Shown here one piece after another: positions 1 through 64,000 of a stretch of 64,000 nucleotides of DNA. The notes below the pieces were generated by a model. The model was not told the origin of the DNA. It did not search any database and worked only from the letters and a program-made list of their open reading frames with translations. The translations under genes and the position numbers were made by a program. Source of the stretch: Streptomyces sp. ICBB 8177 (GTDB taxonomy: Bacteria > Actinomycetota > Actinomycetes > Streptomycetales > Streptomycetaceae); the NCBI RefSeq assembly GCF_003144095.1, contig NZ_NSKH01000003.1:444086-508085 (forward strand), written 5' to 3'. Position 1 is the first letter of the stretch, and each line of letters begins with the position of its first letter.

Positions 1-257
1 AGCGGCGGCGCGTCCACCGCGATCCCGGCCTCGTGCGCGGCGAGCGCCACCAGCGGGGCGAGCCCGGCGACCGCCTCGGCCACGCCGACCACCGGGGGCT
101 GGAAGCCGCCGCCGCGGGCGGTGCCGAGCACGGTGCCGTCGGCTGCGACGATGGCCACGTCGGTCTTGCTGTTGCCCGCGTCGATCGCCAGCACGCCGCC
201 CGGCACGGCCGGCCGCTCGGAGGGCGCCGACGGCGGACGGGAAGGGGTCAGGCCCAC
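1..257 (-). CDS. BadF/BadG/BcrA/BcrD-family sugar kinase, N-terminal part (cut by window edge)
   Basis: Only about the first 85 residues are inside the window; the gene continues past base 1. After a short Pro-rich start, the reading gives AIDAGNSKTDVAI, the phosphate-1 loop of the ASKHA kinase fold as found in the BadF/N-acetylglucosamine-kinase family, followed by a typical VAADGTVLG strand. A GTG at 257 overlaps the stop of the GH4 gene by 10 bases; a later in-frame GTG (about 204) is also possible. As last gene of the ABC sugar operon it probably phosphorylates the imported sugar or its hydrolysis product (inference). The substrate cannot be read from this fragment. Confidence 0.8.
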   Translation of the reverse strand, partial: MGLTPSRPPSAPSERPAVPGGVLAIDAGNSKTDVAIVAADGTVLGTARGGGFQPPVVGVAEAVAGLAPLVALAAHEAGIAVDAPP

Positions 258-1510
258 GCCAGGTGCTCCCGGTTGTGCGCGATCAACTGGTCCGTCAGCG
301 CCTCGGCGTACGCGTACTGGCCGATCAACGGGTGGGCGAGCAGGGCCCGGAAGACCCGCTCGCGCCCGCCGCGCAGCGCCGCGTCCAGCGCCAGGTCCTC
401 GTACGCCGTGACGCCCGCGACCAGTCCCGCGTACAGCGGGTCGAGCGCGGGTACCGGCAGCGGCGCCACCCCCTCGGCGCCCACCGTCGCCTGTGTCTCG
501 ATGACCGCGTCGTCGGGCAGGAAGGGCAGCGTGCCGTTGTTGAACGCGTTGACCACCTGGACGTCGCCGGTACCGCGCAGCAGGGACGAGGCGAGGGCGA
601 CGGCGGCCTCGGAGTAGAACGCGCCGCCGCGCTTGGCCAGCAGGTCCGGCTTGGTGTCCAGCGCGGGGTCGGCGTACAGGGCGAGCAGTTCGCGTTCCAT
701 CGCGGCGACCTCGGCGGCCCGTGACGGCTTCTGGCGCAGTTCGCCCACCACCTCGTCGTGCGCGTAGTAGTAGCGCAGGTAGTACGAGGGCACCACGCCG
801 AGCCGCTCCAGCAGGGGGCGCGGCAGGCTCAGGTCGGCGGCGACCGCGTCCCCGTGCTCGGCGAGCAGCCTGGGCAGCACGTCCTCGCCGCCCGGGCCGC
901 CGAGCCGCACCCCCAGCTCCCAGGTGAGGTGGTTGAGGCCCACGTGGTCCAGGTGCACGTCGGCGGGCGCGACGTCCAGCAGCGCGGCGAACCTGCGCTG
1001 GAAGCCGATCGCCACGTTGCACAGCCCCACCGCGCGGTGCCCGGCCTTCAGCAGCGCGCGGGTGACGATGCCGACCGGATTGGTGAAGTCGACGATCCAC
1101 GCGTCGGGCGCCGCCCGGCGGACCCGGTCGGCGATGTCCAGCACCACCGGGACCGTGCGCAGCGCCTTCGCGAGGCCGCCCGCGCCGGTGGTCTCCTGGC
1201 CGACGCAGCCGCACTCCAGCGGCCAGGTCTCGTCCTGCTGCCTGGCCGCCTGGCCGCCGACGCGCAGTTGCAGCAGCACCGCGTCGGCGCCCGCGACGCC
1301 GGCGTCCAGGTCGCCGGTGGTCACGACGCGGCCGGGGTGGCCCTGGCGGGCGAAGATCCGCCGGGCCAGTGCCCCGATCAGCTCCAGCCGGTCGGCGGCC
1401 GGGTCGATCAGCGTCAGCTCCTCGATGGGCAGCGTCTCGCGCAACCGGGCGAAACCGTCGATGAGTTCGGGGGTGTAGGTGGAACCGCCCCCTACTACGG
1501 CGAGCTTCAT
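248..1510 (-). CDS. 6-phospho-beta-glucosidase, glycoside hydrolase family 4
   Basis: A 420-aa protein, full length for GH4, an NAD+ and Mn2+ dependent family that cleaves glycosides by a redox-elimination mechanism in the cytoplasm. The N terminus is a Rossmann loop (VVGGGSTYTPELI, residues 5-17). The metal-binding Cys-Asn is at 164-165 (GLCNVAIGF) and the family His at 194 (GLNHLTW). The start overlaps the stop of the upstream permease as TGATG, so the two are translationally coupled. Because an ABC system does not phosphorylate its cargo, the nearby BadF-type kinase may make the phosphorylated substrate (inference). Family call is firm; sugar specificity is not. Confidence 0.93.
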   Translation of the reverse strand: MKLAVVGGGSTYTPELIDGFARLRETLPIEELTLIDPAADRLELIGALARRIFARQGHPGRVVTTGDLDAGVAGADAVLLQLRVGGQAARQQDETWPLECGCVGQETTGAGGLAKALRTVPVVLDIADRVRRAAPDAWIVDFTNPVGIVTRALLKAGHRAVGLCNVAIGFQRRFAALLDVAPADVHLDHVGLNHLTWELGVRLGGPGGEDVLPRLLAEHGDAVAADLSLPRPLLERLGVVPSYYLRYYYAHDEVVGELRQKPSRAAEVAAMERELLALYADPALDTKPDLLAKRGGAFYSEAAVALASSLLRGTGDVQVVNAFNNGTLPFLPDDAVIETQATVGAEGVAPLPVPALDPLYAGLVAGVTAYEDLALDAALRGGRERVFRALLAHPLIGQYAYAEALTDQLIAHNREHLAWA

Positions 1511-2412
1511 CAGCCCTTCACTCCTGTCAGTGTGACGCCTTCGACGAACGCCTTCTGGGCGAAGAAGAAGACGATGATCACCGGTGCCATCACGAGCATC
1601 GTGGCCGCCATGGTGAGGTTCCAGCTGGTCTGGTGGGCGCCCTTGAACGACTCCAGTCCGTAACTGAGCGTCCAGGCCGCGGGGTTCTCGCTCGCGTAGA
1701 TCTGCGGGCCGAAGTAGTCGTTCCAGCAGTAGAAGAACTGGAAGAGCGCCACGGCCGCGATCGCGGGCCTGGCCATCGGCAGGATCACCCGCAGCAGGGT
1801 GCGCAGCTCACCGCAGCCGTCCACGCGGGCGGCGTCCACGTACTCGTTCGGGATGGTCACCAGGAACTGCCGCAGCAGGAAGATGGTGAACGCGTCGCCG
1901 AACGCCATCGGGATGATCAGCGGCCACAGGGTGCCGGTCAGGTGCATCTGGTTGGCCCAGAACAGGTACATCGGCACGATGACCACCTGCGGCGGCAGCA
2001 TCATCGTCGCGACCACCAGCATCAGCGCGGTGTTGCGGCCCCGGAAGCGGAACTTGGCGAGCGCGTAGGCCACCGGCACGCTGGAGACCACGGTCAGCAC
2101 GGTGCCCGAGACCGCGTAGACGAGGCTGTTCTTCCACCACGTCAGGAAGCCCGCGGTGTGGAAGACGGTCACGTAGTTGTGCCATGCGAACGGGTGCGGC
2201 CACAGCGAGCGGGTCAGCGCCTGGTTGTCGCTCATCAGCGAGGTCAGCAGCACGAAGACGAACGGCAGCACGAAGAACAGCGCCGCGGCGACTGCGAGGG
2301 AGTGGACCGCGACCCACTCCAGCGCGGCCCTGCGCCGGGCCGAGCGGGCGGCGCCGCCGGGCGGGGAGGCCGGCGCGGACGCCGGGGCCGGGGCCTTGAG
2401 GACGTCGGTCAT
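1510..2412 (-). CDS. carbohydrate ABC transporter permease, MalG type
   Basis: Inner-membrane subunit of 300 aa with six predicted membrane spans after a Pro/Ala-rich cytoplasmic start. The EAA loop that docks the ATPase is visible as EYVDAARVDGCGELRTLLR and then ILPMARP (about residues 195-225). It pairs with the MalF-type permease just upstream and the lipoprotein before that. No ATPase gene lies in the operon inside the window; many Streptomyces sugar importers share the MsiK ATPase encoded elsewhere, which I assume here. The carbohydrate uptake (CUT1) class follows from the family and the neighbouring glycosidase. Confidence 0.93.
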   Translation of the reverse strand: MTDVLKAPAPASAPASPPGGAARSARRRAALEWVAVHSLAVAAALFFVLPFVFVLLTSLMSDNQALTRSLWPHPFAWHNYVTVFHTAGFLTWWKNSLVYAVSGTVLTVVSSVPVAYALAKFRFRGRNTALMLVVATMMLPPQVVIVPMYLFWANQMHLTGTLWPLIIPMAFGDAFTIFLLRQFLVTIPNEYVDAARVDGCGELRTLLRVILPMARPAIAAVALFQFFYCWNDYFGPQIYASENPAAWTLSYGLESFKGAHQTSWNLTMAATMLVMAPVIIVFFFAQKAFVEGVTLTGVKG

Positions 2413-2418
2413 GGCGGT

Positions 2419-3399
2419 TCAGTCTCCCGCCTGGATCAGGCCGCCACGGCGGCGCATCAGCAGCGCGGTGAAGGCCATGGCGAGGGCGAACAGGACGAGC
2501 GCGATGACACAGGCCGAGCCGGTGTCGAAGTGCTGGAAGCCGAGGTTGTAGACGAGCTGCGGCAGCGTCAGCGTCGACTTGTCGGGGTAGCCGGGCTCGA
2601 ACTGCTGCCCGGAGTTGCCGATGATCCCGCTGGCGACCTGACCGGCGATCATCGGCTGGGTGTAGTACTGCATGGTCTGGATGACGCCGGTGACGACGGC
2701 GAACATCACGATGGGCGAGATGTTCGGCAGCGTGACGAAGCGGAACCGCTGCCAGGCGCCCGCGCCGTCCAGCTCGGCGGCCTCGTACTGCTCCTTCGGC
2801 ACGTCGAGCAGCGCGGCCATGAAGATCACCATCAGGTCGCCGACGCCCCACAGCGCCAGCATGGTCAGCGCGGGCTTGGACCAGCTCGGGTCGTTGAACC
2901 AGCCCGGCTGCGGCAGCCCGACGTCGCCGAGCAGGTGGTCGACCGGCCCGGTGCCGGGGTTGAGCAGGAAGGCGAACGCCATGGTGGCGGCGACCGGGGG
3001 CGCCAGGTAGGGCAGGTAGAACGCGGTGCGGAACAGCCCGGTGCCCAGCTTGATCTTCGTGATCAGCAGTCCGACACCCAGCCCGAAGACCACTCGGGTG
3101 GTGACCATCACCAGCACCAGCCACAGCGTGTTGCGCAACGCGGGCCAGAACAGCGGGTATTCGGTGAAGACGTACGACCAGTTGCGGGTGCCGTTCCAGG
3201 TCGGCGGCCGGAAGCCGTCGTAGTGCATGAAGGAGAAGTACACGGTCGAGACCAGGGGGTAGGCGAAGAAGAACGCGAACCCGATCAGCCAGGGCGCGAG
3301 GAACGCCAGCGTGACCAGGGCCGAGCGGCGGCGCTTGGCCTTCGGCGTGACCGTGCGCGCGCAGCGCCCGGCCGACGGGGTGGTGAGGGAGGCGGCCAT
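2419..3399 (-). CDS. carbohydrate ABC transporter permease, MalF type
   Basis: Second membrane subunit of the importer, 326 aa. I chose ATG at 3399 (MAASLTTPSAG), two bases after the stop of the binding-protein gene; a longer open frame upstream is only read-through of non-coding phase. A basic stretch (PKAKRRRSA) is followed by six predicted membrane spans, beginning LVTLAFLAPWLIGFAFFF. The EAA-type loop is EQYEAAELDGAGAWQRFR then TLPNISP, near residues 215-245. Tight spacing (2 nt upstream, 6 nt downstream) shows operon expression with its partner permease. Confidence 0.92.
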   Translation of the reverse strand: MAASLTTPSAGRCARTVTPKAKRRRSALVTLAFLAPWLIGFAFFFAYPLVSTVYFSFMHYDGFRPPTWNGTRNWSYVFTEYPLFWPALRNTLWLVLVMVTTRVVFGLGVGLLITKIKLGTGLFRTAFYLPYLAPPVAATMAFAFLLNPGTGPVDHLLGDVGLPQPGWFNDPSWSKPALTMLALWGVGDLMVIFMAALLDVPKEQYEAAELDGAGAWQRFRFVTLPNISPIVMFAVVTGVIQTMQYYTQPMIAGQVASGIIGNSGQQFEPGYPDKSTLTLPQLVYNLGFQHFDTGSACVIALVLFALAMAFTALLMRRRGGLIQAGD

Positions 3400-3401
3400 C
3401 G

Positions 3402-4745
3402 TCACTTCGCCTGCGCGGTGTCTTCGTCGACCTGCTTGTCCACGCCCTTCAGGCCCGCTTCGAGGTCCCGCACCTTGCCCGCCTCGTAGTTGTAGGCGAA
3501 GTCCTGCAAAGTGACCTGGTACTGGCCGCCGTTGGGGCTCGCGGGCGTGGTGTTGCTGTTGGGGTTCTCCGCGATGTCCACGAACGTCTGGAAGTTCGGG
3601 TCCTGGTCGAGCTTCGGCGACTTGAGCGCGGCCAGGGTGGAGGGCACGTTGTGGATCTCGTTGGAGAAGTTCACCACCGCGTCGGTGTCGGTGGTGATGA
3701 ACTTGACGAACTCCCAGGCGGCGTTCTGCTTCTGGCTGTGCGCGGCGATGCCGACGATGGTGCCGGTGATGTACCCCTTGCCGTAGGTGTCGGCCTGGTC
3801 GTCCGGCACCGGCAGCGGCGCCACCCCGATCGGGAACTTCACGCCCGCCTGCTGGGCCATCCCCAGCCGCCACTCGCCGTCCATGGCCATCGCGACCTGC
3901 CCGGTCTGGAACGGGTTCTTCGCGCCGAACTCGTCCCCGAAGGTGCTGCGGTACTTCTCCAGCCTGGTGAACCCGCCGAGCGCGTTCACCAGCCCCTTCT
4001 GGTAGGTGAACATCTGGGCGAAGGCGGGGTCCCTGGCGACCTCGGAGTCGCCCTTGGAGTCGAAGTAGGCCGGGCTCCACTGGGCGGCGTAGTGCGCGGG
4101 CGTCGACTCGTAGCCGTGGAAGTCCGGCATGAAGCCCAGTTGGGAGTACGAGTCCCCGCTGGACCTGGTCAGCTTGACCGCGTCGGCCTGGAACTGCGAC
4201 CAGGTGTGCGGTGGCGAGGTGATACCGGCGGCCTTGAACGCGTCCTTGTTGTAGTACAGCCCGTAGGCGTCCCCGAGCAGCGGCAGCGTGCAGCGTGTCC
4301 CGTCGTACTGGGTGTAGTCCAGCATCGGCTTGGGGAACGTGCTCTGCGGGTCGATGCCGGACTTCTTCAGGAACGGCCCGAGATCCGCCATCGCCCCCGA
4401 CGAGCAGAACTTGCCGACGTTGTCGGTGGTGAACGACGAGACCACGTCCGGCGCGTCCGGACCGCCCGCGCGCAGCGCCTGGTTGATCTTGTCGTCGTTG
4501 ACGTTGGGCACCGCGTGGACGTGGATGTTGGGGTGCGCCTTCTCGAACGCGGCGATGTCGTCGTTGATCGCCTTCAGCTCGCTCGGCGCGCTCCAGCCGT
4601 GCCAGAAGTTGATCGTGACGTCCTTGTTCGGGTTGTCGCCCGCCTGGTCGGTGCTCTGCCCGGTACAGGCACTGGCCAGCAGTGTCATCGCGGCGCCGGT
4701 GGCGAGGGCGGTGCATATGCGGGCGAATCTGCGGGATGTGGACAT
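3402..4745 (-). CDS. extracellular solute-binding lipoprotein of sugar ABC importer
   Basis: A 447-aa family 1 binding protein that captures sugar outside the cell and delivers it to the two permeases. Start ATG 4745 has GGAGG 7 nt upstream; an ATG 21 bases earlier lacks this. The signal peptide has Arg residues (SRRFAR), a hydrophobic core and a lipobox LLASAC with the lipidated Cys at residue 27. The mature part begins with the usual NFWHGWSAPSELKAI strand-helix of the maltose-binding fold. Residues near the C terminus (NPNSNTTPAS) follow the SBP pattern. It lies between the ROK regulator and the permeases, all one direction. Confidence 0.93.
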   Translation of the reverse strand: MSTSRRFARICTALATGAAMTLLASACTGQSTDQAGDNPNKDVTINFWHGWSAPSELKAINDDIAAFEKAHPNIHVHAVPNVNDDKINQALRAGGPDAPDVVSSFTTDNVGKFCSSGAMADLGPFLKKSGIDPQSTFPKPMLDYTQYDGTRCTLPLLGDAYGLYYNKDAFKAAGITSPPHTWSQFQADAVKLTRSSGDSYSQLGFMPDFHGYESTPAHYAAQWSPAYFDSKGDSEVARDPAFAQMFTYQKGLVNALGGFTRLEKYRSTFGDEFGAKNPFQTGQVAMAMDGEWRLGMAQQAGVKFPIGVAPLPVPDDQADTYGKGYITGTIVGIAAHSQKQNAAWEFVKFITTDTDAVVNFSNEIHNVPSTLAALKSPKLDQDPNFQTFVDIAENPNSNTTPASPNGGQYQVTLQDFAYNYEAGKVRDLEAGLKGVDKQVDEDTAQAK

Positions 4746-4865
4746 GCGGATCCTCCAGGAGGGCATGCGGAAGCAGGGCTCGGTGCGCGGGGGGGTGGGA
4801 CGAGGTGCGGATGTCGCGCCCGGGGCGCGGTAAGGGGCGGGCCCGGGGTCGTGCTGTCTGCGGCC

Positions 4866-6044
4866 TTATTCGGCCGTGGTGTCGAAGATCTCGTCGCGGG
4901 CGGCGGCCAGCGCCCGCTGGACCGCGCCGACCAGCACCGGGTTGCCGGTCAGCTCGCTGAGCCGCAACGCGGGCTGCGGGATGGCCAGTTCGCGCAGGTG
5001 CCGCTCGACCCGGGAGCGCAGTTCCTCGCCGCCCGCGGTCACCACGCCGCCGGACAGCACGACGAGCTGCGGGTCCAGCACGGCGACGACGGAGGCGAGT
5101 CCGGTGGCCATCCGGACGGCCAGTTCGTCCAGCACCGCGGCGCCGTCCTGACCGTCGGCCACCGCCTTGGCGATCGCCTCCTGGGGGGTGCGGGCCTTGA
5201 TGCCGCCCTGCCGGGCGAGCTTCAACACCGCTTCGCCGCCCGCCAGTTCCTGGAAGCCGCCGGTGTTGGCGCGGCTGACGTTGTGCAGGACCGGCGCCCC
5301 CGGCAGCGGCATGTAGCCGACCTCGCCCGCGCCGCCGGTGGCGCCGCGGTGCAGCCGGCCGCCGAGCACGACGGCCGCGCCGATGCCCTCCTCGGCCCAG
5401 AAGAGCACGAAGTCCTCGCAGCCGACCGCCGCGCCGAGGCGCTGCTCGGCGACGGCCGCCAGGTTGACGTCGTTCTCCACCGTGAGCGGCACGCCCAGGG
5501 CGGCGCCGAGTTCGTCGAGCAGGTCGGGGGAGTGCCAGCCCGGCACGTGGCCCGCGTACCGCAGCACGTTGGTCACCGGGTCGAAGGCGCCGGGGAAGCC
5601 GATGACGACCCGGTTGAGCCGGGAACGGTCCACCCCGGCCGCCGCGGCCGCCGTGTCGATCGCCTCGGTGACCTGGCTGACGGTGCGGGTGGTGCGCCGG
5701 CCCTTGGTCGTCACGGTGTGCTCGCCGCGCACGTCGCCCGCGATGTCGGCGACGGCCGCGGTGATGCGGTCGGGGGTCACGTCCAGCGCCGCGACGTGGC
5801 CCGCGTCGGGGTTCACCCGGTACAGCTGGGCGCTCGGGCCCGGCCGGCCGGCCGTCGTGCCGGTGGCGACGACCAGCCCGGCGGCCTCCAGGCGGCCGAG
5901 CAACTGGGAGGCGGTGGGCTTGGACAGTCCGGTCAGCTCGCCGATCCGGGTGCGGGAGAGCGGGCCGTGTTCCAGCAGCAGGTCGAGCGCGGCACGGTCG
6001 TTCATGGCGCGCAGCACGCGCGGCGTTCCCGGTGTCCCGGCCAC
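4866..6044 (-). CDS. ROK-family transcriptional regulator
   Basis: A 392-aa protein with an N-terminal winged HTH (about residues 16-62: LLEHGPLSRTRIGELTGLSK) and a C-terminal ROK sugar-kinase-like sensor domain (about 80-385) with the family glycine-rich segments, for example HRGATGGAGEVGYMPL. The zinc-binding CxCGxxGC motif of many ROK kinases is not present, which fits a regulator rather than a kinase. It is the first gene of the minus-strand sugar operon; 121 nt separate it from the lipoprotein gene. The perfect palindrome at 6131-6145, about 87 bp upstream of its start, is its likely binding site, so it probably represses itself and the operon (inference). Confidence 0.93.
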   Translation of the reverse strand: MAGTPGTPRVLRAMNDRAALDLLLEHGPLSRTRIGELTGLSKPTASQLLGRLEAAGLVVATGTTAGRPGPSAQLYRVNPDAGHVAALDVTPDRITAAVADIAGDVRGEHTVTTKGRRTTRTVSQVTEAIDTAAAAAGVDRSRLNRVVIGFPGAFDPVTNVLRYAGHVPGWHSPDLLDELGAALGVPLTVENDVNLAAVAEQRLGAAVGCEDFVLFWAEEGIGAAVVLGGRLHRGATGGAGEVGYMPLPGAPVLHNVSRANTGGFQELAGGEAVLKLARQGGIKARTPQEAIAKAVADGQDGAAVLDELAVRMATGLASVVAVLDPQLVVLSGGVVTAGGEELRSRVERHLRELAIPQPALRLSELTGNPVLVGAVQRALAAARDEIFDTTAE

Positions 6045-6130
6045 GGTCCTGATCCCTCCCTCGTACGGCGTCGACGGCTAACGGTAATGGTCGCGGGCAC
6101 CGCGCGGCGTGGTGACCGCGAGTGCTCTAT

Positions 6131-6145
6131 TAGGAAACTTTCCTA
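6131..6145. promoter_or_regulatory. putative ROK operator palindrome
   Basis: TAGGAAA-C-TTTCCTA is a perfect 7+1+7 palindrome in an AT-rich island upstream of the ROK gene. A second half-site, GGAAAGTT, follows at 6155-6162, so the protein could bind cooperatively. Position upstream of the first gene of the operon suggests autoregulation. Binding by this ROK protein is inferred, not shown. Confidence 0.65.
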
Positions 6146-6243
6146 TCGGTGACTGGAAAGTTAAGCCTCCGCATCGGACCCGTCAAGGGGCTACCCGTGA
6201 GTACCCGGGCCGTCTCGACCAAAGCGTTACCCGGGGAAACGCC

Positions 6244-6277
6244 GACGGCCCCCGCGACCGGTGTCGCGGGGGCCGTC
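6244..6277 (-). terminator. terminator hairpin after mscS-like gene
   Basis: A perfect 15-bp inverted repeat (GACGGCCCCCGCGAC, loop CGGT, then its complement) lies 20 nt beyond the stop of the mechanosensitive channel gene, and before the sugar-operon promoter region. There is no T-run, as usual in this GC-rich group. Confidence 0.75.
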
Positions 6278-6297
6278 GGGGCGGCGGGAACGTGAGG

Positions 6298-7539
6298 TCA
6301 CCGCCGCCGGAAGAGCGAGTGGCGGCCGGGGCGCTTCTCGTCGCCCTCCGGGCCCTCGCCGTCCCCGCCGTCCTTTCCGGACGCGCCGGAGGCCTCCGGC
6401 GCCTGCGAGGGGTGCGGCGCCTGCGAGACGTGCGGCGGGGTGGACGGGTGCGGTACCGACGTGCCGCCGGTGGTCTCCGGCGCGGGAACGGGGGCGGGGG
6501 CGGCCGGGACGGAGACCGCGGCGGCGGAGGCGGGGCCGGTCTCGACCACCGGCGCCTGGGCCGGGTCGGTGCTGGTGGCGTCGGAGGCCGTCGCGCTGCC
6601 GCCTGCGATCGTGATGCCCTCCTCGTCGAAGGCCCGCTTGATCCGCCAGCGCAGCTCGCGCGCCACGCCGGTCGCCCTGCCCGGCATGGTCTTCGCCTGC
6701 GCCCTTATCACCACGGAGTCCGCGCTGACCGTCTCCAGGCCCAGGACCTGCACCGGCTCCCAGAGCGCCTCGTCCCAGGGCTCCTCCTTGGCCATCTGCT
6801 CCGCCGCCGAGGTGATGACGTCCCTGGCCCGGTCCAGGTCCTCGCCGTAGCCGACCTGGATGTCGACCATCGCGGTCGCCCAGCCCTGGCTGAGGTTGCC
6901 GATCCGCTTGACCTCGCCGTTGCGCACGTACCAGATCTCGCCGTTGTCGCCGCGCAGCTTGGTCACCCGCAGGCCGACCTCGATCACGGTGCCGGAGGCC
7001 ACGCCGGCGTCGATCGTGTCGCCGACGCCGTACTGGTCCTCAAGGATCATGAAGACGCCGGAGAGGAAGTCGGTGACCAGGTTGCGGGCGCCGAAGCCGA
7101 CCGCGACGCCCGCCACCCCGGCGCTGGCCAGCAGCGGGGCCAGGTTGATCTGGAGCACCGACAGCACGGTCAGCGCCGCCGTGCCCAGGATCAGGAACGA
7201 CGCCACGCTGCGCAGCACCGAGCCGATCGCCTCACTGCGCTGCCTGCGCCGCTCCGCGTTGACCAGCAGCCCGCCGAGGGCGGCGCTGGCGCGGGACTCC
7301 GCGGTGCGGTTCATCCGCGCGATCAGCTGGGTGATCATGCGGCGGACCATGGCTCGCAGGACGATCGCGATCGCCAGGATGAGGATGATCCGCAGGGCCG
7401 CCTCGACCCAGTTCGCCCAGTGGACCTGCACGTAGTTGGCCGCGTTGGTGGCGGACCGCTGGGCGTGGTCGAGCGTGACGTCGCCCGGGTCGCCGGGACC
7501 CGGCGAGGCGGCGGCGATCATGGACCAGGACCAGGACAC
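6298..7539 (-). CDS. MscS-family mechanosensitive ion channel
   Basis: A 413-aa membrane protein. Predicted spans lie at about 44-64 and 110-160; the last carries the pore-lining Ala/Gly-rich helix of MscS (ASAGVAGVAVGFGARNL), followed by the beta domain (DQYGVGDTIDAG) and a mixed alpha/beta cytoplasmic region to about residue 285. The last 120 residues are low-complexity Pro/Ala/Ser/Gly with a basic end (RHSLFRRR), absent from small MscS. It would release solutes on osmotic downshock. GTG at 7539 has GAAGG about 9 nt upstream. It stands alone with its own terminator. Confidence 0.93.
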   Translation of the reverse strand: MSWSWSMIAAASPGPGDPGDVTLDHAQRSATNAANYVQVHWANWVEAALRIILILAIAIVLRAMVRRMITQLIARMNRTAESRASAALGGLLVNAERRRQRSEAIGSVLRSVASFLILGTAALTVLSVLQINLAPLLASAGVAGVAVGFGARNLVTDFLSGVFMILEDQYGVGDTIDAGVASGTVIEVGLRVTKLRGDNGEIWYVRNGEVKRIGNLSQGWATAMVDIQVGYGEDLDRARDVITSAAEQMAKEEPWDEALWEPVQVLGLETVSADSVVIRAQAKTMPGRATGVARELRWRIKRAFDEEGITIAGGSATASDATSTDPAQAPVVETGPASAAAVSVPAAPAPVPAPETTGGTSVPHPSTPPHVSQAPHPSQAPEASGASGKDGGDGEGPEGDEKRPGRHSLFRRR

Positions 7540-7841
7540 GGTGGGGGACCTTCCCTAGGGACGGGGGCTTCGGGCTGCGCCGTCCGGACGGGCCCGGAGG
7601 GGCCCCGGTCTGCGAACGGCCGGTCAACCACCCTAACGGGGCAATCGCCGCGCCCCCGGACGACGACCGAACGCCTCTCCGGTGACCGGGGGCGTAATGC
7701 GTGGATATAAAGAGGTGTGCGGGAAAACACCCTGAGGTCGTTACCCGGTCATGGTGGCGCCACGACCAGGAGTGCGGCGACACTGAGGGGAGATCGTCCC
7801 GGCGCGAGCCACGCGCCGCCGGCGTATTAAGGGAGGCATCC
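7540..7841. promoter_or_regulatory. divergent promoter region between mscS-like and HNH genes
   Basis: No gene is seen in these 302 bases. On the plus strand a possible promoter is TGACCG (7683-7688), 17-nt spacer, TATAAA (7706-7711), unusually AT-rich for the window; it would give an HNH mRNA with a leader of about 120 nt. Nothing convincing is seen for the minus-strand gene. Confidence 0.4.
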
Positions 7842-8378
7842 GTGCCGCATGTCCTTGTCCTCAACGCGTCGTACGAGCCGCTCGGCGTCGTACCGCTCCG
7901 CCGCGCGCTCGTTCTCGTCCTCAACAACAAGGCCGTCTGCCTTGAGGAGTCCGGCGCCCTCATGCACAGCGCGACCCGCGTACTTCCCGCGCCCAGTGTC
8001 GTAAAACTCACGAAATTCGTGCGCGTCCCGTTCCGCGGGCCGGTCCCGCTCACCCGGCGCGCGCTCTTCGCCCGGGACGGCGGCAAGTGCGCCTACTGTG
8101 GCAGCGCCGCAACCAGCGTCGACCACGTCATCCCGCGCAGCCGGGGCGGCCAGCACTCCTGGGACAACGTGGTGGCGGCCTGCCGCCGCTGCAACCACGT
8201 CAAGGCCGACCGCCACGTCGCGGAACTCGGCTGGCGCCTGCGCCATCAGCCCGCCCCGCCCTCCGGCCTGGCCTGGCGCATCATCGGCACCGGCCATAGG
8301 GACCCGCGCTGGCTGCCATACCTGCAAGCGTATGGCGCCGAGGACGCCATGGCCCGGATCGACGGCATCTCCGCCTGA
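7842..8378 (+). CDS. HNH endonuclease
   Basis: A 178-aa protein of a type found throughout Streptomyces. Start GTG 7842 follows GGGAGG with 5 nt spacing. The N-terminal half (residues 1-75, VLVLNASYEPLGVVPLRRA) is the conserved domain usually joined to this HNH. The C-terminal half has the zinc-binding pairs CAYCG and CRRCN and the HNH core DHVIPRSRGGQHSWDN, where His of DHV is the expected catalytic residue. The biological role is not established; genes of this type are not in obvious restriction or toxin operons, and none is seen here. Confidence 0.92.
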   Translation: MPHVLVLNASYEPLGVVPLRRALVLVLNNKAVCLEESGALMHSATRVLPAPSVVKLTKFVRVPFRGPVPLTRRALFARDGGKCAYCGSAATSVDHVIPRSRGGQHSWDNVVAACRRCNHVKADRHVAELGWRLRHQPAPPSGLAWRIIGTGHRDPRWLPYLQAYGAEDAMARIDGISA

Positions 8379-8472
8379 GGTCCGGGCCTTCGTCGTAGGT
8401 ACGCGGAGCACGCCTTCCGAAGGCGGACACGTGGTGGGGGACCGGACCGCGCGGCCCGGCTCCCCACCACCG

Positions 8473-8982
8473 CTACGCGCCCACCTCGCCGTCGATCGCC
8501 TCGCGCAGGAAGTCCGCGTGGCCGTTGTGCCGGGCGTACTCCAGCAGGACGTGGACCATCGCCAGCCGCAGCGAGACCTCCTCGCCCCAGCGCGGCTGGA
8601 GCCCGCGGACGTCCAGTGTGGCCGCCGCGCGCTCCACGCGACGGGAGACCTCCACCTCGGCACGCCACGTGCCGAACGCCTCCTCGCGCGTCGAGCCGCT
8701 CGCGTCGTACGCAGCCTGGAAGTCCACCTCGTCGGACCACACCATCGGCGCGTCGTTGTCCTCGAAGACCCGGCGGAACCAGGCCCGCTCGACCTCGGCC
8801 ATGTGCCGCACCAGCCCCAGCAGGGTCAGCGCGGACGGCGGGCAGGAGCGGGTGCGCAGCGCCTCGTCGTCCAGCGCCGCGCACTTCATCTCCAGCGTCG
8901 CGCGGTGGTAGTCGAGGAACGCGCGCAGCGTCTCGCGTTCGTCGCCGAAGTGCGGTGGGCCGGTGCGGATGTCGGGGATCAC
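8473..8982 (-). CDS. DinB-family protein (DUF664), possible mycothiol-dependent enzyme
   Basis: A 169-aa four-helix protein of the DinB/DUF664 superfamily. Three histidines placed as in metal-binding DinB proteins are visible: DYHRATLEM early, LVRHMAEVERAWF near residue 60, and ARHNGHADFLREA near the end. Actinobacterial members include mycothiol S-transferases, but the substrate of this one is unknown. It lies convergent to the HNH gene and divergent from the DUF5954 gene. Confidence 0.88.
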   Translation of the reverse strand: MIPDIRTGPPHFGDERETLRAFLDYHRATLEMKCAALDDEALRTRSCPPSALTLLGLVRHMAEVERAWFRRVFEDNDAPMVWSDEVDFQAAYDASGSTREEAFGTWRAEVEVSRRVERAAATLDVRGLQPRWGEEVSLRLAMVHVLLEYARHNGHADFLREAIDGEVGA

Positions 8983-9082
8983 GGCCGGAAGCCAACCACA
9001 TCCGGCCCGAAATCCCCCTTCCGGGTGCCGAGTTCACCGAATCCCGAAGCGCTCCCCGGCACGCTTCGGGCACAGTCGGTAC

Positions 9083-10261
9083 ATGAGCGGCTACAGCAAC
9101 GGCGGGCCGGGCGGCTTCGAGGACAGCGTGCCCGCCTACCTGACGATCCGGGTCACTGCGCAAAGCGGCCCGATCGCGGCCTTCGCCGAGCAGGAGGCAT
9201 GGCAGGCCAGGGAGCGCTATCCGCAGGTGATGGGTGTCGGTGCGCCGGAGTTCTTCTGGGCCCGGGAGCACGAGGCGGGCGGATGGGAGCTGTCGGAGTG
9301 CGGCGCCGACGCGCCGCAGCAGGCCCGCGACTCGCTGGGTTCGCAGTTCCGCATGCGGTCGCAGGCCGCCGAGCAGGAGGGCGACGCCGAGGCCGCCCGC
9401 CGGTGGATGGCCGCCGCGCTGCGCATGGACCGCGAGGTGGTCGACGAACTGGCTGTGCGCGGCGAGCGGTTCAGGATCGTGCGCGCCTCGCACTTCGTGC
9501 GCATGGGTCCGAGTGGACCCGAGCCGCCTCGCCCGTCCGATCCCGACCCGGGCGAGGTGGGCGACGGTGACCGGCCCGTCAGCGGCGCCAAGGGCTTCGT
9601 CGTGGACCCGTTCACCGGCACCGGCCTGTCTGACGGCCTGCTCAAGCTGGATCTGATGCGCTTCGTGGGCGTCGTGCGCGGCGCGCCGCCCGAGGTGTCC
9701 CGGGACGCCCGGCGCGCGGCGCAGGAGTATCCGGGCGGGGTGCTGCTGCCTGCCGTCTTCGCGCTGTCCGAACGGGTCGACGGCGAGTGGCGCAGCCACC
9801 GGCCCGGTGTCACGTACGCCACCCCGCAGGGCGCGCGGGACGGTCTGGCGTCCTGGATGCGGGTGATGGCGCCGTTCTCGATGCGGCTGGACGACGAGGA
9901 GCGCGCCGTCTACGCGGCCGCCGCCGACCGGCTGGACGGCAAGCGCGCCAACGTCGCCACCGTCGCGGGCCGCCGCTTCCGGGTGACCCGGGTCGAACGG
10001 ATGGTCCGCGTCGGCCCGGACGGCCCCGAGGGACCGCGCCCGTCGGACTTCGACCCGGAGCCGCCCATCGAGGTCCACGTGCGGCAGCTGAAGGAGGCGG
10101 GGGAGTGGAAGGACGAGGACGAGCCGATCGAACTGGACGCCCGCACCCTGGAGTTGAAGGCGCTGTGGGAGCAGGAGGAGGCCCGCAGGATCGCCGCGAA
10201 GGAGAAGCGGGAGCGTGAGCGCGGGGAGCGACGCGGGCGGGGGGCCGGGCCGGGGGGCTGA
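9083..10261 (+). CDS. DUF5954 family protein
   Basis: A 392-aa protein restricted to Streptomyces-like bacteria; function unknown. It is an internal duplication: the segment RFRIVRASHFVRMGPSGPE (about residue 132) is repeated as RFRVTRVERMVRVGPDGPE (about residue 300), each followed by PRPSD. The C terminus is a charged helix (EQEEARRIAAKEKRERERG). ATG 9083 was chosen because coding bias begins there; longer frames run into the divergent promoter. A weak -10-like CACAGT ends 6 nt before the ATG, with no ribosome binding site, so it may be leaderless. Confidence 0.85.
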   Translation: MSGYSNGGPGGFEDSVPAYLTIRVTAQSGPIAAFAEQEAWQARERYPQVMGVGAPEFFWAREHEAGGWELSECGADAPQQARDSLGSQFRMRSQAAEQEGDAEAARRWMAAALRMDREVVDELAVRGERFRIVRASHFVRMGPSGPEPPRPSDPDPGEVGDGDRPVSGAKGFVVDPFTGTGLSDGLLKLDLMRFVGVVRGAPPEVSRDARRAAQEYPGGVLLPAVFALSERVDGEWRSHRPGVTYATPQGARDGLASWMRVMAPFSMRLDDEERAVYAAAADRLDGKRANVATVAGRRFRVTRVERMVRVGPDGPEGPRPSDFDPEPPIEVHVRQLKEAGEWKDEDEPIELDARTLELKALWEQEEARRIAAKEKRERERGERRGRGAGPGG

Positions 10262-10280
10262 GCCCTCGCGGGCTGAGCGC

Positions 10281-10352
10281 CTGACAGCCCGCTGACACCG
10301 CGGGCGCGGCCCAGCGGGGCTCCCGTCAGCCCACGGTCAGCCCGTTGTCAGC
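10281..10352. promoter_or_regulatory. array of five phased GTCAGC/TGTCAG repeats
   Basis: On the plus strand GTCAGC occurs at 10325, 10336 and 10347, exactly 11 bp apart. On the opposite strand TGTCAG occurs twice more (CTGACA at 10281 and 10292), also 11 bp apart. The array sits 56-127 bp before the start of the flavoprotein gene. Repeats phased at one helical turn are typical of response-regulator or other cooperative activator sites. It does not match the Streptomyces PHO-box consensus well. Confidence 0.5.
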
Positions 10353-10407
10353 GGCCCGGGGGAGGTTGGACGCGTTAACCCCGGACGACCTCGAACGGAG
10401 CATTCCC

Positions 10408-11586
10408 ATGACCGTCGGCACCCGCACCCGTGTCCTGATCTCGGGGTCCGGCATCGCCGGATCCTCCCTCGCCCACTGGCTCGCCCGCCACGGCGGCTTC
10501 GACGTCACCGTCGTCGAGCGCGCCCCCGCCTTCCGGCCCGGCGGCCAGGCCATCGACGTGCGCGGCCCCGCCCTGGACGTCGCGGAACGGATGGGAATAC
10601 TGCCGTCGTTGCGGGAGCACGCCACCGACATGCTCGGGATGTCGGTGGTCGACGGCTCCGGCCGTGAGGTCTACCGCAGCACCGAACGCACACTCACCGG
10701 CGGTGAGTTGGCGAGCCCGGACGTCGAGATCATGCGCGATGACCTCAACGAGATCATCCAGCGGGCCTGCCCGGGCGGCGTCGCCTACCGCTACGGCGAC
10801 TGGGTGATCGCCCTCGACGACCGGGACGAGGAGGGCGTGCGCGTCGCGTTCCGCGAGGCGCCGCCGGAGACCTTCGACCTGGTCGTCGGCGCCGACGGGC
10901 TGCACTCGGCGGTGCGCGCGGCCGCCTTCGGGCCGGAGCGGGGCTTCATCCACCACCTCGGCAGCTACCTGGCCGTCTTCACCGCTCCCAACTTCCTGAA
11001 CCTGGATCGCTGGCAGGTCTTCTGCCGGGCCGGGGAGCCCGGCGCCGAGGTGTTCGGCGGCGTCATGAGCGCCCGGGACAACTCCGAGTCGCGGGTCTAC
11101 CTCGGCTTCGGGAGCGAGGAGCCGCTGGAGTACGACGTGCGGGACGTCGCCGCCCAGCGGCGGCTGGTAGCCGAGCGGTTGACGGGCGCGGGCTGGGAGT
11201 TCGACCGGATCGTGAAGTACCTGTGGGACGCCGCGGACTTCCACTTCGACTCCATGAGCCAGATCCACATGGACAGCTGGTCACGCGGCCGGGTGGTGCT
11301 GCTGGGCGACGCGGGCTACTGCGGATCGCCGATGTCGGGCCAGGGCACCAGCATGGCCATGGTCGGCGCGTACGTCCTGGCGGGCGAGCTGAAGACCGCG
11401 GCGGGGGAGCACCGGGCCGCGTTCGCCGCGTACGAGGGGGAGTTGCGCGAGTACGTCGCGGGGAACCAGGCGATCGCGCTGACCAGCCGGCAGCGGATGG
11501 CCGCGGAGGTGGACGGCACGGCGGACGCCCTCGACCTGCCCCGCCTGGAGGACGTCGTGCACGGCCTGCGGCTCAAGGATTACTGA
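10408..11586 (+). CDS. FAD-dependent monooxygenase (group A, TetX/PHBH-like)
   Basis: A 392-aa flavoprotein. The FAD-binding loop is GSGIAGSSLAHWLARHG (residues 11-27), the DG motif is VVGADGLHSAVR, and the second FAD motif is LLGDAGYCGSPMSGQGTSMA. These define group A aromatic-type hydroxylases of the TetX/MhbM class. ATG 10408 has CGGAG 7 nt upstream. The substrate is unknown; it is not part of a recognisable pathway here, and the nearest downstream gene, an amidase, has its own leaderless promoter. The phased repeat array upstream suggests dedicated control. Confidence 0.9.
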   Translation: MTVGTRTRVLISGSGIAGSSLAHWLARHGGFDVTVVERAPAFRPGGQAIDVRGPALDVAERMGILPSLREHATDMLGMSVVDGSGREVYRSTERTLTGGELASPDVEIMRDDLNEIIQRACPGGVAYRYGDWVIALDDRDEEGVRVAFREAPPETFDLVVGADGLHSAVRAAAFGPERGFIHHLGSYLAVFTAPNFLNLDRWQVFCRAGEPGAEVFGGVMSARDNSESRVYLGFGSEEPLEYDVRDVAAQRRLVAERLTGAGWEFDRIVKYLWDAADFHFDSMSQIHMDSWSRGRVVLLGDAGYCGSPMSGQGTSMAMVGAYVLAGELKTAAGEHRAAFAAYEGELREYVAGNQAIALTSRQRMAAEVDGTADALDLPRLEDVVHGLRLKDY

Positions 11587-11601
11587 GCGGCGCGGGCGGC
11601 G

Positions 11602-11607
11602 TAGGGT
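11602..11607 (+). promoter_or_regulatory. leaderless -10 box for amidase gene
   Basis: TAGGGT ends 6 nt before the ATG of the amidase, and no ribosome binding site is present. This is the spacing expected if transcription begins at the start codon. Confidence 0.55.
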
Positions 11608-11613
11608 CGGCCC

Positions 11614-13029
11614 ATGGCGGAACCCCACGAGCTGACCCTGCTGGAACAGGCCGCCGCCGTACGGCACGGCGAGATCTCCGCGGTCGCGCTGACCGAGCAC
11701 TACCTCGCCCGGATCGAGCGCTTCGACGCCGCCGTGGGCGCGTACCTCACGGTCACCGCCGACCTGGCGCTGGAGCAGGCCCGGCAGGCCGACCGGCTGC
11801 GCGCCGCGGGCGGGCCGCTGCCGCCGCTGCTGGGCGTGCCGGTGCCGGTCAAGGACCTGACGCCGGTCGCCGGGGTCCGCTTCACCTCCGGGTCCGCCGC
11901 CTTCGCGGACCGCGTGACGCAGGCGTCCGCCCGGGTCCCCGAGCTGCTGCGCGAGGCGGGCACGGTGATGCCGGGCAAGACCAACACCCCGGAGTTCGGG
12001 CTGCCCGCCTACACCGAGAGCCGGGTCGGCCCGCCCGCGCGCACGCCGTACGACACCAGCCGCGGCGCCGGGGGCTCCAGCGGGGGCGCCGCGGCGGCGG
12101 TGGCGGCCCGGCTCGCCCCGGCGGCGGTCGGCAGCGACGGGGGCGGCTCGATCCGCATCCCGGCGAGCTGCTGCGGCCTGGTCGGGCTCAAGCCCAGCAG
12201 GGGCCGGGTCAGCCCCGCACCGCGCGGCGACGTCAGCGGCCTGGCCACGGACGGCCCGCTGGCCCGCACGGTGCGCGACGCCGCCGCGCTGCTCGACGTC
12301 ATCGCGGCGCGGGTGCCGGGCGACCCGTGGCCCGCGGGCGGGCCGGACCGGCTCTTCCTCGACTGGTGCGGCAGCCGCCCGCGCCGCCTGACGATCGCCC
12401 GCTGGGCGGACCCCGACCCGGCCGGGGTCGTGGTCGACCCCGAGGTGCTGGCCGCCTACGACCGCACGGCCGCGCTCCTCGCCGACCTGGGCCACGAGGT
12501 CCGCGAGATCCCGCAGCCGCTCGCCCCCGGCGACCGCGACGCGTTCACGCCGGTGTGGTCGGTGCTGGCCGCCCTCACCCCGGTGCCCAGGCGGGACGAG
12601 GCGCTACTGATGCCGATGACCCGCTGGTTGCGCGAGCGCGGCGAGGCGGTGACCGGCGTCGAGTACGCGCGGGCGCTGGCCGCGATGCAGACGATCGGGC
12701 GGAAGTTCGCCACCGCGATCGACGGCTACGACGCCGTGCTCACCCCGACGCTCGCCCAACTGCCGCAAGCCGTGGGCGCGTTGCGCGACGACGCCGATCC
12801 GGAGGCGGACTTCGCGGCGCAGACCGCGTTCACACCCTTCACCGCGCCGTGGAACATCGCCGGGCTGCCCGCCGTTTCGCTGCCGCTGGGCTGGTCGCGC
12901 GACGGCCTGCCGATCGGCGTGATGCTGGGTGCCCGGCACGGCGAGGAGGGCCCGCTGCTGGCGCTGGCCGCACAGCTGGAGGAGGCGGCGCCGTGGGCGG
13001 AGCGCGCGGTGCCGGAGGGGTTCGCGTAG
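11614..13029 (+). CDS. amidase (amidase signature family)
   Basis: A 471-aa enzyme hydrolysing an amide bond. The Ser-cisSer-Lys triad is visible: Lys in VPVPVKDL (about residue 81), the Gly/Ser-rich signature GGSSGGAAAAVAARL (about 154-168) holding the cis-Ser, and the nucleophile region GSDGGGSIRIPAS (about 173-185). The C-terminal region (TAPWNIAGLPAVSLPLGW) is also typical. It is not GatA, as no gatB/C partner is near and it is slightly short. Substrate unknown. Confidence 0.93.
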   Translation: MAEPHELTLLEQAAAVRHGEISAVALTEHYLARIERFDAAVGAYLTVTADLALEQARQADRLRAAGGPLPPLLGVPVPVKDLTPVAGVRFTSGSAAFADRVTQASARVPELLREAGTVMPGKTNTPEFGLPAYTESRVGPPARTPYDTSRGAGGSSGGAAAAVAARLAPAAVGSDGGGSIRIPASCCGLVGLKPSRGRVSPAPRGDVSGLATDGPLARTVRDAAALLDVIAARVPGDPWPAGGPDRLFLDWCGSRPRRLTIARWADPDPAGVVVDPEVLAAYDRTAALLADLGHEVREIPQPLAPGDRDAFTPVWSVLAALTPVPRRDEALLMPMTRWLRERGEAVTGVEYARALAAMQTIGRKFATAIDGYDAVLTPTLAQLPQAVGALRDDADPEADFAAQTAFTPFTAPWNIAGLPAVSLPLGWSRDGLPIGVMLGARHGEEGPLLALAAQLEEAAPWAERAVPEGFA

Positions 13030-13212
13030 CGGCCGGACCGGGGACGCGGCACAGGGGGCGCGGCGCCGCGTCGAGCCGTACGCACGACTGGCGTTGATAT
13101 GACCTAGCGTGTGCGGGCGGTCGCGTGTGGTGAGTGTGGGATGTGCCCGCGGACAGTGGGTAGGGCTCAGACGTCCGACCGTCTCGACCGATCCACCCAC
13201 CGGAGGCACTCC

Positions 13213-13398
13213 GTGGCCGTCCCAGCCGATCTTCTGCTGTCCGCTCTGAGCGAGTGCGACTGCGGCTTCGAGGAGCCGCTGACCTCGGAGCCCGCGATGG
13301 CGGAGGACGTCCCGCTCACCAGCGAGCCCCCGCTCGCCGTGGAGCCGGCGCTGACCAGCGAGCCCACCGCCGTGGTCGGCGTCGGCGCGGAAGGCTGA
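13213..13398 (+). CDS. 61-aa repeat peptide upstream of malQ, function unknown
   Basis: GTG 13213 follows GGAGG with 6 nt spacing, and codon bias is strong, so this is a real small gene. The product begins MAVPADLLLSALSECDCGFE and then carries three copies of a [PA]LTSEP motif (PLTSEP, PLTSEP, ALTSEP) separated by short acidic spacers, ending in VVGVGAEG. There are two Cys (CDC) before the repeats and no signal peptide or membrane span. It ends 10 nt before malQ, so both are probably one transcript; TAGCGT at 13105-13110 is a possible -10. The layout (leader, then repeated core-like units) recalls RiPP precursors, but no modifying enzyme is near. I do not recognise the family. Confidence 0.7.
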   Translation: MAVPADLLLSALSECDCGFEEPLTSEPAMAEDVPLTSEPPLAVEPALTSEPTAVVGVGAEG

Positions 13399-13408
13399 GC
13401 GGGACGCG

Positions 13409-15517
13409 ATGGGCGGACCCGAGCGGCCGGACCCGGCGTCCGGCCCGGTGGCGGGCGACGCTCTGCGGCGGCTGGCCGCCGCGCACGGAGTGCAGATCCG
13501 CTACGAGACCACCCCCGGCACCGTCGTCGACGCCCCCGAAGCGGGCGTCGTCGCCGCGTTGCGGGCCCTGGGCGTCGACGCGTCAGGGCCGGACGCGGTC
13601 GCCCGGGCGCTGGCCCGCCACGAGGAGCTGCTCGCGGCGAGGCTGCTGCCGCCCTGCGTGGTGCTGCGCGAGGGCGCGCCGCTCAAGCCGGACGTGCCCG
13701 AGGGCACCGCGCTCACCGTCGAGCTGGAGGACGGTACGACGGCCACCCGGGGACCGCTGCCGCTCGGCTACCACCGGCTGCGGGCCCGCGCCGCGGACGG
13801 GCGCGAGGCCGACGCCGCCCTGATCGTCGTGCCCGAGCGGCTGCCGGGGCCGCCCCGGCGCGGCTTCGGGTTCATGGTGCAGCTGTACTCACTGCTGTCG
13901 GAACGCTCGTGGGGCATGGGTGACCTCGGCGACCTGGCGGAGCTCGCCGCCTGGGCCGGACGGACGCTCGGAGCCGACTTCCTCACCGTCAACCCCCTGC
14001 ACACCGCCGTCCCGGCCCGTGAGGGCGCGGCCACCGACCCCTCGCCGTACCGCCCCTCCACCCGGCGCTTCCCCGACCCGGTCTACCTTCGGGTGCGGGA
14101 CGTGCCCGAGTACGCCTACCTGCCCGCCGCCGCCCGCGCCCGGGTGGACCGACTGCTGGAGCGGGCGGGCGAGTTGCGGCGGGCGGTGCTGGAGGACGAC
14201 GCGCTCATCGACCGGGACGCGGTGTGGCGGCTCAAGCACGAGGCGCTGCGGGCGGTGCGCGAGGTGCCGCTGCCGCCCGGCAGGCGCGCCGCGTACTGCG
14301 ACTTCCTCGCCGAACGCGGCCGGGAGCTGGAGGACCACGCCACCTGGAGCGCGCTGGCCGAACTCCACGGCCCCGACTGGCGCTCCTGGCCCGAGGACCT
14401 GCGCGACCCGCGTTCGGCCGGCACCGAGCGGGCCCGCGCCGAGGTGCTCGACCGGGTGGACTTCCACAGCTGGCTGGCCTGGCTCACCGACGAGCAGCTG
14501 ACCCGGGCCGCGCGCGCCGCCGAGGACGCCGGGATGGCGGTCGGCGTCGTCCACGACCTCGCGGTGGGCGTGCACCCGGACGGCTCCGACGCGTGGGCCG
14601 GACAGGACGTGCTCGCCCCCGGCATGTCGATCGGCGCCCCGCCGGACGCCTTCAACCCGCTCGGCCAGGACTGGGCCCTGCCGCCCTGGCGCCCCGACGC
14701 GCTGGCCGCCGCCGGGTACGCGCCCTACCGGGAGCTGCTGCGGTCGGTGCTGCGCCGGGCCGGCGGCCTGCGGGTGGACCACGTGATGGGGCTGTTCCGG
14801 CTGTGGTGGGTGCCCGCGGGCCGCCCGCCCTCCGAGGGCGTCTACGTGCGCTACGACGCCGAGGCGATGCTGGGCGTGCTGGCCCTGGAGGCGCACCGGG
14901 CCGGCGCGGTCGTCATCGGCGAGGACCTGGGCACCGTCGCGCCTGGTGTCCGCGAACGCCTCGCGGAACGCGGCGTGCTGGGCACCTCCGTGCTGTGGTT
15001 CGAACGCGCCGGGGACGGCTCGGGGGCGCCGCTGGCGCCGGAGCGCTGGCGCGCCGACTGCCTGGCCACCGTCACCACGCACGACCTGCCCAGCACCGCC
15101 TCCCGCCTGACCGGCGACCACGTGGGGCTGCGCCACCGGCTGGGGCTGCTGACCCGCCCGCTGGAGCAGGAACGCGCCGCCGACGCGGCCGACGTCACCG
15201 AGTGGCTGGAACTGCTGCGCGCCGAGGGGCTGCTGCCGGAGGGACCGGACGACGAGGAGGGCGCCATCAAGGCGGTGCACCGCTTCCTGCTGCGCACCCC
15301 CGCCCGGATGGTCGGCGTCTGGCTGCCCGACGCGGTCGGCGACCGGCGCCCGCAGAACGTGCCCGGCACGTCCGACGCCTACCCCAACTGGCGGCTGCCG
15401 GTCGCGGACGGCCGCGGTCACCCGGTCACGCTGGAGCGGCTGGTGTCCTGCGAGCGGCTGTACGCGCTGGTGGACGAGGTGCGCCGGGGTCTTGGGCGGC
15501 CCGTGCCGGACCGGTAG
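13409..15517 (+). CDS. malQ: 4-alpha-glucanotransferase
   Basis: A 702-aa GH77 amylomaltase that transfers maltodextrin segments between glucans in the cytoplasm. Actinobacterial size, with an N-terminal extension domain (residues 1-140) before the catalytic barrel. Catalytic elements seen: RVDHVMGLFRLWW with the nucleophile Asp, IGEDLGTV with the acid/base Glu, and THDLPS with the transition-state Asp. The substrate loop GVVHDLAVGVHPDGSDAW is also present. It starts 10 nt after the 61-aa peptide gene. Function is certain; control is probably shared with the small gene. Confidence 0.97.
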   Translation: MGGPERPDPASGPVAGDALRRLAAAHGVQIRYETTPGTVVDAPEAGVVAALRALGVDASGPDAVARALARHEELLAARLLPPCVVLREGAPLKPDVPEGTALTVELEDGTTATRGPLPLGYHRLRARAADGREADAALIVVPERLPGPPRRGFGFMVQLYSLLSERSWGMGDLGDLAELAAWAGRTLGADFLTVNPLHTAVPAREGAATDPSPYRPSTRRFPDPVYLRVRDVPEYAYLPAAARARVDRLLERAGELRRAVLEDDALIDRDAVWRLKHEALRAVREVPLPPGRRAAYCDFLAERGRELEDHATWSALAELHGPDWRSWPEDLRDPRSAGTERARAEVLDRVDFHSWLAWLTDEQLTRAARAAEDAGMAVGVVHDLAVGVHPDGSDAWAGQDVLAPGMSIGAPPDAFNPLGQDWALPPWRPDALAAAGYAPYRELLRSVLRRAGGLRVDHVMGLFRLWWVPAGRPPSEGVYVRYDAEAMLGVLALEAHRAGAVVIGEDLGTVAPGVRERLAERGVLGTSVLWFERAGDGSGAPLAPERWRADCLATVTTHDLPSTASRLTGDHVGLRHRLGLLTRPLEQERAADAADVTEWLELLRAEGLLPEGPDDEEGAIKAVHRFLLRTPARMVGVWLPDAVGDRRPQNVPGTSDAYPNWRLPVADGRGHPVTLERLVSCERLYALVDEVRRGLGRPVPDR

Positions 15518-15563
15518 CCCCGCCAAGGAGGACCCCGGGCGCGCGGGCCCGGCGAGGCTTCGC

Positions 15564-15569
15564 TACGTT
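15564..15569 (+). promoter_or_regulatory. leaderless -10 box for small membrane protein gene
   Basis: TACGTT (TANNNT) ends 6 nt before the GTG at 15576, with no ribosome binding site between. Confidence 0.5.
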
Positions 15570-15575
15570 TGGACC

Positions 15576-15800
15576 GTGGTCAACAAGAACGCTCTGCGCG
15601 CCGGCACCCTCGCGGCCGGTACGGCACTGATGATGCTGCTGTCGTCCCCCGCCTTCGCGACGGGCGGCGACGACCCCGGCCCCGGTCTGAGCCTCGGCCA
15701 GACCCTCGGGCTCTACGTGGGCATTCCCGTCGCCCTCTTCGTGATCATCGCCGGTCTGGTCATCGTGACCGACAAGTCGCGCAAGAAGCCGCAGGACTGA
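15576..15800 (+). CDS. small membrane protein with signal peptide, hypothetical
   Basis: A 74-aa protein: N-terminal signal sequence (KNALRAGTLAAG then LMMLLSSPAFA, probable cleavage after AFA), a short acidic outside loop (GGDDPGPG), one membrane span (LGLYVGIPVALFVIIAGLVIV) and a basic tail (DKSRKKPQD). Similar small proteins occur widely in Streptomyces without assigned function. It starts at GTG 15576 with a leaderless-type promoter and is followed by a hairpin. Confidence 0.8.
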   Translation: MVNKNALRAGTLAAGTALMMLLSSPAFATGGDDPGPGLSLGQTLGLYVGIPVALFVIIAGLVIVTDKSRKKPQD

Positions 15801-15850
15801 GCCCGCGCGACCGGGCCCGGGGCTGGGTTCCAGGGCCGGCCCGACCGGCT

Positions 15851-15881
15851 CGGGCGCCCTCGTGAACGACGAAGGCGCCCG
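15851..15881 (+). terminator. terminator hairpin after small membrane protein gene
   Basis: Inverted repeat CGGGCGCC...GGCGCCCG, extended inward to 12 bp with one C-A mismatch and a GAACG loop, 50 nt after the stop codon. Confidence 0.6.
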
Positions 15882-15955
15882 GGGGCCGGCCCCCCGGCGG
15901 GGCCGCGCCCCCGGGCGCCTTCACGCGTGCCCGGCCCCGGTCGTCACGCGAACGC

Positions 15956-15998
15956 CGAGAGCCCCCGCGCACCGCTGAACGGTGTGCGGGGGCTCTCG
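15956..15998 (-). terminator. terminator hairpin after pepN
   Basis: Arms of 19 bases (CGAGAGCCCCCGCGCACCG and its complement with one G-T pair) around loop CTGAA, immediately beyond the pepN stop at 16004. It may act in both directions. Confidence 0.75.
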
Positions 15999-16003
15999 CG
16001 ACG

Positions 16004-18583
16004 TCAGGCCCGCCCGCCCGCGGCGCGGTCGGCGGCACGGGCCCGCAGGGCGCGCTCGACGCCCGCGCGCTCCTCGGTCACCAGCCGCCGCAGCGCCGCA
16101 CCCGGCCCGGCGGAGGCCAGCCAGGTGTCGGTCGCCTCCAGCGTCCGCGGCGCCACCTGGAGCGTCGGGTAGAGCCGGATGGCGATCTGCTGGGCCAGCT
16201 CGTGCGAACGCGACTCCCACACGCCCTTGAGGGCCGCGAAGTAGCGGTCCGCGTACGGCGCGATCAGGTCGCGCTGGTCGGCCTGGACGAAGCCGTCGAT
16301 CACCGCCTCCTGCACCGCGTTCGGCAGCGGCTCGGCGGCCTCCACGACCGCCGCCCACGCCGCGGCCTTCGCCTGCTCGGTCGGGATCGCCGCCCGGCAG
16401 GTCGCCGCGTGCCGCTCACCGGCGGCCGTGGCGTCCCGGGCCAGCTCCGCGTCGATCGACGCCTCGTCGGCCCTGCCGGTCGCCGCCAGCCGCTCCAGCA
16501 GCGCCCAGCGCAGCTCGTCGTCGACCACGAGGCCGTCCACGCTCGCCGAGCCGTCCAGCAGCCCGGCCAGCAGGTCCAGCTGCTCGTCGGTGCGGGCGGT
16601 GGCGGCCAGCGCGCGGGCCCAGGCCAGCTGGTGGTCGCCGCCCGGGGCGGCCGCGCGCAGCCCCTCCACCGTGGCCTCGCTCCACCGGGCGAGCCCGGCC
16701 GGACGCCAGGCGGGGTCCGCGTACAGGTCGAGCGCCAGCTTCGCCTGCCGGTGCAGCGACTGCACCACGCCGATGTCGGTCTCCCTGCCGATGCCGGACA
16801 GCACCAGCTCCAGGTAGTCGCGGGCGGGCAGTTCGCCGTCGCGGGTCATGTCCCACGCCGACGCCCAGCACAGGGCGCGCGGCAGCGACTCGGTGAAGTC
16901 CGCGATGTGCTCGGTGACCACCGCGAGCGACTCCGGGTCGAGGCGGACCTTGGCGTACGACAGGTCGTCGTCGTTGAGCAGGACGACCGCCGGACGGGCC
17001 TTGCCGGTGAACTGCGGCACCTCGGTCAGCTCGCCGTCCACGTCCAGCTCGACGCGGTCGGTGCGCACCAGCTTCCCGTCCCGCAGGTCGTACGCGCCGA
17101 TCGCGATGCGGTGCGGGCGCAGCACCGGCTCGCCCTTCGCGCCCTCCGGCAGCGCGGGCGCCTCCTGCCGCACCGCGAGCGAGGCGATCGTGCCGTCCTC
17201 GGCGAGGGTGATCCCGGGCCGCAGCACGTTGATGCCCGCGGTCTCCAGCCACGCCGCCGACCACGCCTTCAGGTCGCGCCCCGAGGTCTCCTCCAGCGCG
17301 CCCAGCAGGTCGGTCAACCGGGTGTTGCTCCAGGCGTGCCGCTTGAAGTAGGTCTGCACGCCGCGGAAGAACGCGTCCTCGCCGACGTAGGCCACCAGCT
17401 GCTTGAGGACGGAGGCGCCCTTGGCGTACGTGATGCCGTCGAAGTTGACGAGCACGTCGTCCAGGTCGCGGATCTCGGCCATGATCGGGTGGGTGGACGG
17501 CAGCTGGTCCTGCCGGTACGCCCAGGTCTTCATGGAGTTGGCGAACGTCGTCCACGAGTGCGGCCAGCGGCTGCCGGGGGCGGCGGCCTGGCAGGCGATG
17601 GAGGTGTAGGTGGCGAACGACTCGTTCAGCCACAGGTCGTTCCACCACTCCATGGTGACCAGGTCGCCGAACCACATGTGGGCCAGCTCGTGCAGGATGG
17701 TCTCGGCGCGCAGCTCGTACGACGCGTCGGTCACCTTGGAACGGAAGACGTACTGGTCGCGGATGGTCACCGCGCCCGCGTTCTCCATCGCGCCCGCGTT
17801 GAACTCCGGCACGAACAGCTGGTCGTACTTGGCGAACGGGTAGTCGTGGTCGAACTTCTCCTGGAACCAGTCGAAGCCCTGCCGGGTGACTTCGAAGATC
17901 GCCTCGGCGTCCAGGTGCTCCGCGAGCGAGGGACGGCAGTACAGACCGAGCGGGACGCTGCGGCCGGCGCCCTCCCACGTGCTGTGCACGGCGTGGTACG
18001 GGCCGGCGATCAGAGCGGTGATGTACGAGGAGATGCGCGGCGTCGCCTCGAACGTCCACACCCCGTCCACCGGCTCGGGCGTCGGGGAGTTGGACACGAC
18101 CGTCCAGCCCGCCGGGGCCTTCACGGTGAACTGGAACGACGCCTTGAGGTCCGGCTGCTCGAAGGAGGCGAACACCCGGCGGGCGTCCGGCACCTCGAAC
18201 TGCGTGTAGAGGTAGGTCTCCTTGTCCACCGGGTCCACGAACCGGTGCAGGCCCTCGCCGCTGTTGGTGTACGCGCAGTCGGCGACGACCGTCAGCTCGT
18301 TGCGGCCCCCGCGCAGCGACGGCAGCGCGATGCGGCTGTCGGCGAACACCTCGGCCGGGTCGAGGGACACGCCGTTGAGGGTGACCTCGGCGACGCTCGG
18401 CGCGACCAGGTCGATGAAGGTCTCGGCGCCCGCCTCGGCGCTGTCGAAGCGCACCACGGTGACCGAGCGGAAGGTGCCGCCCTCCTTGGCCCCGCTCAGA
18501 TCCAGATCGACCGCGTAGGAGTCGACGGTCAGCAGGCGCGCCCTGCGGCGCGCCTCGTCACGGGTGAGGTTGGTACCCGGCAC
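16004..18583 (-). CDS. pepN: aminopeptidase N (M1 metallopeptidase), copy 1
   Basis: An 859-aa cytoplasmic zinc aminopeptidase that removes N-terminal residues from peptides. GTG at 18583 (MPGTNLTRDEARRRA) follows AAGGAG; a longer frame has no site. The substrate-binding GAMEN motif (FNAGAMENAGAV) and the zinc site HELAHMWFGDLV with the third ligand in WLNESFATY are all intact, followed by the ERAP1-like C-terminal helical domain. A second pepN (19898-22489) lies one gene upstream on the same strand with the same start (MPG.NLTRDEA); these are diverged tandem paralogues. Confidence 0.96.
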   Translation of the reverse strand: MPGTNLTRDEARRRARLLTVDSYAVDLDLSGAKEGGTFRSVTVVRFDSAEAGAETFIDLVAPSVAEVTLNGVSLDPAEVFADSRIALPSLRGGRNELTVVADCAYTNSGEGLHRFVDPVDKETYLYTQFEVPDARRVFASFEQPDLKASFQFTVKAPAGWTVVSNSPTPEPVDGVWTFEATPRISSYITALIAGPYHAVHSTWEGAGRSVPLGLYCRPSLAEHLDAEAIFEVTRQGFDWFQEKFDHDYPFAKYDQLFVPEFNAGAMENAGAVTIRDQYVFRSKVTDASYELRAETILHELAHMWFGDLVTMEWWNDLWLNESFATYTSIACQAAAPGSRWPHSWTTFANSMKTWAYRQDQLPSTHPIMAEIRDLDDVLVNFDGITYAKGASVLKQLVAYVGEDAFFRGVQTYFKRHAWSNTRLTDLLGALEETSGRDLKAWSAAWLETAGINVLRPGITLAEDGTIASLAVRQEAPALPEGAKGEPVLRPHRIAIGAYDLRDGKLVRTDRVELDVDGELTEVPQFTGKARPAVVLLNDDDLSYAKVRLDPESLAVVTEHIADFTESLPRALCWASAWDMTRDGELPARDYLELVLSGIGRETDIGVVQSLHRQAKLALDLYADPAWRPAGLARWSEATVEGLRAAAPGGDHQLAWARALAATARTDEQLDLLAGLLDGSASVDGLVVDDELRWALLERLAATGRADEASIDAELARDATAAGERHAATCRAAIPTEQAKAAAWAAVVEAAEPLPNAVQEAVIDGFVQADQRDLIAPYADRYFAALKGVWESRSHELAQQIAIRLYPTLQVAPRTLEATDTWLASAGPGAALRRLVTEERAGVERALRARAADRAAGGRA

Positions 18584-18704
18584 GTGTGAGCTCCTTCTGG
18601 GAGTGTGCTGTGATCGTCCGATCGGTGGACTGTGGCGCCATCCTGCCACGCGCCCCGGCCGGGCCGACCTGCGCGCCCTCGGCGCCGTCACGCCCCGCCG
18701 GGCC

Positions 18705-19709
18705 TCACCGGGGCAGCACCGCCACGTAGCCGTGCGGCCGCCGGTCGCCCGCCGACAGCAGCGCGGTGCGCACCACCGCCGCCTGCGTCTCCAGCGAGGT
18801 CCGCAGCTTCTTCGGGGTGGTGCGGACCACCTCGATGCCGAGCCGGTCCAGGTGCTCGCGGGCCCGGCGCGCCTGCGTCCACAGCTGCGGGTCGTCGTGC
18901 CGGGGCGCCCGGGCGTCCAGCTCCAGGGCGACCGCGTGGTCCGGCCAGTAGGCGTCCACGCTGCCCAGGTACGGCCCGCCGGGCAGCCTGAGGTCGACGT
19001 TCCACACCGGGTCGGGCAGGCCGTAGCGGCGCACCATCTCGTACAGCCTGCTCTCCGCGATCGCGCGGCCCTCGGCGAGCAGCGCGTCGACCGCGTTCAC
19101 CACGTGCGGGCGGTCCAGCAGCCGTGCGGTGTTCAACTCCCGCACCACGGCGGCCGGTTCGCAGTCCCCGGTGCGCACCGCCTCGGTGAGCAGCGCCCGT
19201 ACCGCGGCCGCGTCGTCCAGCATCGCGACGGCGTCGGCCACCGCGCGGGCCACCGGGGCGCACGGCAGTCCCGCGACGTGCAGCGGGCGCGGCAGGGTGT
19301 GCGCCCCGCGCACCCGGACCTCCCCGGCGTCCTTGACCTTCCGGCCCCGGCTCACCAGTACGTCGACGCGGTCGAGCGCCTCCAGCGGCGGCACCCCGGC
19401 GAGGCCGTGCAGCGCCAGCGCGGCGAGACCGGTGACCATCGCGTCGCCACCGCCCTCCTGCCCCTTCGGCGGCAGGCCCGCGTACAGCAGCGCGGCGTGC
19501 ACCCGCTCCTCGCCGGAAGCCGGGCCCGCGTGGAGCAGGAAGACCTCCGGCAGGACCTGCTGCCAGGGGCCGCCCGGGCGGCAGCGCTCCTGGAGGACGG
19601 CCGCGGGGACGCCGTGCGCACGCAGTTCGCGGGCGGTCATCACCCTGCGGCGGGTGCGCTCCAGGTGAACGAGGGGACGAGGGCCGAGTGGTGTGGCGTC
19701 ATGGTTCAT
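18705..19709 (-). CDS. AbiEi-like wHTH protein with C-terminal DUF559-type nuclease fold
   Basis: About 334 aa. The N-terminal part (TARELRAHGVPAAVLQERC, then a wing WQQVLPEVFLLH) resembles the winged HTH of AbiEi-type antitoxins common in actinobacteria. The C-terminal part (SVDAYWPDHAVALELDARA ... REHLDRLGIEVVRTTPKKLR) follows the DUF559/Vsr-like PD-(D/E)xK pattern, where D of SVDAYW and E of ALELD are possible metal ligands. No AbiEii toxin gene lies beside it. ATG 19709 has a GAGGG too close for normal use, so the start is uncertain. Function unknown. Confidence 0.72.
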   Translation of the reverse strand: MNHDATPLGPRPLVHLERTRRRVMTARELRAHGVPAAVLQERCRPGGPWQQVLPEVFLLHAGPASGEERVHAALLYAGLPPKGQEGGGDAMVTGLAALALHGLAGVPPLEALDRVDVLVSRGRKVKDAGEVRVRGAHTLPRPLHVAGLPCAPVARAVADAVAMLDDAAAVRALLTEAVRTGDCEPAAVVRELNTARLLDRPHVVNAVDALLAEGRAIAESRLYEMVRRYGLPDPVWNVDLRLPGGPYLGSVDAYWPDHAVALELDARAPRHDDPQLWTQARRAREHLDRLGIEVVRTTPKKLRTSLETQAAVVRTALLSAGDRRPHGYVAVLPR

Positions 19710-19897
19710 GCCCTCGCGATTCCCGCCAACTCCCCGTGCTTTAACCGTCGTTACGATCCCGTCGACAAACCGGGACGGTTCAGGGCTAAAGTACGCGCGT
19801 TCGATGGCCGACAATGCGCACCGTCAACTCCGGCCGCCGATTCGCCCGTTCGCGGTAGGGAGAGAGGGCCCCTCCCGCCGCCGGTCCCGGGGGCCCC

Positions 19898-22489
19898 TTA
19901 CGCCCCCGCCCGCGCGTCGCACTCCTGCGCCCGCAGCGCGCGGGCCAGGTCGTCGCGGCCCTCCGCCACCAGCCTGCGCAGCGCCGCGGGGGCGTCCGCG
20001 TGCGCGGCCAGCCACGCGTCGGCCGCGTCCAGCGTGCCGGGGTGCGCCTGGAGCTCGGGGAACAGCCCGCGTACGACGGCCATCCCGATCTCGATCGACC
20101 GGCTCGCCCACACGTCCGCGATCGCCTCGAAGTAGCGTGGCGCGTACGGCGCCAGCAGCTCGCGCTGCCCTGGCTGGGCGAAGCCCGCGATGGTGGCCTC
20201 CACCAGCGCGTTGGAGAGCGTGTCGGTCTCCACCACGTCGTGCCACGCCGCCGCCTTCACCTCGGCGGACGGCCGCGCGGCCAGACAGCGCACCTGGTGG
20301 CGCTTGCCGGAGGCGGTGTCGTCGCGGGCCAGCTCGGCGGCCACCTCCGCCTCCCCGGCGGCGCCCTCGGCGACCAGCGGTTCCAGGAACGCCCAGCGCA
20401 GCTCCTGGTCCACGTCGAGCCCGTCGATCGTCTCGCCGCCGTCCAGCAGCCCGGACAGCAGCCGCAGGTCCGCGGCGGAGGAGGCCGCCGACGCGAAGAA
20501 GCGGGCCCACGCCAGCTGGTGGCCGCTGCCCGGCGCGGCGGCCCGCAGCTCGCGCAGCGCGCCCTCGGCGACCAGCCGGGCGCCCTCGGGCCGCCAGCCG
20601 GGTGCCGCGTAGTGGTCCAGGGCGACGTGCGCCCAGGAGTGCAGCATCTGGAGCACCCCGATGTCCGACTCGCGCCCCGCGAAGCGCAGCACCATGCCCA
20701 GGTACTCCCGCGCGGGCAGCAGCCCGTCCCGGGTGAGGTTCCACAGCGCCGACCACACCAGCGCCCGGGCCATCGGGTCGGCCAGGTCGCCCAGGTGGTC
20801 GCGGAGGGTGTCCAGCGAGGTCTCGTCGAACCGCACCTTGCAGTACGTCAGGTCCTCGTCGTTGACGAGGATCAGCTCCGGCCGCTCGGCGCCGGCCAGC
20901 TCCGTGATCACGGTGCGCTCGCCCGCCACGTCCGCCTCGGCGCGGGCGTAGCGCTCCAGCGCGCCGCTCGCCCCGCGCCGGTACAGGCCGATCGCGACCC
21001 GGTGCGGGCGCAGCGTCGGGTGGTCTTCCGACGCGCCCTGGAGCACGGCGAGTTCGGCGATCCGGCCCTGCGCGTCGTCGTACACCGCCTCGGGCGTCAG
21101 CGAGTTGACGCCCGCCGTCTGCAACCACGCCCGCGACCAGGTGGCCATGTCCCGCCCCGAGGTCTCCGCCAGCACCGACAGCAGGTCCTCCAGCCGGGTG
21201 TTGCCGAAGGCGTGCCGCTTGAAGTACCGGCGGCTCCCCTCGAGGAACGCGTCCCGTCCCACGTAGGCGACCAGTTGCTTGAGGACGGAGGCGCCCTTGG
21301 CGTAGGTGATGCCGTCGAAGTTGAGCTTGGCGTCCTGAAGGTCGTGGATGTCGGCGGTGATCGGGTGGGTGGACGGCAACTGGTCGGCGCGGTACGCCCA
21401 CGCCTTGCGGCGGTTGGCGAAGGTGATCCAGCCGCCGGTGAACCGGGTCGCCTCCACCTGCGAGAAGGCGCCCATGAAGTCGGCGAACGACTCCTTGAGC
21501 CACAGGTCGTCCCACCACTTCGGGGTCACCAGGTCGCCGAACCACATGTGCGCCATCTCGTGCAGGATGACGTTGGCCCGGCTCTCGTACGACGACTGCG
21601 TGACCTTGCCGCGGAAGACGAACTCCTCGCGGAAGGTGACAAGGCCCGGGTTCTCCATCGCGCCGATGTTGTACTCCGGCACGAACGCCTGGTCGTACTT
21701 GCCCCACGGGTAGGGGTAGTCGAAGTGGTCGTGGAAGAAGTCCAGGCCCTGCTTGGTGACGGTGAAGATGTCGTCGGCGTCGAAGTGCTTCGCCAGCGAC
21801 CTGCGGCACAGCGCGCCGAGCGGGACCCGCAGCCGGGTGCCGTCGGCGAACTCCCTTGTGTACTCGTCGCGTTCGACGTGGTACGGGCCGGCGAGCACCG
21901 CGGTGATGTACGTGGACATCGGCTCGGTGGTGGCGAACCGCCAGGTCGCCGCGTCGGTGCCGACCGGCTCCGTCGCGCCCTCCTGCTCGCCGTTGCCCAG
22001 CACCGTCCAGCCCGCCGGGGCGGTCACGGTGAGGGTGAACGGCGCCTTGAGGTCGGGCTGTTCGAAGTTGGCGAAGACGCGGCGGGAGTCGGCCGGTTCG
22101 TACTGCGTGTAGAGGTAGACCTCGCCGTCCTCGGGGTCGGCGAACCGGTGCAGCCCCTCGCCGGTCCTGCTGTAGGCGGGGCGCGCGTCCACCGTCAGCT
22201 CGTTGGTCGCGGCGAGGTCGTCCAGCCTGATCCGCGCGCCGTCGAAGACCTCGGCCGGGTCCAGCTCGCGCCCGTTGAGCGTCACCGTCTCCACGGAAGG
22301 GGCGATCAGGTCGACGAACGTGCTCTCGCCGGGCCGCGCGCAGCCGAACCTGACGGTGGTCACCGACCGGAAGGCGGGCTCCTCCAGCCGGACGGCCGAA
22401 CGCAGGTCGAGTTCCACCTCGTAGCCGTCCACGCGGATCAGCCCGGCCCGCTCGTGGGCCTCGTCGCGGGTCAGGTTCTCGCCGGGCAC
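19898..22489 (-). CDS. pepN: aminopeptidase N (M1 metallopeptidase), copy 2
   Basis: An 863-aa zinc aminopeptidase. GTG 22489 follows GAAGGAG with 6 nt spacing. Active-site motifs are intact: IGAMENPGLV, HEMAHMWFGDLVT and WLKESFADF. Compared with copy 1 it has an insertion after the third beta strand (NGEQEGATEPVGTD) and a more diverged C-terminal domain. It has its own upstream region and is separated from copy 1 by the AbiEi-like gene. Keeping two full active sites suggests different substrate ranges or expression rather than decay (inference). Confidence 0.96.
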   Translation of the reverse strand: MPGENLTRDEAHERAGLIRVDGYEVELDLRSAVRLEEPAFRSVTTVRFGCARPGESTFVDLIAPSVETVTLNGRELDPAEVFDGARIRLDDLAATNELTVDARPAYSRTGEGLHRFADPEDGEVYLYTQYEPADSRRVFANFEQPDLKAPFTLTVTAPAGWTVLGNGEQEGATEPVGTDAATWRFATTEPMSTYITAVLAGPYHVERDEYTREFADGTRLRVPLGALCRRSLAKHFDADDIFTVTKQGLDFFHDHFDYPYPWGKYDQAFVPEYNIGAMENPGLVTFREEFVFRGKVTQSSYESRANVILHEMAHMWFGDLVTPKWWDDLWLKESFADFMGAFSQVEATRFTGGWITFANRRKAWAYRADQLPSTHPITADIHDLQDAKLNFDGITYAKGASVLKQLVAYVGRDAFLEGSRRYFKRHAFGNTRLEDLLSVLAETSGRDMATWSRAWLQTAGVNSLTPEAVYDDAQGRIAELAVLQGASEDHPTLRPHRVAIGLYRRGASGALERYARAEADVAGERTVITELAGAERPELILVNDEDLTYCKVRFDETSLDTLRDHLGDLADPMARALVWSALWNLTRDGLLPAREYLGMVLRFAGRESDIGVLQMLHSWAHVALDHYAAPGWRPEGARLVAEGALRELRAAAPGSGHQLAWARFFASAASSAADLRLLSGLLDGGETIDGLDVDQELRWAFLEPLVAEGAAGEAEVAAELARDDTASGKRHQVRCLAARPSAEVKAAAWHDVVETDTLSNALVEATIAGFAQPGQRELLAPYAPRYFEAIADVWASRSIEIGMAVVRGLFPELQAHPGTLDAADAWLAAHADAPAALRRLVAEGRDDLARALRAQECDARAGA

Positions 22490-22671
22490 GGTGACTCCTT
22501 CGTCTTCGCTGGCGGTCGCTGCGTTGCGGCACGGCGGGGTGCGCCGTGGTTCCTTCAGGACGGTGAAGGAATCGCATCATCGCATGCGGCACTGAGCAGC
22601 GGTATGCAGGGAATGTGGGCCTGGTCACGCGCGTTGCACCGGTCTGACGTGACGACTCACTGGGAGAGACC

Positions 22672-23301
22672 GTGACCGAGAAGACCCCCGCAGACTTCTG
22701 GTTCGACCCGCTGTGCCCCTGGGCCTGGATGACCTCGCGCTGGATGCTGGAGGTGGAGAAGGTCCGGCCCGTGCAGGTGCGCTGGCACGTGATGAGCCTC
22801 GCGGTGCTCAACGAGCCGCGCCTCGACGAACTTCCGGAGAAGTACCGCGAGGGCATGAAGCAGGCCTGGGGCCCGGTGCGGGTGTGCGTCGCGGCCGAGC
22901 AGAAGTACGGGTCCGACGTGCTCGGCCCGCTCTACACGGCGCTGGGCACCCGCTTCCACAACCGGCAGGAGCCGAAGACCAGGGAGACGCTGGTCGCCGC
23001 CCTGGAGGAGGCCGGGCTGCCGGCCGACCTGGCGGACGCCGCCGAGTCGGACGCCTACGACACCGAGCTGCGCGCCTCGCACGAGGCGGGCATCAGCCTG
23101 GTCGGCACCGAGGTCGGCACCCCGGTCATCGCGGTGCCCGGTTCGGACGGCGAGCAGATCGCGTTCTTCGGCCCGGTCGTCACCCCCGCCCCGAAGGGCG
23201 AGCAGGCGGCCAAGCTGTGGGACGGCACGCTGATGGTCGCCTCGATCCCGGGCTTCTACGAGATCAAGCGGACCCGTACCGTCGGCCCGATCTTCGACTG
23301 A
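22672..23301 (+). CDS. DsbA-family protein, mycothiol-dependent nitroreductase (Rv2466c) type
   Basis: A 209-aa thioredoxin-fold protein with a helical insertion. The active-site region DPLCPWAW has the N-terminal Cys but Ala where a CPWC protein has the resolving Cys, so it works as a monothiol or not at all as a disulfide exchanger. The rest (FWFDPLCPWAWMTSRWM at the start, GTPVIAVPG as the cis-Pro loop) matches the actinobacterial family that reduces nitro compounds with mycothiol. Start GTG 22672 with GGGAGAG upstream. Divergent from pepN copy 2. Confidence 0.88.
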   Translation: MTEKTPADFWFDPLCPWAWMTSRWMLEVEKVRPVQVRWHVMSLAVLNEPRLDELPEKYREGMKQAWGPVRVCVAAEQKYGSDVLGPLYTALGTRFHNRQEPKTRETLVAALEEAGLPADLADAAESDAYDTELRASHEAGISLVGTEVGTPVIAVPGSDGEQIAFFGPVVTPAPKGEQAAKLWDGTLMVASIPGFYEIKRTRTVGPIFD

Positions 23302-23340
23302 CCCCCTCGCACGCGGACGGTGTTCCGCGTACGAAGGCCC

Positions 23341-23387
23341 GCGCGCGGGCCGCCGGGCGGCGCTGTCAGCCCCGGCGGCCCGCGCGC
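23341..23387. terminator. bidirectional terminator hairpin overlapping a stop codon
   Basis: A perfect 17-bp inverted repeat (GCGCGCGGGCCGCCGGG, 13-nt loop, complement) lies between the convergent DsbA-like and permease genes. Its right arm is inside the last codons of the permease (stop at 23366-23368), so the hairpin is partly coding. Confidence 0.7.
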
Positions 23388-24769
23388 TGCCGCAGGTAGC
23401 CGGCCGCCGCGAGCGCCAGCGTCGCGCCACCGGTGAAGTACAGCTGGGTGCGGGTGTCCGGCTGCCGGGCCATCAGCGCCAGCACCGCACCGATGCCCGC
23501 CAGCGCCGCCCAGGTCAGGTACGGGTAGGCCCACATCCGCACCACCAGCTTGTGCGGCGCCTCCCGCTCCAGCCGCCGCCGGGTGCGCAGTTGGGCCACC
23601 GCGATGAACGCCCAGACCACCAGCACCGCGGCGCCGACCATGTTCAGCAGCCAGCTGAAGACGGTCGTGGGCCACCAGTAGCTCAGCAGGACCGCCAGGA
23701 AGCCGAAGGCGCAGGAGGCCACCACCGCCCGGCGCGGCACCCCGCCTGAGGTGCGCCGCAGCGCCCGCGGGCCCTGCCCCCGGTCGACCAGCGAGTACGC
23801 CATGCGCGAGGCGCCGTAGACGTTGGCGTTCATCGCGGACATCAGCGCGACCAGGATGACCACGTCCATCACCCGCCCCGCGCCCGGGATGCCGAGGTGG
23901 TCCAGCACCGCGACGTACGGGCCGTGGCCGACGACCGCCGGGTCGTTCCACGGGACCAGCGTCACGATGACGGCCATCGAGCCCACGTAGAACACGGCGA
24001 TCCGCCACATCGCGGTGCGCACCGCGCGCCCCACCCCGGCCACCGGGTCCCGCGACTCCGCCGCCGCGATGGTGACCGTCTCCAGCCCGCCGTACGCGAA
24101 CACCGACGCCAGCAGTCCGACGATCAGGCCGTTCGCCCCCTTCGGCAGGAATCCGCCGTCACCGGTGAGGTTGGCGGCACCGGGGGCGTGGGCGCCGGGC
24201 AGCACGCCGCAGATCGCCAGCACGCACACGATCAGGAAGAGCGAGATCGCCGCGATCTTCAGGGCGGCGAACCAGAACTCGAACTCGCCGAAGTTGCTGA
24301 CCGCCGCCAGGTTGGAGCCGCAGAAGGCGGCCATCAGGACCGCCACCCACAGCCAGGACGGCGTGCCCGGCAGCCAGCCGCTGACGATCCCGGCCGCACC
24401 GATCGCCTCCACCGCCACGCCCACGCACAGCAGCACCCAGAACAGCCAGCCCACCGCGAACCCGGCCCACGGCCCGATCGCGCGCTCGGCGTGCACCGAG
24501 AACGAGCCGGACGCCGGACGCGCCGCCGACATCTCGCCCAGCATCCGCATCACCAGCATGACCAGCAGCCCGGACAGCGCGTAGGCGACGACGACGGACG
24601 GCCCGGCCGCGGCGATGCCCGCGCCGGAGCCGACGAAGAGCCCGGCGCCGATCACGCCGCCGAGCGCGATCATCGACAGGTGCCGCTGCTTGAGCCCGTG
24701 TCCGAGGTGTTCGCCCGCGACCGGTCCGGTCGCCGGGGCCGCCTCGGTGGGCCCGGATATCCGCTTCAA
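23366..24769 (-). CDS. amino-acid permease (APC superfamily, GabP/AnsP-like)
   Basis: A 467-aa transporter with 12 predicted spans. The first span carries the family signature MIALGGVIGAGLFVGSGAGI, and the conserved loop GEFEFWFAALKI is in the middle. The likely start is TTG 24769 (MKRISGPTEA) with only a weak GGA/GAG site upstream, so the exact start is uncertain. It is a paralogue of the permease at 25769-27208; the pair flanks bioY on the other strand. Substrate is not readable; basic or neutral amino acids or GABA are usual in this family. Confidence 0.9.
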   Translation of the reverse strand: MKRISGPTEAAPATGPVAGEHLGHGLKQRHLSMIALGGVIGAGLFVGSGAGIAAAGPSVVVAYALSGLLVMLVMRMLGEMSAARPASGSFSVHAERAIGPWAGFAVGWLFWVLLCVGVAVEAIGAAGIVSGWLPGTPSWLWVAVLMAAFCGSNLAAVSNFGEFEFWFAALKIAAISLFLIVCVLAICGVLPGAHAPGAANLTGDGGFLPKGANGLIVGLLASVFAYGGLETVTIAAAESRDPVAGVGRAVRTAMWRIAVFYVGSMAVIVTLVPWNDPAVVGHGPYVAVLDHLGIPGAGRVMDVVILVALMSAMNANVYGASRMAYSLVDRGQGPRALRRTSGGVPRRAVVASCAFGFLAVLLSYWWPTTVFSWLLNMVGAAVLVVWAFIAVAQLRTRRRLEREAPHKLVVRMWAYPYLTWAALAGIGAVLALMARQPDTRTQLYFTGGATLALAAAGYLRQRAGRRG

Positions 24770-25079
24770 GGCTCGATCCGTCCAGGGGGTCGGGGGCGGT
24801 TCGGGACCGCCACAGTCTGCGGGAAGGCACCGCCCGGCAGGCCGTCCGGTTCGCTATCCGGACACTTCGTTGACGCAATGTGTCCGGAACGTCGTCAGCT
24901 GTTGACCACCACTCGCAGTGGTGGCGGGATCCGGTGTCACCGGCCGCGCCGGCCGGGAGTTTGTACGGATGCCACCAAGCCGCCCGAGCGGCCTTGTGGC
25001 CGACTGACCGTGTTCCGCTCGAGTGCGCCGGGTTACGGTCACCTGGTCCGACCCGTACCTCGCCCCGACCGGAGACCCG
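24770..25079. promoter_or_regulatory. divergent promoter region of permease and bioY, with palindrome
   Basis: No gene is seen in these 310 bases. A perfect 8-bp inverted repeat CCACCACT-CGC-AGTGGTGG lies at 24906-24924. It directly overlaps a -35-like TTGACC (24902-24907) reading toward bioY, so it could be an operator. Local base composition is less GC-rich than the flanks. Confidence 0.45.
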
Positions 25080-25682
25080 ATGACCACCGCCACCGCAGCC
25101 GCCCGCCCCGGAACGGTCCTCGCCGACCTGCTCCCCGCCTCCACCGACGTCCGCGCCCGGTTGCGGGACGTCGCGCTGGTGGCCGGTGGCGCGGCGCTCA
25201 CCGGGCTCGCCGCGCAGCTGTCCGTGCACATCCCCGGCTCCCCGGTCCCGGTGACCGGCCAGACCTTCGCCGCGCTGCTGGTCGGCACCGCGCTCGGCGC
25301 CCGGCGCGGCATGCTCTCGCTGCTGCTGTACGCGGTCGCGGGCGTCGCGGGCGTGCCGTGGTTCGCCGGCGGCGCCTCGGGTGCCGCGGGCGTCAGCTTC
25401 GGCTACGTGCTCGGCATGGTGCTGGCCTCCGCCGCGGTCGGCGCGCTGGCCCGGCGCGGCGCGGACCGCTCGGTGGCGCGCACCGCGGGCGTGATGGTCC
25501 TGGGCGAGGCGATCATCTACGCGGTCGGCGTGCCCTACCTGGCGGTGGCCGCCCACCTGTCGGTGAACCAGGCGATCGCCGAGGGCCTGACCCCGTTCCT
25601 GCTGGGTGACGCGGTGAAGGCGGCGCTGGCCATGGGCGCGCTGCCGGCCGCCTGGAAGCTGCTGGAGCGCCGCGGCCGGTGA
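25080..25682 (+). CDS. bioY: biotin transporter BioY (ECF S component)
   Basis: A 200-aa membrane protein with six predicted spans that binds and imports biotin. Family motifs include the loop IPGSPVPVTGQTFAALL (residues about 52-68) and the Ala/Gly-rich region GARRGMLSLLLYAVAGVAG, then GYVLGMVLAS. ATG 25080 follows GGAGA. No EcfA/EcfT genes are beside it, so it either works alone or with shared energising units. A perfect hairpin follows. Confidence 0.94.
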   Translation: MTTATAAARPGTVLADLLPASTDVRARLRDVALVAGGAALTGLAAQLSVHIPGSPVPVTGQTFAALLVGTALGARRGMLSLLLYAVAGVAGVPWFAGGASGAAGVSFGYVLGMVLASAAVGALARRGADRSVARTAGVMVLGEAIIYAVGVPYLAVAAHLSVNQAIAEGLTPFLLGDAVKAALAMGALPAAWKLLERRGR

Positions 25683-25715
25683 GCCGAGGCGGCAAGCGGT
25701 AGGCCGCACGACGCG

Positions 25716-25752
25716 GAAGGGCCCCGGAGGAAACGATCCTCCGGGGCCCTTC
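25716..25752. terminator. bidirectional terminator between bioY and permease
   Basis: A perfect 16-bp inverted repeat (GAAGGGCCCCGGAGGA, loop AACGA, complement) lies between two convergent genes, 34 nt after bioY and 17 nt after the permease stop. Confidence 0.85.
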
Positions 25753-25768
25753 GCCGTCGTCCGCGGGG

Positions 25769-27208
25769 TCAGTCCTGCGGTGCCCGCTTGCGCATCCGGT
25801 CCCGCACCACCGCCACGACCAGCACGATCGCCGCGGCCAGCAGCGACATGACCATCTGCTCGCGACCGCTGGAGTCGGTGAACATGTAGCCGATCACGAA
25901 GAGGATCAGCGCGATCGTCGCCCAGGTCAGGTACGGGTAGCCCCACATCCGCACGGTCAGCCGCTCCGGGGCCTCCCGCTCGATGATCCGCCGCATCCGC
26001 AGCTGCGAGAAGCAGATGACCAGCCACACGAACAGCGCGACCGCGCCGGAGGAGTTCAGCAGGAACTGGAAGACGGAGTTCGGATAGGCGTAGTCGAAGA
26101 AGACCGCGACGAAGCCGAAGACCACCGAGGACAGGATCGCCACCGCGGGCACGCCGCGCGAGGTGGTCCTGGTGAACGCCCGCGGCGCGTCCCCGCGCCC
26201 GCCGAGCGAGAACGCCATCCGGGAGGCGGTGTAGAGCCCGGAGTTGAGGCAGGAGAGCACCGCGGTCAGCACGATCACGTTCATCGCCTGACCGGCGTGC
26301 GCGATCCCGATGTGGTCCAGCACCGCCACGTACGGGCTCTTGGCGACCGCCGGGCTGTCCCACGGCAGCACGCTGACGATGATCAGGATCGAGCCCAGGT
26401 AGAACACCGCGATCCGCCAGATCACGCTGTTGGTGGCCTTGGTGACCGCCTTGCGCGGGTCGGGCGACTCGCCCGCGGCCAGCGTGACGATCTCACTGCC
26501 CATGAAGGAGAAGACCACCAGCAGCACACCGGTGAGCACCGCGCCCGGGCCCTTGGGGAAGAAGCCGTGGTGCCCGGTGAGGTTGGTCAGTCCCACCGCC
26601 TGGTCGTGCGTGCCCGGCAGCACGCCGAACGCGGCCAGCCCGCCCAGCACCACGAACGCGGCGATCGCCACGACCTTGATGCCGGCGAACCAGAACTCGA
26701 ACTCGCCGTAGGAGGCGACCGAGAAGAGGTTGGTGGCGGTCAGCACGACCATCACGATCAGCGCCCAGGCCCACTGCGGCACCGCGGAGACCCAGCCGTG
26801 CAGGATGCCCGCGCCCGCGGTCGCCTCGACCGCCAGCACCACCACCCAGAAGAACCAGTACAGCCAGCCGATGGTGAAGCCCGCCCAGCGGCCGAGCGCC
26901 CGGTCGGCGTACGCGGAGAACGAGCCGGAGACCGGGTGGGCCGCGGCCATCTCGCCCAGCATCCGCATCACCAGGACGACCAGCGCGCCCACCAGCGCGT
27001 AGGACAGCAGGATCGCCGGGCCGGCGGCCGCGATGCCCGCGCCCGACCCCACGAACAGGCCGGCGCCGATCACCCCGCCGATGGCGATCATGGACAGGTG
27101 GCGGTTCTTCAGTCCGGCCTGGAGGCCGTGCCCGGTGGGGGCGGAAGCGGCGGTTCCGGGGTGACCGGAGTCCAGGCCGTCCTTTGTTACGGGTGGCTGC
27201 GCGCCCAT
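25769..27208 (-). CDS. amino-acid permease (APC superfamily), second copy
   Basis: A 479-aa transporter with 12 predicted spans and the same signatures as its neighbour: MIAIGGVIGAGLFVGSGAGI, GEFEFWFAGIKV and the C-terminal MRRIIEREAPERLTVRMW loop. ATG 27208 (MGAQPPVTKDG) follows GAAGGAAA with good spacing; a longer frame upstream is not needed. It is probably a tandem paralogue of the gene at 23366-24769, with bioY between. Substrate unknown. Confidence 0.93.
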   Translation of the reverse strand: MGAQPPVTKDGLDSGHPGTAASAPTGHGLQAGLKNRHLSMIAIGGVIGAGLFVGSGAGIAAAGPAILLSYALVGALVVLVMRMLGEMAAAHPVSGSFSAYADRALGRWAGFTIGWLYWFFWVVVLAVEATAGAGILHGWVSAVPQWAWALIVMVVLTATNLFSVASYGEFEFWFAGIKVVAIAAFVVLGGLAAFGVLPGTHDQAVGLTNLTGHHGFFPKGPGAVLTGVLLVVFSFMGSEIVTLAAGESPDPRKAVTKATNSVIWRIAVFYLGSILIIVSVLPWDSPAVAKSPYVAVLDHIGIAHAGQAMNVIVLTAVLSCLNSGLYTASRMAFSLGGRGDAPRAFTRTTSRGVPAVAILSSVVFGFVAVFFDYAYPNSVFQFLLNSSGAVALFVWLVICFSQLRMRRIIEREAPERLTVRMWGYPYLTWATIALILFVIGYMFTDSSGREQMVMSLLAAAIVLVVAVVRDRMRKRAPQD

Positions 27209-27384
27209 GCGCCGTTTCCTTCTCTCTCGGGTCACGAGTTCAGGCATGGAATCGCAGGCGTGACCGCGAATGGAATACCTGTGTCCGAATCGTTGCGTCC
27301 ACTACCCGTTTGTGTCACCGGTATGTGCGGAGGGTGTCGCGGGGGTCCGCGCGGGGCCGCCGGGGCGCATGACAGACTGCACGC

Positions 27385-27876
27385 ATGCGCGTGTACCTCG
27401 GCTCCGACCATGCCGGTTACGAACTCAAGAACCACCTCGTCGAATGGCTCAAGGGCGCCGGCCACGAGCCGGTCGACTGCGGCCCGCACGTCTACGACGC
27501 CCAGGACGACTACCCGCCCTTCTGCCTGCGCGCCGCCGAGCGCACCGCGGCGGACGACGACGGCGCCCTCGGCATCGTGATCGGCGGCTCCGGCAACGGC
27601 GAGGCCATGGCCGCCAACAAGGTCAAGGGGGTGCGCGCGGCCCTGGCCTGGAGCGAGGAGACCGCCGCCCTCGGCCGCGAGCACAACAACGCCAACGTGG
27701 TCAGCATCGGCGCCCGCATGCACACCACCGAGGAGGCGGTGCGCTTCGTCGAGGTCTTCCTCGACACCCCGTTCTCCGAGGGCGAGCGGCACATCCGCCG
27801 CATCGACATGCTCAGCTCCTACGAGCTGACCGGCAAGCTCCCCGAGATCCCGGCGCACCACCCGCGCCAGGACTGA
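27385..27876 (+). CDS. rpiB: ribose-5-phosphate isomerase B
   Basis: A 163-aa cytosolic enzyme that interconverts ribose-5-phosphate and ribulose-5-phosphate in the pentose phosphate pathway. Family motifs: GSDHAGYELK (residues 6-15), the active-site loop GGSGNGEAMAANK, and the phosphate-binding REHNNANVVSIGARM. It is the actinobacterial longer type (LacA/RpiB). ATG 27385 has no ribosome binding site but CAGACT ends 6 nt upstream, so it may be leaderless. The Nei-type glycosylase gene follows after 7 nt. Confidence 0.96.
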   Translation: MRVYLGSDHAGYELKNHLVEWLKGAGHEPVDCGPHVYDAQDDYPPFCLRAAERTAADDDGALGIVIGGSGNGEAMAANKVKGVRAALAWSEETAALGREHNNANVVSIGARMHTTEEAVRFVEVFLDTPFSEGERHIRRIDMLSSYELTGKLPEIPAHHPRQD

Positions 27877-27883
27877 GCGGCGC

Positions 27884-28693
27884 ATGCCGGAGGGGCACAC
27901 CATCCACCGGCTGGCCGCCGACCACCGCGAGCGGTTCGGCGGCCGCCCGGTGCGGGCGTCCAGCCCGCAGGGCAAGTTCGCGGACGGCGCCGCCCTCGTC
28001 GACGGCCAGGTGCTCGACGGCGCCGAGGCGCACGGCAAGCACCTGTTCCTCGACTTCGGCCCCACCGGCTGGATCCACGTCCACCTCGGCCTGTTCGGCA
28101 AGTACGCGCACGGCCCCGGAACCGCGCCGCCCGCCGGCGACACCGTGCGGCTGCGGCTGACCGGCCCCGGCGGCTGGGCCGACCTGCGCGGGCCGACCGC
28201 CTGCGAGCTGATCACCGACGCCGACAAGGCCGCGATACACGACCGCCTCGGCCCCGACCCGCTGCGCGAGGACGACGACGGCGAGCGGGCCTGGACCCGC
28301 ATCTCCCGCAGCCGCACCACGGTCGCCGCGCTGCTGATGGACCAGAAGGTCGTCGCGGGCGTCGGCAACGTCTACCGCGCCGAAGTCCTCTTCCGGCACG
28401 GCATCGACCCGTACCGCACCGGCCGTGAGCTGCGGCGCGCCGAATGGGACGCCGTCTGGGACGATTTGGCGGCCCTGATGCGCGAGGGCGTGAAGGCGAA
28501 CCGCATCGACACCGTCCGCCCCGAGCACACCCCCGAGGCGATGGGACGGCCGCCCAGGGTGGACGACCACGGCGGCGAGGTCTACGTCTACCGGCGCGCC
28601 GGGCAGCCCTGCCTGGTCTGCGGCACCGAGGTGCGCACCGCCGACCTCGGCAACCGCAACCTCTTCTGGTGCCCGCGCTGCCAGAGCCGCTGA
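27884..28693 (+). CDS. Fpg/Nei-family DNA glycosylase
   Basis: A 269-aa base-excision repair glycosylase/AP lyase. The processed N terminus MPEGHTIHRLA gives the catalytic Pro2 and Glu3. A helix-two-turn-helix (TTVAALLMDQKVVAGVGNVYRAE) and the C-terminal zinc finger (CLVCGTEVRTADLGNRNLFWCPRC) follow. GHT after the PE matches Nei2-type actinobacterial enzymes that act on oxidised pyrimidines. It starts 7 nt after rpiB and is co-transcribed. Confidence 0.94.
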   Translation: MPEGHTIHRLAADHRERFGGRPVRASSPQGKFADGAALVDGQVLDGAEAHGKHLFLDFGPTGWIHVHLGLFGKYAHGPGTAPPAGDTVRLRLTGPGGWADLRGPTACELITDADKAAIHDRLGPDPLREDDDGERAWTRISRSRTTVAALLMDQKVVAGVGNVYRAEVLFRHGIDPYRTGRELRRAEWDAVWDDLAALMREGVKANRIDTVRPEHTPEAMGRPPRVDDHGGEVYVYRRAGQPCLVCGTEVRTADLGNRNLFWCPRCQSR

Positions 28694-28787
28694 AACCCGG
28701 GCCCGCGGGCCCGCGGCGATTTTCGGCCAGAAGCACCGCGCGCGACGACGACGGCCCACGCCCACGCCCGCGCCGGGCCCGCGCCCG

Positions 28788-30038
28788 TCAGAAGCCGTGC
28801 GGCAGCCACGGCTCCACGTCCGAGCCGAACGCCAGGGACGCCGCCGCCAGCGCGCCCGGCCGCTCCTCGACGACCCGCCCGGCCCCCGCGAGCGACGCCA
28901 GCGAAGGACCGCCCAGGTAGGCGGCGGCCAACGCGCCCGTCGGCAACGACAGTTCGGCCGCGTCCGAGGTCCGCTCGCACACCGCGCCCTTCGCGTCCCC
29001 GGTCAGCCGCCAACGCCCCGCGTTCCACGGGCAGAACGCGTCCGCCACCTCCAGCACCACGTCCACCGGCGCCGCGTAGGCCCGCGCCGACAGGGCGGCG
29101 CCGAGGTCCACCAGCCGCAGGTGCAGCGAGTCCACCACGCGCAGGCGCAGCCGCCGGATGTCGGGGACCAGGTGCAGCAGCGGGTCGTCGACCGGCCGGT
29201 CGCGGCACGTGAGTGCCGAGACCAGGTCCAGCGCGAACAGGTAGCGCCACAGCGCCGCGTACGAGGCCGCGTCCAGCGCGTCGACAACCTCCACCCGCGC
29301 CGTGCCGTCCTGCCCGCCGGGGGAGTGGTCGAGCCGCGTGGCGTACCGCGCGTAGCCGCTCACCCGGCCGTCCCGCTCGGCCAGCACGCACACCCGTTCC
29401 CCGAATCCCTCGCGATCGCGCTCCGGATCGAGCAGCGGCAGCTCCTCCCAGCCCGGCCGCCGCGCGAGCATCCCCGGCCTGCGCGGCACCAGCGCCGCGT
29501 ACACCGCCTCGCAGGCCCCGAGCGCCTCGCGCGGGTCGGCCAGCCGCAGCCGCACGTCGTCCGTGCCCTGCGGCCCGACCGGCGCCACCCGCCGCGTCTC
29601 CGCCTCGATCCGCAGCTTCCGGGTCGCCACGCCGTACCCGAACCGTCCGTAGATCGCCGGTTCCGAGGCGGTCAGCACCGCCAGCGACTCCCCGCGCTCG
29701 CGCACGTCGTCCAGTTGCCGCCGCATCAACGAGGTCAGCACCCCGCGCCGCCGGTACGTCGGGGTCACCGCGACCATCGTCACCCCGGCCGCCGGGACCA
29801 CCATCCCGCCAGGCACCGACAGCCGGAACGAGAACGCCGAGGCGCCGCCCGCGACCACGTCGCCGTCCAGGGCAACCAGTGACCGGTCGCACTCGGTCAG
29901 CCCGCGCCACAGCGCCCGCTCCTCGGGAGCTTCGGGCGGACCGCCGAAGGCCCGCTCCAGGGCGCCGTACCACTCCTCCCACCGCCCGGGATCCAGCACC
30001 TCGATGCGCGGCCCGGTCGTCTGCGCTGCTGTCGTCAT
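28788..30038 (-). CDS. GNAT N-acetyltransferase, Eis type
   Basis: A 416-aa protein of the enhanced-intracellular-survival type: two GNAT domains and a C-terminal sterol-carrier-like domain. The acetyl-CoA motif is VAVTPTYRRRGVLTSLMRR (about 93-111). The catalytic Tyr region is IYGRFGYGVA. The chain ends in Phe (EPWLPHGF), as in Eis enzymes that use the C-terminal carboxylate. Such enzymes acetylate aminoglycosides or lysine side chains; the natural substrate here is unknown. Confidence 0.93.
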   Translation of the reverse strand: MTTAAQTTGPRIEVLDPGRWEEWYGALERAFGGPPEAPEERALWRGLTECDRSLVALDGDVVAGGASAFSFRLSVPGGMVVPAAGVTMVAVTPTYRRRGVLTSLMRRQLDDVRERGESLAVLTASEPAIYGRFGYGVATRKLRIEAETRRVAPVGPQGTDDVRLRLADPREALGACEAVYAALVPRRPGMLARRPGWEELPLLDPERDREGFGERVCVLAERDGRVSGYARYATRLDHSPGGQDGTARVEVVDALDAASYAALWRYLFALDLVSALTCRDRPVDDPLLHLVPDIRRLRLRVVDSLHLRLVDLGAALSARAYAAPVDVVLEVADAFCPWNAGRWRLTGDAKGAVCERTSDAAELSLPTGALAAAYLGGPSLASLAGAGRVVEERPGALAAASLAFGSDVEPWLPHGF

Positions 30039-30180
30039 ACCCCCTGCCTACCAGCGCCCTCAGCTGTCGCCCACCGAATTTCCCGCGCCCGCCCCCGGGA
30101 CCCGTCCGGCGCCGCGAGCCCGGTCCGGATCCAGCCGGTACCCGGCGGGTCGCGAATCGACGCGCCGCCGAACGGGTGGA

Positions 30181-30186
30181 TAGGGT
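30181..30186 (+). promoter_or_regulatory. leaderless -10 box for PP2C phosphatase gene
   Basis: TAGGGT ends 8 nt before the ATG at 30195, without a ribosome binding site. Confidence 0.5.
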
Positions 30187-30194
30187 CGCCGCAC

Positions 30195-31355
30195 ATGACT
30201 GACGGGCGGGTGACCGCGGAGGGTATCGTGGCGCGGTGGCGCGGGGCGCTGCACCGGGCCAGGACCGTCCTGCGCAAGTCCGCCGTCGACTACTTCCGGG
30301 GCGACGCCGCCGAGTGGCTGCCGCTGACCACCCTGCTGCTCACGGTGCCCGCCCTCGCCTGGACCACCACCGTGCTGCCCGCCTGGTGCCCGCCCACCGC
30401 GCTGGTCTTCCCCATGCTGCTGGGCGGGCTGCTGCTGCGCCCGGCGAGCCTGCTGCTGCTCTACACCGCCGCCGCCACCGCGCTCGTCGTCGAGGACGCC
30501 GTCCTCGGGCCCTACCCGGTCGCCGCCGCGCGGGCGGTGACCCCGGGCACGGTACTGGTGGTCAGCGCGGTCGCGTTCGCCGGGCTGCTGATCGCGCAGT
30601 TCCGCAGCAGGGTCGGCGTGCCCTGGCGGCGCGGCGGCACCATGCTGTTCGACCTGCGCGAACGCATCCGCGTCCAGAGCCAGTTGCCCGAACTGCCGCC
30701 CGGCTGGCACGCGCAGATGGCGCTGCGCCCGGCCGGCGGGCAGTCCTTCTCCGGCGACTTCGTGGTCGCGGGCCGCACCGGCGGCGGCGAGATCCTGGAG
30801 GCCGTCCTGACCGACGTCTCCGGCAAGGGGATGGACGCGGGCTCGCGGGCGCTGCTGCTGTCCGGCGCGTTCGGCGGGCTACTCGGCTCGCTGCCGCCGC
30901 ACCGCTTCCTGCCGGCCGCCAACGGCTATCTGCTGCGGCAGGACTGGGACGAGGGGTTCGCCACCTCGATCCACCTGGTGCTCGATCTCGACAGCGGTGA
31001 CTACGAGTTGCTCTCCGCCGGCCACCTGCCCGCCGTCCAGCTGCACGCGGGCACCGGACGCTGGGAGGAGAAGGCGGCCGAGGGACTGATGCTCGGGGTC
31101 CTGGACGAGGCCCAGTTCGACGGCGTGAAGGGGACGTTGCGACCGGGCGACGTACTGCTGCTGTTCACCGACGGACTGGTCGAGGCGCCCGGCCGCGAAC
31201 TGGCCGAGGGGATCGACCGCTTGATCGGCGCGGCGGACCGTTTCGTGGCCCGCGGCTTCGACGGCGCGGCCTGGCCGCTGATCGACGCGGTCGCCAAGGA
31301 CGTCAACGACGACCGTGCCCTTTTGATCATCTCGCGTGACCGATTGGCCAGTTGA
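30195..31355 (+). CDS. membrane PP2C/SpoIIE-type serine phosphatase
   Basis: A 386-aa protein: cytoplasmic N terminus, three to four membrane spans (about residues 45-140: TLLLTVPALAWTTTV, LVFPMLLGGLLL, VLVVSAVAFAGLLIA) and a SpoIIE phosphatase domain (about 170-385). Metal-binding Asp residues are in SGDFVVAG, TDVSGKGMDAG and FTDGLVEAPG, with DDRALLIIS at the end. Streptomyces has dozens of these, often acting on anti-sigma-factor antagonists. No GAF/PAS sensor is seen; the membrane part may be the sensor. Confidence 0.92.
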   Translation: MTDGRVTAEGIVARWRGALHRARTVLRKSAVDYFRGDAAEWLPLTTLLLTVPALAWTTTVLPAWCPPTALVFPMLLGGLLLRPASLLLLYTAAATALVVEDAVLGPYPVAAARAVTPGTVLVVSAVAFAGLLIAQFRSRVGVPWRRGGTMLFDLRERIRVQSQLPELPPGWHAQMALRPAGGQSFSGDFVVAGRTGGGEILEAVLTDVSGKGMDAGSRALLLSGAFGGLLGSLPPHRFLPAANGYLLRQDWDEGFATSIHLVLDLDSGDYELLSAGHLPAVQLHAGTGRWEEKAAEGLMLGVLDEAQFDGVKGTLRPGDVLLLFTDGLVEAPGRELAEGIDRLIGAADRFVARGFDGAAWPLIDAVAKDVNDDRALLIISRDRLAS

Positions 31356-31483
31356 CCCCGTGTCAATGCGTGGTCGGGTCCACTGGAGGGCGCGTTGGTG
31401 GCACGATGGACGGCGCGGGGGAGCACGGTGGCGGCGCACCCCCGGTCCGGTGTGAGGCGTAGCGAGCGAGGATGTGATCCCTG

Positions 31484-31678
31484 GTGGCCATCTCCCTGTC
31501 CGTAGTGGTGCTGTTGGCGGTCGTGCTGGCGGTGATGATCCGCAGTGGGTCCATCAAGGGCGGAGGGGCGATCGTGGCGATCCTCTTCGGCTTCTTCCTG
31601 GCGTCGACCGGCATGGCCCCCGGCATCCAGCGCTTCCTCAACTCACTGGCCAGTTCCATCGCCCAGATAAAGTTCTGA
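31484..31678 (+). CDS. small membrane protein, hypothetical
   Basis: A 64-aa protein with two predicted membrane spans (ISLSVVVLLAVVLAVMI and GAIVAILFGFFLASTGMA) and an amphipathic end (IQRFLNSLASSIAQIKF). GTG 31484 has GAGGA about 11 nt upstream, longer than usual. Similar small proteins are found in other Streptomyces; function unknown. Confidence 0.72.
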   Translation: MAISLSVVVLLAVVLAVMIRSGSIKGGGAIVAILFGFFLASTGMAPGIQRFLNSLASSIAQIKF

Positions 31679-31797
31679 GCCCCGCCTGCCCCCGCCGGGC
31701 GCGCGTATGCCGCGCGCCCGCGTTCCCGCGCGCCGCCCCGTACGGGCTCGGCCCTGGCCCGTACGGTGAGCGTGGGACGACGAGCGACGAGAGCCGC

Positions 31798-32189
31798 ATG
31801 ACCGTCACGTCCACGCGCCTGCTGTCGGGGGAGGCCGAGGACGGCGCCTGGATCGAGCGGGTCTTCGCCCTCGCCGAGCGCGAGGCGCCCGAGGACCTCA
31901 CGCTCGAACTCGTCGAAGGGGAGATCGTCGTCAGCGGCGCTCCTGACGGCAACCACGAGCGGATCGTCTCCCGCGTCAACCGGCAGATCACCCGCTGAAG
32001 TGCAAGCGCCACTGCTGCGCCCGCGCGGACATCCCGCTGTACCTGCCGGCCGACCGCGAGCGCCGCGAGGCGGTCCTCTTCTCCGACCCCGAAGCGGGCG
32101 ACCACACCCGGCGCCTCACGTTGCCGTTCGGCAAGGACGTCGACCTGCCGGAGCCCTTCGGCTTCGCGCTCTCCACCGCGGACTTCTGA
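31798..32189 (+). pseudogene. Uma2-family endonuclease remnant (internal deletion and frameshift)
   Basis: The first 66 codons (31798-31998) encode the start of a Uma2 protein (LTLELVEGEIVVSGAPDGNH, then IVSRVNRQITR) and stop at TGA 31996. From that point another frame encodes the family's C-terminal end (KRHCCARADIPLYL ... REAVLFSDPEAGDHTRRL ... PFGFALSTADF) to TGA 32187-32189. The roughly 60 central residues, including the PD-(D/E)xK acidic residues, are missing. Normal family length is about 190 aa. The decay looks recent, because both parts keep strong codon bias. Confidence 0.82.
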
Positions 32190-32202
32190 CCGCCGGAAAC
32201 AC

Positions 32203-32230
32203 GAAGACCCCCTGTCACCAGGGGGTCTTC
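32203..32230. terminator. terminator between Uma2 remnant and tRNA-Gly
   Basis: Perfect 10-bp stem GAAGACCCCC / GGGGGTCTTC, extended by a T-A pair, 10 nt from the 3' end of the minus-strand tRNA. Confidence 0.75.
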
Positions 32231-32239
32231 GGCTTGCAG

Positions 32240-32310
32240 AGCGGGCGACGGGAATCGAACCCGCGTAGCCAGTTTGGAAGACTGGGGCTCTACCATTGAG
32301 CTACGCCCGC
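32240..32310 (-). tRNA. tRNA-Gly (anticodon UCC)
   Basis: A 71-nt cloverleaf on the minus strand. Acceptor stem GCGGGCG pairs with CGCCCGC; D arm AGCTCAATGGTAGAGC; anticodon stem CCAGT/ACTGG with loop CTTCCAA giving anticodon TCC; T arm GCGGGTTCGATTCCCGT. Discriminator base is T and CCA is not encoded. Confidence 0.96.
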
Positions 32311-32445
32311 AACGGCCAGTCATTCTGGCACACCGAATCGTAGCCGGTCGATCCGCCCCCCGTCGCCACCCCGTCCCGCGTCACCGTCGCCATAATGTGG
32401 CGGCCGACGCGTGCGGAGGCATGTACTCTACGTGTCGCACTGAAA

Positions 32446-32519
32446 CGGGGTGTGGCGCAGCTTGGTAGCGCGTCCGCTTTGGGAGCGGAAGGCCGTCGGT
32501 TCGAATCCGGCCACCCCGA
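32446..32519 (+). tRNA. tRNA-Pro (anticodon UGG)
   Basis: A 74-nt cloverleaf. Acceptor CGGGGTG pairs with CACCCCG; D arm GCGCAGCTTGGTAGCGC; anticodon stem TCCGC/GCGGA with TTTGGGA loop giving TGG; T arm GTCGGTTCGAATCCGGC; discriminator A. CCA follows directly at 32520-32522 and is probably encoded. A -10-like TACTCT lies at 32424-32429. Confidence 0.96.
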
Positions 32520-32691
32520 CCATTTGTTCGAGTCTTTCCGGGCGGCGGGACAGCTCTGCCGTGGCTACCGGTACTATGCAAGCTGGCCCTGTACACGGGG
32601 CGACGTAGGGGCGCGGGACTCCGGGAAGCCCCAGGCAGTACGTCTCGTCGGCCACGCAGACCCCCAAATGTCAGCCCAAGGAGACCCAACC

Positions 32692-34086
32692 GTGAAGAGC
32701 GCCGTCGAGACTCTGAACCCCACCCGGGTTCGACTCACCGTCGAGGTGCCCTTCGAGGAGCTCAAGCCCAGCCTCGACGCGGCGTACAAGAAGATCAACC
32801 AGCAGGTCACGGTGCCGGGATTCCGCAAGGGCAAGATCCCCGCGCGCATCATCGACCAGCGGTTCGGCCGCGGTGCGGTCCTCGAAGAGGCCATCAACGA
32901 CGCGTTGCCGAAGTTCTACACGGAGGCGGTCAACGAGGGTGAGCTGAACGTCCTCGGACAGCCCGAGATCGACATCACCGAGTTCAACGACAACGAGGAG
33001 CTGAAGTTCACCGCCGAGGTGGACGTCCGCCCCGCGATCGAGATCCCGGACTTCTCCGGCATCGAGGTCACCGTCGACGCGGTCGAGGTCTCCGACGAGG
33101 ACGTCGAGCAGTCGATCGAGCAGCTGCGTGAGCGCTTCGCCTCCACCTCCCCGGTCGAGCGCGCCGCCGCCGACGGCGACGTGGTCGTGGTCGACCTCGA
33201 GGCCAGGGTCGACGGCGAGGTGCTGGAGGACGGCGTCGCCAAGGGCGTCAGCTACACCATCGGCTCCGGCCAGCTGCTCGACGGCATCGACGAGGCCGTC
33301 ACCGGCCTGGAGGCCGGCGGCTCCGCCACCTTCACCTCCGAGCTCAAGGGCGGCTCGGCGGCCGGCAAGAACGCCGAGGTCAAGGTCGACGTCACCGCCG
33401 TGCAGGCCCGCGAGCTGCCCGAGCTGGACGACGACTTCGCCCAGCTGGCGAGCGAGTTCGACACCCTCGAGGAGCTGCGCGCCGACAGCGTCAAGCGCCT
33501 GGAGCGGATGAAGAAGTACGACCAGGCCACCCAGGCCCAGGAGAAGGTGCTCGACGCCCTCCTGGAGCTCGTCGAGGTCCCGGTCCCGGAGAAGCTCCTC
33601 AAGGACGAGGTCGAGACCCGCAAGCACAACCTGGAGCACCACCAGTTCCCGATGATGGGGCTGACCTGGGAGAGCTTCCTGGAGCGCGAGGGCAAGACCC
33701 AGGAGGAGTACGACGCCGAGGTCGAGGAGCAGGCGAAGAAGGGCATCAAGACCCAGTTCGTCCTGGACGAGCTGGTGAAGAAGGAAGAGCTGTCGGTCAA
33801 CCAGGAGGAGCTCACCGAGCACCTCATGCGCCGCGCCGCCTCCTCCGGCATGAGCCCCGACCAGTTCGCCCAGGCCGTCGTCGAGGGCGGCCAGGTGCCG
33901 CTGCTGGTCGGCGAGGTCGCCCGCGGCAAGGCCCTGGCCACCGTGGTCGAGGGCGCCAAGGTCGTCGACACCAACGGTGCCGAGGTCGACCTGGACGACG
34001 AGGAGGAGGACGAGACCGCCGAGACGGTCGAGGCCACCACCGAGGAGACCGCGAGCGCCGAGAGCGCCGAGGACACCGAGGCCTGA
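32692..34086 (+). CDS. tig: trigger factor, ribosome-associated chaperone and PPIase
   Basis: A 464-aa protein that shields nascent chains at the ribosome exit. GTG 32692 ([15 protein letters not shown]) has AAGGAG with 8 nt spacing. The ribosome-binding signature is [12 protein letters not shown] (about residues 44-55). The FKBP-like PPIase domain follows (about 155-245, [18 protein letters not shown]) and then the helical C-terminal domain. The tail (from about 425) is very acidic ([14 protein letters not shown]), as in Streptomyces trigger factors. It precedes the clp genes, the usual order. Confidence 0.97.
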
Positions 34087-34445
34087 CAGCCACCCCACCG
34101 GCGCCCCGGGGCGGACCACCCCCGGGGAGCCGCCGGTCCGGCGAAGGTCGACCGGTACTCCTGCCGCACCACGTACAACGGGCCCGAGCACGCATACGCG
34201 CGTGTCCGGGTCCGTTGTCGTACCGGCGACGGCACCGTCACCACAGCCTGCGCTCACAGCGAACAGTTCAGCGTGCGGGATCGCTGGGCCCGACCTGCGC
34301 GTTAGGGTCCGTAGTAACGAGGGCAGGGGAGACCCTTGAACGAAGCCGGAGCACGATGCGGGAACGCAGCGGCGAGGCTCTCCCCGGCACTCAGGTCAGA
34401 ACGCGAAGACGGTGTGTCGCCGTCCGACAACGAGCAGGTGGATAC
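34087..34445 (+). promoter_or_regulatory. tig terminator region and clpP1P2 promoter region
   Basis: No gene is seen in these 359 bases. An imperfect GC-rich hairpin (about 34098-34137) may end tig. A ClgR-type box is at 34251-34264, and the -10-like TAGGGT at 34303-34308 lies 39 nt beyond it. The transcript leader would be about 130 nt; an in-frame ATG at 34356 with CGGAG could extend ClpP1 by 30 residues. Confidence 0.5.
34251..34264 (-). promoter_or_regulatory. ClgR-type binding site upstream of clpP1
   Basis: Read on the minus strand the sequence is GTTCGC-TGTGA-GCG, an exact match to the GTTCGC-N5-GCG motif reported for ClgR, the activator of clpP1clpP2 in Streptomyces. It is about 40-50 bp upstream of the -10-like TAGGGT, a normal activator distance. 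Confidence 0.7.
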
Positions 34446-35084
34446 GTGACGACTCCGCAGATCCAGACGCCGGGACATCTGATGCCCACCGCGAACGGCG
34501 CGCCGGCCGGAGCCGGCCTCGGCGACGCGGTCTACAACCGACTGCTCGACGAACGCATCATCTTCCTCGGCCAGGCCGTGGACGATGACATCGCGAACCG
34601 GATCTGCGCGCAGATGCTGCTGCTCGCCGCGGACCCGGACAAGGACATCTACCTCTACATCAACTCGCCCGGCGGCTCGGTCACCGCCGGCTTCGCGATC
34701 TACGACACCATGCAGTACATCAAGAACGACGTGGTGACGATCGCGATGGGCCTGGCGGCCTCCATGGGCCAGTTCCTGCTGACCGCGGGCACCCCGGGCA
34801 AGCGCTTCGCGCTGCCCAACGCGGACATCCTGATGCACCAGGGCTCGGCGGGCCTGGGCGGCTCCGCGTCCGACATCAAGATCCAGGCCGAGCAGCTGCT
34901 GCGCACCAAGAAGCGCATGGAGCAGCTGACCGCCATGCACAGCGGCCAGACCGTCGAGACGATCAACCGGGACGCCGACCGCGACCGCTGGTTCACCGCG
35001 GAAGAGGCCAAGGAGTACGGGCTGATCGACCAGGTGATGCACACCGCCGCCGACGTGCCCGGTGGCGGCGGCACCGGCGCGTGA
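34446..35084 (+). CDS. clpP1: ATP-dependent Clp protease proteolytic subunit 1
   Basis: A 212-aa serine peptidase subunit that forms the Clp chamber with ClpP2 and is fed by ClpX/ClpC. The nucleophile Ser is in [10 protein letters not shown], the His in ILMHQGSAG, and the Asp lies later near [10 protein letters not shown]; the oxyanion loop is [14 protein letters not shown] 34446 has AGGTGG upstream; the peptide upstream (RAGGYV) is also conserved in some relatives, so an earlier start is possible. clpP2 follows after 124 nt. Confidence 0.95.
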
Positions 35085-35208
35085 CCACCGCGGGAGAGCG
35101 CCCGGGCCCCTCGTGGCCCGCGGCGCCCGGCCCCCGCGTGTACCGCGCCGCAGTGACCGCACACCCCGTGTCCGCCCACGCCCCACTTCCAGGACGGTGA
35201 ACCCCACC

Positions 35209-35898
35209 ATGATCAACCCGGTGAACCCCATGGTCGCCCCCAGCCAGCTCGCCCAGCCGGGCCTGGCCCCCCGCGCCGCGTACGGCATGGAGTCGCGCTA
35301 CATCGTGCCGCGCTTCGTCGAGCGCACCTCGCAGGGCGTGCGCGAGTACGACCCGTACGCCAAGCTCTTCGAGGAGCGGGTGATCTTCCTCGGCGTCCAG
35401 ATCGACGACGCCTCCGCCAACGACGTGATGGCGCAGCTGCTGTGCCTGGAGTCGATGGACCCGGACCGCGACATCTCGATCTACATCAACTCGCCCGGCG
35501 GCTCCTTCACCGCCATGACGGCGATCTACGACACCATGCAGTTCGTCAAGCCGGACATCGCGACCGTCTGCCTGGGCCAGGCGGCCTCGGCGGCGGCGGT
35601 GCTGCTGGCCGCGGGCACCCCCGGCAAGCGCATGGCGCTGCCCAACGCCCGGGTGCTGATCCACCAGCCGTACACGGAGACCGGCCGGGCGCAGATCTCG
35701 GACCTGGAGATCCAGGCCAACGAGATCACCCGCATCCGCGCCCAGATGGAGGAGATGCTGGCCAAGCACAGCAACCGCTCCGCCGAACAGATCCGTGAGG
35801 ACATCGAGCGCGACAACATCCTGACGGCCGAGGACGCCCTGTCCTACGGTTTCGTCGACCAGATCACGGCCTCCCGGAAGGCCGGGGTCTCGGCCTGA
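35209..35898 (+). CDS. clpP2: ATP-dependent Clp protease proteolytic subunit 2
   Basis: A 229-aa partner of ClpP1. The N-terminal propeptide region ([18 protein letters not shown]) is followed by the mature-type start [21 protein letters not shown]. Catalytic Ser is in [14 protein letters not shown] and His in [14 protein letters not shown] 35209 is 14 nt after AGGACGG; an in-frame GTG at 35197 is an alternative. The gene is followed by a branched hairpin before clpX. Confidence 0.95.
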
Positions 35899-35910
35899 CG
35901 GAGCCGGCGA

Positions 35911-35966
35911 CCCCTTGAGCCGGCGTCGAACCGTGGCACGTCCCACGGACGAGTCGGCTCAAGGGG
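35911..35966 (+). terminator. branched hairpin between clpP2 and clpX
   Basis: Outer stem of 12 perfect base pairs (CCCCTTGAGCCG / CGGCTCAAGGGG) with an inner 6-bp stem (CCGTGG / CCACGG), just after clpP2. It may terminate or attenuate, leaving clpX to its own promoter; TACCGT at 35992-35997 is a possible -10. Confidence 0.65.
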
Positions 35967-36057
35967 GGCCCGCACGAGGGCCTCGGCAAGGTACCGTCGG
36001 ATATTAGGCACCAGGCCCTGTCGAACTGACGGGACCCAGGCGAAGGGGAAGCACCTC

Positions 36058-37341
36058 GTGGCACGCATCGGTGACGGCGGCGACCTGCTCAAGTGCTCGT
36101 TCTGCGGAAAGAGCCAGAAGCAGGTGAAGAAGCTCATCGCAGGGCCGGGTGTGTACATCTGCGACGAGTGCATCGACTTGTGCAACGAGATCATCGAGGA
36201 GGAGCTCGCCGAGTCCTCCGAGGTGCGGTGGGAGGACCTCCCCAAGCCCCGCGAGATCTACGAGTTCCTCGAGGGCTACGTCGTCGGCCAGGAGCCGGCG
36301 AAGAAGGCCCTGTCGGTCGCGGTCTACAACCACTACAAGCGCGTCCAGGCGGGCGAGAACGGCCGCCCCGGGCACGACGACGGCATCGAGCTGGCGAAGT
36401 CCAACATCCTGCTGCTCGGCCCGACCGGCTCCGGCAAGACGCTGCTGGCGCAGACCCTGGCCCGCATGCTGAACGTGCCGTTCGCCATCGCGGACGCCAC
36501 GGCGCTCACCGAGGCGGGCTACGTCGGCGAGGACGTCGAGAACATCCTGCTCAAGCTGATCCAGGCGGCCGACTACGACGTCAAGAAGGCCGAGACCGGG
36601 ATCATCTACATCGACGAGATCGACAAGGTCGCCCGCAAGAGTGAGAACCCGTCGATCACCCGTGACGTCTCAGGCGAGGGCGTCCAGCAGGCGCTGCTGA
36701 AGATCCTGGAGGGCACCACGGCCTCCGTGCCGCCGCAGGGCGGCCGCAAGCACCCGCACCAGGAGTTCATCCAGATCGACACGACGAACGTGCTGTTCAT
36801 CGTGGGCGGCGCGTTCGCGGGCCTGGAGAAGATCATCGAGTCCCGGGCCGGTGCCAAGGGCATCGGCTTCGGCGCGACGATCCGCTCCAAGCGGGACCTG
36901 GACTCGGTGGACCAGTTCGCCGAGATCATGCCGGAGGACCTGGTGAAGTTCGGGATGATCCCGGAGTTCATCGGCCGCCTGCCGGTCATCACCTCGGTGC
37001 ACAACCTCGACCGCGAGGCGCTGCTGAAGATCCTGGTCGAGCCGCGCAACGCGCTGGTCAAGCAGTACCAGCGGCTCTTCGAACTCGACGGTGTGGAGCT
37101 GGAGTTCGACCGTCCGGCGCTGGAGGCCATCGCCGACCAGGCGATCCTGCGCGGCACCGGCGCCCGGGGCCTGCGCGCCATCATGGAAGAGGTCCTGATG
37201 TCGGTGATGTACGAGGTGCCGTCCCGCAAGGACGTCGCCCGCGTCGTCATCACCCAGGATGTCGTCCACTCGAACGTGAACCCCACGCTGGTGCCGCGCA
37301 ACCGCGGCGGCGAGACGGAGCGGCACGAGAAGAGCGCGTAG
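36058..37341 (+). CDS. clpX: ATP-dependent Clp protease ATP-binding subunit ClpX
   Basis: A 427-aa AAA+ unfoldase that recognises and threads substrates into ClpP. The N-terminal zinc-binding domain has CSFCG and CDECIDLC (residues about 14-40). Walker A is GPTGSGKT (about 120-127), Walker [10 protein letters not shown], and the pore loop GYVGEDVEN. The IGF-type ClpP-contact loop is [11 protein letters not shown] 36058 follows AAGGGGAAG. It closes the tig-clp group and is followed by a strong terminator. Confidence 0.97.
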
Positions 37342-37353
37342 CACGGCATGGGA

Positions 37354-37388
37354 AAGGGGCGCCCGGACCGACGGTCCGGGCGCCCCTT
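37354..37388. terminator. bidirectional terminator between clpX and Pro-rich protein gene
   Basis: Perfect arms AAGGGGCGCCCGGACCG and complement; the tip opens to a small CGACG-type loop. It lies 12 nt after clpX and 16 nt beyond the convergent gene. Confidence 0.85.
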
Positions 37389-37404
37389 CGTCGTACCCGT
37401 CAGG

Positions 37405-38388
37405 TCAGGACGCCTTGACCTCGGAGGCCTGCTTGATCTTCGCGGCCAGCGAGGCGGAGTCGCTCAGCGACATCGCACCGCCCGGCGTCATCTGGATCGG
37501 CACGACCTCGCCCTCGTCGCTGGAGTCCGCCCAGACGCAGACCGGGATCGTGCTGCCCGAACCGGCGCCGCTGCCCGTGATGGCGAAGGACTGGCACTTC
37601 ATGACGCTGCCGGACGGCAACCCGGCCGGGCTCTCCTGCTGCGGCGAACCCTGCCCGGTCATGGTGAAGCCCGAGTTGCTGCCGTTGCTGGCCGCCATGC
37701 TCGCCTTGAGGGCCGTGAAGGTCCCGTCCACCGCGGACGCCGGGTCGCTGACGCTGCCGTACGAGCCCACGACGCTCATCGACGTGGTCCCCGCCGTGTA
37801 GCCCTTGGAGACGGCGGTGCCCCCGGAGACGCCCGCGAACAGCACGGCGGCCTTGGCCTGCTGGTCGGACTGCGACTGGCTGCTCTGGTTCGGCACCGCC
37901 GCGTAACCGCCCGGCAGCGAGTCCGGCAGGACCAGCTTGTACTTCACCGACGACGTGCCGCCGCCCCCGCCGCCTCCGGCGGTGCCGCCGCTGCCGCCCT
38001 TGGCGGTGTCACCGCTGCTGCCGCCGCTCGCGTCGACCGCGATCGCGACGCCGCCGCCGACCACCACGACCACCGCCGCGATGATGGCGATCACCTTGCC
38101 GGTGTTCTTCTTCGGCGGCCCCGGGGGCGGCGGGACCTGCTGGCCGCCCCAACCGGGCTGCTGGCCGTACGGGTTGGGCTGCGGCGGCTGGCCGTAGGGG
38201 CCCGGCGCGGGCGCGCCCTGCTGCGGATAGCCGTAGGGCTGCTGGGGCGGCGGGGGCTGCTGCGGGTAGCCGTACCCGGGCTGCGGGGGCTGGGCGCCGT
38301 AGCCGGGCTGCTGCGGGGGCTGACCGCCGTACCCGGGCTGCGGAGGCTGACCGCCGTAGGGGTTCGGCGGCGGCTGGTTGTAGCTCAT
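37405..38388 (-). CDS. Pro/Gln/Tyr-rich single-span membrane protein, hypothetical
   Basis: A 327-aa protein. ATG 38388 ([13 protein letters not shown]) follows GGGAGG, at about 12 nt. Residues 1-95 are low-complexity repeats of the type PGYGGQPPQ / PYGYPQQ; one membrane span follows ([21 protein letters not shown]), then a Gly/Ser linker and an outer domain of about 190 residues with Cys near MKCQSFAI and IPVCVWAD that may form a disulfide. This build is common in Streptomyces surface or regulatory proteins. Function unknown. Confidence 0.88.
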
Positions 38389-38513
38389 GGACTTCCGGTT
38401 CCTCCCGTTGACTTCGTGCGCGCACATCCTTCCGGATGATCCGCGCCCGCAGAAACCCGGGGCCCGTGCTGTTACCCGGTTAAAGCCGTTCGAGGACACC
38501 GGCGTGCCGCCTC

Positions 38514-38519
38514 TAGAAT
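38514..38519 (+). promoter_or_regulatory. leaderless -10 box for valS
   Basis: TAGAAT ends 6 nt before the GTG start of valS, with no ribosome binding site. It is close to the consensus TANNNT and AT-rich relative to its surroundings. No T-box leader is seen. Confidence 0.55.
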
Positions 38520-38525
38520 TGCGGC

Positions 38526-41159
38526 GTGACCGACACGAACCAGCGCCCGGGCGGCGCCGCCCCCAGCTCTCCCGACGATCTGCCGACCCAGTACGTCCCG
38601 GCCGAGGTAGAGGGGACGCTGTACGAGCGCTGGGTGGAGCGCGGTTACTTCGAGGCCGACGCCAAGAGCGACAAGCCCCCGTACACCATCGTCATCCCGC
38701 CGCCGAACGTCACCGGCAGCCTGCACCTGGGCCACGCGTTCGAGCACACGCTGATCGACGCGCTGACCCGCCGCAAGCGCATGCAGGGCTTCGAGACGCT
38801 GTGGCAGCCCGGCATGGACCACGCCGGCATCGCCACGCAGAACGTGGTCGAGCGCGAGCTGGCCAAGGAGGGCAAGTCCCGCCACGACCTCGGCCGCGAG
38901 GCGTTCGTCGAGCGGGTCTGGCAGTGGAAGGCGGAGTCCGGCGGCCAGATCTCCGGGCAGATGCGCCGCCTCGGCGACGGCGTTGACTGGTCGCGCGAGC
39001 GCTTCACCATGGACGAGGGCCTGTCCCAGGCCGTCCAGACCATCTTCAAGAAGCTCTACGACGACGGCCTGATCTACCGCGCCGAGCGCATCATCAACTG
39101 GTGCCCGCGCTGTCTGACCGCCATCTCCGACATCGAGGTCGAATACCAGGACGACGACGGCGAACTGGTCTCCATCCGCTACGGCGACGGGGACGACGCG
39201 ATCGTGGTCGCCACCACCCGGGCCGAGACGATGCTCGGTGACACCGCCGTCGCCGTCCATCCCGAGGACGAGCGCTACCGGCACCTGGTCGGCACCGAGA
39301 TCGAGCTTCCGCTCACCGGTCGCCGCATCCCGATCGTCGCCGACGCCCACGTCGACCCGGAGTTCGGCACCGGTGCGGTCAAGGTCACCCCGGCCCACGA
39401 CCCCAACGACTTCGAGATCGGGCAGCGCCACGACCTGCCGTCGCTCAACGTCCTGGACGAGCACGGCGTCATCACCGCGCACGGCCCGTTCCAGGGCCTG
39501 GACCGCTTCGAGGCCCGGTCCGCGATCGTCGCCGCGCTGCGCGCCGAGGGCCGGATCGTCGCCGAGAAGCGCCCGTACACCCACTCGGTGGGCCACTGCT
39601 CACGCTGCAAGACCACCATCGAACCGCGCCTGTCGCTCCAGTGGTGGGTCAAGGTCGGCCCGCTCGCCGAGGCCGCCGGTGACGCGGTGCGCGACGGCCG
39701 GGTCGCCATCCACCCCAAGGAGATGGAGTCCCGCTACTTCGGCTGGGTCGACAACCTCCACGACTGGTGCATCTCGCGGCAGTTGTGGTGGGGCCACCGC
39801 ATCCCCGTCTGGTACGGGCCGAACGGCGAGGTCGTCTGCGTCGGACCGGACGAGGAACCGCCGTCCGGCGAGGGCTGGACGCAGGACTCCGACGTCCTCG
39901 ACACCTGGTTCTCTTCCGGCCTGTGGCCGTTCTCCACCCTCGGCTGGCCGGAGAGCACCGAGAGCCTGGCGAAGTTCTACCCGAACTCCGTCCTGGTCAC
40001 CGGCTACGACATCCTCTTCTTCTGGGTCGCCCGGATGATGATGTTCGGTCTGTACGCGATGGACGGCACGCCGCCGTTCCACACCATCGCGCTGCACGGC
40101 ATGGTCCGCGACCAGTTCGGCAAGAAGATGTCGAAGTCCTTCGGCAACGCGGTCAACCCGCTGGACTGGATGGACGCCTACGGTTCCGACGCGGTCCGCT
40201 TCACGCTGGCCCGCGGCGCCAACCCGGGGACCGACGTGCCCATCGGCGAGGACTGGGTCCAGGGCTCGCGCAACTTCGCCAACAAGATCTGGAACGCCAC
40301 CCGCTTCGCGCTGATGAACGGCGCCACGATCGAGGGCGAACTGCCGTCCGTCGAGCGGCAGTCGGCGGCCGACCGGTGGATCCTGTCCCGCCTCAACTCG
40401 GTCGTCGCCGAAGTCGACGCGTACTACGAGGACTTCCAGTTCGCGAAGCTGTCGGACGCGCTGTTCCACTTCGCGTGGGACGAGGTCTTCGACTGGTACG
40501 TGGAGCTGTCCAAGACCACGTTCGCGGCCGGCGGCGACGCGGCGGACGTCTCGCGGCGCGTCCTCGGTGAGGTGCTCGACGTGACGCTGCGCCTGCTTCA
40601 CCCGATCGTGCCCTTCGTCACCGAGCAGTTGTGGACCACGCTGACCGGGCGCGAGTCCGTGGTGATCGCCGAGTGGCCGAAGGACAGCGGCTTCCGCGAC
40701 GCCGCCGCGGAGGCCGAGATCGCCACCCTCCAGCAGGTCATCACCGAGGTCCGCCGCTTCCGCGCCGACCAGGGCCTCCAGCCCGGCCAGCGCGTCCCGG
40801 CCCGCCTCACGCTGGCCGGCACGCCGCTCGCGCCGCACGAGGACGCGATCCGCGCGCTGCTGCGCCTGCAACCGGTCGAGGAGGGCTTCACCGCGACCGC
40901 GTCGCTGCCGGTGGCCGGAGCCAGGGTCGAACTCGACCTGTCCGGCGCCATCGACTTCGCCGCCGAACGCAAGCGCCTGACGAAGGACCTGGCGGTGGCG
41001 GAGAAGGAGCAGAAGCAGGCGACCGCCAAGCTCGGCAACGCGGGCTTCCTCGCCAAGGCCCCGGAGAAGGTGGTCGAGGGCATCCGCGCCCGCCTGGCCA
41101 CCGCCGAGGCGGACATCGAGCGCATCAACGCCCAGCTGGCCTCGCTGCCCGAGGCGTAG
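38526..41159 (+). CDS. valS: valyl-tRNA synthetase
   Basis: An 877-aa class I synthetase that charges tRNA-Val. The HIGH motif is GSLHLGH (about residues 59-65) and the KMSKS motif is KKMSKSFGN (about 533-541). The editing (CP1) domain and the C-terminal coiled-coil arm (about 810-875, [18 protein letters not shown]) are both present. GTG start; leaderless-type promoter. It is a single-gene unit ended by a composite hairpin. Confidence 0.97.
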
Positions 41160-41187
41160 GACGGCAGGCGAACCGCCGCAGACGTCA

Positions 41188-41229
41188 CCGGACCCCCGTC
41201 CGCCCCTCGCGGGGCGCGCGGGGGTCCGG
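41188..41229 (+). terminator. composite terminator hairpin after valS
   Basis: Outer stem CCGGACCCCCG / CGGGGGTCCGG with an inner GCCCC-TCGC-GGGGC hairpin, 28 nt after the valS stop and upstream of the folC promoter. Confidence 0.75.
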
Positions 41230-41252
41230 CCGTTTTCGGGCGCGGGGCTCCG

Positions 41253-41258
41253 TAGACT
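41253..41258 (+). promoter_or_regulatory. leaderless -10 box for folC
   Basis: TAGACT ends 7 nt before the folC GTG at 41266; no ribosome binding site. Confidence 0.55.
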
Positions 41259-41265
41259 GGTCCGC

Positions 41266-42819
41266 GTGAGCGAGCGCCCCCGTGACGAAGAGCCGGTTCC
41301 CGACGACTCCGCCCTCGACGCCTTCGACGAGATGGTGGACGACGAGACCCGGCGGGACCCCGATCTCGCGGTGATCGAGGCCGGCAGCCGCACCCTGCGC
41401 GCCGGCGTGCCGCTCAGCCAGGCCGCCGGCGCCCCCGCGGGCCCGCGCACCCCCGAGGAGGCCCAGGCGCTGCGCGAGGTGGAGGCGGAGCTGGCCGGCC
41501 GCTGGGGCGAGACCAAGCTCGAACCGTCGCTGACGCGCATCCGTCGCCTGATGGACATCCTCGGCGAGCCGCAGCGCGCCTACCCGGCGATCCACATCAC
41601 CGGCACCAACGGCAAGACCAGCACCGCCCGCATGATCGAGACGCTGCTGCGCGCCTTCGAACTGCGCACCGGCCGCTACACCAGCCCGCACGTCGAGTCG
41701 GTCACCGAGCGCATCAGCCTGGACGGCGCGCCCATCCCCGTGGACCGCTTCGTCGCCACCTACCAGGACGTCAAGCCGTACGTGGAGATGGTCGACGCGG
41801 CGCAGGAGCACCGGCTGTCGTTCTTCGAGGTCCTGACCGGCATGGCCTACGCGGCGTTCGCCGACGCGCCGGTGGACGTGGCCGTGGTCGAGGTCGGCAT
41901 GGGCGGCAGCTGGGACGCGACCAACGTGATCGACGGCCAGGTCGCCGTCGTCACCCCCATCTCGCTCGACCACACCGACCGGCTGGGCGGCACGCCCGGC
42001 GAGATCGCCCAGGAGAAGGCGGGCATCATCAAGCCCAGGGGCGACGCCGAGGGCGCGGCCGGGGCGACCGTGGTGCTGGCCCAGCAGCCGGTGGACGCGG
42101 CGCAGGTGCTGCTCAAGCGGGCGGTCGAGGCGGACGCCACGGTGGCGCGCGAGGGCATGGAGTTCGGCGTCACGGCGCGCGAGGTGGCGGTCGGCGGACA
42201 GATGCTGACGCTGCGCGGCCTGGGCGGCGACTACGAACAGGTCTTCCTGCCGCTGCACGGCGCCCACCAGGCGCACAACGCGGCGGTGGCGCTGGCGGCC
42301 GTCGAGGCGTTCTTCGGGGTCGGCGCGAACGGCCCGGCCCGGCCGCTGGACCTGGAGACGGTGCGCGGCGCGTTCGCCGCCGTCACCTCGCCGGGCCGCA
42401 TGGAGGTGGTGCGCCGCAGCCCCACCGTCGTACTCGACGCCGCGCACAACCCCTCCGGCGCGCAGGCCACCGCCGAGGCCGTGCGGGAGGCGTTCGCCTT
42501 CACCCACCTCGTCGGCGTGATCGCGCCCAGCGCGGACAAGGACGTGCGCGGGGTGCTCGAAGCGTTCGAGCCGATCTTCGCCGAGGTCGTGGTGACCCGT
42601 AACTCCAGCTTCCGCGCGATGGACGTGGACGAACTGGCCGCGGTCGCCGTGGAGGTGTTCGGCGCCGAGCGGGTCCAGGTGGAGCCGCGGCTCGACGACG
42701 CGCTGGAGGCGGCGATCACCCTCGCCGAGGAGGAGGGTGAGTACGCGGGCGCCGGCGTCCTGGTCGCCGGGTCCGTGATCACCGTGGGAGAGGCCCGGCT
42801 GCTGCTGGGCCGGAAGTGA
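41266..42819 (+). CDS. folC: bifunctional folylpolyglutamate/dihydrofolate synthase
   Basis: A 517-aa enzyme of the Mur-ligase family that adds glutamate to (dihydro)folate. The P-loop is HITGTNGKTSTARMIE (about residues 106-121); the second ATP motif and folate-binding region SPHVESVTERI follow. The C-terminal domain has VVLDAAHNPSGAQA. An N-terminal extension of about 60 residues (acidic, then RTPEEAQALREVEAEL) is typical in Streptomyces. It heads an operon with the DUF4233 gene and probably ndk. Confidence 0.96.
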   Translation: MSERPRDEEPVPDDSALDAFDEMVDDETRRDPDLAVIEAGSRTLRAGVPLSQAAGAPAGPRTPEEAQALREVEAELAGRWGETKLEPSLTRIRRLMDILGEPQRAYPAIHITGTNGKTSTARMIETLLRAFELRTGRYTSPHVESVTERISLDGAPIPVDRFVATYQDVKPYVEMVDAAQEHRLSFFEVLTGMAYAAFADAPVDVAVVEVGMGGSWDATNVIDGQVAVVTPISLDHTDRLGGTPGEIAQEKAGIIKPRGDAEGAAGATVVLAQQPVDAAQVLLKRAVEADATVAREGMEFGVTAREVAVGGQMLTLRGLGGDYEQVFLPLHGAHQAHNAAVALAAVEAFFGVGANGPARPLDLETVRGAFAAVTSPGRMEVVRRSPTVVLDAAHNPSGAQATAEAVREAFAFTHLVGVIAPSADKDVRGVLEAFEPIFAEVVVTRNSSFRAMDVDELAAVAVEVFGAERVQVEPRLDDALEAAITLAEEEGEYAGAGVLVAGSVITVGEARLLLGRK

Positions 42820-42829
42820 GACGGCGGAC

Positions 42830-43174
42830 ATGCGAACCCTGTGTGCCAGCACCCTGATCGGGGAGGCCTTCGTCATCGGCCTGGCCGGTCTGGTCGCGAT
42901 GAACCTCTCCGGCTATGCCTCCGGCACCGTGTGGGCGGTGTGCGGCAGCGCGATGGCGCTGTGCGTGCTGCTGTGCGGCCTGGTGACGCGCCCGGGCGGG
43001 GTGGCGGTCGGCTGGGTGCTCCAGGCCGCGCTGGTGGCGTCCGGTCTGGTGATCCCGATGATGTTCTTCCTGGGCGCGTCGTTCGCCGGCCTGTGGTGGG
43101 CCGCGGTGCACTTCGGGCGCAGGATCGACGAGTTCAAGCGCCGAGCGGAGCAGCCCGCGGCGACGACCGCGTAG
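42830..43174 (+). CDS. DUF4233 family membrane protein
   Basis: A 114-aa protein with three to four membrane spans (LIGEAFVIGLAGLVAMNL, WAVCGSAMALCVLLCGLV, LQAALVASGLVIPMMFFLGA). ATG 42830 (MRTLCASTLIGEAFV), 10 nt after folC. The family is conserved between folC and ndk in actinobacteria; function unknown. The C terminus is cytoplasmic and charged (GRRIDEFKRRAEQ). Confidence 0.93.
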   Translation: MRTLCASTLIGEAFVIGLAGLVAMNLSGYASGTVWAVCGSAMALCVLLCGLVTRPGGVAVGWVLQAALVASGLVIPMMFFLGASFAGLWWAAVHFGRRIDEFKRRAEQPAATTA

Positions 43175-43296
43175 CCGCCGCTCGCCCGGACAGCTTCGCC
43201 CGGTAGGGTCGGCGGTCCGGGCCGCGGTGCCGACGCCGTGACCCCGTCCCACCAGGCAGTACGCAGCAACGTCGCAGTACGTCAAGGAGCCGCAGC

Positions 43297-43710
43297 ATGA
43301 GCCAGCGCACCCTCGTCCTTCTCAAGCCCGACGCCGTTCGCCGGGGCCTGGTGGGCGAGATCATCGGCCGCATCGAGCGTAAGGCGGGATGGAGCCTGCG
43401 CGCGCTGGAGCTGCGCACGCTGGACCTGGCCACCCTTGAGCAGCACTACAGCGAACACCGGGGCAAGCCCTTCTACGAGCCCCTGGTGGAGTTCATGTCC
43501 TCCGGCCCCTCGGTCGCGCTGGTCGTCGAGGGGGAGCGGGTGATCGAGGGCCTGCGCGCGCTGGCCGGGTCGACCGACCCGATCGCCGCGGCGCCCGGCA
43601 GCATCCGCGGTGACTTCGGCACGATCGTGCGGGAGAACCTGGTGCACGCGTCCGACTCGCCGGAGTCCGCTGACCGCGAGATCAAGATCTTCTTCCCCGA
43701 ACTGGGCTGA
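43297..43710 (+). CDS. ndk: nucleoside diphosphate kinase
   Basis: A 137-aa cytosolic kinase that balances NTP pools by moving a phosphate through a His. The phospho-His is in [12 protein letters not shown] (about residue 117). The start [18 protein letters not shown] and the Kpn-type loop PGSIRGDFG are standard. ATG 43297 follows AAGGAG. A -10-like TAGGGT at 43204-43209 suggests a promoter of its own with a leader of about 80 nt. Confidence 0.97.
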
Positions 43711-44114
43711 CGGCGTCGAACGCGGCGCGTCGCAGGCGAGTGCGCGCCCGACCCCGACGGGGGAATCCGGGGTGCGCCGATCGGGCGGTTCCCGGCGGCG
43801 CCGGGCCGTGCGGGGGAGCCGGTGCCGGGCCGCCCGCCTACCTGACGAGTCGTCATGCGACGACCGGTTGACACCGGCCGCCGGGTGGCATATGCCGGAG
43901 GATTCAGGGAACCATTCGCTCCGACACGTCGTCACCATTACAGGGGAAGCGCGGTGTGTTCCGCTGACAATGGCCGAGGCGCCCTCACCCCCGGTCCGGC
44001 GGGCGCACTTAAGATGGAACCTCCGCTACGGACCCCGCAGCACGCAGCACCGTCGCGCCCTCACACCCCCCATCGCTCCAGTCGCTCCAGCTCGGGAAGG
44101 CCAGACGTATCCTC
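43711..44114 (+). promoter_or_regulatory. ndk-mreB intergenic region with mreB promoter candidates
   Basis: No gene is seen in these 404 bases. A perfect -35 TTGACA (43868-43873) is followed by a 17-nt spacer and TATGCC, a poor -10. A better -10 element, TAAGAT, is at 44010-44015, about 100 bp before mreB, without a clear -35. A short CCCGGC-GGC-GCCGGG hairpin near 43795 could end ndk transcription. Confidence 0.4.
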
Positions 44115-45146
44115 ATGGCGAACAACATGTCGTTCATCGGCCGTGACATGGCTGTCGACCTCGGCACCGCCAACACGCTGGTGTACGTCAGGGGTCGCGG
44201 GATCGTCCTCAACGAACCGTCTGTCGTCGCCATCAACACCAACACCGGCGGCATCCTGGCGGTCGGCGCCGAAGCCAAGAAGATGATCGGCCGCACCCCT
44301 GGCAACATCGTGGCGGTCCGTCCGCTCAAGGACGGCGTCATCGCCGACTTCGAGATCACCGAGCGGATGCTCAGGTACTTCATCCTGAAGATCCACAAGC
44401 GCCGCTATCTCGCCCGCCCCCGCGTCGTCGTGTGCGTGCCCTCGGGCATCACCGGCGTCGAGCGCCGCGCCGTCATCGAGGCCTCCAGCCAGGCCGGCGC
44501 CCGCCAGGTGCACATCATCGAGGAGCCGATGGCCGCCGCGATCGGCGCGGGCCTGCCGGTGCACGAGGCCACCGGCAACATGGTCGTCGACATCGGCGGC
44601 GGCACCACCGAGGTCGCCGTCATCTCGCTGGGCGGCATCGTGACCGCGCAGTCCATCCGGGTCGCCGGCGACGAACTGGACAACGCCATCATCCAGCACG
44701 TCAAGAAGGAGTACAGCCTGCTGCTCGGCGAGCGCACCGCCGAACAGATCAAGATCACCATCGGTTCGGCCTACGACGTCGACCAGGACGAGCACACCGA
44801 GATCCGCGGCCGCGACCTGGTCAGCGGTCTGCCCAAGACCGTGGTCATCTCCGCGGGCGAGGTCCGCAAGGCCATCGAGGAGCCGGTCAACGCGATCGTC
44901 GACGCGGTCAAGACCACCCTCGACAAGTGCCCGCCCGAGCTGTCCGGCGACATCATGGACCGCGGCATCGTGCTGACCGGCGGCGGCGCCATGCTGCGCG
45001 GCCTGGACGAACGGCTGCGCCGCGAGACCGGCATGCCGATCCACATCGCAGAAGACCCGCTGGACTCGGTCGCCCTCGGGTCCGGCAAGTGCGTCGAGGA
45101 GTTCGAGGCGCTCCAGCAGGTACTGGACGCCCAGCCCCGCCGATAG
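44115..45146 (+). CDS. mreB: rod shape-determining protein MreB
   Basis: A 343-aa bacterial actin. Phosphate loops are [11 protein letters not shown] (about residues 15-25) and [11 protein letters not shown]; the adenosine motif [11 protein letters not shown] is near the C terminus. In Streptomyces MreB acts mainly at sporulation, with MreC/MreD and spore-wall synthesis enzymes, rather than in vegetative tip growth. ATG 44115 ([17 protein letters not shown]); a start five codons later (MSFIGRD) is also possible. A strong hairpin separates it from mreC. Confidence 0.97.
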
Positions 45147-45151
45147 GCACG

Positions 45152-45188
45152 CGGCGTCCGCCGGGCGTTCACCGCCCGGCGGACGCCG
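45152..45188 (+). terminator. strong hairpin between mreB and mreC
   Basis: Perfect 16-bp stem (CGGCGTCCGCCGGGCG and complement) with a TTCAC loop, directly after the mreB stop. It could terminate mreB mRNA or stabilise its 3' end, so that mreB is made in excess over mreCD. Confidence 0.7.
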
Positions 45189-45262
45189 ACCCGCACACGA
45201 CATCGCTGACCGGCCTGGTCCCGTAGCCGACCGGTCCGACGAGGAAGGCACGGCCGCCGCAC

Positions 45263-46258
45263 GTGAGGGACACGAAAGAGAGCCGGCTGCTCTTGGTCCT
45301 GCTGGTCGCCATCGCGTTCGCCCTGATCACCGCGGACATCCGCGGCGGCGACCAGTCCCCCCTGAACGGCGCGCGCAGCGCGGCCGCCGCCGTCTTCGGC
45401 CCGGTCGAGAACGGGGTCGCCTCCGCCGTCAACCCGGTCGGCAACGCCATAGCGGCCGTCCGGGACTCAGGCTCCCGCCACGACCGCATCGCCCAGCTGC
45501 AGTTGCAGAACGAGAAGCTCAAGCAGCAGCTCGGCTCCAGCGCGCTGACCCGCAACCGCGCGAACGAACTGGACAAGCTGCTCAAGACCGCGGGCGCCGG
45601 CCAGTACGGCATCAAGGGCGCCCAGGTCATCGCCATAGGAGCGGCCCAGGGCTTCTCCTGGACCATCACCATCGACGCGGGCACCAACGACGGCATCCAG
45701 CGCGACATGACCGTCATCAACGGCGACGGCCTGGTCGGCCGGGTCACCACGGCCAGCGCCACCACCTCCACCGTGCTGCTCGCCTGCGACCCCGACTTCA
45801 CCGTCGGCACCCGCATGGAGAAGTCGATGGAGCTGGGCTTCGGCACCGGCCAGGGCGACCGCCCCATGAAGGTCCAACTGCTGGACGGCCGCGCCGACGT
45901 GCACGTCGGCGACCGCCTGGTCACCTTCGGCTCGCAAGGCGACAAGCCCTTCGTGCCCGGCGTGCCGGTCGGGAAGGTCGTGCGGATAGACCCGGGCGCG
46001 GGCGAGCTGACCCGCACCGTCGAGGTCCAGCCGTTCGTCTCCTTCTCCGAACTGGACATCGTCGGCGTGGTCGTCGTGCCGCCCAGGACCGACCCGCGCG
46101 ACACCGTGCTGCCGCCCAAGCCGCAGGTGAAGCCGACGCCGACGGTCACCGTCACCGTCGGCCCCTCCGGCGCACCCTCGGGCAAGCCGTCCGGCGCGCC
46201 CTCCGGAGCGCCGAGCGACACACCGTCCGAGAGCCCCGACTCACAGGACGGATTCTGA
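45263..46258 (+). CDS. mreC: rod shape-determining protein MreC
   Basis: A 331-aa protein anchored by one N-terminal span (SRLLLVLLVAIAFALITAD), with a coiled coil (about 68-95: RIAQLQLQNEKLKQQLGSS) and a beta-rich outer domain (about 110-270). The last 55 residues are Pro/Ser/Gly-rich (GPSGAPSGKPSGAPSG). It scaffolds the elongation/spore-wall synthesis complex with MreD, PBP2 and RodA. GTG 45263; 3 nt from its stop to mreD. Confidence 0.95.
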   Translation: MRDTKESRLLLVLLVAIAFALITADIRGGDQSPLNGARSAAAAVFGPVENGVASAVNPVGNAIAAVRDSGSRHDRIAQLQLQNEKLKQQLGSSALTRNRANELDKLLKTAGAGQYGIKGAQVIAIGAAQGFSWTITIDAGTNDGIQRDMTVINGDGLVGRVTTASATTSTVLLACDPDFTVGTRMEKSMELGFGTGQGDRPMKVQLLDGRADVHVGDRLVTFGSQGDKPFVPGVPVGKVVRIDPGAGELTRTVEVQPFVSFSELDIVGVVVVPPRTDPRDTVLPPKPQVKPTPTVTVTVGPSGAPSGKPSGAPSGAPSDTPSESPDSQDGF

Positions 46259-46261
46259 CCG

Positions 46262-46909
46262 ATGCGCGTCAACCGGATCCTGCTCCCCGCCGTCCTCGTC
46301 GTCCTGGCCCTGGTGATCCAGGTCAGCGTGCTGGCCCGGCTGCACCTGCCGGGCGCGGTCCCCGACCTGCTGATGCTGGTCGTCCTGGGCCTGGCGATGA
46401 CCTACGGGCACGTGGCGGGCTGCCTGATCGGCTTCTTCGCCGGGCTGCTGGCCGACCTCGCCCCGCCGGCCGACCACGCCGCCGGGCGCTACGCCCTCGT
46501 GCTGTGCGTCATCGGCTACCTGGCCGGCCTGGCCAAGCCGGAGAACGGGCAACTGCGCTCCGCCGCGCTGCCGATGACGGTCGTCGCAGGAGCCGCCGTG
46601 CTGTCCACCCTGCTGTACGCGAGCGTGGGCGCCCTGGTCGGTGACACCGCCGCCCGCCACGTCGGCATCGTCAGCCTGCTGTTCACCGCTCTCGTCTACG
46701 ACCTGCTGCTGGCACCGTTCACCGTGCCGTGGATCATGGCGCTGGCGCGACGGCTGGACCGCGACCCGATGGCCGCGGACTCCGGCGCCGCGGGCGGCAG
46801 CCCGTACCGCTGGATGAGCCCGGGCAACGCCCGCTCGGGGAGCCGGCTGACCCGCATCCGCCCCGGCGGCCAGCGCGACAGCCTGCTCAAGGGAGGCCGC
46901 AAGCTGTGA
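46262..46909 (+). CDS. mreD: rod shape-determining protein MreD
   Basis: A 215-aa integral membrane protein with five predicted spans (first: ILLPAVLVVLALVIQVSVLA) and a basic C-terminal tail (SRLTRIRPGGQRDSLLKGG). It starts 3 nt after mreC. Its last codons contain GGGAGG followed by GTGAG overlapping the stop, which looks like the original translational start signal for the next gene, now displaced by the tandem repeat. Confidence 0.93.
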   Translation: MRVNRILLPAVLVVLALVIQVSVLARLHLPGAVPDLLMLVVLGLAMTYGHVAGCLIGFFAGLLADLAPPADHAAGRYALVLCVIGYLAGLAKPENGQLRSAALPMTVVAGAAVLSTLLYASVGALVGDTAARHVGIVSLLFTALVYDLLLAPFTVPWIMALARRLDRDPMAADSGAAGGSPYRWMSPGNARSGSRLTRIRPGGQRDSLLKGGRKL

Positions 46910-47013
46910 GTTCCCACCCGTCGCCCGCCACCACCCTCAGCGGAAGCGCTACGCGCCATTCCCACCCGTCGCCCGCCACCACCCTCAGCGGAAGCGCTAC
47001 GCGCCATGTCTAA
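46906..47013 (+). CDS. 35-aa ORF made by the tandem repeat between mreD and mrdA
   Basis: GTG 46906 overlaps the mreD stop (GTGA) and has GGGAGG at ideal spacing. It reads through both repeat copies (each encoding HPSPATTLSGSATRH) and stops at TAA 47011-47013, eight bases past the ATG of mrdA, in another frame. It may be translated and hand ribosomes to mrdA by re-initiation. It is probably a by-product of the repeat rather than an old gene. Confidence 0.4.
   Translation: MSSHPSPATTLSGSATRHSHPSPATTLSGSATRHV
46911..47006. repeat. perfect 48-bp tandem duplication at the mrdA start
   Basis: Two identical adjacent 48-bp units (46911-46958 and 46959-47006), each starting TTCCCACCCGTCGCCC and ending GCTACGCGCCA. 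The second unit supplies the A of the mrdA ATG, and its AGCGCT core is palindromic. The unit resembles short GC-rich intergenic repeats of streptomycetes (from memory, unverified). Confidence 0.92.
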
Positions 47014-49234
47014 TATCCCCGAGACGGGTCGCACCCAGCGGGTGACGATCCGTCTGGTCATCCTCCAGATCCTCGTCGTCTCGCTGCTGCTGACGCTCGG
47101 CGGCAGGCTGTGGTACCTCCAGATCCGCGACGGGCAGCAGTACACCGCGGAAGCCGCGAGCAACAACATCCAGAACGTCGTCGACCCCGCCGTGCGCGGC
47201 TCGATACTCGACGACCGCGGCGTGCCGCTCGCGGACAACCAGACCAAGCTGGTCGTCACCGTCAACCGCACCGACATGATGCAGATGAAGGACGGCGGCA
47301 AGGCGGTGCTGACCCGGCTGGCCGGTGTGCTGGGCATGTCGTACCAGGACATCGCCGACCAGGTCCGGCTCTGCGACGCGCACACCCCCCGCCCGTGCTG
47401 GAACGGCTCGCCCTTCCAGCCGGTCCCGATCACCGACAAGGCCACCAGCCAGCAGGCGCTGGAGATCATGGAGCGCCGGGAGGACTTCCCCGGCATCACC
47501 GCCCAGCCCACCGCCGTACGGCACTACGGCGCCCCCAGCGGTGCCAGCGCCGCCCAGGTGCTCGGCTACCTCTCGCCGGTCACCGACCAGGAGATCCAGG
47601 CGTCCATGAAGAACGGACAGCCCACCCTGGAGCGCTCCGACCAGGTGGGCCGCTCGGGCCTGGAGCACACCTACGACAGCGAGCTGCGCGGCAAGAACGG
47701 TGTGACCCGCTACCAGGTCGACAACCGCGGCCGGGTCATCGGCAACGCCGGTGACACCCCGGCGCAGCCCGGCAACGACCTGGTCACCAGCCTCGACTCG
47801 CGCGTGCAGGCCCTCACCGAGAAGGACCTGAACCAGGCGATGCAGGAGGCCCGCAAGACCTACGACCCGGTCACCCACGAAAACTTCAAGGCGGACTCCG
47901 GCGCCGCGGTCGTGATGGACGTGCACACCGGCCAGGTCATCGCGATGGCCAGCGAGCCGACGTACGACCCCAACGAGTGGGTCGGCGGCATCTCGGAGAA
48001 GGACTACCAGGCACTGACCGACCCCTCCTCCGACTACCCGCTGCTCAACCGCGCGATCCAGGGCCAGTCGGCGCCCGGTTCGACCTTCAAGGTCATCTCC
48101 ACCTCGGCCGCGGCACAGGCCGGTTACGACCTCGGCGCCAGCGACTACCCCTGCACCTCCAGCTTCTCCATCGGCAACCAGGTCTTCCACAACGACGAGA
48201 ACGAGTCCTACGGCGACATCAGCATCGGCCGCGCGCTGGAGGTCTCCTGCGACACCGTCTTCTACCGGCTCGCCTACGACCAGTGGCTCAAGGACGGCGG
48301 GAACAACCCGAAGAACCCCAAGGACTGGTTCTACAAGACCGCCCACGAGTTCCACCTCGGCGAGCCGACCGGCATCGACCTGCCGGGCGAGGTGGGCGGC
48401 CGCGTCCCGGACCGGCAGTGGAAGAAGGACTACTACCAGGAGATGAAGAAGTCGTGGTGCGCCCAGGCCAAGACGGGCAAGCACGACTACAGCACCGACA
48501 TCGCCCGCGAGGACTGCGCCGACGGCTACCTGATGCGCGCCGGTGACTCCGTCAACTACGCGATCGGTCAGGGCGACACCCTGGTCACCCCGATCCAGGA
48601 GGCGATGATCTACTCGGCCATCGCCAACGGCGGCACCCTCTACCAGCCGACCATAGGGAAGGCCGTGGTCAGCGCCGACGGCAAGAAGGTCAGCCCGATC
48701 GCGCCGAAGGCGGTCGGCAAGCTCCCGGACTCCCCGTCCACGCTGAAGTACATCGACAACGCGCTGGCCGGCGTCATCACCGACGGTACGGCGGAGTGGA
48801 AGTTCGGCGGCTGGCCGCAGAACAAGATCACCCTGCACGCCAAGACCGGTACCGCGGAGGTCTACGGCAAGCAGACCACCTCGTGGTTCTCCACGTACAC
48901 CAAGGACTACGCGATCGTGATGACGATCTCGCAGGGTGGTACCGGTTCCGGTGGCTCCGGTCTGGCGGTGCGCGACATCTACAGCCACCTGTACGGCGTC
49001 CAGTCCAACGGCTCGATCGACCCCGGCAAGGGCATGATGCCCACGCCGCAGGTCGCGCTGCCGAAGATCAACGCCGACGGGCTCGTCTCCCAGGCGTCCT
49101 ACGACGTCCCCGGCCCCGACGCCTTCGTCAACTCCCTGGAGGGCGGCTCGTCCGGGCCGGGCACGGACACCCTGACCGCGCTGGAACCCGACCGCCACCA
49201 GAAGCTGCCGTTCGCCCGGAGGTACCAGACGTGA
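47006..49234 (+). CDS. mrdA: penicillin-binding protein 2 (transpeptidase of the elongation/spore-wall complex)
   Basis: A 742-aa class B PBP. One N-terminal span (RLVILQILVVSLLLTLGG), a dimerisation/pedestal domain, and a transpeptidase domain with SxxK as APGSTFKV, SxN as GDSVNYAIGQGD, and KTG as HAKTGTAEVYG. It crosslinks peptidoglycan with RodA as glycosyltransferase. The ATG at 47006 is the last base of the 48-bp repeat; homologues begin with the same NIPETGRT residues, so the start is right, but the only upstream signal is a weak GGAAG. Its stop overlaps the rodA start (GTGA). Confidence 0.95.
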   Translation: MSNIPETGRTQRVTIRLVILQILVVSLLLTLGGRLWYLQIRDGQQYTAEAASNNIQNVVDPAVRGSILDDRGVPLADNQTKLVVTVNRTDMMQMKDGGKAVLTRLAGVLGMSYQDIADQVRLCDAHTPRPCWNGSPFQPVPITDKATSQQALEIMERREDFPGITAQPTAVRHYGAPSGASAAQVLGYLSPVTDQEIQASMKNGQPTLERSDQVGRSGLEHTYDSELRGKNGVTRYQVDNRGRVIGNAGDTPAQPGNDLVTSLDSRVQALTEKDLNQAMQEARKTYDPVTHENFKADSGAAVVMDVHTGQVIAMASEPTYDPNEWVGGISEKDYQALTDPSSDYPLLNRAIQGQSAPGSTFKVISTSAAAQAGYDLGASDYPCTSSFSIGNQVFHNDENESYGDISIGRALEVSCDTVFYRLAYDQWLKDGGNNPKNPKDWFYKTAHEFHLGEPTGIDLPGEVGGRVPDRQWKKDYYQEMKKSWCAQAKTGKHDYSTDIAREDCADGYLMRAGDSVNYAIGQGDTLVTPIQEAMIYSAIANGGTLYQPTIGKAVVSADGKKVSPIAPKAVGKLPDSPSTLKYIDNALAGVITDGTAEWKFGGWPQNKITLHAKTGTAEVYGKQTTSWFSTYTKDYAIVMTISQGGTGSGGSGLAVRDIYSHLYGVQSNGSIDPGKGMMPTPQVALPKINADGLVSQASYDVPGPDAFVNSLEGGSSGPGTDTLTALEPDRHQKLPFARRYQT

Positions 49235-50439
49235 CGAGCGGCACCGGCTTCGGTGACTTCACCGTCCGCCGCTTCAGCCCCGAGCGCGGCACGCTGTCCA
49301 AGCTGCTGGCCCGCGACTCCGCGGTGCGGCGGATGGACTGGGTGATGCTGGCCGCGGCCCTCGCGCTGTCCGGCGTCGGCTCGCTGCTGGTGTGGTCGGC
49401 GACCCGCGGCCGTACCTCCATCAACCACGGCGACCCGCAGTACTTCCTGATCCGCCACCTGATGAACATGGCCATAGGGATAGGGCTGTGCGTCGGGACC
49501 ATCGTGCTGGGCCACCGCAGGATGCGCGGGATAATCCCCATCCTCTACGGCATCGTGATCGTCATGCTGCTGGCGGTGCTCTCGCCGCTGGGCTCGACGG
49601 TCAACGGCGCGCACTCCTGGATCGTGCTGGGCGGCGGATTCTCGCTCCAGCCGTCCGAGTTCGCCAAGATCGCCATCGTGCTGAGCATGGCGATGGTGCT
49701 GTCGGCCAAGGTGGACGCGGGCGACCAGCTCAACCCCGACCACCGCACCGTGCTGCAGGCGCTGGGGTTCGCGGTGCTGCCGATGTGCATCATCCTGCTC
49801 ATGCCCGACCTGGGCTCGACCATGGTGCTGGTCGTCATCGTGCTCGGCGTGCTGCTGTCCTCCGGTGCCTCCAAGCGCTGGGTCTTCGGGCTGATCGGCG
49901 CGGGCACGGCCGGGGCGCTGGCGGTCTGGAAGCTCGACCTGCTGAACAAGTACCAGATCGACCGCTTCGCCGCCTTCGCCAACCCCGCCCTCGACCCCTC
50001 CGGCGTCGGCTACAACACCGCGCAGGCCCGCATCGCCATCGGCTCCGGCGGGCTGCTCGGCGAGGGGCTGTTCCACGGTTCTCAGACCACCGGCCAGTTC
50101 GTGCCCGAGCAGCAGACCGACTTCGTCTTCACGGTCGCCGGCGAGGAACTGGGCTTCGTGGGCTCGATCGCGATCATCCTGCTGATCGGGGTCATCCTCT
50201 GGCGCGCCTGCCGGGTCGCCCGCCAGGCCACCGACCTGTACGGGACGATCATCGCGGCCGGCGTCGTCGCCTGGTTCTCCTTCCAGTCCTTCGAGAACAT
50301 CGGGATGACGCTCGGCATCATGCCGGTCGCCGGCATCCCGCTGCCGTTCGTCAGTTACGGCGGGTCGTCGATGTTCGCGATCTGGATCGGGCTGGGTCTG
50401 CTCCAGTCGGTCCGCATGCAGCGTCCGATGTCCGCGTAA
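49231..50439 (+). CDS. rodA: RodA/FtsW SEDS peptidoglycan glycosyltransferase
   Basis: A 402-aa membrane protein with ten predicted spans. GTG 49231 overlaps the mrdA stop, giving coupled translation with its partner PBP2. SEDS signatures are NGAHSWIVLGGGFSLQPSEFAK, split as NGAHSWIVLG and LQPSEFAKI, the large-loop ALDPSGVGYNTAQARIAIGS, and the C-terminal MPVAGIPLPFVSYGGSS. A strong hairpin follows, ending the mre operon. Confidence 0.95.
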   Translation: MTSGTGFGDFTVRRFSPERGTLSKLLARDSAVRRMDWVMLAAALALSGVGSLLVWSATRGRTSINHGDPQYFLIRHLMNMAIGIGLCVGTIVLGHRRMRGIIPILYGIVIVMLLAVLSPLGSTVNGAHSWIVLGGGFSLQPSEFAKIAIVLSMAMVLSAKVDAGDQLNPDHRTVLQALGFAVLPMCIILLMPDLGSTMVLVVIVLGVLLSSGASKRWVFGLIGAGTAGALAVWKLDLLNKYQIDRFAAFANPALDPSGVGYNTAQARIAIGSGGLLGEGLFHGSQTTGQFVPEQQTDFVFTVAGEELGFVGSIAIILLIGVILWRACRVARQATDLYGTIIAAGVVAWFSFQSFENIGMTLGIMPVAGIPLPFVSYGGSSMFAIWIGLGLLQSVRMQRPMSA

Positions 50440-50459
50440 GGCACGCCCGAGGCGTGCGA

Positions 50460-50499
50460 GGGGCCCGGGGCCGCCCGCGAAGGCGCGGCCCCGGGCCCC
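50460..50499 (+). terminator. terminator after rodA
   Basis: Perfect 15-bp stem GGGGCCCGGGGCCGC and complement with a 10-nt loop, 21 nt after rodA. A -10-like TTACGCT follows for the next gene. Confidence 0.8.
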
Positions 50500-50555
50500 G
50501 ACGCGTTACGCTGGATGGTCCCCTGCCAGCACACGAGAGACACCGAGACACTCTG

Positions 50556-52517
50556 ATGCCTGTCGAGTCGGTCTTCCCGCGCCTGGAAGCACTCCTCCCG
50601 CACGTCCAGAAGCCGATCCAGTACGTCGGAGGAGAGCTCAACTCCACCGTCAAGGACTGGGACGCCTGCGACGTGCGCTGGGCCCTGATGTACCCGGACG
50701 CGTACGAGGTGGGCCTGCCCAACCAGGGCGTCATGATCCTCTACGAGGTGCTCAACGAGCGCGAGGGCGTGCTGGCCGAGCGCACCTACAGCGTCTGGCC
50801 GGACCTCGAAGCGCTGATGCGCGAGCACGGCGTCCCGCAGTTCACCGTGGACGCGCACCGCCCGCTCAAGGCGTTCGACGTCTTCGGCGTCTCGTTCTCC
50901 ACCGAGCTGGGCTACACCAACCTGCTCACCGCCCTCGACCTGGCCGGCATCCCGCTGAACGCCGAGGACCGCGGCATCGACGACCCGGTGGTGCTCGCCG
51001 GCGGGCACGCCGCGTTCAACCCGGAGCCGATCGCCGACTTCATCGACGCCGCCGTCATCGGTGACGGCGAGCAGGCGGTCCTGGAGATCACCGACGTCGT
51101 GCGCGCGTGGAAGGCGGAGGGCCGCCCCGGCGGGCGCGAGGAGCTGCTGCTGCGCCTGGCGAAGACCGGCGGCGTCTACGTGCCGCGCTTCTACGACGTC
51201 GAGTACCTGCCGGACGGCCGCATCGCGCGGGTCGTGCCGAACGCGTCGGGCGTGCCGTGGCGTGTGTCCAAGCACACCGTGATGGACCTGGACGAGTGGC
51301 CGTACCCGAAGCAGCCGCTGGTGCCGCTGGCCGAGACGGTGCACGAGCGGATGTCGGTGGAGATCTTCCGCGGCTGCACCCGCGGCTGCCGTTTCTGCCA
51401 GGCGGGCATGATCACCAGGCCGGTGCGCGAGCGCAGCATCACCGGCATCGGCGACATGGTCGAGAAGGGCCTGAAGGCGACCGGCTTCGAGGAGGTCGGC
51501 CTGCTGTCGCTGTCGTCGGCCGACCACAGCGAGATCGGCGACATCGCCAAGGGCCTGGCCGACCGCTACACCGACGACAAGATCGGCCTGTCCCTGCCGT
51601 CGACCCGGGTCGACGCGTTCAACATCGACCTGGCCGACGAACTGACCCGCAACGGCCGCCGCTCCGGCCTGACCTTCGCCCCCGAGGGCGGCAGCGAGCG
51701 CATCCGCAAGGTCATCAACAAGATGGTCTCGGAGGAGGACCTGATCCGCACGGTCGCCACGGCCTACGGCAACGGCTGGCGTCAGGTGAAGCTGTACTTC
51801 ATGTGCGGTCTGCCCACCGAGACCGACGAGGACGTCCTCCAGATCGCCGACATGGCGACCAGGGTGATCGCCAAGGGCCGCGAGGTCTCCGGCTCCAACG
51901 ACATCCGCTGCACGGTCTCCATCGGCGGTTTCGTGCCCAAGCCGCACACGCCGTTCCAGTGGGCCCCGCAGCTCAGCTCCGAGGAGACCGACGCGCGGCT
52001 GGAGAAGCTGCGCGACAAGATCCGCGGTGACAAGAAGTACGGCCGGTCCATCGGCTTCCGCTACCACGACGGCAAGCCCGGCATCGTCGAGGGCCTGCTG
52101 TCGCGCGGCGACCGCCGCCTCGGCGCGGTGATCCGCGCGGTCTACGAGGACGGCGGCCGCTTCGACGGCTGGCGCGAGTTCTTCTCGTACGACCGCTGGA
52201 TGGAGTGCGCGGGCAAGGTGCTGCCCGCCTTCGGCGTGGACGTCGACTGGTACACCACCCGCGAGCGCGGCTACGAGGAGGTCCTGCCCTGGGACCACCT
52301 GGACTCCGGTCTGGACAAGGACTGGCTCTGGGAGGACTGGCAGGACTCCCTCGACGAGACCGAGGTCGAGGACTGCCGCTGGACCCCGTGCTTCGACTGC
52401 GGGGTGTGCCCGCAGATGGACACCCACATCCAGATCGGGCCCACGGGCAAGAAGCTGCTGCCGCTGACGGTGAAGAACGCCGGCCCGGAACCCGCGTCGA
52501 GCGGCCACGCCCACTGA
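50556..52517 (+). CDS. TIGR03960-type B12-binding radical SAM protein
   Basis: A 653-aa protein. The N-terminal cobalamin-binding-like domain covers about residues 30-200 and the radical SAM cluster motif is CTRGCRFCQAG (about 272-282), with ScoA-type downstream motifs (FAPEGGSERIRKVINK). A further cysteine group (CFDCGVC) sits near the C terminus. ATG 50556; longer frames overlap rodA and lack coding bias. In Streptomyces this gene normally continues into a TIGR03936 gene and rne; here the next gene is an unrelated transporter on the other strand. Confidence 0.93.
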   Translation: MPVESVFPRLEALLPHVQKPIQYVGGELNSTVKDWDACDVRWALMYPDAYEVGLPNQGVMILYEVLNEREGVLAERTYSVWPDLEALMREHGVPQFTVDAHRPLKAFDVFGVSFSTELGYTNLLTALDLAGIPLNAEDRGIDDPVVLAGGHAAFNPEPIADFIDAAVIGDGEQAVLEITDVVRAWKAEGRPGGREELLLRLAKTGGVYVPRFYDVEYLPDGRIARVVPNASGVPWRVSKHTVMDLDEWPYPKQPLVPLAETVHERMSVEIFRGCTRGCRFCQAGMITRPVRERSITGIGDMVEKGLKATGFEEVGLLSLSSADHSEIGDIAKGLADRYTDDKIGLSLPSTRVDAFNIDLADELTRNGRRSGLTFAPEGGSERIRKVINKMVSEEDLIRTVATAYGNGWRQVKLYFMCGLPTETDEDVLQIADMATRVIAKGREVSGSNDIRCTVSIGGFVPKPHTPFQWAPQLSSEETDARLEKLRDKIRGDKKYGRSIGFRYHDGKPGIVEGLLSRGDRRLGAVIRAVYEDGGRFDGWREFFSYDRWMECAGKVLPAFGVDVDWYTTRERGYEEVLPWDHLDSGLDKDWLWEDWQDSLDETEVEDCRWTPCFDCGVCPQMDTHIQIGPTGKKLLPLTVKNAGPEPASSGHAH

Positions 52518-52615
52518 CACGAGGGGGGCTCGGGACTTCGCCGACGTTGCCGTGGTCCGCCGCAGACGCGCCCTTGAGTAAGTGAAGACGGGTTTGGACA
52601 GGCACGGGCCTTCGG

Positions 52616-54205
52616 TCAGGAGGCCGTCGGACTCGTGAACCGGTTATCGGGCAGGCTGCGGGTGAACGCGAAGCCGGTGAGCGTGATGGCGGCGACCGCG
52701 AGGATGGCAGCCTTGAGACTGTCGAGTTGAGCGGTGGCGTAGGCATCGGCGATGGCATCGACCTCTTGCTGCGGCAGCTTGGCGTGTTCGGCGGCAGCGC
52801 GCACCTGGTCGGTGCTGACGAAGCTGACGCCGGCTTCGACGGCGATTCCGGTCTGCTGCCGTGCGGCGTCGGAGATGAGGGGGTTGTCGGCGATCCGGGT
52901 TGTGAACGCGTTCACCAAGGCGCCGATGAGAATCGCGCCGATGAGAGCGGTGCCGAGGGAGGATCCCAGGTTCTGGGCGGTGTACTGGAGGCCGCCCGCC
53001 TCGCTGCGTTCCGATTCCCCGACAGCGGACTGGACCACGTTGCCGAGTTGCGAGGCGAGGAGGCCCATCCCGAGGCCCAGGACAGCCATCGCGAGCGCGA
53101 ACGAGAGATCATCGATGTGGGGCCTGATGGTCGCCAGCAGCCACACGGCGGCGATGAGCAGCACCAGCAGGCCGATCCGTACTACGGTGCGCGGGCCGGC
53201 GATGCGGCCCAGGAGCGGGCCGGTCATGGAGGACACCAGCATGGTGACCGACACCGGCAGCAGTCGCAGGCCCGTCTGGAAGGCATCGAAGCCCTGGACG
53301 ACCTGAAGGTAGAGGGGGACGACGAAGAACAGTCCGAGCAGGATGAGGTTCTGGTTGAGCAGCATGGCCAGGCCGGAGCGCAGGGGCCGGATGGCGAACA
53401 ACGAGAATCGGATGAGTGGTTCGCGCCCCCGAGCTTCCTGGCGCCGTTCCCAGGCCCGGAACAGGCCCAGGACGACGGCTCCGGCCGCGATGACGAAGAC
53501 GGTGAGGGAGAAGCCGACGATCGTGATCGGGGAGTTGCGGGGCTTGAGCCACCCCCAGGAGCTGCTCTGCAGGACGCCCAGCACCACCAGAGCCAGTCCG
53601 AGGGCGGACAGCACGGTGCCGCCCGTGTCCAGGCGGGGCCGTGGCTCAGGGCGGGGGTGATCCTCGATCAACCGCACGAAGCAGAGAAGGGCCGCCACCA
53701 CGACGACCTCAGCGGCGAAGACGAGCCGCCAGGTCAGGTATGTCGTGACCCATCCACCGAGCAGCGGACCGACAGCGATGCCCGCCCCCGCCAGACCGCC
53801 GATGACCCCGTAAGCCACGGCACGGTCCCGGCCGGTGTAGGCGCCGGCCACCAGTGCAGCCAGCGCCGGAAGAACGAGTGCGGCGCCGAGTCCCTCGATG
53901 ATCGACCACCCGAGCGCGAGCACCCAGAGCACAGGCGCCGCCGCGGTGAGCGCTGATCCGGTGCCGTACACCACCAGCCCGATGCCGAAGGCGCGGCGGC
54001 GCCCGAGCATGTCGCCGAGCTTGCCGCCAGTGATCATGAAGGCGGCCATGACCAGGGTGTAGAGGGTGATGACGGCCTGGATCGCGGTGACCTCTGTGTG
54101 GAAGTCCTCGACGAGTCGGCTGATCGAGACGTTCATCACCGAGGTGTCCAGAACCATCAGGAACTGGGCTGTGCCGAGAATGATCAGAGCCCGCCAGCGT
54201 CCCAC
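52616..54205 (-). CDS. MFS multidrug transporter, DHA2 (14-span) family
   Basis: About 529 aa with 14 predicted spans. Family motifs: LDTSVMNVSISRL in span 1 (motif D1), GKLGDMLGRRRAFGIG (motif A), and the motif C region GLAGAGIAVGPLLGGW in span 5. GTG 54205 has GGAGG at 8 nt; an upstream GTG at 54238 would add 11 residues. Codon use is less GC3-biased than in the core genes to the left, and it begins the accessory region. Probably drug or metabolite export; substrate unknown. Confidence 0.9.
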   Translation of the reverse strand: MGRWRALIILGTAQFLMVLDTSVMNVSISRLVEDFHTEVTAIQAVITLYTLVMAAFMITGGKLGDMLGRRRAFGIGLVVYGTGSALTAAAPVLWVLALGWSIIEGLGAALVLPALAALVAGAYTGRDRAVAYGVIGGLAGAGIAVGPLLGGWVTTYLTWRLVFAAEVVVVAALLCFVRLIEDHPRPEPRPRLDTGGTVLSALGLALVVLGVLQSSSWGWLKPRNSPITIVGFSLTVFVIAAGAVVLGLFRAWERRQEARGREPLIRFSLFAIRPLRSGLAMLLNQNLILLGLFFVVPLYLQVVQGFDAFQTGLRLLPVSVTMLVSSMTGPLLGRIAGPRTVVRIGLLVLLIAAVWLLATIRPHIDDLSFALAMAVLGLGMGLLASQLGNVVQSAVGESERSEAGGLQYTAQNLGSSLGTALIGAILIGALVNAFTTRIADNPLISDAARQQTGIAVEAGVSFVSTDQVRAAAEHAKLPQQEVDAIADAYATAQLDSLKAAILAVAAITLTGFAFTRSLPDNRFTSPTAS

Positions 54206-54360
54206 CGCGTGCACCTCCACAGATCCCGGCCTGCCCACACCGCGAGCCGCGGCGCAATCATAGAGTGACGGGGGTCGTACGTTTCGCAGTCGTGGCGGTC
54301 AAGTCACCCGGCCAGGCCTTCGGACGCTCGCCTCGGGCCCACCGGAGCGGGCCGGCATCT

Positions 54361-54409
54361 CAGACCGGACAACCGGTCTGCAAGCGCCTCCGCCTGACTC
54401 GCAGTCAGG
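54361..54409 (-). terminator. two hairpins at the end of the yihY-like gene
   Basis: CAGACCGG-ACAA-CCGGTCTG (54361-54380) and CCTGACT-CGC-AGTCAGG (54393-54409) are both perfect; the second includes the last codon. Together they could terminate transcription from the yihY-like gene. Confidence 0.55.
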
Positions 54410-55253
54410 AGGCTGTCCGGGAGCGGTGCTCGAGATACAGGCACCCGACGACCGATCCCAGGTGCACGACCACGCCGACCGCGACCAGCCAGGACAGGAT
54501 GACCATGACCACACCGATGGGACCGTAGCTCTGCTCGTTGGCCACGATCGTCGCGGAGAAGTAGTGGGCGGAGAACCCGCCGAGGCCCACCCAGCACACA
54601 CCTGTGGCCAGGGCGGCGGGGAACAAGGTGCGCCAGCGCACCGCGCCGGAAAGGAGCAGTTTCATGCTCCACCACCAGAAGAACGTCGCCAGGGCGAATC
54701 CGAACAGGCCCTGCCACACGGGCCCGCCGACGGTACCGATCGTGCGTCCGGCGAAAGTCTGCGCAGCGGAGTAGGCGAGAAGTGCCCCGAGCCAGTACAG
54801 GCAGGCGGCGAGGTCGTGCCAGCCCCGGCGGGGGACGCCGAATACCGTCTGGTACCAGCTTTGCAGCGTGCCCGCGACAGCCATGGCGCCGAGGACCAGT
54901 AGGCACGCGCTGGTCAGCGTGAGTGTGCCCGGGGTGGCTCCAGGCTTGAAGAGAGTGGTTACGGCTTGTGCCGCGCGCTGGTCGAGCCCCAGCCATCCGA
55001 CGACCGACGCTGCGGTGTCCCGGCCCGTCGCCGCGGCGACAACGATCAGAAAGGGGAAGAAACACAAGATCGCCAACGCGGCCAGCTGGAACGAGTGTCC
55101 GAAGAAGTCGATCGCGCTGAGCCGGTTCCACAGCCCGCTCGCCGTCCGTAGACGTCTGCCAACCGCACGTTTCCCGTCCTCCAAAGCCGTGAGCCTCGAG
55201 CGTCCGCTCCGGCGCCCACCGCGAGGCCCGGCCAGTTTCCGGCGGCTTGTCAT
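54405..55253 (-). CDS. YihY/BrkB-family inner membrane protein
   Basis: About 282 aa with six predicted spans. Typical family regions: FFGHSFQLAALAILCFFPFL (span 1), QSWYQTVFGVPRRGW, and YGPIGVVMVILSWLVAVG (span 5). Start is uncertain: ATG 55253 has no ribosome binding site, and earlier in-frame ATG/GTG codons (near 55298) also lack one. Members were once called ribonuclease BN in error; true function is unknown. Moderately reduced GC3 like its neighbours. Confidence 0.85.
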   Translation of the reverse strand: MTSRRKLAGPRGGRRSGRSRLTALEDGKRAVGRRLRTASGLWNRLSAIDFFGHSFQLAALAILCFFPFLIVVAAATGRDTAASVVGWLGLDQRAAQAVTTLFKPGATPGTLTLTSACLLVLGAMAVAGTLQSWYQTVFGVPRRGWHDLAACLYWLGALLAYSAAQTFAGRTIGTVGGPVWQGLFGFALATFFWWWSMKLLLSGAVRWRTLFPAALATGVCWVGLGGFSAHYFSATIVANEQSYGPIGVVMVILSWLVAVGVVVHLGSVVGCLYLEHRSRTAS

Positions 55254-55432
55254 GAACGACAGTGAACCCGCTCGCCCGGGCATGGCCCGCCGAGGCACGC
55301 GGAAAGGCGGGTGGGCGGCCGATGGGAGCCTCTTCGCCCAGGTCTACTGGACCGCCACCAAGTGGCAAAGGCCCTCCGACGGGACGAACCTGGAAAGGAG
55401 CCAGAACATCCCTCGCACGTAGGGAGAGAGCG

Positions 55433-55840
55433 ATGGGCGCCCATGTGCAGCTTGCGTACGACTACCCGGTGCTCGGGGTCTTCTTGAGCATCATGTGGTT
55501 CTTCCTGTGGGTCCTGTGGCTGGTGGTCCTGTTCCGGGCCGTGGTCGACATCTTCCGGGACCGGGAGCTGAGCGGCTGGGGCAAAGCCGGATGGCTGCTG
55601 TTCGTCCTGATCCTGCCGTTCTTGGGAGTCTTGGTGTACCTGATCGCCCGCGGTCGCGGGATGGGGGAACGCGAAACGCGGCATGCCCAGGAACAGCAGC
55701 AGGCATTCGATGCCTACGTCCGGCAGACCGTCGGCACTACGTCGAGCGCGGACGAGCTGACCAGGCTCTCGGAACTCAGGGCCCAGGGTGAACTCACCGA
55801 CGCAGAGTTCGAGCGGGCGAAGGAGAAGATCCTCAGCTGA
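55433..55840 (+). CDS. PLDc_N / SHOCT domain membrane protein
   Basis: A 135-aa protein. ATG 55433 has GGGAGAG upstream. Two N-terminal membrane spans (LGVFLSIMWFFLWVLWLVVL and GWLLFVLILPFLGVLVYLIA) form the PLDc_N-like part; a linker of about 40 residues leads to a C-terminal SHOCT motif (ELTRLSELRAQGELTDAEFERAKEKIL). Such proteins are common stress or accessory genes in Streptomyces; role unknown. Confidence 0.88.
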   Translation: MGAHVQLAYDYPVLGVFLSIMWFFLWVLWLVVLFRAVVDIFRDRELSGWGKAGWLLFVLILPFLGVLVYLIARGRGMGERETRHAQEQQQAFDAYVRQTVGTTSSADELTRLSELRAQGELTDAEFERAKEKILS

Positions 55841-56545
55841 GCCACGCACCAAGCCCGCGTACTGGTCCGGCCGACCCACCGGGGTCCCCCGACCTGGCGT
55901 TGCCTGCGGTCCGCATCTGATGCCTGGCCGAAACGACGGAGGCACGCACGTGAACGGTTGGGGGGAGTTCCGGGCGTGGCCGCTCGCCGGCACAGGAGGC
56001 GGACCTCTGCGGGCAGGACTTGATCGAGCGGAAGCGCGCGGAAGCGGTGGCGGTGATGCGGTAGGCGAATCGGACGCGGTCGGCGCCGGCGGGGAGTTCC
56101 TCCAGCAAGAGGGTCTGCTCGTGCTCGCCCTCCCTTCGCCCGTGCCGTGGTTCCGGCAGCGCCGCCTGGCCCGGCCGGCCCAGGTGATCGAGTGCGACGC
56201 CGCTCTCCGGAAGCCGGATCGGGGACGGGGTCGGCGTCCGCTCGGCACGAGCCGTGAGGGTACGCCGTCGGGCACCGGGGGACGGCCGTGTGCCCATGCC
56301 CGGACCGCGTGGCTGAAAAGTGACGGTCGGGCAGGTGGGGGCGCGGGAGACGCGTGGCGTGAGCCGTAGTGGGTAGCTGGGAATCTGGTGTCCACTTCAG
56401 TTGCCGAACGGCTCCAGTGCGGCTGTTCCCGTTCGCGACGGCCCGTGCCGATGGTATGTGCCGGCGGTACGCGGCTCGGTGGAGGTCGGTCGTCGTGGGA
56501 CTCGCCCGGGGCGACCGATGGGACCGACACGGGGGTGTCCGGATC
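55841..56545. other. gene-poor stretch, possible decayed coding sequence
   Basis: No intact gene is supported in these 705 bases. On the minus strand, about 56000-56200, one frame has good GC3 codon bias (peptide like LLLEELPAGADRVRFAYRI), but bias is lost on both sides and no start, ribosome site or family match is seen. I read this as remnants of a gene. Confidence 0.4.
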
Positions 56546-56833
56546 ATGGACGTGCACGGAAGAGTCGTCAGGGCCTTCGTCGTGCTGGCCGAGGAACTGC
56601 ACTTCTCGCGGGCCGCACGGATCCTGTTCGTCTCCCAGCCCACGCTGAGCAAGCAGATGAAGGCGCTGGAACGGACGCTCGGCGTACCGCTCTTCGTCCG
56701 CGACCACGCGGGGGTGCGGCTCGCGCCGTCCGGTGAGGCGTTCCTGCCGCACGCCCGCCAGATACTGCTCGCCTGGGAGGGCGCACGGCAGGCGGTCGAG
56801 GGGTGCGCGCGGGAGCCCGACGAAGGCGCGTGA
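56546..56833 (+). CDS. orphan LysR-type DNA-binding domain (truncated regulator)
   Basis: A 95-aa protein containing only the winged HTH of a LysR regulator: RAFVVLAEELHFSRAARILF, then SQPTLSKQMKALERTLGVPL and FVRDHAGVRLAPSGEAFLPH. The chain ends (CAREPDEGA) where the linker helix should lead into the 200-aa effector domain, which is absent in all frames downstream. It may be a decayed regulator or a small DNA-binding protein. It is the only regulator candidate beside the biosynthetic operon that begins 411 nt downstream. Confidence 0.75.
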   Translation: MDVHGRVVRAFVVLAEELHFSRAARILFVSQPTLSKQMKALERTLGVPLFVRDHAGVRLAPSGEAFLPHARQILLAWEGARQAVEGCAREPDEGA

Positions 56834-57243
56834 GCCACGACCGCGGTCACGCCCCAAGGCGTCACGCTCCCGCACGCGATGCCCTTTCCGCATGGCGACC
56901 GCGCCACGCGAATGTCGCCCCGATTTCGCGTCCGCGTCCTTCTCCCGTGCTGCGCGCATAAGAAATCCACCAGGAATCCGATGGTCGGAAGCAGTCGTTC
57001 CGGCTGGTAGTAGCGGATCACCAGGAATGATTACGCTGGGTGCGGAACGACGGCATCCGGCCATATTGCGATCGCTTCTCTGCCTAATCAGATCGGCCCT
57101 GACCGAAACTGCATGCAAAGTGTCGCCTCCCGATCTCGTCACGAATGACGGGATCCAGCAAGTATTTCGACTGTCGCTGAGACGGCCGACCGCCGGGCCA
57201 TCGGCACCCGGCGAGCGCACTTGATGGTGAAAGGGAGGAATCG
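56834..57243 (+). promoter_or_regulatory. upstream region of the biosynthetic operon
   Basis: No gene is seen in these 410 bases. Composition is less GC-rich than the flanks. A near-perfect dyad GATCTCGTCA-CGAA-TGACGGGATC (9 of 10 bp) at 57132-57155 lies 88 bp before the first gene and could be an operator or a terminator. No TANNNT promoter with a clear -35 stands out. Confidence 0.45.
57132..57155. promoter_or_regulatory. imperfect dyad upstream of biosynthetic operon
   Basis: Ten-base arms matching at nine positions around CGAA. Its place between the orphan LysR gene and the operon makes it a candidate operator. Confidence 0.45.
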
Positions 57244-58494
57244 ATGGCGAACACCGGTCGCGTCGACGCCGTGGTGGTAGGCGGCGGAATCGCGGGTTCT
57301 GCCCTGGCCGCCGCGCTCGCGGGCGACGGTTACGACGTGGTTCTCCTGGAGCGGCAGACCGTTTACCGGGACAAGGTCCGCGGTGAGGTCATCAACTGCT
57401 GGGGTGTCGAGGAACTCATGCAACTCGGCCTGGAGAAGTGCGTCCTGGCCGCGGGCGGCACCTATGTCAACCGCTTCGTCGGCTTCGACGAGACGGTCGA
57501 CCCGGACACCGCCACGGCCAAGGCCCTGCACCTGGACGAGATGCTGCCCGGCATACGCGGCGTGCTCGACGTCGGCCACCCGGAGGCCTGCGAGGCGCTG
57601 GCCACGGCCGCCGAGGAGGCCGGGGCCGGCGTGGTGCGCGGCGTCGGCGACGTCATGGTGACCGCCGGGTCGACCCCTTCCGTGCGCTACGAACTCGACG
57701 GCATGGAGTACGAGGTGCCCTGCCGGCTGGTGGTCGGCGCCGACGGGCGGATGTCCACCGTGCGCAGGCAGTTGGGCATCACGCTCACCCAGACCCCGCC
57801 GAATTCACTCGGCGGCGGAATGCTCGTCAAGGACCTGCCGGACTGGCCGGTGAATGTCACCTCCATCGGCACCGAAGGCGACCTGCTGTATTTCGTCTTT
57901 CCGCGCGCGGGCGCGCAGGCGCGTCTGTACCTCCTGCACGACCCCACGCAGAAAGGCCGCTTCTCCGGTCCCAACCGGCACGCGGAATTCCTGGAGGCAT
58001 TTCGTTTCTCCTGCATTCCGAACAGCGAGATGTTCGCCGCGGCGACCCCTTCCGCGTCCTGCGCCTTCTACCCGATGAACGATTCGTGGACCGACACGCC
58101 GCCGTACACCGAGGGCGCGGTGCTGATCGGCGACGCCGCGGGCTGGACCGACCCGGTCATCGGCCAGGGGCTGTCCATCGCGCTGCGTGACGCACGCATG
58201 ATCTGGGACATCCTGCGCACCAGCACCGACTGGTCCGACGCGGACACCTTCGGCTCGTACGGGCACGAACGCAGGGTGCGGATGGCCAGGTTGCGGGTCT
58301 CCGCCCGAGTCCGGACCACGATCAACATGACGTTCACCCCCGAGGGCGCCGCCCGCCGCAAGGCCTACGCCGCCGCCTGGCCCACGGACGAGGTGCTGGC
58401 CGGATCGCGCATCGCCACCTTCAAGGGGCCGTTCAACGTGCCCAGCCAGTCGTTCGAACCCGAGGTGATCGAGCGCATCTTCGCGCTCCGCTAA
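57244..58494 (+). CDS. group A FAD-dependent monooxygenase
   Basis: A 416-aa flavoprotein, first gene of the operon. ATG 57244 has GGGAGGA at 6 nt. Motifs: FAD loop VVGGGIAGSALAAALAG (about residues 10-26), DG motif LVVGADGRMSTVRR, and GDAAGWTDPVIGQGLSIALRDA, split as GDAAGWTDPVIGQG and LSIALRDA. It is not a halogenase (no WxWxIP). In the pathway it may hydroxylate or dehydrogenate a late intermediate, for example a hydrazine ring (inference). The following cupin gene has its own GGAAGGA site after 60 nt. Confidence 0.88.
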   Translation: MANTGRVDAVVVGGGIAGSALAAALAGDGYDVVLLERQTVYRDKVRGEVINCWGVEELMQLGLEKCVLAAGGTYVNRFVGFDETVDPDTATAKALHLDEMLPGIRGVLDVGHPEACEALATAAEEAGAGVVRGVGDVMVTAGSTPSVRYELDGMEYEVPCRLVVGADGRMSTVRRQLGITLTQTPPNSLGGGMLVKDLPDWPVNVTSIGTEGDLLYFVFPRAGAQARLYLLHDPTQKGRFSGPNRHAEFLEAFRFSCIPNSEMFAAATPSASCAFYPMNDSWTDTPPYTEGAVLIGDAAGWTDPVIGQGLSIALRDARMIWDILRTSTDWSDADTFGSYGHERRVRMARLRVSARVRTTINMTFTPEGAARRKAYAAAWPTDEVLAGSRIATFKGPFNVPSQSFEPEVIERIFALR

Positions 58495-58554
58495 CCGCCG
58501 CACCGTCACGCAACACGCCCACGCCCCACGCCTTACGGAAGGACGGAAGCCCGC

Positions 58555-58896
58555 ATGTACGTCAAGACCGCGGACAGCGACGAGCAGATCCGCAAGAACG
58601 GCTGCGACCTGCGCCAGCTCTACCCCTGGGACGGGGTGGTCGTGCCGCCGTGGAACAGCACCCTGTGCTCGATCCGCCCCACCGAGTCCAGCACCCCCCA
58701 CGAGCACGCCACCGACGAGACGTTCATCTTCACCGGCGGCGAGGGCCACGTGCGCATCGGCACCGAGGAGCGGGACGTGGCGGCCGGCGACGTCATCTAC
58801 ATCCCCAACGGCACCAACCACATCGTCACCAACACCAGTGACGCCGACGCGCTCACGTTCGTCAGCATCTACTGGCTCCAGCCCAACGAGCGGTGA
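58555..58896 (+). CDS. stand-alone cupin protein, likely subunit of a split hydrazine synthetase
   Basis: A 113-aa single-domain cupin. Motif 1 is PHEHATDETFIFTGGEG (His-X-His and Glu metal ligands) and motif 2 is GDVIYIPNGTNHIVTN (last His ligand), so a full metal site is present. ATG 58555 with GGAAGGA upstream. It is 11 nt from the MetRS-like gene. In characterised hydrazine synthetases (Spb40 type) a cupin domain is fused to a MetRS-like domain and joins N6-hydroxylysine to an amino acid through an N-N bond; here the two parts are separate genes. Role by context and family knowledge; a lone cupin could do other work. Confidence 0.82.
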   Translation: MYVKTADSDEQIRKNGCDLRQLYPWDGVVVPPWNSTLCSIRPTESSTPHEHATDETFIFTGGEGHVRIGTEERDVAAGDVIYIPNGTNHIVTNTSDADALTFVSIYWLQPNER

Positions 58897-58907
58897 GGCG
58901 GCCAGAG

Positions 58908-60506
58908 ATGACGGCTCGTCAGGTACCACGCACCGGTGGCGGACGCCGGATCGACGTGACGTTCTCGCCGCCCACCCCCAACGGCGACCTGCACCTGGGC
59001 CACCTGGCGGGGCCGGTCCTCGGCAGCGACGTCTGCGCCCGCTCGCAGAAGATCCTCGGCCACGACGTCGCCTTCGGCACCAGCACCGACGACAACCAGA
59101 CGTACGTCGTCACCACCGCGCAACGCCTCGGCACCGATCCCGAGTCGCTGATCGCCGAGGCCTACGAGAAGGTCACCGCCTCGCTCGGCCTGGCCGGCGT
59201 CGAGGTCGACCTCTTCGCACGCCCCGACGAGCGCTACACCGCGTTCGTCCGGGACTTCTTCACCCACCTGTGGCGGCACGGCGCCTTCGACCGCCGCACG
59301 GTCGAACTGCCGTACTGCGCCGATACCGGTGAGTACAAGGCCGAGGCGTTCGTCACCGGCCGCTGCCCGACCTGCCTCGCCCACGCCAGGGCCGGGGTCT
59401 GCGAGGCGTGCGGGCTGTACAACCTGCCCGGCGCGCTGCTGCCGGTCGCCGACACCGCCTCCGCGCTGCCCCGCCGGGCCGTGCCGATCTGGGTGCTGGA
59501 CCTGGAGCGCCACCGCTCGCTGCTGACCAACTTCTACCGCAGCAACGACGTGCCGCTGCGGCCCGACCTGGCCCGCGTGGTCGAGCAGACCCTCGCCGGA
59601 CGGCTCCCGTACGTCCCCATCACGTACCCGAGCAACTGGGGCATCACCGTCGACTGGGACGGCGAGCCGGACGCCCCGCCGCAGGCCGTCAACGCGTGGC
59701 CGGAGATCTACGTCGGCCACCTGTACTGGCTGGCCCGGGCCCGCGACGGACGCACGGCGGGCTGCGACGAACTCGTGCAGTTCATCGGCATCGACAACGG
59801 CTTCTACAACGCCTTCGTCTACGTCGCCCTGAAGCTGCTCGCCGCACAGCACGGCCTGCCCGTCGGCCTGCCCAGGACCCGCACGCTCACCAACCAGTAC
59901 TTCATGCTGGAGGGCCGCAAGTTCTCCACCAGCAAGGGCGACGTGCGCTGGGCGGGGGAGTACCTGGAGAGCGTCGGCCGGGACCGGGCGCGCTTCGTCC
60001 TGGCGCTGAGCAGCCCGGAGTTGCAGCAGGCCGAGTTCAGCGAGCCCATCGCCGCGGCCCGGCTCACCGAGCGCTACGACACCCCCCTCGCCGTCGTCGC
60101 CTCCCGCTTCAACGGCACCCTGAAGGACCGCGCCGCCGACGCGCCGCCCTCCCCGTGGTGGGCCGCCGCCATCGAGGCGTCCACGCGGCGCTTCGAAGAG
60201 GCCTACCGCCTTGAGACGTTCTCCATCCGCAAGGCCGCCGAAGCGCTCGCCCTGCACCTGGAGGTGCTGGCGTTGCGCTGCGAGGACATCGCGCTGGAGG
60301 ACAGCGGTGACGTCTGCGGCGCGCTGCTGTTCCTGTGGACGCTGCGCTCGCTGGCCTGGCCGGTCACCCCGGACCTGGCCGGGCGGGTCGCCGCCGCGTT
60401 CGGCGCCCGGGACGAGCCCGGCGAGCCGCCGTTGCTGGCCGACGCCGCCACCGCGCCCTCCGGCGCCTTCCGCGGCCTCGACCTGCCGCCGCACCCGGCC
60501 GCCTAG
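58908..60506 (+). CDS. methionyl-tRNA-synthetase-like enzyme, likely activating subunit of a split hydrazine synthetase
   Basis: A 532-aa class I synthetase homologue. HIGH is HLGH at residues 29-32 and KMSKS is KFSTSK at 338-343; the zinc knuckle cysteines are C153/C156 and C165/C168. ATG 58908 has GAGG at 9 nt; GTG 58893, overlapping the cupin stop, is an alternative. A housekeeping MetRS would not be expected between a cupin and a PanD gene. In N-N forming pathways this domain activates an amino acid with ATP so it can be linked to N-hydroxylysine. It could instead be a resistance MetRS, but cupin and N-hydroxylase neighbours favour hydrazine synthesis. Confidence 0.85.
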   Translation: MTARQVPRTGGGRRIDVTFSPPTPNGDLHLGHLAGPVLGSDVCARSQKILGHDVAFGTSTDDNQTYVVTTAQRLGTDPESLIAEAYEKVTASLGLAGVEVDLFARPDERYTAFVRDFFTHLWRHGAFDRRTVELPYCADTGEYKAEAFVTGRCPTCLAHARAGVCEACGLYNLPGALLPVADTASALPRRAVPIWVLDLERHRSLLTNFYRSNDVPLRPDLARVVEQTLAGRLPYVPITYPSNWGITVDWDGEPDAPPQAVNAWPEIYVGHLYWLARARDGRTAGCDELVQFIGIDNGFYNAFVYVALKLLAAQHGLPVGLPRTRTLTNQYFMLEGRKFSTSKGDVRWAGEYLESVGRDRARFVLALSSPELQQAEFSEPIAAARLTERYDTPLAVVASRFNGTLKDRAADAPPSPWWAAAIEASTRRFEEAYRLETFSIRKAAEALALHLEVLALRCEDIALEDSGDVCGALLFLWTLRSLAWPVTPDLAGRVAAAFGARDEPGEPPLLADAATAPSGAFRGLDLPPHPAA

Positions 60507-60621
60507 CCGCAGCCACCCCCGGGCGGCGCACCCCACGACCGACCACCGCACCCCGCACGCACGACCGCACCGCGCACGACCGCACCGCGCGCCACCGCAC
60601 CACGCACACACGACACCCGCA
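60507..60621 (+). other. 115-nt T-free, C-rich leader before panD
   Basis: From the MetRS-like stop to 60621 there is no T on the plus strand (hand count: 65 C, 26 G, 24 A). It contains imperfect repeats of GACCGCACCGCGC. Such C-rich, G-poor unstructured RNA is what Rho prefers, so it may be a rut site or an open leader that sets panD expression. There is no protein-coding signal. Confidence 0.5.
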
Positions 60622-60640
60622 TCGGACAAGGAGTCACACC

Positions 60641-61009
60641 ATGCTGCGCACCTTCATGCACTCGAAGATCCACCGCGCCACCGTCACCGACAGCAACCTC
60701 AACTACGTGGGCTCGATCACCGTCTCGCCCGAACTGCTGGAGGCCGCCGAGATCGGCGTCCACGAACTCGTGCAGGTCGTCAACATCAACAACGGCGCCC
60801 GCTTCGAGACGTACACCATCCTCGGCCGCCCCGAGGCCAACGAGGTCGTCGTCAACGGCGCCGCCGCCCGCCTCGTCGAGACCGGCGACAAGGTCATCAT
60901 CATCAGCTACGCCCAGCTGAACGAGACGGAGCTGGAAGGCCACAAGTCCCGCGTCGTGCACGTCGACGACGAGAACCGCATCACCGAGTCGGTCCTGCTC
61001 AGCGGCTGA
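60641..61009 (+). CDS. panD: aspartate 1-decarboxylase (pyruvoyl type) in the biosynthetic operon
   Basis: A 122-aa zymogen cleaved at Gly24-Ser25 (YVGSITV) to give a pyruvoyl enzyme that makes beta-alanine from aspartate. Key residues are all present: Lys9, Ser25, Arg54, Thr57, Tyr58 and Asn72. ATG 60641 with AAGGAG. The C-terminal end (ELEGHKSRVVHVDDENRI) is normal. A pathway-dedicated copy, next to hydrazine-type genes and not to panB/panC, suggests that its product is a building block. Acting on glutamate to give GABA is possible and would change the ring size of the product. Position-based inference. Confidence 0.92.
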   Translation: MLRTFMHSKIHRATVTDSNLNYVGSITVSPELLEAAEIGVHELVQVVNINNGARFETYTILGRPEANEVVVNGAAARLVETGDKVIIISYAQLNETELEGHKSRVVHVDDENRITESVLLSG

Positions 61010-61080
61010 CGCGGGGGGCGCCCGTCCCCTGCCCAGGCGATGTCCCTTCCAGTTCCCTTCCAGCCGAGGATGCGTGAAGA

Positions 61081-62424
61081 GTGACGAAACACCAGGTCCA
61101 TCCAGTACTCGGGGTCGGGTTCGGGCCGGCGAACCTCTCCCTAGCGGTGGCGCTCGACGAGCACGGCCTGCTGGACCAGGCCCACTTCATCGAGCGGGCG
61201 GGCGCCTTCCAGTGGCAGGACGAACAGCTCCTGCCCGGTGCCGACATCCAGAACAACCCGTTCCGCGATCTCGTCATGCCCCGCAACCCCTACAGCCGCC
61301 ACACGTTCGTCAACTACCTGGCGGAACGCGGGATGCTCACCGGCTACCTGCACCTGAACGCCAAGTTCCCGCTGCGCAGGGAGTACGCGGGCTACCTGGC
61401 GTGGGTGGCCGAGGCGTTCGGGCGGTCGGTGGAGTACGGCCGCCCGGCCACCGGGCTGACGTTGGCCGAAGACGCCGAGGACGCAGAGGGCCAGGAGGTG
61501 CTCGCCGTCGAGACCGCCGCGGGGGAGCGCTACCTGTCCCGCAACGTGGTCATCGGCACCGGGCGTTCGCCCCGGATACCGGCCGCCTTCGCGCAGCGGT
61601 TGGGCGCCACGGTCTTCCACTCCACCCGGTACCTGTCCTCCGTCAAGGGCCTGGCCGGGCGCAAGGCCAGGGTCGCGGTGGTCGGCGCGAGCCAGAGCGC
61701 GATCGAGATCGTGCTCGACCTGCTCGACCGGCCCGAGATCGAACAGGTCGTCTCCATCCAGCGGGGCATCGGCTTCCGGCTGAAGGACACCAGTCCCTAC
61801 AGCCGCCAGGTCTTCCTGCCGGAGTTCGTGGACTACTTCCACCCGCTGCCCAGTGCCACCAGGCGCCGCATCCGGCAGGAGCTGCGCTCCATCAACTACG
61901 CGGCGTGCGACCAGGACGTCATCGACCGGCTCGTCGGCCTCCAGCGCGAGTACGAGCTGACCGGGTGCGACCGGTTCAGGATGGTGCCGTTCAGCGAGGT
62001 CACCGAGGTGCTGGGGGCGCCGGGCGGCGGACACCGGCTGGTGGTGCGCGACGTCAACTACGCCAAGCGCGACACGGTCGACGTCGACGTCGTCGTCCTG
62101 GCCACCGGATTCCGCGACTTCGGCACCGGCCCCGGCGACGAGCCCTACCACCCGCTGCTGCGGGAGATCGCCCACCGGCTGCCGATGGACTCCGACGGCG
62201 TCCCGGTGGTCGCCCGCGACTACTCCATCACCCTGCGGCCGCGCACCCCCGGTGCTCCCGCGCCGCGCGTCTACCTCAACGGGCTGTGCGAGGCCAGCCA
62301 CGGCATGGGCGACGCGGGGGCGCTGGCCATGCTGTCGGTGCGCTCCACCGACATCGCCGGCTCGCTCGCCGAACGCGTCGGCACCGGCAGCGACGCACCC
62401 CTGGTCGCCGGAGCCCTGCGATGA
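61081..62424 (+). CDS. L-lysine/L-ornithine N-hydroxylase (IucD/SidA/PvdA family)
   Basis: A 447-aa flavin-dependent N-monooxygenase that makes an N-hydroxylated diamine amino acid. FAD loop GVGFGPANLSLAVAL (residues 11-25), substrate/FAD region NPFRDLVMPRNPYSRHTF, NADPH loop VVGASQSAIE, and ATGF motif VVLATGFRDFG. GTG 61081. No siderophore synthetase (IucA/IucC or NRPS) is adjacent. Together with the cupin, MetRS-like and DAO-type genes it matches the first step of the Spb38-40 pathway, lysine to N6-hydroxylysine (inference). Confidence 0.9.
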   Translation: MTKHQVHPVLGVGFGPANLSLAVALDEHGLLDQAHFIERAGAFQWQDEQLLPGADIQNNPFRDLVMPRNPYSRHTFVNYLAERGMLTGYLHLNAKFPLRREYAGYLAWVAEAFGRSVEYGRPATGLTLAEDAEDAEGQEVLAVETAAGERYLSRNVVIGTGRSPRIPAAFAQRLGATVFHSTRYLSSVKGLAGRKARVAVVGASQSAIEIVLDLLDRPEIEQVVSIQRGIGFRLKDTSPYSRQVFLPEFVDYFHPLPSATRRRIRQELRSINYAACDQDVIDRLVGLQREYELTGCDRFRMVPFSEVTEVLGAPGGGHRLVVRDVNYAKRDTVDVDVVVLATGFRDFGTGPGDEPYHPLLREIAHRLPMDSDGVPVVARDYSITLRPRTPGAPAPRVYLNGLCEASHGMGDAGALAMLSVRSTDIAGSLAERVGTGSDAPLVAGALR

Positions 62425-63524
62425 CGCGAGGCGCCGGGGCGGCGGTGACGCGAGCCGTCGCCTCGGCGGACGTCGCCGTCGTCGGCTGCGGCATCGCGGG
62501 ACTCGCCGCGGCCGAACGGCTCTGTCGCGACGGGCTGACCGTCGTGATGGCCGACCCGGCCGGCATCGCCTCCGGCGCCACCGGTGCCTCCGGCGGGCTG
62601 GTCCGCGCCCTCGACCTGTCCCGCCGGTACGGCGACCGGGCCGCCGAGAGCCTCGACGTGTACCTGCGCCGGGGCCCCCGCGGCCACTGGCCCGCGGTCC
62701 GCGAGGACGGCAGCCTGACCCTCTTCGGCGCGGGCGACCTGCGCGCCGCGCACGAGGCGGCCGGGCGGCTGCGGGCGGCGGGGCACGCGGTGGAGCTGCT
62801 GACGGCGGCCGACGTCGCCGCCCGCTTCCCCGCGCTCTCCCCGGCCGGCGTGCTCGGCGGCGTCCTGGAACCCCGGGCGGGCTGGCTGCCCGCCCGGGAG
62901 GTCGCCGCCGCCCTGGTCCGCGACGCGGGAGGTCGCCTGCTCGTCCTCGAGGCCCGCGCGACCCGGCTGCTGACCCGCGCGGGCCGGGTCACCGGCGTCC
63001 GCACGAGCGCGGGCGACGTGACCGCCGGGGCCGTGCTGCTGGCCGCCGGGGTCGGCAGCGTGCCGCTGGCCGCCCAGGTCGGCGTCGACCTGCCGCTGTG
63101 CACGCGGTCGGTCGGCTACTGCCTCTTCGCGCCCGACGACACCGCCGCGGCCACCGGACTGCCGACCGTCGTGGACGCCACCACCGGTGCCTGGCTGCGG
63201 CGCTGGGACGACGGCGTGCTGCTCGCGGGCGTCACCTCCAAGGAGACCGACGTGCCCGCCCGCGTCACCCACCACGTCACCGACGCCGAACGGCACCGGG
63301 TCCACGACGTCGTGCGGCGGCTGTGCCCCGCGCTGGCCCGGGCCCGGTTCACCGGCGGGGTCACCGCGTACGACGCCATGTTCACCGACGGACCCGGGGC
63401 CGTCACCGCCTGGCCCGCCGCGCCGGGACTGGTCACCGCCGTCGGCTGGAACGGCGGCGGCTTCAAACTCGCCCCCGCCGTCGGCGCCGAGGCGGCCGCC
63501 CTGCTGAAGGAGGCGATGGCATGA
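62421..63524 (+). CDS. FAD-dependent D-amino-acid/glycine-oxidase-type enzyme
   Basis: A 367-aa DAO-superfamily flavoprotein. ATG 62421 overlaps the stop of the N-hydroxylase (ATGA). FAD loop VAVVGCGIAGLAAAERL (about 17-33), substrate segment ASGATGASGGLVRALDLSRRY, and the C-terminal AVGWNGGGFKLAPAVG loop. In the s56-p1 pathway a homologous enzyme (Spb39) oxidises the lysine-hydrazine adduct and releases hydrazinoacetate. Here it would free the corresponding hydrazino acid (inference). Confidence 0.88.
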   Translation: MTRGAGAAVTRAVASADVAVVGCGIAGLAAAERLCRDGLTVVMADPAGIASGATGASGGLVRALDLSRRYGDRAAESLDVYLRRGPRGHWPAVREDGSLTLFGAGDLRAAHEAAGRLRAAGHAVELLTAADVAARFPALSPAGVLGGVLEPRAGWLPAREVAAALVRDAGGRLLVLEARATRLLTRAGRVTGVRTSAGDVTAGAVLLAAGVGSVPLAAQVGVDLPLCTRSVGYCLFAPDDTAAATGLPTVVDATTGAWLRRWDDGVLLAGVTSKETDVPARVTHHVTDAERHRVHDVVRRLCPALARARFTGGVTAYDAMFTDGPGAVTAWPAAPGLVTAVGWNGGGFKLAPAVGAEAAALLKEAMA

Positions 63525-64000
63525 GCCCGCGCGGCACCTGGCGGCTCGGCCCCACCGACGAGATGCTGCGCGACTCCGCCCGCGCCCTGGGCTCCGCGCG
63601 TACCGTCCAACTGCTGTGGCGCTTCCCCGGACCGGTCAGCGCCGACGCGCTGGACGCCGAGTGGCGGCGGCTGGACCGCGGCCGGCTCAGCCGCCGCATC
63701 GTCCCGGCCGGCGTCCCCGGCGCCCGCGACCGCTGGGCCCCGGCGCACAACGAGGAACCCCCGCGCCACGACGACGTGCCGCTGACCGGCACCACCGTGC
63801 GCGGCTGGCTCGACGACCAGGTCCGCGCGCCGCTGCCGGTCGACTCCGGCGCGCTGTGGCGGCTGTCGGCGGCGCCCTACCGCGACGGGAGCCTGGTCTC
63901 GCTGTGCGTGCCGCACTTCCGCTGCGACGGCATGGGCCTCTTCCGCGCCCTCGCCGAACGCACCGACCCGCCCGCACCGCGCCACCGCATACCCGGGCCC
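63521..64000 (+). CDS. condensation-type acyltransferase, N-terminal part (cut by window edge)
   Basis: The first 160 residues are seen; ATG 63521 overlaps the upstream stop (ATGA). The motif HFRCDGMG (about residue 133) is the HxxxDG active site of the condensation/CoA-acyltransferase superfamily, preceded by a beta strand LVSLCVP. No adenylation or carrier domain is seen before it, so it may be a stand-alone amide-forming enzyme that acylates a hydrazine or amine. Full length, carrier protein and substrate lie beyond the window. Confidence 0.72.
   Translation, partial: MSPRGTWRLGPTDEMLRDSARALGSARTVQLLWRFPGPVSADALDAEWRRLDRGRLSRRIVPAGVPGARDRWAPAHNEEPPRHDDVPLTGTTVRGWLDDQVRAPLPVDSGALWRLSAAPYRDGSLVSLCVPHFRCDGMGLFRALAERTDPPAPRHRIPGP

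Follow-up and report, generated by a model that had tools for sequence, protein, structure and literature searches.

The mreD-mrdA junction of Streptomyces sp. ICBB 8177

In the window, by which the whole analysed stretch of 64 kb of DNA is meant, mreD is followed by mrdA, the gene for the elongation transpeptidase PBP2 (Table 1). Between the two genes lies the best-scoring tandem repeat of the window (46911-47007 by Tandem Repeats Finder; period 48, 2.0 copies, 100% match, score 194), and its two identical 48-bp units separate an old GTG start codon (46906-46908), which overlaps the mreD stop codon TGA as GTGA (46906-46909) and follows GGGAGG after 9 nt, from the present mrdA ATG, the A of which is the final base of the second unit (47006). 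A leader open reading frame of 35 codons begins at this old GTG, extends across both units and ends 8 bases inside mrdA in a different frame, with an overlap of 8 nt between leader and mrdA in this window and with the stop codon TAA (47011-47013) supplied by the mrdA beginning ATG TCT AAT. These features had been set out in a preliminary description made from the letters of the sequence, and all were recovered, including the two perfect units (46911-46958 and 46959-47006), GGGAGG-N9-GTG at the mreD stop (46891-46908), the shared A and the leader with its stop in another frame.

On the sense strand, the 48-bp unit has no stop codon in any frame, and the repeat places GGAAG, a Shine-Dalgarno-like sequence that is weak in this lineage, approximately 12 nt 5' of the mrdA ATG. 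The degenerate core of the repeat family described below matches two sites only in the window, with none predicted from shuffled sequences. Folding of the whole junction was not above shuffles, either as mRNA (z +0.28) or as single-stranded DNA (z -1.3 and -0.7). Because the nearest genome, G001, has a single unit at the same mreD-mrdA position, the doubling of the unit in this strain is probably a local duplication.

Table 1. Features at the mreD-mrdA junction, in window coordinates
Feature	Positions	Strand	Basis and remarks
mreD	46262..46909	+	ORF; MreD identity confirmed by TIGR03426 (70 bits); TGA overlaps the old GTG start (GTGA)
GGGAGG, Shine-Dalgarno sequence belonging to the old mrdA GTG and now to the leader	46891..46896	+	Sequence; retained in G001, G014, G034
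Leader ORF, 35 codons (MSSHPSPATTLSGSATRHSHPSPATTLSGSATRHV)	46906..47013	+	Sequence; GTG start, TAA at +5 of the mrdA ATG; homologous leaders in relatives
Repeat unit 1, 48 bp	46911..46958	+	Tandem Repeats Finder; family core 46917-46956; profile and R1 matches
G-quadruplex-type motif of unit 1 (four C3 tracts)	46913..46936	-	Family motif, frequency in genome-derived and shuffled copies given in the text
Hairpin of unit 1, (A)GCGC-TAC-GCGC(C)	46945..46957	+	Family hairpin with compensatory changes; basal pair here A.C
Repeat unit 2, 48 bp, identical	46959..47006	+	Tandem Repeats Finder; family core 46965-47004; R1 E 2e-14
G-quadruplex-type motif of unit 2	46961..46984	-	As for unit 1
Hairpin of unit 2, abutting the mrdA ATG on its 5' side	46993..47005	+	As for unit 1
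mrdA (PBP2)	47006..49234	+	PBP2/MrdA identity confirmed by TIGR03423 (564.7 bits); N-terminus conserved in relatives

A dispersed repeat family with a covarying hairpin

The 48-bp unit represents a dispersed repeat family (approximately 50 bp) present in Streptomycetaceae, Amycolatopsis, Streptomonospora and Allosalinactinospora. It was matched in 37 of the 61 genomes of relatives, and the degenerate core was recovered from 89 contigs of Streptomyces, Streptantibioticus, Streptacidiphilus, Kitasatospora, Amycolatopsis, Streptomonospora and Allosalinactinospora. According to a covariance model, copy number varies widely, from at least about 90 in G026, 81 in G034 and 64 in G014 to 0 in several other genomes, with 11 in the genome studied here. 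The core pattern matched G026 59 times in forward orientation, with 0 matches of a reversed-pattern control. The preliminary description had suggested a search for further copies; such copies do exist in this genome, among them one at hemA-hemC, and the unit is no one-off insertion but part of a family that crosses genera. The family consensus reads CGCCCGCCCGTCGCCCACCACCACCCTCAACGGAGGCGCTNCGCGCCGC, with conservation dropping steeply beyond approximately 50-55 bp.

The 3' part of the repeat forms a hairpin with a stem of 5 bp and a TNC loop. Three of the five pairs were changed on both sides (11 cells versus 1.0 in shuffles). As the search pattern fixed most stem positions in the scan set, covariation was also counted separately on genome-derived copies, which show stems such as GGCCC/GGGCC, GGTGC/GCACC, GGAGC/GCTCC and GTTGC/GCAAC. 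This abundance of compensatory changes indicates selection acting on the hairpin as nucleic acid, be it single-stranded DNA during spread or RNA. On the opposite strand, four G3 tracts forming a G-quadruplex-type motif occur in 66% of genome-derived copies versus 11% of shuffled copies.

A search of Rfam with the repeat gave chance-level matches only, far under the gathering scores, and a riboswitch or thermosensor identity was rejected, no Rfam family having matched. Equally, a phage or plasmid origin was rejected: there was no phage match and none in viral contigs, and one Streptomyces replicon of 2.8 Mb matched. In the open-access literature, searches for Streptomyces repeats, REP, MIRU and strings of the unit sequence turned up no account of this family.

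Insertion sites in genes and at stop/start overlaps

The copies form 223 distinct arrays, 182 single and 41 tandem, with a dominant tandem period of 54 bp (the spacing in 38 of 66 cases). Intragenic copies lie predominantly in frame, with 34 in frame versus 5 shifted in a count that includes partly pattern-selected copies and is taken as the looser one because a stricter classification (18 in frame and 4 other, two of the latter real gene junctions) left most copies unclassified. Comparison with empty relatives defines individual inserts: HemA of G029 has gained exactly 16 codons versus its congeners (hemA at L044:680-2074) and AroB of G021 and G008 18 codons. The aroB copies (L268, L269, L270) comprise those of G021 and G008 plus a rearranged one in G022, with the same AroB site occupied in two genera; both hemA and aroB are genes of the essential type. 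In-frame copies are also found in helD.

Another type of site is the 4-base overlap of stop and start codons, ATGA; such overlaps and other start-codon sites together hold only a minority of the copies. At the DUF4177-RidA junction, G026 and G006 carry the element, G014 has a shortened form, and the site is empty in G013, G001 and the genome studied here (G000). G013 reads ...caggcATGAGCGCG, and G026 and G006 read ...agtcATGA-50 bp-ATGAG(C/T)GCC, that is, 54 bp more with the ATGA doubled and both genes intact. Likewise, the hemA-hemC ATGA overlap is filled in this genome and in G001 and empty in G014 and G008; the copy of this genome (L163, G000:C22:620439-620493) provides the start codon and the N-terminus MTAARSASVEGGGGRREG of hemC. 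With all copies pooled, TCAT, which is ATGA on the other strand, appears at a single exact offset to either side, and the distance between short direct repeats in the flanking DNA peaks at 54 bp. Since an insertion in ATGA that duplicates four bases leaves both genes intact, survival of both genes alone may account for the preference for this site.

The mreD-mrdA junction in relatives

A direct GTGA/ATGA overlap of mreD and mrdA is kept in many relatives (for example G022, G031, G021 and G011), which supports the earlier proposal that the old GTG with its strong Shine-Dalgarno sequence represents the ancestral type of mrdA start. The repeat had also been rightly read as genuinely inserted between this start and the present ATG. 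The suggested comparison of junctions showed that the site is variably occupied, with the repeat at the mrdA start in several genera beside empty relatives. G008 carries one unit with the direct repeat TGACCAAC on both flanks, and its congener G022 has an empty site; the repeat or a remnant also occurs in G001, G014, G026, G034, G017 and several genomes of genera g7 and g10. Given this distribution over several genera, the repeat at mreD-mrdA would be either old with losses or recurrent. The insertion distance at mrdA is 52-56 bp, as compared with the clean 54 bp at other sites, and a target duplication is only vague at the mrdA site of this genome and G001.

Leaders in the repeat-carrying relatives measure 19 to 54 codons, stay open and stop at +1 (TGA overlapping ATGA) or +5 (TAA) of the mrdA start; in the related junction of G138 the stop is at +14. 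The count covered 45 junctions that contain a spacer and have a start codon overlapping the stop of mreD. In 20 of these, among which 16 spacer lengths occur, the leader stop is at +1; it is at +5 in six, at +14 in one and at -3/-4 in three, and the remaining 15 mostly have a repeat-borne or second leader that begins at a later GTGA/ATGA and ends at +1 or +5; as the relatives share ancestry, these junctions are not fully independent. The second mrdA codon is TCT or ACT where the frame needs TAA, giving ATGTCTAA or ATGACTAA. A second codon that makes TAA accompanied frame 1 in 13 of 14 cases versus 0 of 12 otherwise (Fisher p 2.7e-6, from a tally by eye that ignores shared ancestry); by eye as well, L451 obtains its TAA via AGT and L450 has AGT without need. 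In Streptomyces relatives free of the repeat, leaders are 6-49 codons long and end at +1, and in repeat-free genomes of genus g10 (L478-L486) a short leader between mreD and mrdA has its TGA at +1, exactly at the mrdA start. These repeat-free leaders indicate that the leader relay is a general property of the mreD-mrdA junction, which the repeat would have lengthened in frame.

A probable relay of translation to PBP2 and alternative explanations

The best explanation, and one considered probable, is that a MIRU-like, frame-neutral element relays translation to PBP2. A dispersed actinomycete element of approximately 50 bp that settles at gene starts without silencing the gene would have landed, presumably by transposition, at the mrdA start codon, upon which the original ribosome binding site and GTG would start a stop-free leader through the repeat. 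As the leader stop lies on the new mrdA start, ribosomes finishing the leader would open the hairpin beside the ATG and restart there, proceeding from mreD via the leader to mrdA. When the unit was later duplicated in this strain, the extra 48 bp would have added 16 codons with frame and stop kept and the relay unchanged. The tiny repeat-borne open reading frame thereby probably hands ribosomes on to mrdA instead of cutting mrdA off from mreD, and re-initiation, already considered in the preliminary description as a route to PBP2, is likely. Some direct initiation of mrdA is possible given the GGAAG before the ATG. As a counterpoint to the relay, stop-free frames are common in GC-rich DNA.

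Openness and position of the leader might alternatively be a by-product of the purging of insertions that kill mrdA, with mrdA initiated independently from a Shine-Dalgarno sequence inside the repeat (GGAGG/GGAAG). Many copies have GGAGG approximately 12 nt before the start, for example AAAGGAGG in G008 and GAAGGAGG in G014, but a spacing of approximately 12 nt across a hairpin is poor for a Shine-Dalgarno sequence, and neither the association of leader frame with second codon nor the +1-ending leaders of repeat-free relatives would be explained, which makes this alternative rather unlikely. Still less can be said for the view that the insertion uncouples mrdA from mreD, so that PBP2 depends on a weak site and is tuned by repeat copy number. 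The two units in this strain versus one in the sister species and the weak GGAAG fit this view, but leader frame and stop are conserved over many lengths and genera with second codons that switch to make TAA, similar leaders occur in repeat-free relatives and 48 bp is frame-neutral. The broken coupling that had been concluded from the sequence of this strain is not supported, and an effect of unit number on the level of PBP2 is at most possible.

Concerning the mover, REP sequences are dispersed and hairpin-bearing with GGAG-like bases before the hairpin. The present family is likewise dispersed and has a hairpin, which shows covariation; the bases before it resemble GGAG but vary (GGAG/CGAG/CGAA). 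It differs in that its C-rich 5' half is much longer, that copies lie in frame inside genes and that direct target repeats occur. Mobilisation as a REP-type element by a RAYT/IS200 (Y1) transposase is very doubtful and was rejected, as PF01797 is absent from this genome and from G026, G034, G014, G008, G002 and G011, most of them repeat-rich, and the Y1-richest genome, G021, has few copies. Plain local slippage or an assembly artefact can be dismissed for the unit, since, despite the identity of the two units and their probably local doubling, even a single unit has hundreds of relatives in the dispersed family.

More far-reaching, and about evenly balanced in our judgement, is the proposal of an undescribed mobile 50-bp family over several actinomycete orders that would add 54 bp, a frame-neutral quantum of 18 codons, per insertion, double ATGA so that overlapping genes survive, spread possibly via a single-strand mechanism involving hairpin and G-quadruplex and dispense with a known transposase, and which at mrdA would have become part of a conserved leader relaying translation to PBP2.

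Likeness to known repeats and implications

With miniature inverted-repeat elements (MITEs) the family has in common that it is non-autonomous and accompanied by a target duplication of a few base pairs, but its consensus has no terminal inverted repeats and there is no known parent transposon. Rickettsia palindromic elements are small repeats located in frame in unrelated protein genes, to which they add a peptide (PMC10969869). The entry in frame into unrelated genes such as those of HemA and AroB is alike, whereas these elements are approximately 150 bp long and palindromic and the present repeat has 50-55 bp with the 5-bp stem at one end only, adds 16-18 codons and also occupies stop/start overlaps. 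MIRUs insert at start codons with an internal open reading frame coupled to the gene at a spacing of -4 nt (PMC12548453), and senX3-regX3 contains three MIRUs of 77 or 53 bp (PMC4213456). Alike are the short length, the dispersed as well as tandem occurrence, the location at start/stop overlaps and the coupling at -4 nt, to which the mrdA leaders with TGA at +1 and the ATGA junctions correspond. Unlike MIRUs, the repeat has a length of 50/54 bp, a covarying hairpin with C-rich tracts and many in-frame intragenic copies, and belongs to other actinomycete orders; the comparison concerns arrangement and insertion sites.

If the proposed reading is true, a MIRU-like element can invade operon junctions and even essential genes and leave them intact, since reading is preserved by its length and its open frames. 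Its spread and its mover would then become testable in tractable Streptomyces, and translation of PBP2 would proceed by way of a conserved leader located between mreD and mrdA. For annotation, inserts of 16-18 residues such as AARSASVEGGGGRRAG would represent mobile DNA and not protein function, and start codons close to repeats may be misplaced.

Additional copies were observed at further sites. Several Streptomyces have in-frame inserts at one shared site in an ABC-transporter-like gene (L085, L089, L111, L119) and equally at one shared site in a HelD-like helicase (L073, L090, L095, L116, L129), which are useful for dating insertions. An apparent purK of this genome contains a worn copy (L231, G000:C20:548672-548713), and a better preserved one occupies the same site in Streptacidiphilus fuscans (L108). 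Larger tandem arrays of up to 5-6 units occur in Streptantibioticus ferralitis and relatives (L139, L308, G026:C25:83402-83733) and are potential strain-typing loci in the manner of MIRU-VNTR.
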